Below, piece by piece: positions 1-64,000 of a DNA stretch of 64,000 nt. Position numbers and translations under genes: made by a program. Source of the stretch: Petrosia ficiformis (taxonomy: Eukaryota > Porifera > Demospongiae > Haplosclerida > Petrosiidae). The first letter of the stretch is position 1, and each line of letters begins with the position of its first letter. Location: the NCBI GenBank assembly GCA_947044365.1, contig OX345650.1, forward strand, positions 3,889,872 to 3,953,871. Reading direction: 5' to 3'. Below the pieces are notes generated by a model. The model made no database searches and was not told where the DNA came from. It saw nothing but the letters and a program-made list of their open reading frames with translations.

Positions 1-959
1 GATGTTACGGAATTTGGTAAAAGAAGGAATCCAAATAGAGATATCAGTACTAACAAGATTCTACTAAATGTCTTAACATCCTCCACTTCTTCAGTAGTAA
101 ATGGTCCACCGTACCTGTTCTTAGCTAGATCCAGTCTGGAAGGAACTTCTCCATAAGTGAAGGCACTACGAAACACGGGTTGACTATGATGTCTTGCATA
201 GTTCAGAACTTTGAATATATGTTTAATAGGATTGAAACGACCAACTGGTTCTGTAGTGAAGTGACTATGACAACAGCAACAACACAATAGTGTAATAAAA
301 ATTGAAATGAACGCAAAACACACCAAAACAGCAACACCATTAAATGCATATATTTCTCTTTGCGAAATTAAAGTAACTGCTAATCCAACAAAAATAATAA
401 ATGGATGCATAAGGTTAGTAGAGTAGAATGACCAGAAGTACCAGTTAACAAACACACTTAACTTCTTGTTAGAAGCAAATTGTAACTGATCTGTTCCAAA
501 CTGTATAGCATTTGATTCGAATAATCCTAATCCAAACTGATATATTACTAGACCAATACAAGCAGGAACAAACAAAGTGGAATCTAAATACATGTAAAAA
601 GCTGCTGTTACAGTAGGTACAGTAATAACTATACCAATCAGTGCAAGAATAGTACCAGCTATCATAAGTTTATATCGAGACAAGCAAACCTCACCCATTA
701 GACCAGCAACAGGATACACAAGATAAACAACTGCTTGAACTACTGACACGGCAATGAATAGATTCAGAAAAGAAGGAAAAATTGATAAGAACTGAAAATA
801 CAAGTAATACCCAAAGCTATGAATTAACACACTCCATGTTAAGAGAAGTAGTATTCCTTTTGAACAGACACATCCTACACAACAAGATCTATAACACCTG
901 ATACAACAACCTCTTGACTCTCTCCTGTTCAGTAAAGACTGGTTCTCATCACCCTCCAT
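1..959 (-). CDS. POT/SLC15-like transporter, 5' part (runs off window)
   Basis: This reading frame starts at the ATG at 959-957 and stays open to the window edge, giving about the first 319 residues. It encodes the same N-terminus as the complete copies: an acidic dileucine signal (ENQSLL), a Cys cluster (residues about 18-32), TM1, a POT/MFS motif-A loop (GEVCLSRYKLMIAG), the POT-like GLGLFESNAIQFGTDQL segment and the cytoplasmic RYGGPFTTEEVEDVKTF motif. Relative to the copy at 24368-26104 it has an in-frame 21-nt deletion in the TM3-4 loop. The C-terminal half, including the last helices, is outside the window, so whether the gene is intact is unknown. Substrate is not determinable; the family carries peptides, histidine or nitrate-type solutes. 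Confidence 0.78.
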   Translation of the reverse strand, partial: MEGDENQSLLNRRESRGCCIRCYRSCCVGCVCSKGILLLLTWSVLIHSFGYYLYFQFLSIFPSFLNLFIAVSVVQAVVYLVYPVAGLMGEVCLSRYKLMIAGTILALIGIVITVPTVTAAFYMYLDSTLFVPACIGLVIYQFGLGLFESNAIQFGTDQLQFASNKKLSVFVNWYFWSFYSTNLMHPFIIFVGLAVTLISQREIYAFNGVAVLVCFAFISIFITLLCCCCCHSHFTTEPVGRFNPIKHIFKVLNYARHHSQPVFRSAFTYGEVPSRLDLAKNRYGGPFTTEEVEDVKTFSRILLVLISLFGFLLLPNSVT

Positions 960-1265
960 TATGTAAAGTACTATACTAAATTATTACTAGTAGGAAATGC
1001 TATTATATATAGTGAAATGACCTCATCCTTTAATAGTAATTTGATGTTACTATTATGGATTCTATAGGAGTAAATATTTATCCCATTTTCCCATTCACAG
1101 TTCTATCAGTCATGTATCAGTGTTTGGATAAAGTCACATGACACATCATTGACCCAAACAGCTTCTTTGGTGCTACACATGTTATCAATCATAGTTCTAT
1201 CAGTCGTGTATCAGCTAATTTATGAATATAGGTTGAGCTTTAGACTTTCTTTTTCGATACCTAAA
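960..1265. other. Shared upstream block of type-1 transporters
   Basis: This 5' flank is repeated almost unchanged upstream of other type-1 copies (about 12100-12420, 26105-26410, 62500-62786). It contains a short palindrome around AATAGTAA and TTACTATT and the block TTATCCCATTTTCCCAT. It probably carries the promoter because it moved with the genes, but no core promoter element is certain. Confidence 0.5.
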
Positions 1266-1400
1266 CAGTGCTTCTCCCAGGATAAATATTAAGGGTGGGG
1301 GAGTGCATCAGTGGTACATGATGTTTGGTCAATAATGTTCAATTGGTGTTATAAAAAAACAGTGTTTTTAAGGACAAACTTAAAAAATGAAAGGGTACGG
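1266..1400. mobile_element. hAT-type MITE, 3' truncated
   Basis: It begins with CAGTGCTTCTCCCAGG after CCTAAA, matching the left end of the complete copies at 26411-26576 and 62787-62954. The right terminus is missing: at about 1400 the sequence jumps into another repeat. Confidence 0.6.
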
Positions 1401-1442
1401 GAGCTTTCCACAGGGTTTAATGTATATATATATATATATATG

Positions 1443-1572
1443 TATAGGTTATACACCGAGGTAAAGGTCTCTACTAGATTTATCAAACCGAGTGCCGAAG
1501 GCACGAGGTTTGATAAATCTAGTAGAGATTGTACCGAGGTGTATAACGCACTTCTACCATGCTATAGCAACA
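1443..1572. repeat. Long palindrome, left copy
   Basis: The arms of about 40 bp run from TATACACCGAGGTAAAGG to the inverted ACCGAGGTGTATA and meet at a GTGCCGAAGGCAC tip. The same palindrome recurs in direct orientation at 3239-3376 on the other side of the recombinase ORF. This copy lacks the outermost CATGGTAGAAG on its left. Confidence 0.85.
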
Positions 1573-1641
1573 CATTTCATTCGATGGCGCACCTATAAAA
1601 TAAGGGCGCCTTAGTAACCAAAATTATTTTAACGAGACGCA

Positions 1642-2990
1642 ATGGAAAGTAACTTACAAGATCTTCTTTCTCAACAAATGCTTGAAATTGATACAGAATT
1701 TGACAAGTTCTGCTCTCAAATAACTGACAACCAACTCAGTGAAATTATTATTGACTCCACCTACCAAGGTGCCACTTCGTCTAGATTTCAGCTCCACCCT
1801 AATTCGAGGTATGCATCACCCAAAAGTGATGAAGATGTGACCTTGCTGCAAAAACAGGGTATTCCTAAGAATACAGCAAAAACAACTTCGTGGTGTGTTA
1901 GTCTGTGGGAGGACTGGAGACTAGCTAGAAAGATTACCTGTGGTGAGTATCCACCTCCACCTCTGCTATGTACAGTTGAGGCATTAAACAACTGGCTTTG
2001 TAAGTTTGTGTTAGAGGCTAGAAGGAAGGATGGAGAGGCTTATCCTCCAAACACTCTCTATTCCATTTGCTCTGGCATTCAAAGACATGTAAGAGAACTA
2101 TGTCCTGAAATACATTTTTTTAAAGACCCAGCATTTGATGGTTTCAGAAAAACTCTTGATGCAGAAATGAAGCGTTTACGATCACTGGGTTATGGAGTTA
2201 AAAAAAAAACAAGCAGAACCATTTTCCATTGAAGAGGAAGATGAACTATGGAAAAATGGTTTTTTAGGTAACAGCTCTCCACAGGTATTACTAGACACAA
2301 TGGTATTCCTTTGTGGAATGTGTTTTGCACTTAGAAGTGGGCAGGAACACAGAAACCTTCAGTTTTCTCAAATTGAGCTTGTTGAGCCTCAAGATAGTGA
2401 CAGCACTCCATATTTAGTATACTATGAGAACATATCAAAGAACAACACTGGTGGTATTGCACAAAGAAAACGTGACCCCAAACTAGTGAAACATCATGCA
2501 AACAACATCAACCCTTCTCGTTGCTTCGTTCGACTATATAAGGAGTATATTAATCATTGTCCAGAAGCCCGAAAATGCTCAGCTTTCTATCTGACACTTT
2601 TAAAAAAAACCAAAAGGTTCACTTTGGTATGGTGTTACACCAGTTGGCCATAACACGTTGGCAAAAACAGTCAGCCGGTTGTGTCAAGTATCGGGCATGT
2701 CTGGATATAAAACAAACCATTCACTGAGAGTGACAACAGCTACACGGTTGTTTCAGGCAGGTGTAGAAGAGCAACTCATTATGTCTCGTACTGGTCATCA
2801 AAGCCTGGATGGAGTGCGCACATACAAAAGAGTGTCTGAGGACCAATGTCAGCAAGTTTCAAGTGTACTGAATTCAGCTACAAATTGCGCACCTCATCAA
2901 AATAAAAAGATTAAACGCCATGACCATCAAGAACGAGCACCACTCACTCTCTCTAACTGTACTAATATAACCATTAACTTCAATAAGTGA
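1642..2990 (+). pseudogene. Crypton-like tyrosine recombinase (two +1 frameshifts)
   Basis: Three frames (1642-2232, 2192-2653, about 2600-2990) read as one protein of about 450 residues. Catalytic residues of the tyrosine recombinase fold are visible: Arg in ALRSGQEHRNL, the HxxR in NHSLRVTTATRLFQAG, the second His in RTGHQSLDGVR and the Tyr in TYKR. The C-terminal block resembles the Crypton-derived DUF3504 family (KIAA1958, ZMYM, QRICH1). The N-terminal 120 residues resemble a core-binding domain. Each frame change sits in an A-run that is one base too long (about 2200-2209 and 2601-2608). No reverse transcriptase is present, so this is not a DIRS element. It is either a dead element, or intact with assembly errors or slippage. 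It lies between two direct copies of a long palindrome. Confidence 0.8.
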
Positions 2991-3039
2991 AACAATGCCA
3001 AATCTGCATTTAAATTATTCATTAGTGTAATGACTCATT

Positions 3040-3238
3040 ATTATAATAATCTTTTAATGTGTAACTTATACACCATTATTATAAATCAATAGCAACTCTG
3101 ACAACATTATTATTTTGAAACACAATCCCGGGAAAATAATCCCGGGAGGTTTCAATATAATATTCAAACCTCTCCAGGAGGTTTGATATGAGATTTATTA
3201 ACCTCATTTTGAGCAATTTCATTGGTCAATTAAATACA
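3040..3238. repeat. Crypton 3' module
   Basis: This 3' non-coding block contains CCCGGGAAAATAATCCCGGG (a palindrome) and CTCCAGGAGG. It leads into the right-hand palindrome through CATTGGTCAATTAA and ACAAGCATGGTAGAA. A second copy at 3820-4018 ends at the same GCATGGTAGAA point. Confidence 0.75.
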
Positions 3239-3376
3239 AGCATGGTAGAAGTATAGGTTATACACCGAGGTAAAGGTCTCTACTAGATTTATCAAACTGA
3301 GGGCCGAAGGCACGAGGTTTGATAAATCAAGTAGAGACCGTACCGAGGTGTATAACGCACTTCTACCATGCTATAG
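3239..3376. repeat. Long palindrome, right copy
   Basis: This copy is fuller than the left one: arms extend from AGCATGGTAGAAGT to ACTTCTACCATGCT with the same internal GGCCGAAGGCAC tip. It is followed by GCTATAGCAACGCATTTCATT, as is the left copy. Confidence 0.85.
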
Positions 3377-3819
3377 CAACGCATTTCATTTTGCAAATTG
3401 CGCGTGGCAACAGTATACATAATTTCACTAACTTATGGATATATATAGTGTGGGTTTCTGTGACTCTTTAGACAAGTAACTGACCTACAGTCAATCGCAA
3501 ATGACAGAAAGAGCTCTACATGTGGCAGACTTCCGTCTCCTCCTCCACTCCAGTATAAGGTGTGGTCTTCCAACAGCAATCGATCGATCACGATCGCTAT
3601 CAAGAAGTTCGCGAATCGCGATGCAAGAACAGCCCCACCCAACTATTTTTGACATACGAGAGGAAACACTAGAGCTCTAGAAGACCTCAATCACAAGCAT
3701 ACAAATTGGTGTCAGATTTTCTAAAAGAACAAGCATCACTATGAATTACAGCTACATGTAATAATTATAGCTACAGTTGTATATAGTCATACCCTTTAGC
3801 CTACACTTCACAGCGAAGG
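3377..3819. other. Spacer inside recombinase block
   Basis: No gene is supported. There is a 69-codon minus-strand frame (3433-3642) with no recognisable motif. The stretch ATCGATCGATCACGATCG is locally less AT-rich than its surroundings. Confidence 0.3.
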
Positions 3820-4018
3820 TAATAATCTTTTAATGTGTAATTTATAAACCATTATATATAATAAATCAATGACAACTCTGACAAAATTATTATACAAACC
3901 CGGGAAAATAATCCCGGGAGGTTTCAATATAATATTGAACCTCTCCAGGAGGTTTGATATGAGATTTATTAACCTCATTTTGAGCAATTTCATTGGTCAA
4001 TTAACTACAAGCATGGTA
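3820..4018. repeat. Second copy of Crypton 3' module
   Basis: Colinear with 3040-3250 at high identity, ending at GCATGGTAGAA. There the sequence changes to an AT-rich run instead of the palindrome, so this looks like the truncated end of a second element. Confidence 0.75.
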
Positions 4019-4051
4019 GAAATAATTATATATAATAATTTATAATAATTA

Positions 4052-5266
4052 TATTTATCAAACAATGTTTACCATAGAAACAACAAATCCATACATTTTC
4101 AATTAGACATTCAAATCACGCACTATTATAATATTTTAACGTATTGTACTGGACTCGCGTGACCGGAAGTTTTATTGTACAGAAAATCACCTGACCAGAA
4201 GTTTTATTTTACAGCGTGTCACATGTTGCTAAGTAAAAATTGTGTAGAAAGAGATTACTCTCTAATTTCTTTAGTTTTGACGATGGTCAAGTTAATAAAC
4301 ATGAATTGTGATAAAATTCTAAATGAGGTAAGTTTTGTGTATGATAAAATGTGAAAATAGAGAAGTTTTGATATGTTCAGTGCTGAAAGTCTCTTTTCGA
4401 GTTGGAGGTTGCCAGAGATAACTACTGGTTTGGGATTTAACTTGTAAATGCTTCAAGATCACCATCTTTATCGTGATAGTTTGAATAATAAAGTATTGCT
4501 AAGTAATAATGGGCAAAAACAAGCATGATTTGATAAATTTATTATCGCACAGATACCCGGGAAATATTACTCGTTGGATACAGCGTGCCACTTGTCCTTC
4601 GGACTCGTGGCAACGCTGTATCCAACTCGTAATATTTCCCGGTATCTGTGCGATAATATATATTTATCAAACAATGTTTACCATAGAAACAAAGAATCCC
4701 ATACATTTTCAAACATTCAAATCACGCACTATGATAATATTTTACCGTATTGTACTGGACTCGCGTGACCGGAAGTTTTATTGTACAGAAAATCACCTGA
4801 CCGGATGTTTTATTTTACAGCGTGTCACATGTTGCCAAGTAAAAATTGTGTAGGGAGAGATTACTCTCTAATTTCTTTAGTTTTGACGATGGTCAAGTTA
4901 GTAAACACGAGTTGTGATAAAATTCTAAATGAGGTAAGTTTTGTGTATGATAAAATGTGAAAATAGAGAGGTTTTTATATGTTCAGTGCTGAAAGTCTCT
5001 TTTCGAGTTGGAGGTTGCCAGAGATAGCTACTGGTTTGGGATTTAACTTGTAAATGCTTCAAGATGACCATCTTTATCATAATAGTTTGAATAATAAAGT
5101 ATTGCTAAGTAATAATAGGCAAAAACAAGCATGATTTGATAAATTTATTATCGCACAGATACCCGGGAAATATTACTCGTTGGATACAGCGTGCCACTCG
5201 TCCTTCGGACTCGTGGCAACGCTGTATCCAACTCGTAATATTTCCCGATATCTGTGCGATAATAAT
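4052..5266. mobile_element. Tandem pair of 0.6-kb hairpin units
   Basis: Two direct copies of about 605 bp (4052-4660, 4661-5266) at high identity. Each starts TTTATCAAACAATGTTTACC and ends in a near-perfect hairpin (4528-4672 and 5135-5266) with arms containing GATACCCGGGAAATATTACT and a GTCCTTCGGAC tip. No ORF of note. This looks like a non-autonomous element; the tip motif CCTTCGG is shared, inverted, with the palindromes beside the recombinase. Confidence 0.75.
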
Positions 5267-5350
5267 ATATATAATATTATGTTTGCGTCACTTGCGCGAC
5301 TATGCGTTGTATATGTAAGTTAACACTTACAGTTTCTTAACCCGGGGGCT

Positions 5351-5997
5351 TTTGAAAAAAGAATGAATTAATTTTAATAATAATTCCAACCACACCTACC
5401 ATGGATGTAATATACTGATTGCGAGGTGTGGCTCAGCATCTCATTAAAATCAAAACCTTCGTTGCAAATGAATACAGGCAATTTGCAACTTTCTCCAACT
5501 TCTGGAGCAATCTAACACTCACCTCAACCTTGCTTACCAATTACTGCAAGCACAGCATCTACTCAAGTCTGCACACAAACGCTCTTTGTCACTTATTCTC
5601 CCAACATCCCTTTCTCTCTCGCTAGAACCAGCTAGAAACCAAGTCTATACATCACACAAACATCAACATAATGTTCTACTCTTCTTTCGCTTTTTTTTTT
5701 TTTGTTAAAGTACCCTAAGCTAACTTCAAAGTAACATCAAAGGGCGGACACTTGAATCAAAGCACCGCTAGACCACATCCAACGAAGCGTGGGCGTTTTG
5801 AACAATAGAATGCCGACATGCCGCCACATTGGTATACTCTTGTAATCTACAGTAATTTGGAGTGTGGTACATCCAAGACCCAGCCATTGCAGTGAAATTT
5901 AGCAATGTAATAAGTAGGTGTGGTACTTCCTACTGACAGGATGTTGTAAAATTACAACACTAAAAAACTGAAAGTGTAATGGAAAATGCATCATTCT
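5351..5997. mobile_element. 647-bp insertion in repeat A
   Basis: It interrupts repeat A and is bounded by an 8-bp direct repeat CGGGGGCT (5343-5350 and 5998-6005). No clear terminal inverted repeat is visible apart from AGAATGA near both ends, and no coding potential is supported. Confidence 0.5.
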
Positions 5998-6504
5998 CGG
6001 GGGCTCGGTCAATTAATGGGCGTGGCACATAAAAGAATGCACGTTTGAGCTACAGAGCAGCCAGGAACTTTAGAAAGGATGTAAAACTGCTAATAACTGT
6101 TGTATATAGCAGAGAAACAGTATAAATATTATGCAAGAATTTTTAACAAGTAAGTATGATAAGTTGTTGAGTTTCAGACACGAGGAAGTCATCATTTAGA
6201 ACCTTGAAGGAGTACTTCAGTCAGTTCATCAAAGATTTAGACTGCAATCAGGCTTACACTTACATCCAGCTCCCAAGTACACAGAAGGGTAGAGACAGTA
6301 GTAAGCAAATATAGAGATGTTTTTTTCTCTATATACACTTGTTGCATTCTTTTGACCACATCAAAAGTAAATGGCTTTACATAGAGCAATGCAGCACTTC
6401 TCTTCCACTCTTTAGCTACAACCTTGCAGTGACTGATGTCTTTATTCACATTACATAATACTTACTTACTACATGTATGATTATACAAAACATAAAGAAT
6501 TAAA

Positions 6505-6975
6505 ACAAGTGTTAGAAAAATATTTTATTAAAAAATGAAAGAACATGTAGGGATATCAAAACAGAAAAGTTTGCAAACAAGCTCAGGATGCAATAAGCAT
6601 AAACTAATACTAACTAATAAGTATTATACATGTACATACAATAAATAGTAAAATATAAAGGACACACATACATGTACATAGCTATAGTAGGACACGCATA
6701 CGTGTACATAGCTATAGTAGGACACACGTACATGTACATAGCTATAGTAGGACACGCATACGTGTACATAGCTATAGTAGGACACACGTACATGTACATA
6801 GCTATAGTAGGACGCACATACATGTACATAGCTATAGTAGGACACACATACATGTACATAGCTATAGTTATATGGAAGTGGTGTGTTTAATTTTATTGCA
6901 TCCTAACCTTGTTTGCATACTTTCCTGTTCTGATATCCCTACATGTTCTTTCGTTTTTTAATAAAACACTGTTAT
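6505..6975. mobile_element. Fold-back element with minisatellite loop
   Basis: Inverted arms run from ACAAGTGTTAG and GAACATGTAGGGATATC at the left to the inverted GATATCCCTACATGTTC and AACACTGTT at the right. Between them is a 30-bp tandem array (6656-6871, about seven units, core TACATAGCTATAGTAGGACA). The frames open across the array are by-products of the repeat. Relatives are at 12974-13272 and 27231-27547. Confidence 0.7.
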
Positions 6976-8152
6976 TGTACAATAACAGGTCTTATAATTA
7001 TACATGATAATTTATATACCTGTATGACATGAGGTTTAGCATCCAAATATACATGACGTGAGGTTTAGCGTCTAAAGATGTATCACATCCAAAGACACCA
7101 ACCCAAAGTATATTTAGTGACCAGGGAATGTACTATATAAAGTATATAGTAACTTGGTAGTTAAGGATTAACAAATCCTATATGTATTATGCAAAAAATA
7201 TAGACTTAGCCAGTTGCGATGGTAGCATACTACTAAATACAATTGTGTAAGTGTATAATGTATATATATAGTGTAAACCATGTAGGAAATACGTGTAATA
7301 TGCTGTACCTGAACAAGTATAGTACAGTATTTATAATTGACAGGTAGCGAATCAACTAACTTGTACTAACTGTACTACAGTTATGTAACGTGTACATGTA
7401 GTTATAATATGATAGTCAACTAACTTGTACTAACTGTACTACAGTTATATAACATGTACATGTAGTTATAATATGATAATCAACTAACTTGTACTAACTG
7501 TACTACAGTTAACTGAGGTCTTTCAGTTAATATGTATTGACACACTTCATTGAGAGTAGATGTTGGAGCAAATGAATGACGTAAAACGCTACCATTTGAT
7601 AGACAAATCTAAATATAAAATATGATTAAATTTTGAACACTATCATCTGACTGACGAATTTAAATATGACAATTCATAAACTAAATTTTGAACACTATCA
7701 TCTGATGGACAAATCTAAATACAAGATATAATTATACTAAATTTTGAACACTATCTATATGATATACACGCTAAACGTGTACAGTTTAGCAGACTTCCTT
7801 TAATACATTCTATTTAGAAGTAGCTTTCATGATATTACTTGGCAGCCAAAGATTTATGTACCAACCAACAGGTCCCTTCTTTAAACAGAGTCAAGTATAT
7901 ATAGTGTAGATGTAACCATACATTACATGTACCAACCGACAAGGTCCCTTTTTTAAACAGAGTCAAGTATATATAGTGTAGATGTAACCATACATTACAT
8001 GTACCAACCAACAAGGTCCCTTTTTTAAACAGAGTCAGTTATATACAGTGTAGATGTAACCATACATATACCAACCAACAGGTCCCTTCTTTAAACAGAG
8101 TCAGTTGTATAGTGTAGGTGCAATTATATAACACACATACATATACACCAAC
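6976..8152. repeat. Cluster of tandem repeats
   Basis: No gene is supported. Three arrays are visible: a unit of about 62 bp with CAACTAACTTGTACTAACTG (7345-7510, three copies), a unit of about 60 bp with TTTTGAACACTATCATCTGA (7560-7760), and a unit of about 70 bp with CCAACCAACAGGTCCCTTCT (7855-8110, four copies). The last one recurs at 27795-28070 and 28571-28815. Confidence 0.8.
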
Positions 8153-8946
8153 CTGTACTCTACAAGTTGAAACTAAAGATGATTTAACAACAGAAGAAGA
8201 CTGTAGTGCTTGTTTTATAGTCTTATCAACATCACTACCAGATTTTGTAGGTGTCGTTCCAACTCATGATCTCTCCAATCCTCTTTGTTTGTCTTCAGCA
8301 ATTTGTTGTCTGACTACTTCTTTAGCCTATCCAATTGACCATTCAGAATATAATATGAAAAATGTGATAACATATACATGTACATGTACATATCTAATGC
8401 GATACTCTAGTGGTTAAAATGTATATGTAAAATTTGTGAACTTGATGAAATAATTACTCATTTGGATAATTATTACTGGTTAATTTTATACTCTCACTAT
8501 TCAGTCATTTTGAACAGGAAAGCTACTAAAATTACAACATGTAGGTATCTAAGTAGAGTGATAGTTCCTTTTCCTGGATATAGACTTTAGATGGGTTCCT
8601 GTACAAATAACCAAATACCAAGAGCAGTGTTAGCCCCAGATTTAAATCACCGGGTGTCTGGTCTTCATTCATCTGGGGGAGTTGATTATCATGAAACATA
8701 AATTATAACAACCATGTTCTACTCTAGCTAAGGAAAATTGCACTTCCAATGAGCCTGAAAGTTCCTTGCTTGCTTCGTCATCTTGAGGACAGGTACACCA
8801 ACTTCAATGTCACCATAACCATCTGAATTTTCTGAATCTTAGCCCCAGAAGATAAGGAGCCAGAAAAATCCACGTTAAAATACATGTGAACCGTATTAAT
8901 ATCTAATTATCCATACATGAAATTTTGATTATTGTATAGTATTATT

Positions 8947-9007
8947 ATGGCGGAGGGAGAAGTAAAAAGTCCAGGAACTTTCTTTTTGCCTACTTTAGGC
9001 ATCTCAG
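8947..9007 (+). other. Possible orphan first exon
   Basis: An ATG (ATGGCGGAGGGAG) opens a 20-codon frame that ends exactly at CTCAG followed by GTAAGT. It lies on the opposite strand within an intron of UBXN1-like copy A and is not present in copy B. No downstream exon was identified. Confidence 0.22.
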
Positions 9008-10058
9008 GTAAGTAGTAAGAAGTCAGGAGACGCTAGACGCCCACTGGGGCAAACAATGACCTTTGAACTTTTGATGATAAATGTTTTATTCTCATTTTCC
9101 CTCTTTTTTTTTGATCACATTGTAAGGTCTCCCATTTGCTTGGAAATATCCAGGGGTGTGGAAACATTGAGCCAACTGCTGGACATTTTGACATAATTAT
9201 TTTCATCACTCTTAATTGTCCTGCTTATCATATACTTTGTATCAATTTATCGAACATTCAGTAGATTTATCAGACAATGTCCTGTACGACTGGCTGTTTC
9301 CACACCACTGAACATAGCTGAATATTGATCAGTAATGCAATACATATATATATATGTGGTATAAACTCAAATGGTGGCCAGCCGGAACATTGACTTAAAA
9401 TGGCCAATATTTTTTTGCTCTGAAAATTAAGCATTTAATCAAATTTATTATCTAATTGACTGATTTTTTTCCTCTGCAGTCACAACTCATGACCAATATC
9501 ATACTTGTCCACATGTGATAGTCTGGTCACTAACATGTGCTTTACTCAAATACCAATTTAACTATTAACACATTGGTCAAAATACTTTGCTCTGAGATTG
9601 CTGTTTGAAATCATATTCTGGTTTAATATCTATTATCTATTGTGCCTTCCTGACATGTGATCAAAATACTAGCATGATTAATTCATGCTGTATTTGAAAG
9701 ACTCTCGTTTCCTTGAATGTACAAGATATCGGTTATACTTGTTCAATATCTCCAACTTTATAATTTATTTCTCACCCTGAAGTCAGCCATTCTTCTCTCC
9801 CTTGCTTTCTTTACAGCTTCATCTCTTTCTTTAGCTATGCTTTGTTCCTGTAAACGTCTTTTCTCATCACCAAAGTCCAATCTGAAAAGAAAACAAACAC
9901 AACATCCTCGCTAGCAGCAATTTCATCAAAAATTTTCAAATTGAAGGGTGATTACCACATAGCCAGTGTAGCCACACCCATCCACTGTATGTAAATGTAA
10001 AAATGCTTCGTACATATTAAATACATGATAATGAATTATTATTATTATCCTCATTATT

Positions 10059-10520
10059 ATGGCCCGTAGGGCCATCCCTATGATTGCTTTCCCACGGGTT
10101 CGATGTATGTTTATATATATATTAATATTTTTGTGTCACTTACGCGAGTATGCGTTGTATACGTAGTAAAGGAAGTTACGTCGTTCCCGGGGGCTCAGTC
10201 AATTAATGGGCGTGGCACGTAATAGAACGCGCGCTCAAGCTCTACACAAGTCTACAGAGTACAGAGACTACAGAGTAGCAGAAAGAAAGCTGTAGCTTTA
10301 CTAGCTTATGTAGAAGCTGGAACTAATAGCTGGCTATTCTTCCTGAAATATATTTCTAAAGTTCTAGAAGGTCCTTTAAATGGTAAGGAGAGTAGATAAT
10401 CGAAATAATAACTATAATAGGCTGTTGTGTTCCAGGCACGATAAAGTCAGCCATGATTACTGAATGCTGGACACCCACAAAGCAGTCATAGGGATACTTT
10501 TTTCTCTATATACACTTGTT
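10059..10520. mobile_element. Repeat family A, subfamily 1 copy
   Basis: Full-length copy starting ATGGCCCGTAGGGCCATCCC and ending CTATATACACTTGTT. It sits in an intron of the UBXN1-like gene at the same place as the copy at 30939-31390, so it predates the duplication. Subterminal inverted pieces are CCCTATGATTGCTTTC and AAAGCAGTCATAGGG. Confidence 0.75.
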
Positions 10521-11214
10521 AAAGTAATGTTTTGTTCATCCATTAATTATCAGTAAGGATGTTAGTGAAGGGTGCAGCCCCTGTTATAGAAGCCTAATGA
10601 GAACTCTGGTCCCAAGTAATAACAATTCTAAAAGGCACTTCTCATGAATTAATTTAAATGGAAACATCTTCGCCAATAATAACATTATGCAGGATTCAAG
10701 CCTGAAGACAGCTCATCTTTGAGGATTAAAAGATCCATTTGTTTGTCTTATGTGACGACTGAAAACAAGCATTTCAATAAACAAAATCTATATCATTACT
10801 TTATCCAATATTATTCATGTATATACTTGCTTTTAACTTGTTGACTTGAACCTGATGAAAGGTTTGCACCTGACGATACAGGACGACTAAAGTCACTAAC
10901 AATAGGATCAGTTTCAGTTTCTTTTTTCCTGTTACTACTGCTACCTAGTCTCAAAGTAGGCGGGGCTGGAGGGGTGTGGCTTGTTGTTGTAGTTCCAGTA
11001 CCAGTTTGTTGTTGTTGCAAGAGCCTGAAAACCAATAAAAATAGTTTTTCTTACTGAACTAGATGTTTCTAATATTCACATACCATTCTGCTACAGACTG
11101 TATGGTGATTGGAGTACCAGATGCGGTCAGTGACATCTGGCAAGCAAGAATATGATCCCTCTCGAATCCCATGTCCATCAGTTGGGCTAGAAATTCGTCA
11201 GATACAGACTCCAT

Positions 11215-11786
11215 AACACTACAAAAGTTTCTTCTCTAGTGCAAAATGATTTGGCAAAAGTTTTCGGTCATGCGCATAAAGTTTCCCGCGAAAACACTTG
11301 AATTTTATAATTATGATAATAATCAAAACATGACTTCGGTATGTAAACAACTGGTGTGAGTTACACTCTGTATCTCAAAGACATACAATATACTGACATT
11401 TGCGTTAATTAAATGCAGTCACATTGTAGTGCTTTTTTTCAGGGAGGAAATTCCCCCAAATATTTTTTTTCCAGTGAATCATTCATTAATTATTTTTATG
11501 AATCTCAGTTTACTGCGACATATATATAACCCCTATAAAGGTATTTGCAATTCTCTGCCCCAATAATATGATCCTAGACAAAATACTACAAGAGTCACAA
11601 GATTAGACAAACATAACAAAATCAGTACAGCTTCTATAGAACTTGAACATAATAATATCATAGGCCTAGCCTACACAGAGGGATCAGGGGCACCCCATGA
11701 GCCCACCCATTCCTGTCATCCTTCATACACTTAATTATCAATCATATCAAAGTTTAGTTATCGCATGGTATTAGTAATTACTCAAA
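11215..11786. other. Spacer between UBXN1-like copy A and transporter tail
   Basis: No gene is seen. The stretch is colinear with 33350-33760, including GGAAATTCCCCCAAATATTT and CCCCAATAATATGATCCTAG, which supports a common duplication. Confidence 0.6.
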
Positions 11787-12089
11787 CAATCATATTGTAT
11801 TACTACTGTAATCAAATTGTCTCGCCATTATTAGTTGTCTCTCTGTGTACTCCTCAATGAAGGCCTGTTGATTAATTTCCAACAATTCCTCTCTCTGACG
11901 ATACTTGTACTTATAAGACACAATAATGAATAAAATTAACAATAGGAAAACTAAACAAGTCTTCAATACGGTTAGCCAGTAATGTTTGTGCGAATTTGGT
12001 AGTAGAGAAGGAATCTGAAGCAGTATGTAAACTGACTGGTAAGCATACCATAATCCAATCAGTAGACCTTGCATACTACGTGGACCATA
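11787..12089 (-). pseudogene. POT-like transporter, C-terminal fragment (type 2)
   Basis: About 100 codons from GPRSMQG in the penultimate helix region to the tail RQFDYSSNTI. They match the last exon portion of the gene at 33767-35383. Homology stops at about 12090, where the sequence switches to the upstream block of a type-1 copy, so this is a recombination or deletion remnant rather than a gene. Confidence 0.85.
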
Positions 12090-12739
12090 ATCAATAACTT
12101 TACATCCTTTAATAGTAATTTGATGTTACTATTATGGATTTTATAGGAGTAAATATTTATCCCATTTTCCCATTCACAGTTCTATCAGTCATGTATCAGT
12201 ATTTGGATAAAGTCACATGACACATCATTGACCCAAAGCGCTTCTTATTTGGTGCTACATATAAACAAAATGTTATCCCATTTTCCCATCCACAGTTCTA
12301 TCAGTCATGTATTAGTGTTTGGATAAAGTCATATGACACATCATTGACCCAAACAGCTTCTTTGGTGCTACACGTTATCAATCATAGTTCTATCAGTCGT
12401 GGTACATGACGTTTGGTCAATAATGTTCAATTGGTGTTATAAAACAGTGTTTTTAAGGACAAACTTTAAAAATTGAAGGGTGCGGGAGCGCCATGGTGCT
12501 ACCCTTTGGGGGAAACACTGTCTAAACTTATTAGATTTCACTACAAAACAGTGAATAGCAAGCATTTCAAAATTATTAATCAAAATTATTACCAACACAG
12601 TGTTTTAGCTAGTCACATTTCAACAGAGTAGTGCTAACACAAAAACAAAGCCTATCTGGGATTTAATCGACCACATCAAAAGGAAATGGCATTACAAAGA
12701 GCAATGCAGCACCTCTCTTCTGCTTTTTAGTGACTGATG
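12090..12739. other. Third copy of type-1 upstream block with hAT remnant
   Basis: It repeats the block seen at 960-1400 and 26105-26720, including TTATCCCATTTTCCCATTC twice and the right end of the hAT MITE (CCCTTTGGGGGAAACACTG near 12500-12521). The left hAT end is deleted. No gene. Confidence 0.6.
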
Positions 12740-13272
12740 TCTTCATCCACAGTTACATAATACTTATTTACTACATGTATGACTATACAAAACATAAAGA
12801 ATTAAACAGTTACATAATACTTACTACATGTATGACTATACAAAATATAAAGAATTAAACAGTTACATAATACTTACTTACTACATGTATGACTATGCAA
12901 AATATAAAGAAGTAAACAGTTACATAATACTTACTACCTACATGTATGACTATGCAAAATATAAAGAATTAAAACAAGTGTTAGAGAAATATTTTATTAA
13001 AAAACGAAAGAACATGTAGGGATATCAAAACAGAAAAGTATGCAAACGAGCTCAGGATGCAATAAGTAATACTACACAAGTATATACATGTACATACAAT
13101 AAATAATAAAATACAAAGGACACATGTACATGTACATAGCTATATTTATGTAAAGTTATGTGGAAGTGGTGAGTTTAATTTTATTTCATCCTGACCTTGT
13201 TTGCATACTTTTCTGTTCTGATATCCCAACATGTTCTTTCATTTGTTAATAAAATGTTTTTCTAACACTGTT
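12740..13272. repeat. 55-bp array plus fold-back element
   Basis: A tandem array of about 55 bp (12750-12970, four copies, core ACATAATACTTACTACATG) leads into a fold-back element (12974-13272). The latter is related to 6505-6975 but without the expanded minisatellite. Confidence 0.7.
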
Positions 13273-13475
13273 ATAGTACAATAACAGGTCTTATAATTAT
13301 ACATGATAATTTATATACATGTATGACGTGAGGTTCAGTGTCCAAATATAAATGACGTGAGGTTTAGCGTCCAAAGATGTATCACATCCAAAGACACCAA
13401 CCCAAAGTATATTTAGTGACTAGGGAATGTACTATATAAAGTATATAGTAACTTGGTAGTTAAGAATTAACAACT

Positions 13476-14994
13476 TATGCCAAACAGCGAATAGTTGCTT
13501 TAAAGCAAACAGGAGCAGATGAATTGACAAGTACTGACATTCACAGAATCCTACTGCTTGAAGGGGTTAGAACAACCCCTCAAACAATAAGAAGATTTTT
13601 GATGAGGTATTGCAAAACAAATTCAATCAATCGTGCTTCTGGTTCTGGCCGTCTAAGTAAACTAACTGAGGATGTTCTGAGACTGATGGATTTGGAAATG
13701 AAGAAAAATGATGAAACAACTGCTACAACACTCCGTACCTTCTTTCTTCAATTTGGACTTGAAATTTCTATTCGAACTATTTTATGAGGTCGAAAACAAC
13801 TTGGCTGGAGTTATTGTGGTTCAGCATACTGTCAACTAATACGAGAACCTAACAAAGTCAAGAGAAAAGACTGGGTCCTGAAGTATTTACATCATGACTT
13901 CCAAAATGTTGTTTGGACTGATGAAACTACAGTATAGCTTGAAAGTCACAAAAGTTTTTGTTGCAGAAAGAATGGAATACGTCCACGATATAAACCTCGT
14001 CCTAAACACCCTTAAGGTCCATGTTTGGGCTGGGATTAGTTGGGAAGGTCCCACACCTGTTTGTATTTTTGAAGGAATCATGAATGCAAAGTTGTACATA
14101 GAAATACTGGAAGGTTGTTATGGCCCGTAGGGCCATCCCTATGATTGCTTTCCCACGGGTTCGAATTATATAATATATATATATATTCTTGTGTCACCTA
14201 CGCGAGTATGCGTTGTATACGTAGTTAAGGAAGTTACATCATTCCCGAGGGCTCGGTCAATTAATGGGCGTGGCGCGTAAAAGAACGCGCGATCAAGCTC
14301 TACAGATCCCAGCAGAAAGAAAACTGTGTAGCTTACGTAGAAACTGGAACAAATAGCTAGCTATCCTACCTGAAATATATTCTTTAAGTTCGACAAGGTT
14401 CTTTAAAAGGTAAACAGAGTAGATAATCAAAATAATAACTATAATAGGCTGATGTGTTTCAGGCATCATAAAGTTAGCCATGATGACTGAATGCTGGACA
14501 CCACAAAGCAGTCATAAGGATACTTTTATCTTCACTTAAATTTGTAAAGCAATCATAGGGATGTTTTTTTCTCTATATAAACTTGTTTACTACCATTCTT
14601 GAGATGTACCTATCCTAGTGGTCATCGTTTTATGCAGGATAACGATCCCAAACATACCTCCAATATTGCCAAAACGTTCTTTATGGAGCATAATGTTAAC
14701 TGGTGGATGACGCCTCCAGAAAGCCCAGATGCCAATCCAATTGAAAATCTTTGGCATGAATTAAAGGTATGTATTTTTTACTGTGATTATTACCAAAACA
14801 TCATATATCCAACCATTAAATTTTAGGAATATGTTCGTCGTGAAATTAAAACTAAAACTAAACAAGAGCTCATTGATGGAATCAAGACATTTTGAAATAG
14901 AGTCACAATAGAGAAGTGTCGTCGATACATTCAACATTTAAAGAAGGTCCTACCACGTATCGTAGAAGTCAATGGTGCAGCAACTGGCTACTGA
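13476..14994 (+). pseudogene. Tc1/mariner transposase remnant, interrupted
   Basis: The reading frame shows the helix-turn-helix half (TPQTIRRFLMRY, GSGRLSKLTEDV), then VVWTDETTV for the first catalytic Asp, VHVWAGIS, NDPKHTS with the second Asp, and SPDANPIENLWHELK with the last acidic region. It is inactivated by in-frame stops (near 13786 and 13936), a one-base deletion near 14010 and a repeat A insertion at 14120-14587 between ILEGC and LPFL. A 59-bp GT-AG intron (14767-14825) splits LWHELK from EYVRRE. The 5' end is truncated and no terminal inverted repeats were found. Confidence 0.85.
14120..14587. mobile_element. Repeat family A inserted in Tc1 remnant
   Basis: Starts ATGGCCCGTAGGGCCATCCC and ends ATAAACTTGTT. 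Removing it restores the transposase alignment around ILEGC-LLPFL. TTGTT occurs on both sides, but other copies also end in TTGTT, so the exact target duplication is uncertain. Confidence 0.8.
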
Positions 14995-15677
14995 ATCCCT
15001 TTTCACAACCATCAATTATCTTCACTACTTTAAAAGTTTGTCCATTTGTTAATATTTGTTAGTGACAGCCCCAGTTCCAATATACGTTTTGATTTAGTGT
15101 TTATTTGGAATAATTTTTTTTGACCAATTCATTCATTATTAGGGACAGCCCTATCCCAATCTTTTTCCTGATTCTTCTTTCATTGTACTTTTTTTGTATC
15201 TTCGAATAATAATTTATTATAACAAGAAAACATGTTAAAATAAAACAAAATTAATTATATTTGTAATACATACAAAGCAGTACATAAAAAGTAATACTAT
15301 GACATATACTAATTTATACGCAGGTTGTGGAAGTATTTGCCAGGGGCGGGAGTTTTACACAGTAGTCACAAGAACTAATTAGCTAAAAAAAACAAAACAA
15401 CAGTGTGGCATCCACAAGTATGGACATCTAATTATAATGCAAAAGAGCTGCATCCATAAATACAGTATACAAATAATAATAATAAAGAAGAGTGTGGCCT
15501 CCACAAATAATAATAATAAAGAAGAGTGTGGCATCTACAAGAACTAATTAAGAAAAGGGTGCAGCACCCATATATAGAAAAATGAATGTGGCATCCACAA
15601 ATCATAAACTAAAACTACATGTATGTAACATGGCATTCAAACCAAAACTTGTATTTAAAACATACATACTTATATTG
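14995..15677. other. AT-rich spacer with short repeats
   Basis: No gene is supported. Three short degenerate units containing GTGTGGCATCCACAA or AAAGAAGAGTGTGGC lie between 15400 and 15600. Confidence 0.4.
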
Positions 15678-15889
15678 TAACATTTAACTGATACGCCAAA
15701 AAAAGTATGTTCACAAAGGGCAACCACTACTCTTGTGACTTGTACATCATTCATAAATTTACTGTACTTGGTCAAAATTTCCTGCGGAGTCTTGAACTTT
15801 GATGGAGATGGATGGTACCCACTGGTTTCATTTCCAAGATTAGGCACACGAGACATATTGTTTGCTTTGTATTCACCAGTTCCTGTAGA
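15678..15889 (-). other. Possible protein-coding exon, unidentified
   Basis: Read on the minus strand, an acceptor-like ATCTACAG at about 15890 is followed by an open frame with protein-like composition, including TPQEILTKYSKFMNDVQVTR and VVALCEHTFFG. The pattern recalls the C-terminal part of BEN-type domains, but the match is weak. The frame runs on into AT-rich sequence without a clear donor. Confidence 0.3.
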
Positions 15890-16149
15890 TTATGTTTACA
15901 AAATAGATTTGTGCAACAACTACGTAAGTATAGAAATACAATTAATGAATGTATATACATACACAAGGTAGTCTGGCGTAGCCACACCCTTCGCTTGGAG
16001 GAGGAAGGGTCTGGGGACATGCCTATAACTGACTTGTACAAGCTCGCAGAAATATTGCGAGCCAATCAGATTGCTCTAACCACCCACTCAAACCACAAAG
16101 TCTTCTAAGCTCCACCCGTATACAACACGTGAATAAGCATGTTGAAGTG

Positions 16150-16263
16150 ATGGAAGTAGAAAAGTACAGAAGAGCTATAAGGAGCTCTGTGAGCGCTCTC
16201 GGTTATAGCGAGTTAAAGAATGAACAAGAAGAAATCATTCTCAGGTTTATCTTTGGTAGCTGA
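16150..16263 (+). pseudogene. RecQ-helicase-like N-terminal fragment inside MITE
   Basis: A 37-codon frame from an ATG reads ALGYSELKNEQEEIILRF, resembling the Gln-motif region just before the Walker A box of RecQ-type helicases. The frame ends before any ATPase motif, where the sequence switches to the antisense of another ORF. Only a 5' gene piece is present, so no enzyme can be made. Identification is by pattern only. Confidence 0.45.
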
Positions 16264-16419
16264 AAAACACGCAACATCCACTTCTTCGCTTAATCCTAAC
16301 TCTTGAAGCTTTGCTTCAAAAAAAAAATACCTCCAAACTGGTAGCACATGCTCACTGTCCAACAAACGACGCTGTTTAACCTTTAACGCATCTCCACAAG
16401 CAAGACAAATGACAGCCAT
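16213..16419 (-). pseudogene. Zinc-binding protein N-terminal fragment inside MITE
   Basis: A 68-codon frame starts MAVICLACGDALKVKQRRLL and continues SEHVLPVWRYFFFEAKLQEL. A CxxC pair and a His suggest the start of a zinc-binding domain, family not recognised. Its last 15 or so codons are antisense to the RecQ-like fragment and are probably not native, so the two gene pieces are joined tail to tail near 16255. Confidence 0.4.
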
Positions 16420-16665
16420 TCACTCACGCTTTAGTTCACTTAGTTCACACGAGAACTTGAGGAGTGGCTTACAATAACTGGCTAAGTACCCCCACCCTAC
16501 TTCCGCATTCCATTCTGTACAAGTCGGTTATAGGCATGTCCCCAGACCCTTCCTTGATCCTCCTCCAAGCGAAGGGTGTGGCTACGCCAGACTATACACA
16601 AGGTACATATAATGAGATGTAGAATTATGCTTACTTCTTTCACTTTTTTGGGATATATTTCCCAG

Positions 16666-16817
16666 TCTGTTTCTACTTCCCAACAAGTCATTAGTCTTGA
16701 TCTGGTTTCACAAACACCCAAAGATACAGATGTAGTAGCCATGCTTGTTATTCATTCTGATATTCATCAAACTTTGGAAGCCAGCAATATATTCTTCTTT
16801 CACTACTTTGTATGCAG
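16666..16817 (+). other. Possible exon upstream of KDZ gene
   Basis: After a TTTCCCAG acceptor there is an open frame reading STSQQVISLDLVSQTPKDTD. It ends near CAG/GCAAGT, a GC-type donor. The phase does not join cleanly to the next exon at 16891, so its membership in that gene is doubtful. Confidence 0.25.
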
Positions 16818-16890
16818 GCAAGTATATCACTGCTGATAATGTTGCTAAATTGTTGATATTGTGTCAATTATTAATTTTCTACTACTATAG

Positions 16891-18420
16891 AACATCAGTG
16901 CAAGTATCCAGGTTGTGGAACTGTGATCGTCTTAGATGGCAATATGAAAAATCAGCGTGAAGTATGCAAAGCAAAAGATGGTGGGTATCTGCAATTTCCT
17001 GGACTTTTTGGTAAAATAAAGACTGGTTGTACTGCAACACCTGCATATAATAGCCGTTACTGTGGAAACCACACACCCTATGTAGTTAAAAGTACTACTG
17101 AGAATGTGGATGACTCTGAAAGAATAGTAGAGGTTGTTCTTGGAAAAAAGATCACCAGAAATCAAACTTATTATCAAGTACGTGATTATAACAATTGTAA
17201 CGTGTTACATGCAGAGTGATACACTGTTATTTTTAAATCTCTAGGTTCTTTGGCTTGGACGACCTAAAGAGGAAGTTACTTGGGAACCTGCAGAGAAACT
17301 CAACTCAACTATTATTGACAATTTTGAGAAGAGTATAACCATGGAAACAATACATGAAACAAATTCCAGTTATGGTCAAACCATAACTAATCTACATCTT
17401 AGAAATTCTACCTCAAGTATTGCAGGGAAGAGATGGCAGAGTGAAGGTGAAGATTGTATCAATGATAATGCCATTAATACATACACTGGGTAAGTCACTG
17501 AATAGGAATCTGTGATATTTATATCAAATTTTATCATTATTGCAGTGTGTTTATAGATGATGTTACTAGTGAACAGATAGTGAATTGCCGCACTGAAGAG
17601 GACAAGCATGTTCGACTGAACTGCCGTACTGCAGGTTTGCTTATTACATAAAATTTTCATTCACTTCAAAATAGTGTACTTGTACTTCAATTCATTCTGT
17701 ATGTACAGGTATTTTGGCTGGAATTTGGCCATGTGGAATTATATCTCTAATAAGTGAACTTTCTGAAAGCAAATCACAAGTGTATGGTAATTTACATAAT
17801 TTTGTACAATCTTCTCCAAAAGTGGCATCTAATCTTGGTAAGTTTTTACATTGAATGTTTAATATTAATGATAATGTTTGTACGTATCATGATTATAATT
17901 AATTAGTTATAGTGTATTGATTACACAATCATTTTAATTTGTACACTAATATTTACATCATTGGAAATACTGATTTGTGTCTCTTTCACAGAGTTTGTTT
18001 GCTATGATGACGGCTGCCACCTAAGAAAGTATGCCACCAACCCATGCAGAAAGATTCTCACAAAAACAAGCCAGAAACTTAGTGAAATAGAAATAGTTGT
18101 GGACAAAATGCACATGGCTGGACATGTGGATGAATGGTGTAAACATAATTGTGATCCAACAAAGTTTCCATGCTTAAAGAATGTAAATTGTTTAACTCAA
18201 ACAAAGCTTTATACTCAATGTCAGCCATTTGATGCTTGGCCTTAAAAAATACACACATTTATAATACTTATAAATACAATAAAAAGTGGCATTAACTATT
18301 TTGTAAATTAATTCTCTTATAATTATACAGGTAGATACTCAGATTTGTGAACAGACATTCTCATGGCTGTCACAGTATTCGAAAATGACACGACAGATGA
18401 ATCGTTCCACCTTCGTTTAG
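16891..18420 (+). pseudogene. Chromodomain + KDZ transposase-like gene, truncated
   Basis: Six exons join in phase: 16891-17177, 17245-17489, 17546-17634, 17709-17837, 17992-18182 and 18331-18420. Exon 1 has a Cys/His cluster (HQCKYPGCGTVIVLDGNMKN, YCGNH). A chromodomain follows across the first intron (VVLGKKITRN, VLWLGRPKEEVTWEPAEKL). Then come IWPCGIISLISEL, CYDDGCHLRKY, VDKMHMAGHVDEWCKHNCDP and ICEQTFSWLS, which is the motif order of Kyakuja-Dileera-Zisupton (KDZ) transposase-type proteins. The 5' end is not found, and the last exon breaks off into a tandem array at 18420. It is either a remnant of a KDZ DNA transposon or of a domesticated relative. Confidence 0.7.
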
Positions 18421-18612
18421 GGATACTCCAGACTAATATATCTCATCTAGGGATATCCCAGTCATTCCATGGATATCTCATTAGGGATACTCCAGACTAA
18501 TATATCTCATCTAGGGATATCCCAGTACATTCCATGTATATCCCATTAGGGATACTCTGGACTAATAGGGATACTCCAGATATCCCATTAGGGATACTCT
18601 AGGGATACTCCA
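18420..18612. repeat. Short tandem array
   Basis: Repeats of AGGGATACTCCAGACTAATA and ATCTAGGGATATCCCAG in mixed order, about five units. It cuts off the KDZ-like exon. Confidence 0.8.
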
Positions 18613-19264
18613 GACTACAGTCATTCTTATGTTTGGAATAGACTATAAGGACCAAGTCCAGACTGACTGGAATAAATGATGGCATTTTTGGACATGAGTG
18701 TCGTTTACACTCTTTGGGCTTTTTATCTCCTAAAACAATTCCCTTCCATTTTTTAACTCTGCCATGTTTGTAAATTGTTGTTGCTATTATATGATCTCCT
18801 GGCTGCACACTTGTAAATTTGCCTTCATTTCCATTCACCTCCCATGATAGAATCCATGGAAATATATTCAGACTTTCTTTCATATCGGCTGGAATTGTTG
18901 TCTGTCAACTTCACTAATACGGTTGTCATCTTCTTTCAGAGTCCTTCTTGCTTGCCTATTGTGAACACGTGTAATAAATGTATTGCATCTGATTGCGCAG
19001 GCGCAGTTGTGGCTGGTCAACCATACTGAGCCGTGGCTGAACGCGGCCGTGGCATGGCTGGACGTGGATGGTCATGGCTAGCTGATCGTAGCTAGAGGGC
19101 TGTGGCCGCGTGCTTGCCGTGTACTTCCGCTCATTACAATCTGAATTGTCATTAAATAGCCATTTTACATACATGGCTTTCCAAACAACAGCCAGCTGAA
19201 GTTTGGCTGTTGCTGACATGCCATGTCAATTCCTGACATGCCATGTCAATTCCTGACTGCCTCC
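18613..19264. other. Spacer with local GC-rich patch
   Basis: A 94-codon minus-strand frame (18599-18883) has protein-like composition (QPGDHIIATTIYKHGRVKKW) but no recognised domain, and its end lies in the tandem array, so it is not called. Around 19005-19125 there is a GC-rich patch built on GTGGCTGG-like words, unlike the AT-rich surroundings. Confidence 0.3.
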
Positions 19265-19799
19265 TACCGTACATGTCATAATAAAGCATATGGTAACAAA
19301 CATATTTACAATGCAGCTACTATATATAGTAATGTAGGTACAACATGTGGTGTATTGCCATTATAACATCTGCAACAGAGGAGTAATTAATTATGTACAT
19401 CAATTTGTACTTATAATAGTAAATAAACATCTCTTATACTCCATAAATATTTGACATGTCAGCACATGTACATCACTACTATGGGATTTACATGCATACT
19501 ACATATTTAAAGTACATACATAGCATTGTTTTTGTTACCATTCTTTATTATGGCATGTACTGTATATACTAGTCAATATAGAAATACTACTTGTAAACAT
19601 TACCTTGCTAGACAGCATTGATTTATATGGTCTCAGGAGATCATGTGGTTAGAATAAGGGTTAAAATAACCCCTTCATTTTTATAATTATACATGTATAT
19701 AGTGTATTGTAAAATATAATTTGTATATACTAGCTTCTAAGTTCTAAATGTCTTTGTTATATCATCATGTACAGTATGTAAACCAGGTGATATACAGTA
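19265..19799. repeat. Dispersed 0.5-kb module
   Basis: A non-coding module beginning near ACATGTCATAATAAA and including GAGTAATTAATTATGTACAT and GACATGTCAGCACATGTACA. It recurs at 52590-53030, 57110-57390 and 61300-61800, usually followed by the 29-bp minisatellite. This copy retains the tRNA-like A-box half (GTCTCAGGAGATCATG near 19631). Confidence 0.75.
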
Positions 19800-20018
19800 T
19801 AGTGCAAAATAAAGTTAACGTTCCATTTATGTAAACGACCGTGGTACGGAACGATTGCCACAGTTGTTTTAGCGTATCTTTGATTATCTGTGATCTTTCC
19901 GCAATCGTATCCTCAAGCGTAAATACGTCGTAAAAACGTCTGATACGCACATGATCATGAGTCAGCAGTTGCTTAATAAAAAGACGAAGCATCTTCTATT
20001 TGTTTATAGTACTTTGCG

Positions 20019-21067
20019 ATGGTCTTTTCAAGCTACAAGAAGCAAAGGATTCTCTATTTAAGTAGCCAGGGGTTCAAAGCTCCAGCCATAACTAAGATAT
20101 TGATAGAAAAAGGGATGAGTGCTAGCAGAGTAGGGGTCCACAAGTTTCTGCGAAGGTTTGATGAGTCAGGCTGTTTGATGAGGAAACCTGGATCTGGACG
20201 TCCTACTAAAGTAACTATGGAAGTGAAAACAGTGGTAGAAGAACAAATGAGACAGGATGATGAGACTTCAGCGTATCAACTTCACACAATCTTGACCTCC
20301 AAGGGATATCAGCTGTTAATATGGACAATTCTGCGCTGTCGAGCATCACTTGGTTGGACATTTAGAGGCAGTGCGTATTGTCAGTTGATAAGAGATGTTA
20401 ATAAGGAGAAAAGACTTACGTGGGCTCAGGAGTATAAAGATGATAGTTTGGATAATGTTATTTTTACTGATGAATGCTCTGTACAAATGGAAACACACAG
20501 GCGATTCTGCTGTAGAAAGGAAGGAGAAGCACCTCGACCCAAACCTAGGTTTGTTTGTGTTTGTTTGTAACTACATGCATATCTGTATTCACTCTTTCAT
20601 ATATTTTTTTAGACCAAAGCATCCTTTGAAAGTACATGTTTGGGCTGGTATTAGTTTACGTGGTGCAACTGGAGTTTGTATTTTTGATGGAATCATGGAT
20701 GCACTTTTGTACATGAATATTCTTGAGAACACTCTGTTTCCTTTCGTGAAAGATGTTTTTCCTGATGGTCACAGACTGATGGCTGACAACGACCCCAAGC
20801 ACACTATGTTGCTAAACAATTTTTAGAGGACAATGGTGGCACACACCTGCAGAATCGCCTGATTTGAATCCCATTGAGAATTTGTGGCATGAGTTAAAAG
20901 AGTTTATGAGAAGAGAAGTGAAGCCGAAACGAAAGGAGGAACTGGTAGAAGGGATAAAGACATTTTGGGAGACAGTAACTGTTGTGAAGTGTAGGAAGTA
21001 CATCGGACATTTGAAGAAGGTGATACCGAAGGTGATTGAACTGCAAGGTGATGCTACTGGATACTGA
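20019..21067 (+). pseudogene. Tc1/mariner transposase with intron and frameshift
   Basis: The start MVFSSYKKQRILYLSSQG leads into paired helix-turn-helix domains. VIFTDECSVQ carries the first catalytic Asp, NDPKHT the second, and SPDLNPIENLWHELK the third acidic region. A GT-AG intron of about 65 bp ends at the TTTTTTTAG before ACCAAAGCATCC (near 20612) and splits KPR from PKHP. Near 20821-20850 the frame shifts, with loss of bases between KQFLEDN and WWHTP, so this copy cannot make a full transposase. The C-terminus LQGDATGY matches the other Tc1 remnant (NGAATGY). Confidence 0.85.
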
Positions 21068-21457
21068 AGATGGCTGATTCTATATCCTTTTTATGTCATA
21101 GATGATTATATGTCTGCAAGTGTGTACTATATTTTATGTTGGTCATTCATTCATTCTTAGCCATTTTTTTTAAAACGGCTTTTCTAAAAGCCAAACGGTT
21201 TTTCTAAAAGCCACCACAAATACAAAAGATTGGTCCTTCTTATGATAATACATACAATTATCATAATTACACTTTAATGTTTTTATTTTTTAGTGAAATT
21301 TTTATTTTTTAGTGAAATACATGTAATATTTATTTATAATAAACATTGCAAAACTCTTTTCAATTAAAATTCAATAATAACTGTATTATTTATAATACAA
21401 TAATAATAAGAAGATGATAGCAAAAATATAATTTTATTCAAACTTTTTAGTTTATTA

Positions 21458-21684
21458 TTATGTATACAATACTAGAAATGAAGTGATGGTATCATTCAAT
21501 AACTGGATTCTGTTTTTGCATCGTTTACAAGTCTGGTCAACTGCATCAGCACAGTCTCTCCACAGTTTTTCATATTCTATTGGACTGGACCAGTATCGAG
21601 GAAATAGTGAGAATATTGTTTGCTTGAGTTGATTGATCTCTTCTGTTGGTAGACCAGGTTCTAAGTGTAGATCTAAGCGTAGTT
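21458..21684 (-). CDS. Terminal exon of unidentified protein inside Tc1 element
   Basis: On the minus strand an acceptor (GATGTTTTACAG) is followed by 75 open codons: RLDLHLEPGLPTEEINQLK, IFSLFPRYWSSPIEYEKLW and DCADAVDQTCKRCKNRI. TAA follows at 21460-21458, with AATAAA polyadenylation signals at about 21456-21451 and 21438-21433. Composition is clearly protein-like, with a helical charged stretch and a CKRC pair. No upstream exon exists inside the element before the terminal repeat. It could be the tail of a captured gene or an element-encoded second protein; I do not recognise it. Confidence 0.5.
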
Positions 21685-21907
21685 CTGTAAAACATCGAGA
21701 CTAACAAGATGCCAACAAATACGCTTCAAGCAACACTACTGTAAAAACGGTTTCTAATTACGTTAACTAACCGTAATAACGACTTATTTCCGTACTACGG
21801 TTAATTAGAAATGTAAACGAAGTACGCGTTTTGGTCGGAAAATAATCGTTTCCATATCGTTGGATGATCCGTTTCGTACAACTGTACGTTAACTTTATTT
21901 TGCACTA

Positions 21908-23094
21908 TACTGTACTGTACATGTATATAAACCAGGTGAAATACTGTACATGTACATAAACCAGGTTATATACTGTACATGTATATAAACCAGATGATAT
22001 ACTGTACATGTATATAAACCAGATGATATACTGTACATGTATATAAACCTGATGATATACTCTACATGTACATAAACTAGATGATATACTGTACATGTAT
22101 ATAGACCAGATGATATACTGTACATGTATATAAACCATGTGATATACTGTACATGTATATAAACCCGATGATATACTGTACATGTATATAAACCCAGTGA
22201 TATACTGTCCATGTATATAAACCAGATGATATACTCTACATGTACATAAACTAGATGATATACTGTACATGTATATAGACCAGATGATATACTGTACATG
22301 CATAGGCGTATTTATACCTGGGCAGGCACGGGCATTGCCCGGGTAAGTTGTTTATTCTGTCTCGTTGCGAACCACGTGTCTATATATAGGCGCGTACGCG
22401 CGTTATTTAATTGAATTGCAGTACTGCGCAACGCGCCTACATATAGGAAGAGGGAAAACCCTTTTGTTTATACATAATAACCATAGTTTATACGTATACT
22501 GCAAATGATTAATGATTGATGATTGGTGGCCTTTGAGGATCCATATTCAAGCTATAAAGGGAGGATGAGTGAGTAAAAATCAATATCTGAAGTGACTACT
22601 AACAATCAGAATGATGTTGGAACGTAGAACATGTACTAAAAAGAACAGTACAGAAAATAATTATTATGTTAAATTTGCCCAGACTCACAAGAATGCCAAA
22701 ATAACTCTTCTTTGATGCACTCGACTTTATCAGTTATATCAGTATGTCAGTTATAATAGTAATTATATATCACCCCCACTAATAACTTTAATAACCACTT
22801 AATAACCTTTATTGATTGCAATTAAATTCATGAATAATTAATGAGCCCTGGTATGTTCTGAACCCTAGATACGCCTATGTGTACATGTACATAAACCAGA
22901 TGATATACTGTACATGTATATAAACCCGGTGATATACTGTCCATGTATATAAACCAGATGATATACTCTACATGTACATAAACTAGATGATATACTGTAC
23001 ATGTATACAGACCAGGTGATATACTGTACATGTACATAAACCAGGTGATATACTGCACATGTACATAAACCAGGTGATATACTGTACATGTATA
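21908..23094. repeat. 29-bp minisatellite, interrupted
   Basis: Unit of 29 bp with core ATACTGTACATGTATATAAA. Arrays at 21908-22300 and 22888-23094 are one array split by a hAT MITE. Long frames on the minus strand exist only because the repeat lacks stops in two phases. Confidence 0.9.
22301..22879. mobile_element. hAT-type MITE
   Basis: Ends CATAGGCGTAT and ATACGCCTATG are inverted. An exact 8-bp duplication TGTACATG (22293-22300, 22880-22887) flanks it, the hAT hallmark. The interior has a GC-rich palindromic core (GGCGCGTACGCGCG) and no ORF. Confidence 0.85.
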
Positions 23095-23964
23095 AAAGCA
23101 AGGTCATGGTTGCATTCCTTTCAAGTAGTGCTTCATCACTCATCAGTGATGAGTTATGTTAACATGTATTCATTACTTTTTACCACAAAACAGTAACTGT
23201 GAATTATCAGAGAGTACGGTAGTACTCTCTATGTAGGGATGGCCGCCCATACATTTCAATTGGAAGTGGAAAGCTGAAATCTGTGGTAATATATACACAT
23301 AAGTTAAAACATACATAACTTACAATGTATTGAGTATTTTTATAACTAACAATACCTTTTAGATGTTCAGAGATCTTCGTTAAAGTATAGAACTGGCGAG
23401 TAGCAAAACTGGCAAAATGTTCATATTATTATTCTTCTTCACTATTCTTCTTTTTCATAAAAATAGATTTCTACGTTTCTAGAGCTATTAAAGTAGTTGT
23501 AGCACAAATACAAATTTATTTTAAGTTAAATTCAGGGGAACAAACTTCGTACTGTTCTGTTTCTTGACCTACACAACGAATACTTTCAGCCACTACAGCA
23601 ACCTACTTATGATAGGACGCCATTTGTAATAAACCACACCCATTAAAACCACACCCTTTAATTTTAAGAGAATTGTTATGGAAATGCCGTTCTACAACGA
23701 TAAGTTGTATACATATCATCACTTCCACAAATAGCAGAATTTGTAAGCCCAGATGATACTGAACTGTCCATGTGCAAATCATTAGTATAACTGAATGCTT
23801 CTGTACTGAATGTGCTTCTGTACTGCATATCATCACTTCCACAAATAGCAAAATTTGTAAACCAAGATGATACTGAACTGTCCATGTACAAATCATTAGT
23901 ATAACTGAATGTGTTAGTTGATCACTCTCAGATAAGAAATTTCATCACAATTATGCTACTAATA
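23095..23964. other. Spacer with repeats
   Basis: It contains the module GTAGTGCTTCATCACTCATC that lies 3' of several transporters, and a repeat beginning AGAGAGTACGGTAGTACTCT (23210-23430) that also occurs inverted at 33095-33345. A duplicated unit of about 115 bp (23711-23912) contains ATCATCACTTCCACAAATAG. No gene. Confidence 0.55.
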
Positions 23965-24270
23965 CAAGAATAATAAAAAAACATTTAAAAAAATGAAAGA
24001 GTATGTAGGGATATATATCAAAACCGAAAAAGCACAGGAACAAGATGGCTTTGGCAACAAAATGAAATACCCCTTCCACATAACAACCCTACATAAGTAT
24101 ATACAGCTAGAGTAAAGGTAAAACACAAAGAAGCGGTACTTATGTACAGTTGTTATGTGGAAGTGGTATTTCATTTTGTTGCCAAAGCCATCTTGTTCCT
24201 GTGCTTTTTCGGTTTTGATATATATCCCTACACACTCTTTCATTTTTTAAAATGTTTTTTATTATTCTTG
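23965..24270. mobile_element. Fold-back MITE with TA duplication
   Basis: A 306-bp near-perfect inverted repeat. Ends CAAGAATAATAAAAAA and its complement are flanked by TA on both sides. The arms include CAGGAACAAGATGGCTTTGG. Family members are at 32183-32481, 37235-37440 and 45288-45475. Confidence 0.8.
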
Positions 24271-24367
24271 TATAAATTACCATTACGTTTAAAAACAACA
24301 TGTTTTATACAAAACTAGTACAAATAATAAAAATAATTATTATTGTCAACAAACTCTCACTATTCAA

Positions 24368-26104
24368 TTACTGAACAGTATAAAATGAGAACTCTCTCAA
24401 ATAATTATTATATTCATCATCATCATAATCAAATGATTCTCTATCTGTTGTCAGTTGTCTCTCTGTGTACTCCTCAATGACAGCTTGTCTATTAATATCA
24501 GATGATTCCTCTCTCTGACGATACTTATAACAATGAGATATGATGATGAATACGGTAAAAGAGACAACAGCTAAACAGGTCTTCAGTATAGTTAGCCAGT
24601 AATGAAAGTATTGATATGACTGCAGAAATAGAGCAGGAATCTGAAGCAGTAAATAAACTGACTGGTAAGCATACCACAGTCCAATGAGTAGACCTTGCAT
24701 ACTACGTGGACCCTGAGCTAAGATGAATTCAAGAGCAGAGAGGAATACCAATATGAGTGACAATCTATTAAGGAACTGTGATACAACAATAAGTTGAATA
24801 ATATAATTTGGAGGACTTTCACTTTCATTGAATGATGCGGAGTTGGGGGATATATTTTCATAGGAACTCAAGTTTACACTTTCAATAAAGTTGTAGAGTG
24901 ATACATCAACAGCTGTTATTAAACCGAATGACATCACAACTAGTATGAGACCTGCTCCCATTTTGTTTAGAATACTGATCCTGTATGTGTATCGATTAAA
25001 ACATGGTCTTATAATCAACATGTGTACTGGAATTAGTAGAACAGGTAAAATATATTGGATGTTTACATAATAGACCAAGTGGTATAGTTCATTCCCATTA
25101 TAATGGTATACAAACACTACTAATGATGTCAAAGTATTTGGTAACAATAGAAATCCAAACAGAGATATCAGTACTAACAAGATTCTACCAAATGTCTTAA
25201 CATCCTCTACTTCTTCAGTAGTAAATGGTCCCCCGTACCTGTTCTTAGCTAGATCCAGTCTGGAAGGAACTTCTCCATAAGTGAAGGCACTACGAAACAC
25301 AGGTTGACTATGATGTCTTGCATAGTTCAGAACTTTGAATATATGTTTAATAGGATTGAAACGACCAACTGGTTCTGTAGTGAAGTGACTATGACAACAG
25401 CAACAACACAAGAGTGTAATAAAAATTGAAATGAACGCAAAACCCACGAAAACAGCAACACTATTAAATGCATATCTTTCTCTTTGCAAAATTAAAGGAA
25501 CCACTATTCCACCAAAAATAATAAATGGATGTATAAGGTTAGTAGAGTAGAATGACCAGAAGTACCAGTTAACAAACACACTTAACTTCTTGTTAGAAGC
25601 AAATTGTAACTGATCTGTTCCAAACTGTATAGCATTTGATTCGAATAATCCTAATCCAAACTGATACATTACTAGACCAATACAAGCAGGAACAAACAAA
25701 GTGGAATCTGTGCATTTTGTTAACTCTTCACAATATCTGAAAAAAGCTGCTGTTGCAGTAGGTAAAGTAATAACTATACCAATCAGTGCAAGAATAGTAC
25801 CAGCTATCATCAGTTTATATCGAGACAAGCAAACCTCACCCATTAGACCAGCAACAGGATACAGAAGATAAACAACTGCTTGAACTACTGACACAGCAAT
25901 GAATAGATTTAGAAAAGAAGGAAAAATTGATAAGAACTGAAAATACAAGTAATACCCAAAGCTATGTAATAAAACACTCCATGTTAAGAGAAGTAGTATT
26001 CCTTTTGAACAGACACATCCTACACAACAAGATCTACAACACCTGATACAACAACCTCTTGACTCTCTCCTGTTCAGTAAAGACTGGTTCTCCTCACCCT
26101 CCAT
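24368..26104 (-). CDS. POT/SLC15-like transporter, intact (type 1, 578 aa)
   Basis: An intronless frame with about 12 hydrophobic segments. Order: acidic dileucine ENQSLL (residues 5-10), Cys cluster CCIRCCRSCCVGCVC (18-32, likely acylated), TM1, motif-A-like GEVCLSRYKLMIAG, POT-like GLGLFESNAIQFGTDQL and SVFVNWYFWS, the central cytoplasmic RYGGPFTTEEVEDVKTF, and ALEFILAQGPRSMQG in the last helices. The tail is charged (EEYTERQL). These motifs match the POT family at equivalent places. TM1 reads LLTWSVLLHSFGYY where POTs have ExxERFxYY, and the TM4 Lys is Glu, so classical proton coupling may be absent. Potential N-glycosylation sites (NLS, NIS, NES) lie in the loop before the last helices. 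The dileucine suggests endolysosomal targeting as in SLC15A3/A4 (inference). Confidence 0.8.
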   Translation of the reverse strand: MEGEENQSLLNRRESRGCCIRCCRSCCVGCVCSKGILLLLTWSVLLHSFGYYLYFQFLSIFPSFLNLFIAVSVVQAVVYLLYPVAGLMGEVCLSRYKLMIAGTILALIGIVITLPTATAAFFRYCEELTKCTDSTLFVPACIGLVMYQFGLGLFESNAIQFGTDQLQFASNKKLSVFVNWYFWSFYSTNLIHPFIIFGGIVVPLILQRERYAFNSVAVFVGFAFISIFITLLCCCCCHSHFTTEPVGRFNPIKHIFKVLNYARHHSQPVFRSAFTYGEVPSRLDLAKNRYGGPFTTEEVEDVKTFGRILLVLISLFGFLLLPNTLTSLVVFVYHYNGNELYHLVYYVNIQYILPVLLIPVHMLIIRPCFNRYTYRISILNKMGAGLILVVMSFGLITAVDVSLYNFIESVNLSSYENISPNSASFNESESPPNYIIQLIVVSQFLNRLSLILVFLSALEFILAQGPRSMQGLLIGLWYAYQSVYLLLQIPALFLQSYQYFHYWLTILKTCLAVVSFTVFIIISHCYKYRQREESSDINRQAVIEEYTERQLTTDRESFDYDDDEYNNYLREFSFYTVQ

Positions 26105-26728
26105 TATGTAAAGTACTATACTAAATTATTACTAATAGAAAATGCTATTATATATAGTGAAATGACCTACATCCTTTAATAGTAATTTGATGTTACTATT
26201 ATGGATTCTATAGGTGTAAATATTTATCCCATTTTCCCATTCCCAGTAGTATCATTCATGTATTAGTGTTTGGATAAAGTCACATGACACATCATTGACC
26301 CAAACAGCTTCTTTGGTGCTACACATGTTATCTATCATAGTTCTATCAGTCGTGTATCAGCTAATTTATAATATAGGTTGAGCTTTAGACTTTCTTTTTC
26401 GATACCTAAACAGTGCTTCCCCCAGGATAAATATTAAGGGTGGGGGAGTGCATCAGTGGTACATGACGTTTAGTTAATAATGTTCAATTGGTGTTATAAC
26501 ACAGTGTTTTTAAGGACAAACTTTAAAATTAAAGGGTGCGAGAGCGCCATGGTACTACCCTTTGGGGGAAACACTGCCTAAATTAATTGGATTTCACTAC
26601 AAAACAGTGAATAGCAAGCATTTTAAAATTATTGTTTAATCAAAATTATTACCAACACAGTGTTTTAGCTAGTCACATTTCAACAGAATAGTGCTAACAC
26701 AAAAACAAAGCATATTTGTGATTTAATT
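26105..26728. other. Upstream block of the 24368-26104 gene, with hAT MITE
   Basis: Shared type-1 flank followed by a 166-bp hAT-type MITE (26411-26576). The MITE ends are CAGTGCTTCCCCCA and TGGGGGAAACACTG, flanked by CCTAAA on both sides (26405-26410, 26577-26582). No gene. Confidence 0.7.
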
Positions 26729-27072
26729 ATGGCCCATAGGGCCATCCCGCTTTCCACGGGGTTTAATGTATATATATATATATATATATATGTTTGTGTC
26801 ACTTGCGCGACTATGCGTTGTATATGTAGTTAAAGAAGTTGCGTCATTCTCGAGGGCTAATCTTTAACAAGTAAGTATGATAAGTTGTTGAGTTTCAGAC
26901 ACAAGGAAGTCATCATTTAGAACCTTGAAGGAGTACTTTAGTCAGTTCATCAAAGATTTAGACTGCAATCAGGCTTACACTTACATCTTCAGCCCCAGCT
27001 TTCAAGTACACAGAAGGGTAGAGACACTAGTAAGCAAATATAGGCATGTTTTTTTCTCTATATACACTTGTT
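26729..27072. mobile_element. Repeat family A, subfamily 2 (deleted)
   Basis: Starts ATGGCCCATAGGGCCATCCC and ends TATACACTTGTT. The empty site can be read at about 63100-63112, where TGATTTAAT runs directly into ATTCTTTTGACC. The same insertion site is used by the split copy at 1401-6343, so both descend from one insertion. Confidence 0.75.
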
Positions 27073-27230
27073 GCATTCTTTTGACCACATAGTAAATGGC
27101 ATTGCATAGATCAATGCAGCACCTCTCTTCCAATCTTTAGCTAGAACCTTGCAGTGACTGATGTCTTTATTCACAGTTACATAATACTTACTTACTACAT
27201 GTATGACTATGCACAAAATAAAGAATTAAA

Positions 27231-27547
27231 ACAAGTGTTAGAGAAATATTTTATTAAAAAATGGAAGAACATGTAGGGATATCAAAACAGAAAAGTATGC
27301 AAACAAGCTCAGGATGCAATAAGCATTAACTAATACTACACAAGTATATACATGTACAAAGTAAAATACAAAGGACACACATACATGTACATAGCTATAG
27401 TAGGACACACATACATGTACATAGCTATTGTTATGTGGAAGTGGTGTGTTTAATTTTATTGCATCCTGACCTTGTTTGCATACTATCCTGTTCTGATATC
27501 CCAACATGTTCTTTCGTTTTTTAATAAAATGTTTTTCTAACACTGTT
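27231..27547. mobile_element. Fold-back element
   Basis: Same family as 6505-6975, with only about two minisatellite units in the loop. The arms carry GAACATGTAGGGATATC and its inverse. Confidence 0.7.
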
Positions 27548-28870
27548 ATTGTACAATAACAGGTCTTAGAATTATACATGATAATTTATATACCTGTATG
27601 ACATGAGGTTTAGCGTCCAAATATACATGACGTGAGGTTTAGCATCCAAATATACATGACGTGAGGTTTAGCGTCTAAAGATGTATCACATCCCAAGACA
27701 GTATATTTAGTGACCAGGGAATGTATTATATAAAGTATATAGTAACTTGGTAGTTAAGAATTAACAGATCCTATATGCATTATAGGATCTGTTAATTATC
27801 ATGTACCAACCAACAGGTCCCTTCTTTAAACAGAGTCAGTTATATATAGTGTAGATGTAACCATACATTATATGTACCAACCAACAGGTCCCTTCTTTAA
27901 ACAGAGTCAAGTATATATAGTGTAGATGTAACCATACATGTACATGTACCAACCAACAGGTCCCTTTTTTAAACAGAGTCAGTTATATACAGTGTAGATG
28001 TAACCATACATGTACCAACCAACAGGTCCCTTCTTAAACAGAGTCAGTTATATACAGTGTAGATGTAACCCAGTGTTTCCCCCAGAAATTTGGGCAAGCG
28101 CGCAGCCACACCCACTTATTATTGAATTTAATCGACCTCACCCACTTTAATTAATAGGCTTCCTTGTGCTGGTCAGATACTCAGATTGCTCATGTCTTAG
28201 AATGAAATTTGAATGAATGCAAATGCAAGGCACTTGGTTCCAAACTTGATTTCTACTCCTAAGGGTTTCTATCCCATTTCTTACAGACCTTACAGAACAT
28301 TCCATCTTGAGTAATATCAAAGTAAAGCCAGGGCCTGCCTTCCTCCCACTCACTCTGTGTTTTCCTCTTTGTGTTTGGCTCACCACAGTCCTTCCCTCTA
28401 TGTAAACAAAGTCCTCCTTCCAGTTTACTTTGATGTGCCATGCTGTTATAGCTGTTTTAAACACGCACGTTGTGCACGCCCGCCCACGTGCAAATAAGTG
28501 GGCGTGTACTTCCGTTTATGATTTTAAAGCGCGCAAAAAACGCGCTAAACGCGCTTTAGGGACATCACTGATGTAACCATACATGTACCAACCAACAGGT
28601 CTCTTCTTTAAACAGAGTCAGTTATATATAGTGTAGATGTAACCATACATTACATGTACCAACCAACAGGTCCCTTCTTCAAACAGAGTCAAGTATATAT
28701 AGTGTAGATGTAAACATACATGTACCAACCAACAGCTCCCTTCTTAAACAGAGTCAGTTTATACAGTGTAGATGTAACCATACATATACCAACCAACAGG
28801 TCCCTCCTTTTAACGAGACAGTTGTATAGTGTAGATGCAATTATATAACACACATACATATACACCAACC
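27548..28870. repeat. 70-bp tandem array interrupted by a hAT element
   Basis: Arrays with CCAACCAACAGGTCCCTTCT at 27795-28070 and 28571-28815 are one array split by the hAT element at 28071-28570. An inverted pair around GATCCTATATGCATTATAGGATC (near 27768-27792) precedes it. Confidence 0.75.
28071..28570. mobile_element. hAT element, internally deleted
   Basis: Starts CAGTGTTTCCCCC and ends GGGACATCACTG, with an exact 8-bp duplication ATGTAACC on both sides (28063-28070, 28571-28578). The minus strand encodes a fragment resembling the zinc finger that precedes hAT transposases (RPWLYFDITQDGMFCKVCKK, then NQVWNQVPCICIHSNFILRH in a shifted frame). The catalytic part is missing. Confidence 0.85.
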
Positions 28871-29451
28871 TGTACTCTACAAGTTGAAACCAAAGATGAT
28901 TTCACAACAGAAGAAGACTGTGGTGTTTGTTTTATAATCTTGTTTTATAGTCTTATCAACATCACTACCAGATTTTGTAGGTGTCGTTCCAACTCGCGAT
29001 CTCTCCAGTCTTCTTTGTTTGTCTTCAGCAATTTGTTGTCTGACTACTTCTTTAGCGTATCCAATTGACCATCAGAATATAATATGAAAAATGTGATAAC
29101 ATATACATGTACATGTACACTGCTAATGTACATATCTAATGTGATACTCTAGTGTTAAAAATTTATATGTAAAATTTGTGAGCTTGATGAAAAAATTACT
29201 CATTTGGATAATTATTACTGGTTAATTTTATATTCTAACTATTCAGTCATTTTGCACAGGAGAGCTACTAAAATTACAACATGTAGGTATCTAAGTAGAA
29301 TGATAGTTCCTTTTCCTGGATATAGACTTTAAAAGGGTTCCTGTACAAATAACGGTACCAAATACCAAGAGCTTAAAAGCAGCAAAAAGTATTGAACTTT
29401 TGATAATAAATGTACTATTTTCATTATTTTATTCTCATTTTCCCTTTTTTT

Positions 29452-29970
29452 ATGGCCCGTAGGGCCATCCCTATAATTGCTTTCCACGGGGTTTAATGTA
29501 TATATATATATGTTTGTGTCACTTGCGCGACTATGCGTTGTATACGTAGTTAAGGAAGTTGCGTCATTCCCGGGGGCTCGGTCAATTAATGGGCGTGGCA
29601 CGTAAAAGAACGCGCGTTCGAGGCTCTTCGAGCTACAGACAAGCCAGGAAGATTCAGAAACTGCTAATAACTGTTCAATATAGCAGAGAAACAGTATAAA
29701 TATTATGCAAGAATCTTTAACAAGTAAGTATAATAAGTTGTTAAGTTTCAGATATGAGGAAATCATCATTTAGAACCTTGCAGGAATACTTCAGTCAGTT
29801 CATCAAAGATCTGTGTACTTAGACTGCAATCAGGCTTACACTTACTTCTTCAGGCCCCAGCTTTCGAGTACACAGAAAGGTAGAGACACTAGTGCCATCA
29901 GCAATGCTTAATACATAGTCATCACAAAGCAAATATATAGGGATGTTTTTTTTCTCTATATACACTTGTT
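29452..29970. mobile_element. Repeat family A, subfamily 2, full copy
   Basis: 519 bp, starting ATGGCCCGTAGGGCCATCCC and ending TATACACTTGTT in a T-rich site. It contains GGGCGTGGCACG, a KLF/Sp1-like GC box, and an intron-like pair AACAAGTAAGTATAATAAG ... AGTTTCAG within about 35 bp. It lies in an intron of UBXN1-like copy B and is absent from copy A. Confidence 0.75.
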
Positions 29971-30938
29971 TTTTTTTTTTATTACATTGTAAGGTCTCCC
30001 ACTTGCTTGGAAATATCCAGGAGTGTGGAAACATTGAGCCAATTGCCGGACATTTTGATATATTTTCATCACTCTTAATATTATTGTCCTGCTCACCATA
30101 TACTTTGTATCAATTTATCGAACATTCAGTAGATTTATCAGACAATGTCCTGTACGACTGACTGTTTCCACACCACTGGACATAGCTGAATATTGATCAG
30201 TAATGCAATACATATATATGTGGTATAAACTCAAATGGTGGCCAGCCAGAAGGAACATTGACTTAAAATGTCCAATATTTTTTGGCTCTGAAAATTAAGC
30301 ATTTAATCAAATTTATTATCTAATTGACTGATTTTTTCAACTGCAGTCAGAAATGATGACCAATATTACACTTGTCCACATGTGATAGTCTGGTCACTAA
30401 CATGTGCTTTATGACGATTTACTCAAATAACTATTAACACATTGGTCAAAATACTTTGCTCTGAGATTGCTGTTTGAAATCATATTCTGGTTTAATATCT
30501 ATTAATTAATATCTATTAATTAATATCTATTGTGCCTTCCTGACATGTCATCAAAATACTAGCATGATTAATTCATGCTGTATTTGAAAGACTCTCGTTT
30601 CACTGAATGTACAAGATATCGGTTATACTTGTTCAATATCTCCAACTTTATAATTTATTTCTCACCCTGAAGTCAGCCATTCTTCTCTCCCTTGCTTTCT
30701 TTACAGCTTCATCTCTTTCTTTAGCTATGCTTTGTTCCTGTAAACGTCTGTTCTCATCACCAAAGTCCAATCTGAAAAGAAAACAAACACAACATCCTCA
30801 CTAGCAGCAATTTCATCAAAAATTTTCAAATTGAAGGGTGATTACCACATAGCCAGTGTAGCCACACCCATCCACTGTATGTAAATGTAAAAATGCTTAA
30901 ATACATGATAATGAATTATTATTATTATCCTCATTATT

Positions 30939-31390
30939 ATGGCCCGTAGGACCATCCCTATGATTGCTTTCCCACGGGTTCGATGTATGTTTATATATAT
31001 ATTTATATTCTTGTGTCACTTACGCAAGTATGCGTTGTATACGTAGTTAAGGAAGTTACGTCGTTCCGGTCAATTAATGGGCGTGGCGCGTAATAGAACG
31101 CGTGCTCAAGCTCTACACAAGTCTACAGAGTACAGAGACTACAGAGTAGCAGAAAGAAAGCTTTAGCTTTACTAGCTTATGTAGAAGCTGGAACTAATAG
31201 CTGGCTATTCTTCCTGAAATATATTTCTAAAGTTCTAGAAGGTCCTTTAAATGGTAAGGAGAGTAGATAATTGAAATAATAACTATAATAGGCTGTTGTG
31301 TTCCAGGCATGGTAAAGTCAGCCATGATTACTGAATGCTGGACACCACAAAGTAGTCATAGGGATACTTTTTTCTCTATATACACTTGTT
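30939..31390. mobile_element. Repeat family A, subfamily 1 copy
   Basis: Counterpart of 10059-10520 at the same intronic position, with a 14-bp loss before GGTCAATTAATGGGCGTGG. Confidence 0.75.
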
Positions 31391-32182
31391 AAAGTAATGT
31401 TTTGTTTATCCATTAATTATCAGTAAGGATGTTAGTGAAGGGTGCAGCCCCTGTTATAGAAGCCTAATGAGAACTCTGGTCCCAAGTAATAACAATTCTA
31501 AAAGGCACTTCTCATGAATTAATTTAAATGGAAACATCTTCGCCAATAATAACATTATGCAGGATTCAAGCCTGAAGACAGCTCATCTTTGAGGATTAAA
31601 AGATCCATTTGTTTCTCTTATGTGACGACTGAAAACAAGCATTTGAATAAACAAAATCTATATCATTACTTTATCCAATATTATTCATGTATATACCTGC
31701 TTTTAACTTGTTGACTTGAACCTGTTGAAAGGTTTGCACCTGACGATACAGGACGACTAAAGTCGCTAACAATAGGATCAGTTTCAGTTTCTTTTTTCCT
31801 GTTACTACTGCTACTTAGTCTCAAAGTAGGCGGGGCTGGAGGGGTGTGGCTTGTTGTTGTAGTTCCAGTACCAGTTTGCTGTTGTTGCAAGAGCCTGAAA
31901 ACCAATAAAAATTGTTTTTCTTACTGAATTAGATGTTTCTACTATTCACATACCATTCTGCTACAGACTGTATGGTGATTGGAGTACCAGATGCGGTCAG
32001 TGACATCTGGCAAGTAAGAATATGCTCCCTCTCGAATCCCATGTCCATCAGTTGAGCTAGAAATTCGTCAGATACAGATTCCATAACACTACAAAAGTTT
32101 CTTCTCTGATTTGGCAGAAGTTTTCGGTCATGCGCATAAAGTTTCCCGCGAAAACACTTGAATTTTGAATTACTTATAATTA

Positions 32183-32481
32183 CAAGAATAATAAAAAAAC
32201 CTTTTCAATAAAAATGAAAGAAGATGTAGGGATGTCAAAACCCAAAAAGCATGCAAACAAGGTTGGGAAGCTAACATAAGACCGAAAAGCACCTCCATAT
32301 AACCCTACATAAGTACTTACACTGCTATAAAACAAAATACAAAGAGCTGTACTTATGTAGGGTTATATGGAGGTGCTTTTCGGTCCTATGTTAGCTTCCC
32401 AACCTTGTTTGCATGCTTTTTGGGTTTTGACATCCCTACATCTTCTTTCATTTTTATTGAAAATGTTTTTTATTATTCTTG
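32183..32481. mobile_element. Fold-back MITE
   Basis: 299-bp inverted repeat with ends CAAGAATAATAAAAAAAC and TTTTTTATTATTCTTG. The arms include CATGCAAACAAGGTTGGGAA. It is absent at the matching place in copy A (near 11310), so it inserted after the duplication. Confidence 0.8.
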
Positions 32482-33766
32482 TTTCCATTGTTTTTTTCTG
32501 AATAGTGTGAATTTTTTGTAGATTGCAGAAACACTATATACCATCATACAATCATAAATGCATTAAAATTTGTTTATCAATAATAGTCAGTCTTTTGTAT
32601 TTATGTATTGATTATCATTCTTTTTCACTTACAGATGATGTATATTCTCTATTTCACTTACAGCACTGTCTGCAGTCCTGCAAGAAGTAGTGTCAGTCAC
32701 TGTGTCAACCGTTCAGTATTCCAATGCTCATCATAGTATACAATATTATTATACCATGGCTATAATTATTATATTCATTATTATAAAAATTTATTTGCTT
32801 ACAAATGTTATCGCTATGCTTATGATTCCAATGTAATTTCCACCTTTTTAGCTTCCATGTTCCGAATACACGATTGCGCATGCGTAACTAAATTCCTCTT
32901 AATTAAGAAAATGGCGTCTAATTCGAGATCAAATCTTTGTAGTCGTTGAGACTGTCTTCTTTCATAGTATTTGTAGATATCATCTCGATACTTGTAGACC
33001 AGAATTTTACTATAAATGCGACTGGAATGGTGCTAGAATCATTGTGATATTTCAACAAACAAAAAAATGATTTGTCTGAAAAATAATAATAATAATTATG
33101 AAGATTTTGCCAGTTTTGCCACTCGCCGGTTCTCTACCTTAACGACAATCTTTGGCCATCTAGAAGATGTTGGTAGTCATAAAAACACTAGATATGAATA
33201 GGTATGTGTGTATTAAAACCTATCTGTATATATTACCAGAGATTTCAGGTCATCACTTGCAATTGAAATGTATGGGCGGCCATTTTTTTCCGTGCCATTC
33301 CTACATAGAGAGTACTACCGTACTCTCTGATGAGTGCTAATCAAAACATGACTTCGGTAAGTTCGGTATGTAAACAACTGGTGTGAGTTACACTCTGTAT
33401 CTCAAAGACATGCAATATACTGACATTTGCGTTAATTGAATACAGTCACATTATGTGCTTTTTTCAGGGGGGAAATTCCCCCAAATATTTTTTTTTCCAG
33501 CGAATCATTAATTTTACTATGAATTAATCTCAGTTTACCGTGACACATATATAACCCCTATAAAGGTCAATTCTCTGCCCCAATAATATGATCCTAGACA
33601 AAATACTACAAGAGTCACAAGATTAGACAAACATAACAAAATCAGTACAGCTTCTATAGAAACAAAATAATATCATAGGCCTAGCCTACACAGAGGGATC
33701 ATGGGCACCCCACTTAATTATCAATTATATTTAGTTATTGCATGGTATTAGTAATTACTCAAATAA
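32482..33766. other. Spacer between UBXN1-like copy B and type-2 transporter
   Basis: 32482-33345 is extra relative to copy A and includes, inverted, the AGAGAGTACGGTAGTACTCT repeat of 23210-23430. 33346-33760 is colinear with 11325-11786. No gene. Confidence 0.5.
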
Positions 33767-35383
33767 TCATATTGTATTACTACTGTAATCAAATTGTCTC
33801 GCCATTATTAGTTGTCTCTCTGTGTACTCCTCAATGACGGCCTGTTGATTAATTTCCGATGATTCCTCTCTCTGACGATACTTGTACTTATAAGACACAA
33901 TAATGAATACAATTAAGGATAGGAAGACTAAACAAGTCTTCGATATGGTTAGACAGTAATGGTGGTGCGAATTTGGTAGTAGAGAAGGAATCTGAAACAG
34001 TACGTAAACTGACTGGTAAGCATACCATAATCCAATCAGTAGACCTTGCATACTACGTGGACCCTGAGCTAAGATGAATTCAAGAGCAGAGAGGAATACC
34101 AATATGAATGACAATCCATTAAGAAATTGTGATAAGATTATAAATGAATGAATATAATTGGGAGGACTTCCAATTTCATTGGAACTAGAGTTTACTCTTT
34201 CAATGAAGTTATAGAGTGATACATCAACAACTGTCATTGAAACTGATGAAATCCCAACTAGTATGAGACCTGCTCCCATTTTTTTGAGAATAGTGATCCT
34301 AGATGTGTATCGATTAAAACATGGTCTAATAATCAACAAGTGTACTGGAATCAGTAGAGCAGGTAAGATGTATTGCATGTTTGGTAATTGGCCAATGCAT
34401 TTATTACCACAGTCATAGTAGAACACTTTCAAAGATGACAAAGTATTTGGTAACAAAAGGAATCCAAACAGAGATATCAGTACTAACAAGATTCTACCAA
34501 ATGTCTTAACATCCTCTACTTCTTCAGTAGTAAATGGTCCCCCATACCTGTCCTTAGCTAAATCCAGTCTGGAAGGAACTTCTCCATATGTGAATGCACT
34601 ACGAAACACAGGTTGACTATGATGTTTTGCATAGTTGAGCACTTTGAATATGTGTTTAACAGGATTGATACGACCGGCTGGTTCTGTAGTGAAGTGACTA
34701 TGACAACCACAACAACAGGAGAGCATTAAAAGCATTGAAAAAAGTGAAAAACTGCCCAAAGTAGCAACACCTATTGCACTTAAATACTTGTACAACAAAT
34801 CAGTAATCGGAAGCAAAATATTAAGGAAGTAAAGAGAACAAAAGTACCAGTTAACAAACACACTCAGCTTGTCATTAGAAGCAAATTGTAACTGATCTGT
34901 TCCAAACTGTATAGCATTTGATTCAAACAGTCCTAACCCAACATAGTTTAATACCAGACCAAAACAAACAGGAACAAGCAGTGAATAATTAACACATTCT
35001 TTATCTTCACAATTCTCTGCTTTGAAAAGTTCCACTGTTACAGTAGGTACAGCCATAACTATACCAATCAACACAAGAAAAGTACCACCAATCATAAGTT
35101 TATATCGAGAAATACATACTTCAGCTAATAGACCAGAAACGGGATACAAAAGGAAAACAACTGCTTTAACTACTAACACACCAATGAAATAATATGTGAA
35201 CCCTAAAATAAAAGCCTGAAAATAGAAATAATACTCAAAGCTATGAATTAACACACTCCATGTTAAGAGAAGTAATATTCCTTTTGAACAGACACATCCT
35301 ACACAACAAGATCTACAACAACTGATACAACAATCTCTTGACTCTCTCCTGTTAAATGAAGTCACGTTCTCTCCAGTCTCCAT
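33767..35383 (-). CDS. POT/SLC15-like transporter, intact (type 2, 538 aa)
   Basis: An intronless full-length paralog with all family motifs (CISCCRSCCVGCVC, FESNAIQFGTDQL, RYGGPFTTEEVEDVKTF, ALEFILAQGPRSMQG). The start is MVS-free METGEN at 35383. It differs from type 1 by a shorter luminal loop before the last helices (only NSSSNEIGSP), a shortened loop in the middle, and a tail ending RQFDYSSNTI. The N-terminal ENVTSFNRR replaces the ENQSLLNRR of other copies, so the acidic dileucine is gone and sorting may differ. The ExxER motif is absent from TM1 as in all copies. The 11787-12089 fragment and the 63206-63707 fragment are its closest relatives here. Confidence 0.8.
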   Translation of the reverse strand: METGENVTSFNRRESRDCCISCCRSCCVGCVCSKGILLLLTWSVLIHSFEYYFYFQAFILGFTYYFIGVLVVKAVVFLLYPVSGLLAEVCISRYKLMIGGTFLVLIGIVMAVPTVTVELFKAENCEDKECVNYSLLVPVCFGLVLNYVGLGLFESNAIQFGTDQLQFASNDKLSVFVNWYFCSLYFLNILLPITDLLYKYLSAIGVATLGSFSLFSMLLMLSCCCGCHSHFTTEPAGRINPVKHIFKVLNYAKHHSQPVFRSAFTYGEVPSRLDLAKDRYGGPFTTEEVEDVKTFGRILLVLISLFGFLLLPNTLSSLKVFYYDCGNKCIGQLPNMQYILPALLIPVHLLIIRPCFNRYTSRITILKKMGAGLILVGISSVSMTVVDVSLYNFIERVNSSSNEIGSPPNYIHSFIILSQFLNGLSFILVFLSALEFILAQGPRSMQGLLIGLWYAYQSVYVLFQIPSLLPNSHHHYCLTISKTCLVFLSLIVFIIVSYKYKYRQREESSEINQQAVIEEYTERQLIMARQFDYSSNTI

Positions 35384-36038
35384 CTCAACAAACCAATATG
35401 AAACTGAATAGCAATATCCTGCTTATATGGATGTATATACAACTATATAAGAATATACTGTAACAGCACTGTTTTGTTATTGGTCACGAGTCATGACTCA
35501 TGACATTCATGATTATAATAACACTATTACCCAAGTGGTATACTAAATGTTGTGCTGAAAGAAAAACAAGTTATAATAGTGAGATGAGTTGTTTTCAGAA
35601 AGGATCACATCACTGTAATTACCCAAATGGTATGTATGCCTACTAAATATTAAAATAGTACATCAGTAAGCCAGGATAAAACTATATATTAAGTTTGGCA
35701 TGTCATTTAGTTTCTTCTAGATTTTTTGTCAGGAAACTATATAACACATACATAACAAAATCATCGTGCATATATAAAATTTCAATCACCAGTTATGAAT
35801 AATTAATCATGATGTGGAGCCACACTCGGTACCATATGTGCCAAGTAGTGAATTTTGAATAGGGCGTGTTATATTATTATTATTAAACACAGCCTATATT
35901 GTTTGGTAGTTTGGAAAGTTCAACTGTTGCAGTAGGAATTCACTGTAAAAATGAACCGGTTATTTTAACCCTCATTTGGTTACAGGAGTCTACTGATACG
36001 CTTGTGAGGTATAAATTTTCATTCAATTAAAGTATTTG

Positions 36039-36070
<32 letters not shown>

Positions 36071-36378
36071 CTACATACACAAATGTTTTAATTTGTTATC
36101 TGTTATTTGTTATTATAAGTGCAAAGTCGTGGAATTTGCCAACAAATTTAATAACTTAGTTCTCTACAGAAAATTGAGAATTTACAATAATCTATACCTC
36201 ACAAGAATAATATTTATTATCAATACAGTATTGAAACTCCTGTGACCAAATAAGGGTTAAAATAACTAGTTAACTTTTACAGTGAAGAGCAATGAATATA
36301 CAGTGTTCTCCCCACACTGGTCGGCACTGGTCAGGAATAACCACCTGTCAGATGAATTAACCACCTTTTAACCACCTC
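35384..36378. other. Upstream of type-2 gene with a TIR element
   Basis: 35390-35690 recurs at 63708-64000, upstream of another type-2 fragment. A 344-bp MITE (35941-36284) has about 50-bp inverted ends starting CACTGTAAAAATGAACCGGT around a TA microsatellite. No gene. Confidence 0.6.
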
Positions 36379-36864
36379 TCAGATAATACATATATAGGCT
36401 ACTGAGACAGAATTAACTATATACTGGATAAACAGCACTAAATTCATGTAAAATCCAACCACCACACTAAATATCCTGGGCAGAACACTGATATACCATA
36501 CGGTACCAACAATCATCAGCTTATATCGAGAAAATTCAACTTCAGCCAAGAATCCAAAAACCGTATACAAAAGGAAAACAACTGCTTGGACACTGACACA
36601 GCAATGAAAAGATACACAAAGAGAATTGTCATCAATAAAAATTAATAATACCCAAAGCTAATAACAATTATTTGATAAAAACTGAAAATATAAGTAATAC
36701 CCAAAGCTATGAATTAACACACTCCATGTTAAGAGAAGTAGTATTTCTTTTGAACAGACACATCCTATACAACAAGATCTACAACACCTGATACAACAAT
36801 CTCTTGACTCTTCTCTCCTGTTCGGTATAGTCTGGTTCTCTCTAACACATATACAAGAGTACAC
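36379..36864 (-). pseudogene. POT-like transporter, decayed N-terminal fragment
   Basis: Pieces of the N-terminus remain: NRREESRDCCIRCCRSCCIG and TM1 (36658-36830), and LAEVEFSRYKLMIVGT (36479-36570), in different frames and with a gap where TM2 should be. Everything after the motif-A loop is lost. Confidence 0.8.
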
Positions 36865-38389
36865 ATTAGCTAATGTTACACTCTAAATAAAATTGTTCCA
36901 TAATTACATATATTTGACTTCTGTGTTCTATCTGTGTGAGTACACTGCAAAAACAGAATTGTTGAAATAACAAATGTATTGGTTAGTACAGTTGCAAAGA
37001 TTTAACAATTATTTGATTGTTCAGTATACATACATCTAATACCATAGTTACATTTAACTAATTATATTAAAATACGTAAAAGATATATATGTACCAATTA
37101 TAATCAATTATCATGCCTAATTAGATGCACAAAATAGGTTGGAAACCCAAAGTAATTTCTTTATCTGCTTTTTTGTATATCTATTAGACTAGATAGGGAA
37201 TTTAAAATTGCAAATATTGGATTATAATAACATACAAGAATAATAAAAAACATTTTCAATAAAAATGAAAGAAGATGTAGGGATGTCAAAACCCAAAATG
37301 CATGGTTGGGAGGCTAACATAGGACCCAAAATTAAACAAACCACTTCCATATAACCCTACATAAGTCCTTACACCACTATAAATCAAAATACAAAGAGCT
37401 GTACTTATGTAGGGTTATATGGAAGTGGTTTGTTTAATTTACTTTTAATTTACTACCGTACTCTCTGATATGTCACCAACACAACCAATTAAAATACAAT
37501 TTCCTTGCAATTGTACTAACCTAGTTATTTTAACAATTTTATTTTTGCAGTGTATATCTCAATATGACAATGGATTAATGTGGTAATATTATGAATATAA
37601 TTTTATTGGTACAGAATTCATGAATCTCCCTATTTACAATCCACAATGAACACTATCCCCTGCATGCTCCCCCCTCCCCTCAGATAGTGGTTAATTGGCC
37701 CCACATGTGGTATTACAGCTGTCTAATAAGATAACTATGCACTTCAAGTTATTACATAAAGTCATAATATGGTGTTATACTTCAGACTTTTACTACAAGT
37801 TTGACAAAATCATAATCCAAAATTGTTTTATTTAGAAAGAAAAATAGAAGCTGTAAACAATGATTCAGCCTTATGGCCTTTGGTGTATGTCCAAAATTTA
37901 TGTACATAATAATTATTATGTATTAGTAATGCATATATATATAGAACAATTTCAGCACATACTCTCTCTAGTTGCTCAGGCTCTCCCAAATAATGACACA
38001 ATATCAATTATTTCACTCCAATTTAGATACTGACAATAACGACTAATACATGACCAATAGCATCAATGAATACTTAATCAGTGAATAAAAACACTGAATG
38101 AAGAAATTGTGAGGGAAAGTATTGATTTTATTCCTGAGACTTTCAACAGATACATTGGCGTCCATATGCATGGTGGCATATATATTTTACTAAGTAAAAG
38201 CTTTATATTAGGTGAACTCACTTTAATTTGATTTGGAACCATTTAATTATGAATACACACATTTGACATTCACAAGGTAAATACTCTCAAATTATGTGCA
38301 CAAATAATGATTACAAAAGTGAAATTGATACTGAAAAAGCCAAGCATAAGTGTTTTATATCTAACTATCTGTATACAAACACTCGTTGT
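36865..38389. other. Spacer with Tc1-like MITE
   Basis: 36943-37552 is a 610-bp MITE with about 50-bp inverted ends starting CACTGCAAAAA and TA on both sides. It contains a truncated fold-back element (37235-37440). The remainder to 38389 is AT-rich with no supported gene. Confidence 0.6.
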
Positions 38390-40163
38390 TCAATTAATTG
38401 TATGGCATGAATTATCACTCAAATAATTATATTCATTATCATAATCATGTGCTTCTCTAGCTGTTATTAGCTGTCTCTCTGTGTACTCCTCAATGATAGC
38501 CTGTCGATTGATTTCAGATGATTCCTCTCTCTGACGATACTTGTACCAACGAAATATGATGATGAATACAATCAAAGAGAGAACAGCTAAACAGGTCTTC
38601 AGTACAGTTATAACTAGCTGGTAATCGAAGTGTTGATATGACTGTAGAAATAAAGCAGGAATCTGAAGCAGTACATAGACTAACTGGTAAGCATACCACA
38701 GTCCAATGAGTAGACCTTGCATACTACGTGGACCCTGAGCCAAGATGAATTGAAGAGCAGAGAGAAATACCAATATGAACGACAATCCATTAAAAAACTG
38801 TGATACAAAAATGACTAGAGGAATATAATTTGAAGGACTTCCACTTCCATTGAATGATGTTGAATAGAGGGATATATTTTCATAGAAACTCAAGTTTACA
38901 CTTTCTGAATCAATGAAGTTGTAGAGTGATACATCGACACATGTCATTAAACCTAATGACATCACAACTAGTATGAGACCTGCTCCCATTTTGTTTAGAA
39001 TACTGATCCTGTATGTGTATCGATTAAAACATGGTCTTATAATCAACATGCGTACTGGAATTAGTAGAACTGGTAAAATATTTTGGATGTTTACCCAATA
39101 GAGAACTGTTAACAGAACTCCATATTCAGTACTAGGTTTAGCATAATAATTGAGTATTATTAAGGATGGCATAGTATTTGGTAACAATAGTAATCCGAAC
39201 AGAGATATAAGTACTAACAAGATTCTATTAAATGTCTTAACATCCTCCACTTCTTCAGTAGTAAATGGTCTCCCATACCTGTTCTTAGCTGGATCCAGTC
39301 TGGAAGGAACTTCTCCATAAGTGAAGGCACTACGAAACACAGGCTGACTATGATGTCTTGCATAGTTTAAAACTTTGAATATTTGTTTAACAGGATTGAT
39401 ACGACCTACTGGTTCTGTATTGAAGTGACTATGACAGCTACAACAACAGAGGAGCATAATAGAAATTGAAATGAATGAAAAAACTCCCAAAATAGCAACA
39501 CCATTATACAAAAAAGGTACATCTACTACTGCAGAGGAAATTACTAATCCAACACCAAATGTCACTGGAATAAAGATGTTAACGATGTATAACGAGTAGA
39601 AGTACCAGTTAACAAACACACTTAACTTGTCATTAGAAGCAAAATGTAACTGATCTGTTCCAAACTGTATAGCATTTGATTCGAATAGTCCTAATCCAAA
39701 CTGATATATTACTAGACCAACACAAGCATGAACAAGAAGTGGGTAATCCATGCATTCTTTTTTCTTACAAGTCTCTTCAAAGTAATCTCCTTTATTGATT
39801 CCTGCCTTTATTAAAGTAGGTACAACAATGAGTGTACCAATCAGTGCATAAATGGTACCAACAATCATAAGTTTATATCGAGACAAACATACTTCACCCA
39901 ATATGCCAGCAACAGGATACAGAAGATAAACAACTGCTTGAACTACTGACACAGCAATGAATAGATACAGAAAAGAAGGAATAATTAATATGAAATGAAA
40001 ATACACGTGTAATACCCAAAGCTATGAATTAACGCACTTCATGTTAAGAGAAGTAGTATTCCTTTTGAACAGACACATCCTACACAGCAAGATCTACAAC
40101 ACCTGATAGAACAACCTCTTGACTCTCTCTTGTTCAGTAAAGTTGGTTCTCTCCAGTCTCCAT
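38390..40163 (-). pseudogene. POT-like transporter, 5' frameshifts
   Basis: From 40006 down to 38390 the frame is open for 538 codons and has all motifs from TM2 onward, including the tail. The normal start (METGENQ at 40163) leads to a stop within ten codons because one base is missing near 40145. A two-base insertion near 40004 (TACACGTGTAATAC versus TACAAGTAATAC) also breaks TM1. The downstream Met at 40006 would give a protein lacking the Cys cluster and most of TM1. Either a young pseudogene or a gene with a shifted start. Confidence 0.75.
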
Positions 40164-40555
40164 CACGGCAACTAGCTTTAGTATAATTTAAGTATTCTAT
40201 TCAATACTCATAAACCCACTTGTATGTGATCACAAATGAAAGCCTTGCTAAAAGCATATGCAGTCCCAGTACAATGAAGACCAGCCCATCATTGAATATG
40301 AAAGTACATTGCTACAAGAAATATACTTCTCAGGCTTTGATTTAGACCATTTGTGTGCAATGGAAAAAAGAACTTCATTTTAATCAAAATTCTACATAAT
40401 TATGAACACACATGTTGACATTTTATAATTCAGTAATGCAATCACTGACCAAATTATATATGGACATTAAACAAATAATGATTACAAAAGGAAATTTAGA
40501 ACTAGAAATTAACAAAAGCAAGCATAACTAATTACCTACAAACATAGTACGTTCT
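40164..40555. other. Intergenic spacer
   Basis: About 390 bp between two transporter copies, AT-rich with no ORF of note. The stretch before the downstream copy (AAATAATGATTACAAAAG) resembles that at 38306-38323. Confidence 0.5.
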
Positions 40556-42316
40556 TCAATTAACTGTATGGCATGAATAATCACTCAAATAGTTATATTC
40601 ATTATCGTAATCGAATGCTTCTCTCTCTGTTATTAGTTGTCTTTCTGTATAGTCCTCAATTACAGCCTGTCGATTAATTTCAGACGATTCCTCTCTCTGA
40701 CGATACTTATACCAACGAGATATGATGATGAATAGAATCAATGAGAGAACAGCTAAACAGGTCTTCACAACAGTTAGCCAGTAATCGAAGTGTTCATATG
40801 ACTGTAGAATAAGAGGAGGAATCTGCAGCAGTACATAAACTGACTGATAAGCATACCACAGTCCAATGAGTAGACCTTGCATACTACGTGGAGCCTGAGC
40901 TAAGATGAATTCAAGAGCAGAGAGGAATACCAATATCAGTGACAATCCATTAAGACACTGTGATAAGATTATAAATGAAGGAATATAATTTGGAGGACTT
41001 CCACTTTCATTCAATGTGGAGTAGCAGCATTCATAGGAACTAACGTTTACTCTTTCAATGAAAATGTGGAGTGATATATCAACAGCTGTCATTAAACCTA
41101 ATGACATCACAACTAGTATGAGACCTGCTCCCATTTTGTTTAGAATACTGATCCTGTATGTGTATCGATTAAAACATGGTCTTATAATCAACATGTGTAC
41201 TGGAATCAGTAGAACAGGTAAAATATATTGGATGTTTACAAAGGTGAAAATCTCATTTAATATCGATATCTCTACAATAAATTCATCCCGGTGCCCAACA
41301 TACCAAAGGTAATAACTCAACACTACTGAAGTATTGGGTAACAATAGGAATCCAAACAGAGATGTCAGTATCAACATGATTCTACCAAATGTCTTAACAT
41401 CTTCCACTTCTTCAGTAGTAAATGGTCCCCCATACCTGTTCTTGGCTAGATCCAGTCTGGAAGGAACTTCTCCATAAGTGAATGCACTGCGAAACACAGG
41501 CTGACTATGATGTCTTGCATAGTTCAAAACTTTGAATATGTGTTTAACAGGATTGATACAACCAACTGGTTCCATAGTGAGGTGACTATGACAACCACAA
41601 CAGCAAAATAGCATTATAAAAACTAAAACAAATGAAAAAACTCCAAAAACAACAGAACCGATATAAATATAGTGTTTATCATCTACTAAACTCACATAAA
41701 ATCCAAATCCAACAAAATAGGTCAATGGAATAAAACTGTTAATGATGTGCAATGACCAGAAGTACCAGTTAACAAACACACTTAACTTCTCATTAGAAGC
41801 AAATTGTAACTGATCTGTTCCAAACTGTATAGCATTTGATTCAAATAATCCTAATCCAAACTGATATATTACTAGACCAATACAAGCAGGACCAAGCAGC
41901 AGATAATCCAAGCATTCACTGTTCTTACATTCGAAGTAATCTTCTTTATTGAAAACTGCCATTGTTACAGTTGGTACAGCAATGACAGTACCAATCAGTG
42001 CAAGAATAGTACCAACAATCATAAGTTTATATCGAGACAAGCAAACCTCACCCATTAGCCCAGCAACAGGATACAGAAGATAAACAACTGCTTGAACTAC
42101 TGACACAGCAATGAATAGATACAGAAAAGAAGAAACACTTGATAAGAACTGAAAATACGCATAATACCCAAAGCTATGAATTAACACACTCCATGTTAAG
42201 AGAAGTAGTACCCCTTTTGAACAAACACATCCGACACAACAAGATCTACAACACCTGATACAACAATCTCTTGACTCTCTCCTGTTCAGTAAAGTCTGTT
42301 TCTCTCCAGTCTCCAT
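40556..42316 (-). CDS. POT/SLC15-like transporter, intact (586 aa)
   Basis: The longest complete copy, intronless, starting METGEKQTLLNRR (acidic dileucine EKQTLL kept). It has the Cys cluster, GEVCLSRYKLMIVG, FESNAIQFGTDQL, RYGGPFTTEEVEDVKTF and ALEFILAQAPRSMQG; the AQAP form is closer to the classical POT SQAP. The loop between the central motif and the next helix is longer than in paralogs (WYVGHRDEFIVEISILNEI). The tail ends DYSCHTVN, a form shared with the copy at 38390. As in all copies, the TM1 Glu/Arg residues of POTs are missing. Confidence 0.8.
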   Translation of the reverse strand: METGEKQTLLNRRESRDCCIRCCRSCCVGCVCSKGVLLLLTWSVLIHSFGYYAYFQFLSSVSSFLYLFIAVSVVQAVVYLLYPVAGLMGEVCLSRYKLMIVGTILALIGTVIAVPTVTMAVFNKEDYFECKNSECLDYLLLGPACIGLVIYQFGLGLFESNAIQFGTDQLQFASNEKLSVFVNWYFWSLHIINSFIPLTYFVGFGFYVSLVDDKHYIYIGSVVFGVFSFVLVFIMLFCCCGCHSHLTMEPVGCINPVKHIFKVLNYARHHSQPVFRSAFTYGEVPSRLDLAKNRYGGPFTTEEVEDVKTFGRIMLILTSLFGFLLLPNTSVVLSYYLWYVGHRDEFIVEISILNEIFTFVNIQYILPVLLIPVHMLIIRPCFNRYTYRISILNKMGAGLILVVMSLGLMTAVDISLHIFIERVNVSSYECCYSTLNESGSPPNYIPSFIILSQCLNGLSLILVFLSALEFILAQAPRSMQGLLIGLWYAYQSVYVLLQIPPLILQSYEHFDYWLTVVKTCLAVLSLILFIIISRWYKYRQREESSEINRQAVIEDYTERQLITEREAFDYDNEYNYLSDYSCHTVN

Positions 42317-43210
42317 CGTGCTTTAGCATAATTTATTCAATACTCGTGAACATAGAAAGGTAGCATAGGCAATGAAGACCAGCCCATCATTGAAATAGAC
42401 TTCTCGGGCTTCATCCTCTATGTTCTAATAACTAATCATAACAAGTTGGACTGTCCACCATCTATATGGATATCTTCTTATAATTAGCTGTTTTCTACTA
42501 GTTTATTATTAGCATTTCAAAACAATCATCATAATTGCTACCATGCATGCATCCTTCGGCAAAGAATGTTTTTGTAAAAACCGAAGTCAAAACACTTCAA
42601 CAGTAGTAATTCATTTTCTTAACAAATAATTTAAGAAAATGCAATATAATTTTTACAAAAATAGAAATTAATATTATAGTAGAAAGCTTCTATTAAATAT
42701 ATTAGTCTATTTTCTTAATCTTTTTATCTTCTTTCAATGCCAATGACTATAACGTTAGTGTTCTCTTTCTAAAAACTTTTTTCTTTTCTTAATTCAATGA
42801 ATTAACTAATTTCGTTCTTGATCAATTATATTTCATTGAAAATATACTCAAATTATCATTATAATTATTTCTCAAAAGTATTTTCGAATTATCACTTTTT
42901 CTACTAGATTCTAATTATATATATGTATATATTTAATAATTGGCATGCACAATGAATGTACTCGTGCAATGTATACAGGAAACTATTCACAAGAATTACT
43001 GCATGATTTGTTTTTTCTTAGGAAGCTTCCAGGGTACTCCCCCCCCTCTTGCACTGATATAACTTACAGGCTGATTATATTAAAATTTATGTTAATGTGC
43101 AGAATATATAACAATTACACAAAAAATGTGACAACAATTGTTACATCTAACTATCTACAAACATTTGCTGTTCAATTATTGAAAAGTATGATACAAACAG
43201 TTTCAAATTA
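42317..43210. other. AT-rich spacer
   Basis: No gene is supported; an 88-codon frame at 42945-43211 lacks domains. A C-run (CCCCCCCTC near 43040) stands out. Confidence 0.4.
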
Positions 43211-44595
43211 ATTATATTTATTATCATAATCAAACGCTTCTCTCTCTGTTATTAGTTGTCTCTCTGTGTACTCCTCAATTACAGCCTGTCGGTTGATTTC
43301 AGACGTTCCTCGCTTTGGCGATACTTATACCAACGAGATATAATGATGAATAGAATCAAAGAGAGAACAGCTAAACATGCTTTCAGTACAATTAGCCAGT
43401 AATGAAAGTGTTGATGCAAATTTAGCAGTAGAGAACTAACCTGAAGCAGTACATAAACTGACTGATAAGCAAATCACAGTCCAATGACCAGACCTTGCAT
43501 ACTACGTGGACCCTGAGCCAAAATGAAATCAAGAGCGGAGAGGAATATCAACTGTAGAACATGAGTGATAATTCATTAAGAAACTGTGATAAGATTAGGA
43601 ATATAATTTTGAGGAACTTAACCCATAGTGTTTACTCTTCCAATGAACTTTTAGAGTGATATATAAACAACTGTCATTAAACCTAATGACAGTATGAGAC
43701 CTGCTCCCATTTTGTATTAGAATACTGATCCTGTATGTGCATCAATTAAAACATGGTCTTATAATTAACAAGTGTACTGGAATCAGTAGAACAGGTGAAA
43801 TGTATTGTACATAAACACAGGTTGACTATGATGTTTTGCATAGTTCAGAGCTTTGAATATGTGTTTAACAGGATTGATATGACCAACTGGTTCTGTAGTG
43901 AAGTGACTATGACAACCACAACAACATAAACATGAATGAAATACATGTAACTCCTAAAACAGTAGCCGTGGTAAAATATGCATAATTTTCTTTGTGCAAA
44001 GCTGCAGGAACCAGTAATCCAAAAGAAATGATAAATGGAGTTAGTAGTGTATAGTGTACAAACACACTCAGCTTCCAATTAGAAGCAAATTGTAATTGAT
44101 CTGTTCCAAACTGTATAGCATTTGCTTCGAATAATACTAATCCAAACTGATATATTATATACCAGACCAACACAAGCAGGACCAAGCAATGAATAATCAA
44201 CAGAGCATTTTGCGATTACAAAACATTCACCTGATTTCAAAAGTCCCACTGTTGCAGTAGATACAGTAATAACTATACCAATCAGTGCAAGAATAGTACC
44301 AACAATCATAAGTTTATATTGAGACAAGCAAACGTCACCCATTAGACCAGTAACAGGATACAGAAGATAAACAACTGCTTGAACTACTGACACAGCGATA
44401 CAGAAAAGCAGGATTAACTGATAAGAACTCAAAATACAAGTAATACCCAAAACTATGTAATAACACACTCCATGTTAAGAGAAGTAGTATTCCTTTTGAA
44501 CAGACACATCCTACACAACAAGATCTACAACACCTGATACAACAACCTCTTGACTCTCTCCTGTTCAGTATAGACTGGTTCTCATCACCCTCCAT
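43211..44595 (-). pseudogene. POT-like transporter, heavily decayed
   Basis: Recognisable from MEGDENQSILNRR (44595) through GDVCLSQYKLMIVG and EANAIQFGTDQLQFASNWKL to the C-terminal tail near 43250. Frames change repeatedly (44335-44595, 44079-44468, 43907-44200, then short pieces). About 400 bp covering the central RYGGPF motif is deleted between about 43820 and 43800. Confidence 0.85.
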
Positions 44596-46233
44596 TAGGC
44601 CAAGTACATGTACAACTATACTAAATTATTACTTACATTCTTACTAGTTATAAAATTAATGGTATAAGAATTATGTTAGTAGTACTTACATTGTAAGGGT
44701 TATATCAGGATGTTTTTGTTCTTACTCACACATGAAATTATTGTATTCTGTGGTTTGTATACGTTTTATATTATTTTTAATGTGCAATACAGCTACTATG
44801 CTATCCTTATATAAAGTAATGACCCATATTATTACTATAATAGGAAAAGTTACTATAAAAATGTTCACACCTTTTAAGATAACTATTGACATATAGGTAT
44901 TGTAAAATCATTTAAACAGGGAAGGATATCAGTAGTATTATATATACAAATAAAAAAATTGATAAAAAATTGATTTATTTTTTAGCTACACTTTCCCTGG
45001 AGGGCAAAACTGAATCAGAAGTTCTGTCAAATGTATAATTCCACATAGTAATTATAATTATACATGTATAATAATAAGGTGGTGCTTTGGTAATTAGTAT
45101 ATTCATTAATCCCTATACATTTCTGATTACTGCAATACTAGATTTTTAGGTAACTTGTTCTAAATTACCAAACAAACTCTTTGCTCTAAACTTTTGAAAA
45201 CCATTAGTTGAAAGACTCAAGTGTTTGGCAATTAACAGTCCAATTTTTCTCTCATAACTGTATGTTTTAGAGTCAGAGTACATTTACACAAGAATAAAAA
45301 AATTAAAAATTTCAATAAAAAAAAAGAAAGAAGATCAAAACCCAAAAAGCATGCAAACAAGGTCAGGACGGTACAAACAACGAGGTTAACGTATGACCCA
45401 AAATTAAACAAACCACTTCCATATAACCCTACATTAGTCAGTACTTATGTAGGGTTATATGGAAGTGGTTTGTAGAGATACTTATGTTGGTAGTCATAAA
45501 AAAACAGTCAGATATCAAAAGGTATGTGCATATTAAGACTTATTTCTTAGCAGAGATTTCTCATCACTTGCATTTGAAATGTACTAGCCATTAGGGAGAG
45601 GACGCTAGCATGGTTGTAACATGGGCATGGTCAACAAGCCATAGTGGTCTAGGGGCACAAATCCGCCAAACCATATATGGTCTCTTGCTGTTAGCATTAA
45701 AATCTGAACAAACGTGATGTGGTAATCCATACTATCCCTTGATAAAAAACATTTCGTTAAAAAAAATCATTTTGTGAATTATAGTCTACTTTCCTAGCAG
45801 GATACAACTGAATTGGAAGTTCTGTTGAATGTATAATTATACATGTATAATAATGTTGCACACATTAATTATAATTATACACTTTTAGAATATAACAGGA
45901 TGATACAATAGAATGTCAGTAAATATCTAAAATCAATATCTGTTTATTGTTGAAATCCCATATTGGTGCATCTAATATACGAATATTTAATGTGAACTAA
46001 ACATAACCTCTAATTGATTGACACTTTTAACAACCAATTTATGTATTTAGTCGGCAAACAACTTTGATGTGGGAAGAAAAAGCGCATTAATTGCTCTGTA
46101 TTTACAAATCATGTGATAACTATATAGATGCTAAGAATTGTGCTTATAGAATTAATCAAAAGCGTTCATATCAATCATTAAAAAATTAACATACAAATAT
46201 TACATCAAATTATATTTCCCAAATTCTTCCTGC
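44596..46233. other. AT-rich spacer with truncated fold-back
   Basis: No gene is supported. 45288-45475 is a member of the CAAGAATAA fold-back family with its right arm cut short; its hairpin includes CCACTTCCATATAACCCTAC and its inverse. Confidence 0.5.
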
Positions 46234-47980
46234 TCAATTAATAACAGTATGGAACGAGTAATCACTCGAAGAAGTTTGTTCATCATCGTAGTCTATGTGT
46301 TTCACTCCTATTAGTTGTCTCTCTGTGTACTCCTCAATGATAGCCTGTCGATTGATTTCAGATGATTCCTCTCTCTGACGATACTTATACCAACGAGATA
46401 TGATGATGAATATGGTGAAAGAGATAACAGCTAAACAAGTATTCAGTACAGTTAGCCAGTATTGAAAGTGTTGATATGAATGTAGTAGTAGATAAGAAAC
46501 CCCAAGTAGTACTGAAACTGACTGGTAAGCATACCACAGTCCAATGAGTAGACCTTGCATACTACGTGGACCCTGAGCTAAGATGAATTCAAGAGCAGAG
46601 AGGAATATCAATATGAGTGACAATCCATTAAGAAACTGTGATGCAATAATAACTGGAGGAATATAATCCGGAGGACTTTCACTTTCATTGAATGATGTGG
46701 AGTGGAGGGATATATTTTCATAGGAACTCAAGTTTAAACTTTCAATGAAATTGTAGAGCGATACATCAACAGCTGTCATTAAACCTAATGACATCACAAC
46801 TAGTATGAGACCTGCTCCCATTTTGTTTAGAATAGTGATCCTGTATGTGTATCGATTAAAACACGGTCTTATAATCAACATGTGTACTGGAATCAGTAGA
46901 ACAGGTAAAATATATTGGATGTTTACCAAATAGAGAAAGTAATAGTCTAGAGCAGTTTGCCGATTATCAGAAAAATAGGTATAATAATTGCAAACAGTAA
47001 AAGATGACAAAGTATTTGGTAACAAATGGAATCCAAAGAGAGATATCAGTACCAACAAGATTCTACCAAATGTCTTAACATCTTCCACTTCTTCAGTAGT
47101 AAATGGTCCCCCATACCTGTTCTTAGCTAGATCCAGTCTGGAAGGAACTTCTCCATAAGTGAAGGCACTACGAAACACAGGTTGACTATGATGTCTTGCA
47201 TAGTTCAAAACTTTAAATACGTGTTTCACGGGATTGAAATGACCAACTGGTTCTCTAGCAAGATGTCTGTGACAACCACAACAACAGAAGAGCATGATAA
47301 AAATTGATGAAATACTTGTAACTCCGAGAACAACAACAATACTACAATACGTATAACTTTCACTGTGCAAAGCTTCAGTAACTGCTAATCCAACAAAAAT
47401 AATAAATGGATGTATAATGTTAGTAGAGTATAGTGACCAAAAGTACCAGTTAACAAACACACTCAGCTTCTCATTAGAAGCAAATTGTAATTGATCTGTT
47501 CCAAACTGTATAGCATTTGCTTCAAATAATCCTAATCCAAACTGATATATTACTAGACCAATACAAACAGGAACAAACAATGAATAATCAACAGAGCATT
47601 TTGTGGTTATTCCACAACCCCCTGATTTCAAAAACCCTACTGTTGATGACTATACCAATCAGTGCAAGAATAGTACCAGCGATCATAAGTTTATATCGAG
47701 ACAAGCAAACCTCACCCATTAGACCAGCAACAGGATACAGAAGAAAAACAACTGCTTGAACTACTGAAACAGCAATGAATAGATACAGATAAGAAGGAAA
47801 AATTGATAAAATCTGAAAATACAAGTAATACCCAAAGCTATGAATTAACACACTCCATGTTAAGAGAAGTAATATTCCTTTTGAACAAACACATCCTACA
47901 CAACAAGATCTACAATACCTGATACAACAATCTCTTGACTCTCTCCTGTCCAGTAAAGATTGGTTCTCCTCGCCCTCCAT
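46234..47980 (-). pseudogene. POT-like transporter with 14-bp deletion
   Basis: Two overlapping frames, 47588-47980 (N-terminus to IGIVI) and 46234-47631 (465 codons from there to the end), are otherwise complete and motif-perfect (EENQSLLDRR, EANAIQFGTDQL, RYGGPFTTEEVEDVKTF, ALEFILAQGPRSMQG). They are separated by a 14-bp deletion near 47641-47645 compared with 44255-44285. This is the only lesion seen, so it is a recent pseudogene. Confidence 0.85.
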
Positions 47981-47989
47981 CTTGTCAAG

Positions 47990-48150
47990 TAAAGGTGTAG
48001 ATAGATAGATAAATTTTTATTTTAATCAGGAAATGTCCCGTCAGCCTCAAGGCCGGTCTTACCGGGAGTCCTGCACAACAGACAGTGCAACAAAAAAGAA
48101 AATAATAATAAAATAATAATAAAAACTTTAGTATGCAAAATATAACTATA
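47990..48150. mobile_element. Possible retroelement 3' end
   Basis: GTAGATAGATAGATAAAT followed by GTCCCGTCAGCCTCAAGGCC and an A-rich right side. A simple-repeat end joined to a short unique segment is typical of non-LTR retroelement tails in reverse orientation, but no ORF supports it. Confidence 0.3.
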
Positions 48151-48159
48151 ACTATACTA

Positions 48160-48648
48160 AATACAAGTAATACCCAAAACTATGAATTAACACACTCCAT
48201 GTTAAAAGAAGCAGTGGCGTATCTGAGCCCGGGCATCAATGATCAAACTGATAATTGATATTTATATTCATTTATTAATTGTTTTGTATAATAATTATAA
48301 TTATTCATAACTAATAATTTGCATACTTGTAATAACCATTAACCACGTTGTAATAACCAAACCATGTTGTAATGTGAGCGATCGTTTTCCGAGAATTAAA
48401 ACTTATTTGAGAACAATAATGACTGAGAAGAGACTCACAGATATCACACTTTTATCCATCGAGAATAACAGTATTTGTTTGGATGACAGGAAAAGAATGT
48501 TGCCTTTTAATACTTTTGTATAAAATTATAATTATTAATAACAAACTGAACACGCCCACTTCCGGGGCCCTACCATTCCAGGTACGCCCCTCCTTTTGAA
48601 CAGACACATCCTACACAACAAGATCTACAATACCTGATACTAATAGGA
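48160..48648 (-). pseudogene. POT-like transporter N-terminal scrap, split by hAT MITE
   Basis: TM1-region coding sequence (48163-48211) and Cys-cluster coding sequence (48602-48648) match the other copies but are separated by a 390-bp hAT-type MITE. The start codon region is deleted: ACCTGATAC jumps to TAATAGGAAATG of the 5' flank. Confidence 0.75.
48212..48601. mobile_element. hAT-type MITE
   Basis: Begins CAGTGGCGTATCTGAGCCC, the common hAT end, and finishes CCAGGTACGCCCCTC, an imperfect inverted match. No clean 8-bp duplication: about 7 bp of the transporter sequence are missing at the junction. Confidence 0.65.
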
Positions 48649-48780
48649 AATGTTGTTTTAGTGAAACAACCCACATATTTTAATAATGGCTGTGGCTAGA
48701 GTACCCGTACCGGTTCCAGAAGCACAAAATTCAGAGTACCGGTACCGAAAATTTAACCTTTAACAGTAAAAACCTGACAG

Positions 48781-49209
48781 ATCTTTGGCTGAACATAGAG
48801 CTTCATCAGACATTCCTGTGAATGTCTTTACAGTAACGAATTGTTCTAATATTCTGACTCCTGCTTCAAAAAGAGGTATATATATATATATTAGATAATC
48901 TTGAACATCTATAGTATAATTCGTAGTTGATACTCCTCTCTCCCATTCTCATCCATTACCTCAGACAATGAAGCTATAATCATCACAATAGGTGTAATAG
49001 GATTATTATTATTGATTATTACAAGTGTGATGATACTGATCATAAACAGTTGTTATTTATGGAGACATTCAAAGATGTCAAATAAACCAATGAACAAGAC
49101 TGAAGATGAATTATACAATATCACAGAAGTTAAAGTATCTGACAATGCAGCATATAGTATATGTAAACAACAAAATGATGCTGTTTATGAAGAAATAGAT
49201 AATATGTGA
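48781..49209 (+). CDS. Single-pass membrane protein tail (two exons) inside MULE
   Basis: Exon 1 (48781-48875) follows ACCTGACAG and reads SLAEHRASSDIPVNVFTVTN, ending AAAGAG/GTATAT. Exon 2 (48965-49209) follows CATTACCTCAG. The G left by exon 1 plus AC makes Asp, so the phase fits. Exon 2 starts DNEA, then a transmembrane helix AIIITIGVIGLLLLIITSVM, a basic stop-transfer stretch (WRHSK), and a cytoplasmic tail with three tyrosines: ELYNITEV, NAAYSICK and AVYEEIDNM before the stop. YEEI is the classical Src-family SH2 ligand when phosphorylated. This looks like the 3' end of a type I receptor gene. No signal peptide or ectodomain is in the element, so it is probably a captured fragment. Confidence 0.6.
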
Positions 49210-49330
49210 ATCAGTGGATCATGTGACAGTAAAATAATAATTACTGAAAAGGACAACTACATGTAAATTGAGTTCACAAATAATTAAAATTTGTTTAAGT
49301 TACTTATGATTCTGTTTATCACTTTAAATT

Positions 49331-50508
49331 TTAGTTCTTAGCAAGTAAATAGCAAGACCTACAAAACCATTGTCTTCCTTTGGGCTGTGCTTTCAGACCA
49401 ACACACCGAAAATGGTACCAGAGTAGGCACGCATCACAAATGATGGATACCTCACTGTGGAGATCATGGTGACAGGCATGGCAGGTCCAGACTATATTTT
49501 TCATTTTAGTCTTGATAACAGTGTCCAGGAGCAGCCATGCATCACTAGAAAAGTATTGACGAATCAAGCATATATCAACATTCTCATCTAGAATTGAATC
49601 GGGAATTCTTTCTGGTTTGCACTCCACATGCTCTTCTTCTATTAGCAAGCTGCCATCTATAGCATCTTTTGCTACTTCTTTGTCCACAAACCATGAAAGG
49701 AGAACTAAAAATAAAGAAAGAAGACTGCAGTTGGACACACTGTACGAACTACATGAGACACACATAGAGCAGTGAAATTTAACCTTTCTCTTTCTCTGTA
49801 GTGTGAAGTCGACTAAAGCTAACAGGTTTTCTTGATTGTAGATTGCCTCTTCTGTTTCGCTTTGCTGGGAGACCAATAATTGTCAAATCACTGCCTTTGG
49901 GTCTTCCCCTCCTCTTGATAGGTGGTGGGACCTTTAACCCTACAGAGTTAACAAATTCTAAATATTGCCTCCCACAAGTACTTCTTAATTACCTAAAGAG
50001 AATTCAGTATGATGGTCCGGTGGATCATTTTCTTGTCCAGTAGTGTCTTTCAGCTCTGTTACAATCACAAACATATAGATACATGTACTACTACATGACA
50101 ATTGGCACACACATATTAACATAGAGAGATGTGAGCTGAACAGTCCTGCTTAAATGTCCTATAATGTGTAATCAAAGTCATAAATAATCATGTTTAAATA
50201 TGTATCTTTAACAGGGATGATCTGGCTTACGATGTATGCCTTGATCCTTTGCCCTTAGATTTAAAACTCTGTCCACCATGTATACAACACAGCTTAATCT
50301 CGTAATACTTCAGCTCTGGCTTTAGGAATTTGTCGAGACGCTTTTTTGCTGCTTCAATCGTTCGGGCATCTCTCTTCCAAAATTGAACGAAGTGCGCCTT
50401 TTCATAAGCTCTGACTTTTGCATCCAATTCTTGAAATGTAGAGAATAAATCCCCCACACAAAAGGTAACTTCATCGCTGCACACTTCCACTTCTCTACCG
50501 ATCTCCAT
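49331..50508 (-). pseudogene. MULE transposase-type gene, core deleted (FAR1/ZSWIM-like N-terminus, AT-hook, PHD)
   Basis: Exon 1 (50234-50508) starts MEIGREVEVCSDEVTFCVGD and contains SFQ-like FSTFQELDAKVRAYEK, RTIEAAKKRLDKF and YYEIKLCCIHGG, the usual N-terminal part of animal ZSWIM/MULE proteins; a GTAAGC donor follows. Exon 49784-49939 has an AT-hook (KRRGRPKGS) and TIIGLPAKR. The last exon (49331-49709) ends with a PHD finger: CHACHHDLH, CDACLLWYHFRC and WFCRSC. The DDE transposase domain between these parts is missing. As it stands a spliced product would be a PHD/AT-hook chromatin-type protein without catalysis. Confidence 0.65.
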
Positions 50509-50623
50509 GATAGTTGCACGTGGACAGTCTTTGCCGGTACTTTAAGGGTTAAATTTTCAGTACCGGTACCGGTACTTTAAGGGTTAAATGTTCGGTAGTA
50601 CTCTAGCCACAGCCTTTAATAAT

Positions 50624-52029
50624 AGCATCAATAGAAATATTACTATTTATAGAATGTATAACTATTACACATAATATCATATAATTATATAAGTTATGTG
50701 AATATAATCATTAATCTGATTTATTAAGTAAACTTTGACTACAACTTTAACAATAATAGCCTCATAACTATAATAATAATATTATTATTATTATAGTTAT
50801 GAGGTTATGCTACTTTAGTTATCCTAATATTTCAACAGTTATTATATAGTAACATCACAAATGTTATACAGTATAAATAGACTTGAACTTTCCCAACTAT
50901 GATGTTAGTCATGTGAGTCATTTCAATAGGAAAGGTTATCATAATAAAAAAAGACACACAACTTTAACTACAATAACTATATAAACTACTATCTTAAGAG
51001 TTGTAATATCATTGTTAAATTTAATGACAAAGAGTATTTCAATATTTGTGATGGCTCTGCAAAAATCTGGCTTATGGATTGTGATTTCAAATATTTTTTT
51101 TTGGTTTAAACATAGACCATTAAATTAACTCTAGAATGATATATGGTACCTCCAAATTGAGATAAAGACAAAGCAAGCAAGTAAAATGTTAGTCATAAAT
51201 CCTTCATTTTCAGGAAAACGCATTTAAACAAATTTTTAATCATTGATAAAAATTTATTTAGAAGTGGTTAGCAAAGCACAGAGATGTTTCCAAACCTCTC
51301 TGATAATATAAGTGGATAGGTAAGACTTTAGTGAAGCTTTTTATGCAGTAAAATGGTGATTGCTCAAGTAATCCATAGCTGTCTATTTGCACTCATATCC
51401 CAAAATCCTCAAGTCAAGTTTTGTAGAGCCAGTCACATTTACATTCATTGTTAATATAATTATACAAGCATAATGTTAATTTTAAGAAACAAGTAAGGCA
51501 TTTACTGTTCAAGTATAACATGTTATCCCATTTTCACTTCCATAGTTTAATCAGTCAGTATCAGTGTTTTGATAAAGTCTTATGGCACACTAATGACTAT
51601 AACAGCTTCTTGGTGCTCAGTTTACTTTAGGGACCATCTGGCACATATTAGTGTGTCATTAGGAATATACCAAGAGTCAAGTTACTAACTGTTAGTGAAT
51701 AAAATTGAGACAATTAGGCTTGTGGTTCAAAATCTTATCATAAATACTTTCGCCCATGTATATAAACAAGATTATACATATATAAACCAGGTGATATACT
51801 GTACATGTATATAAGCAAGGTCATGGTTGCATTCCTTTCCAGTAGTGCTTCATCACTCATCAGTGATAGCTGTCAAACAAGATGAGTTGTGTTAACATGT
51901 ATTCATTACTTTGTACCACAAAACAGTAATTGTCAATTATATAAATTACCATTACTTTTAAAAACAAAATAGTTTATACAAAACTAGCATAAATAGAAGT
52001 ATTATTGTCGACAAACTCTCACTATTCAA
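50624..52029. other. AT-rich spacer with perfect hairpin
   Basis: 50759-50805 is a perfect inverted repeat (CCTCATAACTATAATAATAA arms). 51500-51650 is a diverged copy of the transporter upstream block. 51770-51920 has minisatellite units and the GTGCTTCATCACTCATCAG module. No gene. Confidence 0.5.
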
Positions 52030-52365
52030 TTACTGAACAGAATGAAATGAGAAATCTCTCAAATAATTATTATAGTCATTATCATAATCCAAGGATTCTC
52101 TATCTGTTGTCAGTTGTCTCTCTGTGTACTCCTCAATGATAGCCTGTCGATTGATTTCAGATGATTCCTCTCTCTGACGATACTTATAACAACGAGATAT
52201 AATTATGAATATGATGAAAGAGACATGCAACAGCTAAACAAGTCTTCAGTATAGTTAGCCAGTAATGAAAGTGTTGATATGACTGCAGAAAGAGAGCAGG
52301 AATCTGAAGCTGTAAATAAACTGACTGATAAGCATACCACAGTCCAATGAGTAGACCTTGCATAC
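52030..52365 (-). pseudogene. POT-like transporter, C-terminal fragment (type 1)
   Basis: From MQGLLIGLWYAYQSVYLQLQ to the tail SLDYDNDYNNYLRDFSFHS, with a small insertion near 52225 that shifts the frame (52184-52420 versus 52030-52230). Homology ends at 52365, exactly after the ATG of SMQG, where an unrelated repeat (TTGTTCCACACCAGTGCAC, also at 56896) begins. Confidence 0.85.
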
Positions 52366-52439
52366 TACTATTGTTCCACACCAGTGCACTAGCACATATA
52401 TGTATCAAAGAAATCATCATGACATCTGAATGCTATACA

Positions 52440-53550
52440 TATAATTATCAACTCTACACTGTAATAAGCAATGGGACATTTTAACTTTTAGTTGATTACA
52501 AATGCAATTATATTGTCCTAAATGCTGATTTTTATTCCTGCTTGGTAATATTTACAAGTCCAGTTTATTTGGTCTTCATCTATATTGACTAATATAAAGT
52601 ACATGTCATAATAAACCATATGGTAACAAACATATTTACAATGTAGCTATATGTAGTATTATAGGTACAACATGTGGTGTATTCCCATTTTATCATCTGC
52701 AAAAACAAACAGATGAGTAATTAATTATGTACATCAATTTGTACTTATAATAGTAAATAACATCTCTTATACATAAATATTTGACATGTCAGCACATGTA
52801 CATCATTACTATGGGATTTATATGCATACTACATATTTAAAGTACATACATCGTTTTGTTTTTGTTACCATTCTTTATTATAGCATGTACTGTATATACT
52901 AGTCAATGTAGATCAAAATCAATAGAAATAAAATACTACTTGTAAACATTAACTAGCTAGACAGCATTGATTTATATGGTCTCAGGAGGTCATGTGGTTA
53001 GAATAAGGGTTAATAATACATGTATATAGCGTTTTGTAAATTGTATATACTAGCTTACAAGTTCCAAATCTCTTTGTTATATCATGTACAGTATGTAATC
53101 TAGGTGATATACTGTACATGTATATAAACCAGATGATATACTGTACATGTATATAAACCAGGTAATATACTGTACATGTGTCATGGGTTCGAATCCCACC
53201 TGAGACAACTCTCATTTTTCATTTTTCCATTGTCTCAGGTGTCTTTCTTTCTTTGTTTCTTTCTTTCTTCTACATCTCCTGTAACATCCTGTATATCAAT
53301 CAGATGATATACTGCATATGTATATAAACCACGTGATATAGATTACATACACGTATGATATACTGCACATGTACTACATAAACCAGGTGATATACTGTAC
53401 ATGTATATAAACCAGGTGATATACTGTACATGTATATAAACCAGATGATATACCGTACATGTATATAAACCAGATGATATACTGTACATGTATATAAACT
53501 AGATGATATACTCTACATGTATATAAGCAAGGTCATGGCTGCAAGTAGTG
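52440..53550. repeat. 0.5-kb module plus 29-bp minisatellite
   Basis: The module (52440-52978) is followed by 29-bp units (53095-53180 and 53300-53540). A tRNA-like sequence is split around the first array. A pyrimidine run CTTTCTTTCTTTGTTTCTTT follows at 53240-53265. Confidence 0.75.
52979..53206 (+). other. tRNA-like sequence split by minisatellite
   Basis: The 5' half GTCTCAGGAGGTCATGTGGT (acceptor strand plus A-box/D-arm-like part) lies at 52979-52998. The T-arm with B box GGGTTCGAATCCC, followed by CCTGAGAC, lies at 53186-53206. GTCTCAGG and CCTGAGAC are perfectly complementary, as acceptor strands should be. About 185 bp of AT-rich and 29-bp repeat sequence replaces the anticodon region, so it is a tRNA-derived SINE head or tRNA pseudogene. 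Confidence 0.55.
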
Positions 53551-53722
53551 CTTCATCACTCATCAGTGTTAGCCTTCAAACAAGATGAGTTGTGTTAACA
53601 TGTATTCAATACTTTGAACCACAAAACAGTAATTGTCAATTATATAAATTACCATTACAACATATTCTATACAAAACTAGCACAAATAGAAGTATTATTG
53701 TTGACAAACTCTCACTATTCAA

Positions 53723-55435
53723 TTACTGAACAGTATAAAATGAGAAATTTCTCAAATAATTATTATATTCATCATCATCATAATCAAATGATTCTCTATC
53801 TGTTGTCAGTTGTCTCTCTGTGTACTCCTCAATGACAGCTTGTCGATTGATTTCAGATGATTCCTCTCTCTGACGGTACTTATAACAACGAGATATAATG
53901 ATGAATAGAATCAACGAGAGAACACCTAAACAAGTCTTCACAACAGTTAGCCAGTAATCAAAGTGTTGATATGACTGTAGAAACAGAGCAGGAATCTGAA
54001 GCAGTACATAAACTGACCAGTAAGCATACCACAGTCCAATGAGTAGACCTTGCATACTACGTGGACCCTGCGCTAAGATGAATTCAAGAGCAGAGAGGAA
54101 TACCAATATGAATGACCATCCATTAAGAAACTGTGATACAATAATAACTAGAGGAATATAATTCAGAGGACTTCCACTTTCATTGAATGATGTGGAGTCG
54201 AGGGATATATTTTCATAGAAACTTTCGATGAACTTGTAGAGTGATACATCAACAGCTGTTATTAAACCTAGTGACATCACAACTAGTATGAGACCTGCTA
54301 CCATTTTGTTTAGAATACTGATCCTGTATGTGTATCGATTAAAACATGGTCTTATAATCCACATGTGTACTGGAATCAGTAGAAAAGGTAAAATATATTG
54401 GATATTTACCAAATAGAGAGAGAAGTAGTCTAAAACAGTTAGCTGATTATTAGAAAAATGGGTATAAACAGCAAAAGATGTTACGGAATTTGGTAAAAGA
54501 AGGAATCCAAACAGAGATATAAGTACTAACAAGATTCTACTGAATGTCTTAACATCCTCTACTTCTTCAGTAGTAAATGGTCCCCCATACCTGTTCTTAG
54601 CTAGATCCAGTTTGGAAGGAACTTCTCCATATGTGAAGGCACTACGAAACACAGGCTGACTATGATGTCGTGCATAGTTCAAAACTTTGAATATGTGTTT
54701 AACAGGATTGATACGACCTACTGGTTCTGTAGTGAAGTGACTATGACAACCACAACAACAGAAGAGCATTATAGAAATTGAAATACATGAAAGAACTCCC
54801 AAAATGGCCACACTTATTCCACTAAAAGGAATAAATGAATATAAAATGTGAGTAGTGTGAAGTGACCAGAAGTACCAGTTAACAAACACGCTTAACTTCT
54901 CATTAGAAGCAAATTGTAACTGATCTGTTCCAAACTGTATAGCATTTGATTCGAATAATCCTAATCCAAACTGATATATTACTAGACCAACACAAGCAGG
55001 AACAAGAAATAGATAATCCATGCATTTATTTTTCTTATAAGTCTCTCCTAAGTAATCATTTTTTTTATTTATAACTGCCATTGTTAAAGTAGGTACAGCA
55101 ATGAATATACCAATCAGTGCAAGAATAGTACCAGCTATCATAAGTTTATATCGAGACATGCAAACCTCACCCATTAGACCCGCAACAGGATACAGAAGAT
55201 AAACAACTCCTCGAACTACTGACACAGCAATGAATAGATACAGAAAAGAAGAAAAATTTAATAAGAGCTGAGAATACAAGTAATACTCAAAGTTATGAAT
55301 TAACACACTCCATGTTAAGAGAAGTAGTATTCCTTTTGAACAGACACATCCTACACAACAAGATCTACAACATCTGATACAACAATCTCTTGACTCTCTC
55401 CTGTTCAGTAAAGACTGGTTCTCATCACCCTCCAT
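53723..55435 (-). CDS. POT/SLC15-like transporter, intact (type 1, 570 aa)
   Basis: Intronless and complete from MEGDENQSLLNRR to SFYTVQ. All family landmarks are present: CCIRCCRSCCVGCVC, GEVCMSRYKLMIAG, FESNAIQFGTDQL, SVFVNWYFWS, RYGGPFTTEEVEDVKTF and ALEFILAQGPRSMQG. The loop after TM5 is shorter than in the 586-residue copy. TM1 is TWSVLIHNFEYY, again without the ExxER pair. The C-terminal tail DRESFDYDDDEYNNY is shared with 24368-26104 and 58638-60331. The gene is bracketed by the minisatellite module downstream and a 42-bp array upstream, the same layout as the broken copy at 58638-60331. Confidence 0.8.
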   Translation of the reverse strand: MEGDENQSLLNRRESRDCCIRCCRSCCVGCVCSKGILLLLTWSVLIHNFEYYLYSQLLLNFSSFLYLFIAVSVVRGVVYLLYPVAGLMGEVCMSRYKLMIAGTILALIGIFIAVPTLTMAVINKKNDYLGETYKKNKCMDYLFLVPACVGLVIYQFGLGLFESNAIQFGTDQLQFASNEKLSVFVNWYFWSLHTTHILYSFIPFSGISVAILGVLSCISISIMLFCCCGCHSHFTTEPVGRINPVKHIFKVLNYARHHSQPVFRSAFTYGEVPSKLDLAKNRYGGPFTTEEVEDVKTFSRILLVLISLFGFLLLPNSVTSFAVYTHFSNNQLTVLDYFSLYLVNIQYILPFLLIPVHMWIIRPCFNRYTYRISILNKMVAGLILVVMSLGLITAVDVSLYKFIESFYENISLDSTSFNESGSPLNYIPLVIIVSQFLNGWSFILVFLSALEFILAQGPRSMQGLLIGLWYAYWSVYVLLQIPALFLQSYQHFDYWLTVVKTCLGVLSLILFIIISRCYKYRQREESSEINRQAVIEEYTERQLTTDRESFDYDDDEYNNYLRNFSFYTVQ

Positions 55436-56454
55436 TAGGTAAAGTACTATACTAAATTATTACTACTAGGAAATGCCTGAAATGACCCATGTCGTTTAAT
55501 ACTATTAATAGTACATATTAACTAAATGTTTTCCCATTTTCACACTCGCAATTCTATCAGTTGTTTATTTGTGTTTTGACCAGACATGGGGTTAATTGCA
55601 ATGTAGCTACATGCATTACTTTTAAAAAATCATTATATTGCGATTACTATTACCTTAAAAATCAGTAAACATGTACTACTATTACTAATACCTCCAAACT
55701 CAGTGTAATATATTACTATTGTAATTATTATTGTATTACTATATTTATATTCAATTACAATATAGAGATTGTATATTACTATTGCTAATACTATTACCTG
55801 ACTGTCTATTACTATTACTAATAATATTACCTCAACATTGAGATTGTATATTACTATTAATATTACTAATAATATTACCTCAACATTGAGATTGTATATT
55901 ACTATTACTAATACTGTTACTACTAATACCATTACCTCAGTTTTTTAATTACCTATTACTATTATCTTTAAACATGTATAATCTTTACTATTACTATCAT
56001 TATTATCCACATGTGTATTACTATTACCTCATGTCTGGAGGTCATATGACACACCATTGACTATATGATCTTCTCATTTGGTGCTACACATAATAACTAA
56101 ATATTATCCCATTTTCAAATCCACAGTTTCAGTATCATTATTTTAATAACCCATATGACACACTAAATGTTAAATGTTGAGCTGTACGCTCTCAAAACAA
56201 TGTCAGAAGTATCATCTTTTAAAAACACGAATCTATTTATGCTAGCATATACGTACAGTATCAATAGCAATATTGCAGTAATCACAAGTCACCTGAAGGC
56301 AATAATCGCACAACTTGATTTTCATTATTGCCCAACCCTACAGCCAAGCTATATGACTCAGAACAATCTACTCACAATATCACGATGTAACAAAAAAACT
56401 GAAGAACTAAATAACAATCTAATAATAGTAGGCAACAGTCCTGATGAAGTATAA
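55436..56454. repeat. Upstream flank with 42-bp array
   Basis: Type-1 flank (to about 55620), then a 42-bp array (55640-55990) with core ATTACTATTACTAATAATAT. A parallel, longer array is at 60540-61080. A diverged flank copy follows to 56170. No gene. Confidence 0.65.
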
Positions 56455-56830
56455 CATCAGATTCAACAAGCAGCTATAAAGACCAGAGAAGAATACCTTC
56501 AAGTAAATATTAGAAGGGATATGCCTCTGGTTGTGGCATACCATCCAACCCCATCAAGTCTCTAGTCTCCATTATCATCAAATCTCCACTTCAAGTCTAC
56601 TGTCACCATTCTCGTCAAGTCTCCACTCTTCTAACCAACTGTTGGGGAATATTAACTATTTCAAACCTGTCCTCATCAGAAAAGATGAAAGATGTGTTTC
56701 CTCCCCCTTCCCTCATATCATACAGAACTTAAACGATATCCTGGTAGGTGCAGAGATATCCAATAAACCAAGGGTAACCTCTTTAACTCACTTTGTGGAA
56801 GACCTTGATGCAACACATGCCCCACATTAG
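56455..56830 (+). pseudogene. Penelope-like element, degenerate RT thumb region
   Basis: Reading across frames gives KTREEYLQVNIRRDMPLVVA and YHPTPSSL, then PHIIQNLNDILVGAEI. These match the stretch after the reverse transcriptase palm in Penelope-like and related retroelements (RxPLVxxYHP, NLxDxLVxA). Several stops and shifts break it. Identification is by pattern. Confidence 0.45.
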
Positions 56831-57539
56831 TTCTCATCGATTTTATTATCAAAATAAATTATAATTATTATATATGTATATAGTTTATAGCTATTGTTCC
56901 ACACCAGTGCACCAGCACATATATGTATCACACAAATCATCATGAGATCTGGATATTATATATATAATTATCAACTCTACACTGTAATAAGTAATGGGAC
57001 TTTTTATCATTACAAGAGCAATTATATTTTCCTAAATGCTGATTTTTATTCCTTCCTTGTACGTAAAATTTACAAGTCCAGTTCATTTGATCTTCATCTA
57101 TATTGACTAATATAAAGTACATGTCATAATAAACCATATGGTAACAAACATATTTACAATGTAGCTATATATAGTATTATAGGTACAACATGTGGTATAT
57201 TCCCATTCTATCACCTGCAAAAACAAACAGATGAGTAATTAATTATGTACATCAATTTGTACTTATAATAGTAAATAAACATCTCTTATACATAAATATT
57301 TGACATGTCAGCACATGTACATCATTACTATGGGATTTATATGCATACTACATATTTAAAGTGCATACATTGTACTGTTACCATTCTTTATATGTATATA
57401 AACCAGCTGATAAACTGTACATGTATATAAACCAGCTGATATACTGTACATGTATATGAACCGAGTGATATAATGTACATGTATATAAACCAGATGATAT
57501 ACTGTACATGTATATAAACTAGGTTATATACTCTACATG
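56831..57539. repeat. 0.5-kb module and minisatellite inside Penelope remnant
   Basis: TTGTTCCACACCAGTGCACC (56896) and the 0.5-kb module up to 57390, then five 29-bp units to 57540. It separates the two Penelope-like pieces. Confidence 0.65.
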
Positions 57540-57903
57540 TATACAACCTTAAGACAGATCCTAGTAAAACCTAAGGACCCAACTCCAATTACATCTCGAA
57601 AAGGTGTGGTGTACAGCATCCCATGTGCAGATTGTAATAAATGCTACATAGGACAGTCAGGTAGATCATTATCTTGTAGAATGAAAGAACATAGAAGAGC
57701 TGTTGTAAGTGGAGATATGAATGCCTCGGCAATTGCTGAGCATGCATGGACCAATCATCATGGTGTCAATTGGGAAGAAGCCAAAGTATTAGATATGAGA
57801 GATGTCTACTAGAATCGTGGCACATGATGAATCATCCAGAACGTATGAATAGAGATAAAGGAATTCTGCCAGATATATACCACTCTCTTATACCACACAA
57901 TTG
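57540..57903 (+). pseudogene. Penelope-like GIY-YIG endonuclease
   Basis: LRQILVKPKDPTP is followed by GVVYSIPCADCNKCYIGQSG, the GIY-YIG core (VVY and YIG) with the Cys pair typical of Penelope-like elements. Then come GRSLSCRMKEHRRA with the catalytic Arg, and AIAEHAWTNHHGVNW. After VLDMRDVY the frame shifts, and the end continues as ESWHMMNHPERMNRDKGILP, closing PHN-stop at 57903. The reverse transcriptase is mostly absent, so this is the 3' end of a dead element. Confidence 0.75.
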
Positions 57904-58263
57904 AAGGTTAATGCTACATTAATTTTAGTTACACCATTTCTATTTTATTTATATACGTATATAATTATATATAATTATGTGTATGCATGTGTATATGTAT
58001 GTATGTATGTATGTATATATATGTATGTGTATATATGTGTATATATATGTATATATGTATGTTATGTAAGTGTACAATAATTATTGTTGTTACCAATAAC
58101 CTGTTTATTATTCATTTTAGACTTTATACCTTGTTTATTTTTAGAGTACAATCCCCCCTTACTTTATTGTATTTATCATGTTTATTGTTTATTTGTTACT
58201 CCAATATATTCTTTCTTACTTGTATCTATATAAATGACATTACTAGTTTCACTTTTTTATGCC

Positions 58264-58300
58264 CTGATGAAGACACCTGGATAGGTGTTGAAATGTTGGC
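58264..58300 (+). ncRNA. Hammerhead-ribozyme-like core
   Basis: CTGATGA is followed by a stem (ACACC/GGTGT with loop TGGATA) and then GAAA, in the order of a hammerhead core. Flanking GCC (58261-58263, reading GCC before the core) pairs with GGC after TGTT, giving a short stem I and a one-pair stem III as in minimal Penelope-type hammerheads. It lies about 360 bp downstream of the GIY-YIG fragment, where Penelope-like elements carry ribozymes. Activity is unknown. Confidence 0.5.
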
Positions 58301-58637
58301 TATATTTATTCTTTTTTCATTAAAAGAAATATTTCAAAATTGGCTAGAGAATACTCCAATACAATACTGATGTCTCTACCTAGCCACAAAGGCCTCTTTA
58401 AAATAACTCTACATGTATATAAGCCAGATCATGGCTGCATTATTTTTAAGTAGTGCTTCATCACTCATCAGAGTGATATCCTTCAAACAAGATGAGTTGT
58501 GTTAACATGTATTCATTACTTTGTACCACAAAACAGTAATTGTCAATTATATAAATTACCATTACTTTTAAAAACTAAATTTCTATAAAAACTAGCACAA
58601 ATAGAATTATTATTGTCAACAAACTCTCACTATTCAA

Positions 58638-60331
58638 TTACTGAACAGAATAAAATGAGAAATCTCTTAAATAATTATTATATTCATCATCATCGTAATC
58701 AAATGATTCTCTATTTGTTGTCAGTTGTCTCTCTGTGTACTCCTCAATGATAGCCTGTTGATTGATTTCAGATGATTCCTCTCTCTGATGATACTTATAA
58801 CAATGAGATATAATGATGAATATGATGAAAGAGACAACAGCTAAACAAGTCTTCAGTATAGTTAGCAAGAAATCAAAGTGTTGATATGACTGCAGAAAGA
58901 GAGAAGGAATCTGAAGCAGTAAATAAACTGACTGGTAGCATACCACAGTCCAATGAGTAGACCTTGCATACTACGTGGACCCTGAGCTAAGATGAATTCA
59001 AGAGCAGAGAGGAATACCAATATGAATGACCATCCATTAAGAAACTGTGATGCAATAATAAGTGGAGGAATATAATTTGGAGGACTTTCACTTTCATTGA
59101 ATAGTGTGGAGTCGAGGGATATATTTTCATAGAAACTCAAGTTTACACTTTCTATGAAATTGTGGAGTGATACATCAATAGCTGTCATTAAACCTAATGA
59201 CATCATAACTAGTATGAGACCTGCTCCCATTTTGTTTAGAATACTGATCCTGTATGTGTATCGATTAAAACATGGTCTTATAATCAACATGTGTACTGGA
59301 ATCAGTAGAACAGGTAAAATATGTTGGACATCTACATCATAGAGAAAGTGGTATAGTTCACCCCTGGTATCATAGGCTGCGAACACTACTAACGATGTTA
59401 AAGTATTTGGTGACAGAAGGAATCCAAACAGAGATATAAGTACTAACAAGATTCTACCAAATGTCTTAACATCTTCCACTTCTTCAGTAGTAAATGGTCC
59501 CCCATACCTGTTCTTTGCTAGATCTAGTCTGGAAGGAACTTCTCAATATGTGAAGGCACTACGAAACACAGGTTGACTATGATGTCTTGCATACTTCAAA
59601 ACTTTGAATATGTGTTTAACAGGATTGATACGACCTACTGGTTCTGTAGTGAAGTGACTATGACAACCACAACAACAGAAGAGCTTAATAGAAATTAAAA
59701 CAAATGAAAAAACTCTTAAAATGGAAACACTAAATGGATATATAATGTTAGTAGTGTGTAGTGACCAGAAGTACCAGTTAACAAACACACTCAACTTCTC
59801 ATTAGAAGCAAATTGTAACTGATCTGTTCCAAACTGTATAGCATTTGCTTCAAATAATCCTAATCCAAACTGATATATTACTAGACCAATACAACCAGGA
59901 ACAAAAAGTGAATAATTCATGCATTCATTTTTCTTACAAGTCTCTTCAAAATAATCTCCTTTATTGAAAACTGCCATTGTTAAAGTAGGTACAGCAATGA
60001 ATATACCAATCAGTGCAACAATGGTACCTGCAATCATAAGTTTACATCGAGACAAGCAAACCTCACCCATTAGACCAGCAACAGGATACAGAAGATAAAC
60101 AACTGCTCGAACTACTGACACACCAATGAATAAATTCAGAAAAGAAGAAAAAATGGATAAGAGCTGAGAATACAAGTAATACCCAAAACAATGAATTAAC
60201 ACACTCCATGTTAAGAGAAGTAGTATTCCTTTTGAACAGACACATCCTACACAACAAGATCTACAACACCGGATACAACAACCTCTCGACTTTCTCCTGT
60301 TCAGTAATGACTGGTTCTCATCACTCTCCAT
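58638..60331 (-). pseudogene. POT-like transporter with nonsense and frameshift
   Basis: The N-terminal 262 codons are open (ESDENQSLLNRR to RSAFTY). GGA of the YGEVP motif is TGA at about 59545. The frame resumes to ALEFILAQGPRSMQG and breaks again at 58937, where one A is missing in GACTGGTAGC. The last 100 codons follow in a new frame. Two point lesions in otherwise well-kept sequence indicate recent loss. Confidence 0.85.
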
Positions 60332-61170
60332 TAGGGAAAGTACTATACTAAATTATTAGTAATAGGAAATGCTAGAAAACACCCACGTCATTTCATACTA
60401 TTAATAGTAGTCTACATATTAACTAAATGTTTTCCCATTTTCACACTCACAATTCTATCAGTTGTTTATTTGTGTTTTGACCAGACATGGGGTTAATTGC
60501 AATGTAGCTACATGCATTACTTTACAAAAAATCATTATATTACTATTACTATTCCCTTAAAAATCAGTAAACATGTACTACTATTACTAATACCTCCAAA
60601 CTCAGTGTAATATATTACTATTATAATTATTACAATATTACTATATTTATATTCAAGTACAATATAGAGATTGTATATTACTATTGCTAATACTATTACC
60701 TGACTGTATATTACTATTACTAATAATATTACCTCAACATTGAGATTATATATTACTATTGCTAATACTATTACCTCAATATTGAGATTGTATATTACTA
60801 TTACTAATAATATTACCTCAACATTGAGATTGTATATTACTATTACTAATAATATTACCTCAACATTGATTACTATTACTAATAATATTACCTCAACATT
60901 GAGATTATATATTACTATTGCTAATACTATTACCTCAACGTTGAGATTATATATTACTATTGCTAATACTATTACCTCAACATTGAGATTGTATATTACT
61001 ATATATTACTAATACTGTTACTACTAATACCATTACCTCAGTTTTTTAATTACCTATTACTATTACCTTGAAACATGTAATCTTTACTATTACTATTAGT
61101 ATTATTTACACATGTATTACTATTACCTCATGTCTGGAGGTCATATGACACACCATTGACTATATGACAC
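60332..61170. repeat. Flank and long 42-bp array
   Basis: Units of 42 bp (core CTCAACATTGAGATTGTAT) at 60660-61010. Because 42 is a multiple of 3, one frame reads as a 14-residue peptide repeat; there is no other sign of coding. Confidence 0.8.
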
Positions 61171-62160
61171 ACTGTAAAAAGTAATGGAACGTTTTAACTT
61201 CCAGTTGATCACAAATGCAATTATATTGTCTGATTTTTATTCCTGCTTGGTAATATTTACAAGTCCAGTTCATTTGATCTTCATCTATATTGACTAATAT
61301 AAAGTACATGTCATAATAAACCATATGGTAACAAACATATTTACAATGTAGCTATATGTAGTATTATAGCTACAACATGTGGTATATTCCCATTTTATCA
61401 TCTGCAAAAACAAACAGATGAGTAATTAATTATGTACATCAATTTGTACTTATAATAGTAAATAAACATCTCTTATACATAAATATTTGACATGTCAGCA
61501 CATGTACATCATTACTATGGGATTTATATGCATACTACATATTTAAACTGCATACATTGTTTTGTATTTGCTACCATTCTTTATTATAGCATGTACTGTA
61601 TATACTAGTCAATGTAGATCAAAATCAATAGAAATAAAATACTACTTGTAAACGTTACCTAGCTAGACAAAAAAGCAGCATTGATTTATATGGTCTTTGG
61701 AGGTCATGTGGTTAGAATAAAGGTTAAAATAACCCTTGAATTTTATAATTATACATGTATAAATTATAGTGTATTGTAAAATATAATTTGTATATAGTAG
61801 CTTCCAATGTCCAAATGTCTTTGTTATATTATGTACAGTACATGAACATAAATAGTTAGATACATGAATATACTACACCAGATGATATACTGTATATGTA
61901 TGTAAAGCAGATGATACACTGTACACGTATACATGTATAACCAGGTGATATACACTGCACTACATACACATATGATATGTACTGTATATGTACATAAACC
62001 AGATGATATATTGTACATAAAACAGATGATAGTTTGTACATATACATAAACCAGGTGATATACTGTAAAATGTACAGTATATAACCTGGTTTATGGTTTA
62101 TGAGATACTGTACATGTACATAAACCAGATGATATACTGTACATGAAAATTCATGTGCCT
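61171..62160. repeat. 0.5-kb module and degenerate minisatellite
   Basis: Another copy of the module (61171-61800), with the A-box half of the tRNA-like sequence near 61693 (GGTCATGTGGTTAGAATAAA), and 29-bp units to about 62145. No gene. Confidence 0.7.
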
Positions 62161-62289
62161 AGCATGCTAGCAATAGGCGTAGAAACGATTAACAAACAAA
62201 ATTCATTAAACACAGCCACAAAGGGCTAGAAAATATTAAAGCAGCTACTCGTGCTTAGGAAAATAACAAAAAATTCTGCAGCCACAATG

Positions 62290-62471
62290 ATTTGAAAAAA
62301 TAACTGAAAATACAAGTAATACCCAAAGCTATGTAATAACACACTCCATGTTAAGAGAAGTAATATTCCTTTTGAACAGACACATCCTACACAACAAGAT
62401 CTACAACACCTGATACAACAACCTCTTGACTCTCTCCTGTTCAGTATAGATTGGTTCTCCTCACCCTCCAT
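62290..62471 (-). pseudogene. POT-like transporter, N-terminal fragment (type 1)
   Basis: The ATG at 62471 opens MEGEENQSILNRR, the Cys cluster and TM1 (LLTWSVLLHSFGYYLYFQ), then the homology ends at about 62290. Upstream is the usual type-1 flank. Confidence 0.85.
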
Positions 62472-63205
62472 TAGGTCAACTACATGTATAACTATACTAA
62501 TGGAAAACATTATTATATATAGTGAAATGACCCACATCCTTTAATAGTAACATCAAAAGAAGAATTACTATTTATGCAATCTGTAGGAGTACATATTTAT
62601 CCCATTTCCCATTCCCAGTTTTATCATTCATGTATCAGTGTTTGGATAAAGTCACATGACACATCATTGACCCAAAGAGCTTCTTATTTGGTGATACACA
62701 TTTTATCATTCACAGTTCTCTCAGTCATGTATCAGCTAATTTATGAATATAGGTTGAGCTTTAGACTTTCTTTTTTGATACCTAAACAGTGTTTCTCCCC
62801 GGATAAATATTAAGGGTGGGGAAGTGCATCAGTGGTACATGACGTTTGGTCAATAATATTCAATTGGTGTTATAAAACAGTGTTTTTAAGGACAAACTTC
62901 AAAAATTAAAGGGTGGGGGAGCGCCATGGTACTATCCTTTTGGAGGAAACACTGCCTAAATTAGTTAGATTTCACTACAATACAGTGAATAGCAAGCATT
63001 TTAAAATTATTGTTCAATCAAAATTATTACCAACACAGTGTTTTAGCTAGCCCCATTTCAACAGAGTAGGGCTAACATAAAAACAAAGCCTATCTGTGAT
63101 TTAATAGTATTCTTTTGACCACATCAAAAGTAAATGGCATTACATAGAGCAAAATAGCACCTCTCTTCTACTCTTTAGCTAGAACCTTGCAGTGACTGAT
63201 GTCTT
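62472..63205. other. Type-1 upstream block with intact hAT MITE
   Basis: Shared flank, then a 168-bp hAT-type MITE (62787-62954, CAGTGTTTCTCCCC to GGAGGAAACACTG) bordered by CCTAAA. Near 63100-63112 it shows the site without repeat A that is filled in the other two units. At 63205 the sequence jumps into a type-2 transporter. Confidence 0.7.
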
Positions 63206-63707
63206 CAGCCTGTCATTAGAAGCAAATTGTAACTGATCTGTCCCAAACTGTATAGCATTTGATTCAAACAGTCCTAACCCAACATAGTTTAATATCAGAC
63301 CAAAACAAACAGGAACAAGCAGTGAATAATTTATGCATTCTTTATCTTCACAATTCTCTGCTTTGAAATGTTCGACTGTTACAGTAGGTACAGCAATAAC
63401 TATACCAATCAACACAAGAAAAGTACCACCAATCATAAGTTTATATCGAGAAATACATACTTCAGCTAATAGGCCAGAAACGGGATACAAAAGGAAAACA
63501 ACTGCTTTAACTACTAACACACCAATGAAATAATATGTGAACCCTAAAATAAAAGTCTGATAATAGAAATAATACTCAAAGCTATGAATTAACACACTCC
63601 ATGTTAAGAGAAGTAATATTCCTTTTGAATTTACAGACACATCCTACACAACAAGATCTACAACACCTGATACAACAATCTCTTGACTCTCTCCTGTTAA
63701 ATGTCTC
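63206..63707 (-). pseudogene. POT-like transporter, N-terminal fragment (type 2)
   Basis: Closely matches residues about 1-165 of the 33767-35383 gene (LAEVCISRYKLMIGG, AENCEDKECINYSLLVPVC, FESNAIQFGTDQL). It carries a 4-bp insertion after the TM1 Lys-Gly region (near 63630) and a deletion at the start codon region. Homology is cut at 63205. Confidence 0.85.
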
Positions 63708-64000
63708 CAGTCTCAATCTGAACAAACCAATATGAAACTGAATAGCAATATCCTATCTATATGGATGTATATACAACTATATAAGAATATACTGTAACAG
63801 CACTGATTTGTTATTGGTCACGAGTCATGACTCATGACATTCATGATTATAATAACACTATTACCCAAGTGGTATACTAAATGTTGTGCTGAAAAAAAAA
63901 CAAGTTATATAGTGAGATGAGTTGTTTTCAGAAAAGATCATCACTGTAATTACCCAAATGGTATATATGCCCCTACTAAATATTAAAATAGTACATCAGT
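63708..64000. other. Type-2 upstream flank
   Basis: Colinear with 35384-35680, including GGTCACGAGTCATGACTCAT and TTACCCAAGTGGTATACTAA. The ATGACTCAT part contains an AP-1-like TGACTCA site in both copies. No gene. Confidence 0.5.

Follow-up and report, generated by a model that had tools for sequence, protein, structure and literature searches.

The 64,000-nucleotide stretch of Petrosia ficiformis DNA analysed here (the window) contains a MULE inside which part of a receptor-like gene is found. This raises the question whether the fragment was taken from a gene of the host, by which route it entered the element, and whether it has a function there. A first-pass annotation of the window had proposed a capture of the kind known from plant Pack-MULEs, and had suggested that the fragment might supply a tyrosine-signalling tail.

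The element and its own gene

The limits previously read from matched ends and a perfect 9-bp duplication hold: the termini are GGCTGTGGCTAGAGTAC at 48688 and its reverse complement at 50614, and TTTAATAAT stands on both sides (Table 1). The target site duplication (TSD) of MULEs is usually about 9 bp. With such a TSD, with terminal inverted repeats (TIRs) common to the copies, and with a MULE transposase domain in the copy L009 (PF10551, 63.4 bits against a cut-off of 27.6), the element has the features of the MULE superfamily.

The gene belonging to the element itself lies on the minus strand. It had been described as broken and is so: a deletion of about 2.05 kb, joined at the TAG overlap, has removed its catalytic core. 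The part that is absent here corresponds in L009 to the MULE/ZSWIM RNase-H-like core (PF21056, 132.9 bits, in addition to PF10551). The window copy is an internal-deletion derivative. In the Hydra protein P0121, MULE, GRPKG, and PHD follow each other in the same order as in the element gene, and the PHD finger is terminal. We thus attribute the PHD finger to the element itself, and on account of this order rejected the view that it represents a second captured gene.

Table 1. Features of the MULE copy in the window. Positions are those of the window.
Feature	Positions	Strand	Remarks
MULE, internally deleted, 1927 bp	48688..50614	.	
Left TSD, 9 bp, TTTAATAAT	48679..48687	.	perfect pair with right TSD
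Right TSD, 9 bp, TTTAATAAT	50615..50623	.	perfect pair with left TSD
Left TIR region	48688..48766	.	longer in L009/L011 than here
Right TIR region	50542..50614	.	
Captured piece 1, 31 bp	48766..48796	+	inverted relative to exon piece; 28/31 identical to L017, 27/30 to L016
Captured piece 2, 525 bp	48795..49319	+	from donor receptor gene; truncated stalk exon, intron, TM/tail exon, 3′ UTR
Stalk (juxtamembrane) exon	48795..48875	+	5′-truncated; ends at native splice donor
TM and tail terminal exon	48965..49209	+	native, stop included; tail frame follows an upstream phase-1 junction
3′ end of element's own gene	49331..49882	-	PHD finger and stop codon (49331-49333)
Part of element gene with GRPKG motif	49782..49988	-	motif also in Hydra MULE transposase
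Junction of internal deletion (about 2.05 kb)	50122..50124	.	3-bp TAG overlap; relative to L009
N-terminal part of element gene	50227..50541	-	Pfam ZSWIM3_N

The minus strand of the window (3-63643) carries many tandem transporter-like ORFs with a shared Cys-rich N-terminus (RRESRxCCIRCCRSCCVGCVCSKG). Two of these ORFs were scanned and belong to the POT family (PF00854), and the rest were assigned by ORF similarity. Transporter genes of this type lie on both sides of the element. Lying on the plus strand, the captured exons cannot be joined by splicing to the neighboring transporter genes at this site.

Donor receptor genes in the host genome

As had been proposed as a check, the tail (80 aa) was searched against the host genome (191,215,263 bases in 29 contigs). 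It matched at 14 places, namely eight copies of the element, two C4 loci, two C1 loci, and two places with E >0.6. The C4 loci, L031 (= L017) and L032 (= L016), are of donor type, lie about 15 kb apart on chromosome 4, and have tails that are 80-81% identical to that of the element. Over the aligned stretches, the element is 83.6% identical to L016 and 89.8% identical to L017. At the C1 loci (L033, L034), the tail follows the same plan at 37-39% identity.

For L016, an open gene model with six exons, GT/AG introns, and consistent phase was obtained (511 aa), in which the tail is the last exon. Its product has, in this order, a signal-like start, a stretch of about 160 aa with no match in Pfam, two Ig domains, a stalk, a transmembrane (TM) helix, and the tail; the signal-like start and the stalk were judged by eye, and so was an Ig-like exon of L017. 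The best protein match to L016 (three matches, 7,992 candidates scored) is P0001, an Ig-type receptor tyrosine kinase (45% over 48%). The ectodomain of L016 resembles that of P0001; L016 has no kinase domain, and its second tail tyrosine is replaced by Cys. L016 (4229-8719), L017, L033, and L034 make up a family of host receptors whose short tail has three tyrosines. Among database proteins, P0125-P0128 have the TGA stop of the tail read as tryptophan, and P0127 and P0128 look like a donor-type allele that is nearer to the element than L017.

No TIR motif was detected in L016, L017, L033, and L034 when up to three mismatches were allowed. Because L016 is a host gene with Ig exons, the C1 loci have the same tail plan, and all four loci are devoid of TIRs, the transfer most likely ran from the host to the element. 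The element is closer to L016 in the stalk exon and closer to L017 near the splice donor, so that neither C4 locus is the exact donor; the direct donor would have been an ancestor, a lost third copy, or another allele. With donor-type loci in the same genome, and with pieces and junctions resolved, the proposal that a MULE captured a fragment of a host receptor gene is substantiated.

Structure and junctions of the captured fragment

The captured fragment begins 11 bp past the transposase stop codon and runs opposite to the element's broken transposase gene. Exon boundaries are as first described: the stalk exon is followed by GT at 48876, and AG at 48963-48964 precedes the TM/tail exon. The same donor site and acceptor serve as splice sites in the modelled host gene, and the GT as well as the acceptor (CCTCAG) are kept in all eight copies. 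Proper acceptors had been ascribed to both exons. This applies to the TM/tail exon, whereas the stalk exon lost its native acceptor through the 5′ truncation. Near the stalk exon, an AG at 48766 is immediately followed by TAA in the tail frame, and another at 48780 (ACAG) is changed to ACAA in six of the eight copies. The tail ORF is open and has one hydrophobic helix and three tyrosines, ending in YEEIDNM.

Piece 1 corresponds to the plus strand of the donor loci (L016, 3540-3569; L017, 3359-3389), piece 2 to the minus strand of L016, from 4597 to 4108. In L016, the source of piece 1 lies 538 bp beyond the captured end of piece 2 and is oppositely oriented; the switch between the two covers 1,028 bp. 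A 21-mer from piece 1 (up to two mismatches) was found at 10 genomic places, these being the eight element copies and the two donor loci, and its reversed control at none. Short overlaps occur at all three joints: GGTA between TIR and piece 1 when compared with L017 (by eye, L015) and only TA when compared with L016, AT between pieces 1 and 2, and AT between piece 2 and the MULE. The last of these is fixed by L018, a 65-bp match (85%) to the 3′ end of the MULE which runs on where the capture begins in the element. The pre-capture state of the element is reconstructed from this short match and from diverged relatives. Microhomology as postulated in the FoSTeST model is thus present: the first joint has 4 bp (2 bp if L016 is taken as donor) and the other two have 2 bp each; overlaps as short as these can also occur by chance.

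Copies of the element and related elements

Other copies had also been suggested as a check. In a DNA search, the captured segment was found at at least eight genomic places (copy counts are lower bounds). Both ends were seen in seven copies including that of the window; the C3 copy is without one end. Six of the seven two-ended copies (the window copy and five of the six others) have a perfect 9-bp TSD, the exception being L015. The TSDs of L011 and L014 are identical in letters (TAATAATAA) at unrelated sites. Flanks are unrelated bar one 35-bp match (0-1,500 bases per side compared).

The search with the transposase core (37 candidates scored) resulted in 29 rows. Six copies have an open core of 471-472 aa at 99-100% identity; the broken core of L015 accounts for two rows (96% and 92%), and the remaining 21 rows are at most 67% identical, 10 of them with stops. 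All seven close transposase loci (92-100%) contain the capture, which is thus not private to the window copy. The core is intact beside the cargo in six of the eight copies, broken in L015, and deleted in the window copy. A close-family copy with both ends and devoid of the capture was not found among the 37 candidates scored. Because at least eight copies share the capture, including all six with an intact core, we infer a single capture by a transposase-bearing MULE, followed by transposition. The presence of the same exons in most full-length autonomous copies had been named as the mark of a native element gene; these exons are indeed present in all six copies with an intact core, but the donor gene points to capture. 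An additional 0.88 kb (approximately) in L013 was considered as a second capture and dismissed, its ends resembling a repeat that also occurs in L016 (by eye).

Not all elements with the same TIRs carry the capture: L019-L022 and L066 match only in TIR-type sequence. L019-L022 are short elements of 328-569 bp, with a perfect 9-bp TSD in L020 and L021 and no perfect one in L019 and L022. L066 (C1:43114600-43116850) contains at 199-2037 an element of 1839 bp whose TIRs are of the same type and whose 9-bp TSD is perfect; it carries an ORF for a Ulp1-like protease with PHD. At least 151 genome matches were obtained for this ORF when 150 of 313 candidates were scored, and domains of this kind have been described in Mutator transposons (PMC2836005); on these grounds, L066 was rejected as a second Pack-MULE. 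The tail was not matched in the 15 related MULE loci searched. One MULE relative, L048, has a PHD finger with 54% identity and no tail match in the approximately 0.9 kb covered downstream.

Reading frame, tail variation, and selection

The motif YEEI is an SH2 ligand. Three tyrosines ending in YEEI, as initially reported, are found in the window copy, whereas YEEI is kept in two of the eight copies and the other six have YEER. In these same six copies, the spliced frame is shifted by slippage of a TA repeat after ATGAAGC, with an insertion of 4 bp in five copies and of 8 bp in L014. An upstream phase-1 junction leaves the exon open into the tail in the window copy and in L015, as does phase 0 in L009; in L014, the tail is not reached in any phase (four of the eight copies were translated). 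The 4-bp insertion opens an ATG-led ORF for a membrane protein of 81 aa in five of the eight copies; without it, the same ATG meets a stop after three codons. A public protein (P0124, from a 1385-bp contig) combines the 81-aa form with YEEI, so that other samples hold further variants.

The tail ORF is open in all eight copies; the chance of no stop is 0.40-0.74 for 20-6 random substitutions (uniform model, indels ignored). Pairs of copies differ in the tail by 0-1 synonymous and 0-3 nonsynonymous changes, with a dN/dS of 0.22-0.70 where defined, each value representing one synonymous change. Between element and donors, dN/dS is 0.72-1.04, and it is 0.76 between the donors; three synonymous and ten nonsynonymous changes are unique to the element. 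We see no convincing sign of purifying selection on the tail, the numbers being small. With 6 synonymous and 16 nonsynonymous variable codons in the transposase core of the six copies, even the transposase gene shows little constraint at this depth.

The suggested function as a tyrosine-signalling tail loses ground in view of the missing native acceptor of the stalk exon, the frame shift, the loss of YEEI, the lack of a convincing selection signal, and the orientation opposite to the flanking genes. As far as sequence can tell, the tyrosine-signalling reading is weak.

A model for the capture and its alternatives

We consider it very probable that a composite stretch from a host Ig-receptor locus entered the MULE by template switching, that the MULE spread with this piece as a unit, and that the fragment is now a neutral passenger. 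Template switching during gap repair or replication fits the opposite orientation of the closely spaced donor pieces and the short overlaps at the three joints. A MULE with its own transposase gene would have acquired the receptor piece in a microhomology-guided way during repair or replication. Synthesis would have started at the TIR and taken 31 bp from one strand of the donor locus; after a switch of about 1 kb to the opposite strand, it would have copied 525 bp across the last two exons before rejoining the MULE 11 bases past the transposase stop codon. The reverse direction of synthesis is equally possible. The chimeric element would then have transposed as a unit to at least eight sites, the window copy losing its transposase core after this spread, and the fragment of today would most likely be a neutral passenger. 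At 11 bp past the stop, the capture replaced or extended the 3′ UTR and left the protein untouched, which may be the reason why it was tolerated.

A function of the fragment might be exerted at the level of splicing: a copy within an intron could supply the acceptor at 48964 and add TM helix and tyrosine tail to a host protein. The acceptor kept in all copies and the open phases of the window copy, L015, and L009 are in accordance with this, but the shifted frame and YEER in six of the eight copies, the unreachable tail of L014, and the position of the window copy between transporter genes of the other strand make it very unlikely. Moreover, no copy was found inside an intact gene in sense orientation (flanks of up to about 1.5 kb, none on one C3 side; ORFs of at least 75 aa). 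A guanylate-binding-protein (GBP)-like fragment at C7:2746234-2746738 shares the strand of the captured exons in the C7 copy and lies about 0.84 kb upstream of them. It looks frame-broken; a chimeric GBP gene was rejected on this ground and because inspection by eye revealed no obvious splice donor. Alternatively, a transposase mRNA that reads on would carry an antisense stretch of about 520 nt against the 3′ end of the receptor, and the resulting dsRNA could silence the receptor genes or draw small RNAs onto the element. The capture follows the transposase stop closely and on the opposite strand, neither AATAAA nor ATTAAA (the two hexamers searched) occurs on the transposase strand within 48691-49345, and the identity to the donors is considerable, although the divergence would weaken pairing; we regard this as very unlikely. 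That the tail has been kept because it is useful to the element, as an antisense 3′ region tied to the regulation of host Ig receptors or, in its 81-aa form, as a decoy for tyrosine signalling, seems quite unlikely.

The membrane-tail ORF might also be a functional accessory gene of the MULE. It is present in all eight copies and thus in all six with an intact core, the 81-aa form recurs in P0124, and the copy-to-copy dN/dS values, each with its one synonymous change, lie below 1. This is nevertheless highly improbable, given a host donor that has Ig exons upstream and lacks TIRs, the related loci without a tail match, the dN/dS between element and donors, and an ATG that runs into a stop unless the insertion is present. 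The sequence common to element and host loci could, finally, be explained by receptor genes which obtained their last exon from the MULE. Four non-element loci share the tail plan without having TIRs, and the two captured pieces, which abut in the element, are apart and oppositely oriented in both donors; this renders such a direction extremely improbable as compared with capture by the MULE.

Relation to known systems and significance

Plant Pack-MULEs are non-autonomous and devoid of a transposase. The sponge element shares with Pack-MULEs a host donor gene elsewhere in the genome (C4 L016/L017) and amplification by transposition to at least eight copies, but six of its eight copies hold an intact core together with the cargo, and the window copy became non-autonomous by internal deletion. 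A host gene fragment within MULE ends and transposition with distinct TSDs are described for plant Pack-MULEs in PMC8277862 and PMC13317346. Captured gene, TSDs of 9-10 bp, multiple copies, and microhomology at breakpoints are also reported for the Ssk-FB4 Pack-MULE and other animal Pack-TIRs (Tan et al. 2021, PMC8277862), for which FoSTeST, a model of template switching plus transposition, was proposed; the present case differs in its sponge host, in its composite, two-piece inverted capture, and in a carrier that has its own transposase. That report gives no Pack-MULE for the 100 reference genomes of animals it surveyed, and population data were the source of the fly case. Turmoil-1 of C. 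elegans (Sela et al. 2008, PMC2572040) is likewise described as a transposase-bearing DNA transposon with exon-intron pieces of the host, but it belongs to the Harbinger superfamily and has its cargo, judged there to be outside purifying selection, within long inverted repeats. The KIU/Kaonashi Ulp1 MULEs of plants (PMC13317346) are reported to combine other coding genes and a captured domain; across eudicots, the Ulp1 domain of these elements is conserved, and a use is ascribed to it, whereas no such sign was seen here. MULEs of arthropods have been surveyed (PMC13359780). No Pack-MULE of Porifera was found in the literature searched, with most subscription journals outside its coverage.

Animal TIR elements that captured genes, one of them a Pack-MULE in a fly, were thus already known; what is new is an example from a sponge in which donor and junctions are resolved. 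In this early-branching animal, a single chromosome-level genome shows the donor-type loci, every junction, and the daughter copies of such a capture. The formation of Pack-MULE captures is called perplexing in PMC8277862, and the strand flip over about 1 kb, with a short overlap at each joint, bears on how such captures form. With the transposase core staying intact beside the cargo, a capture probably need not cost the element its autonomy.
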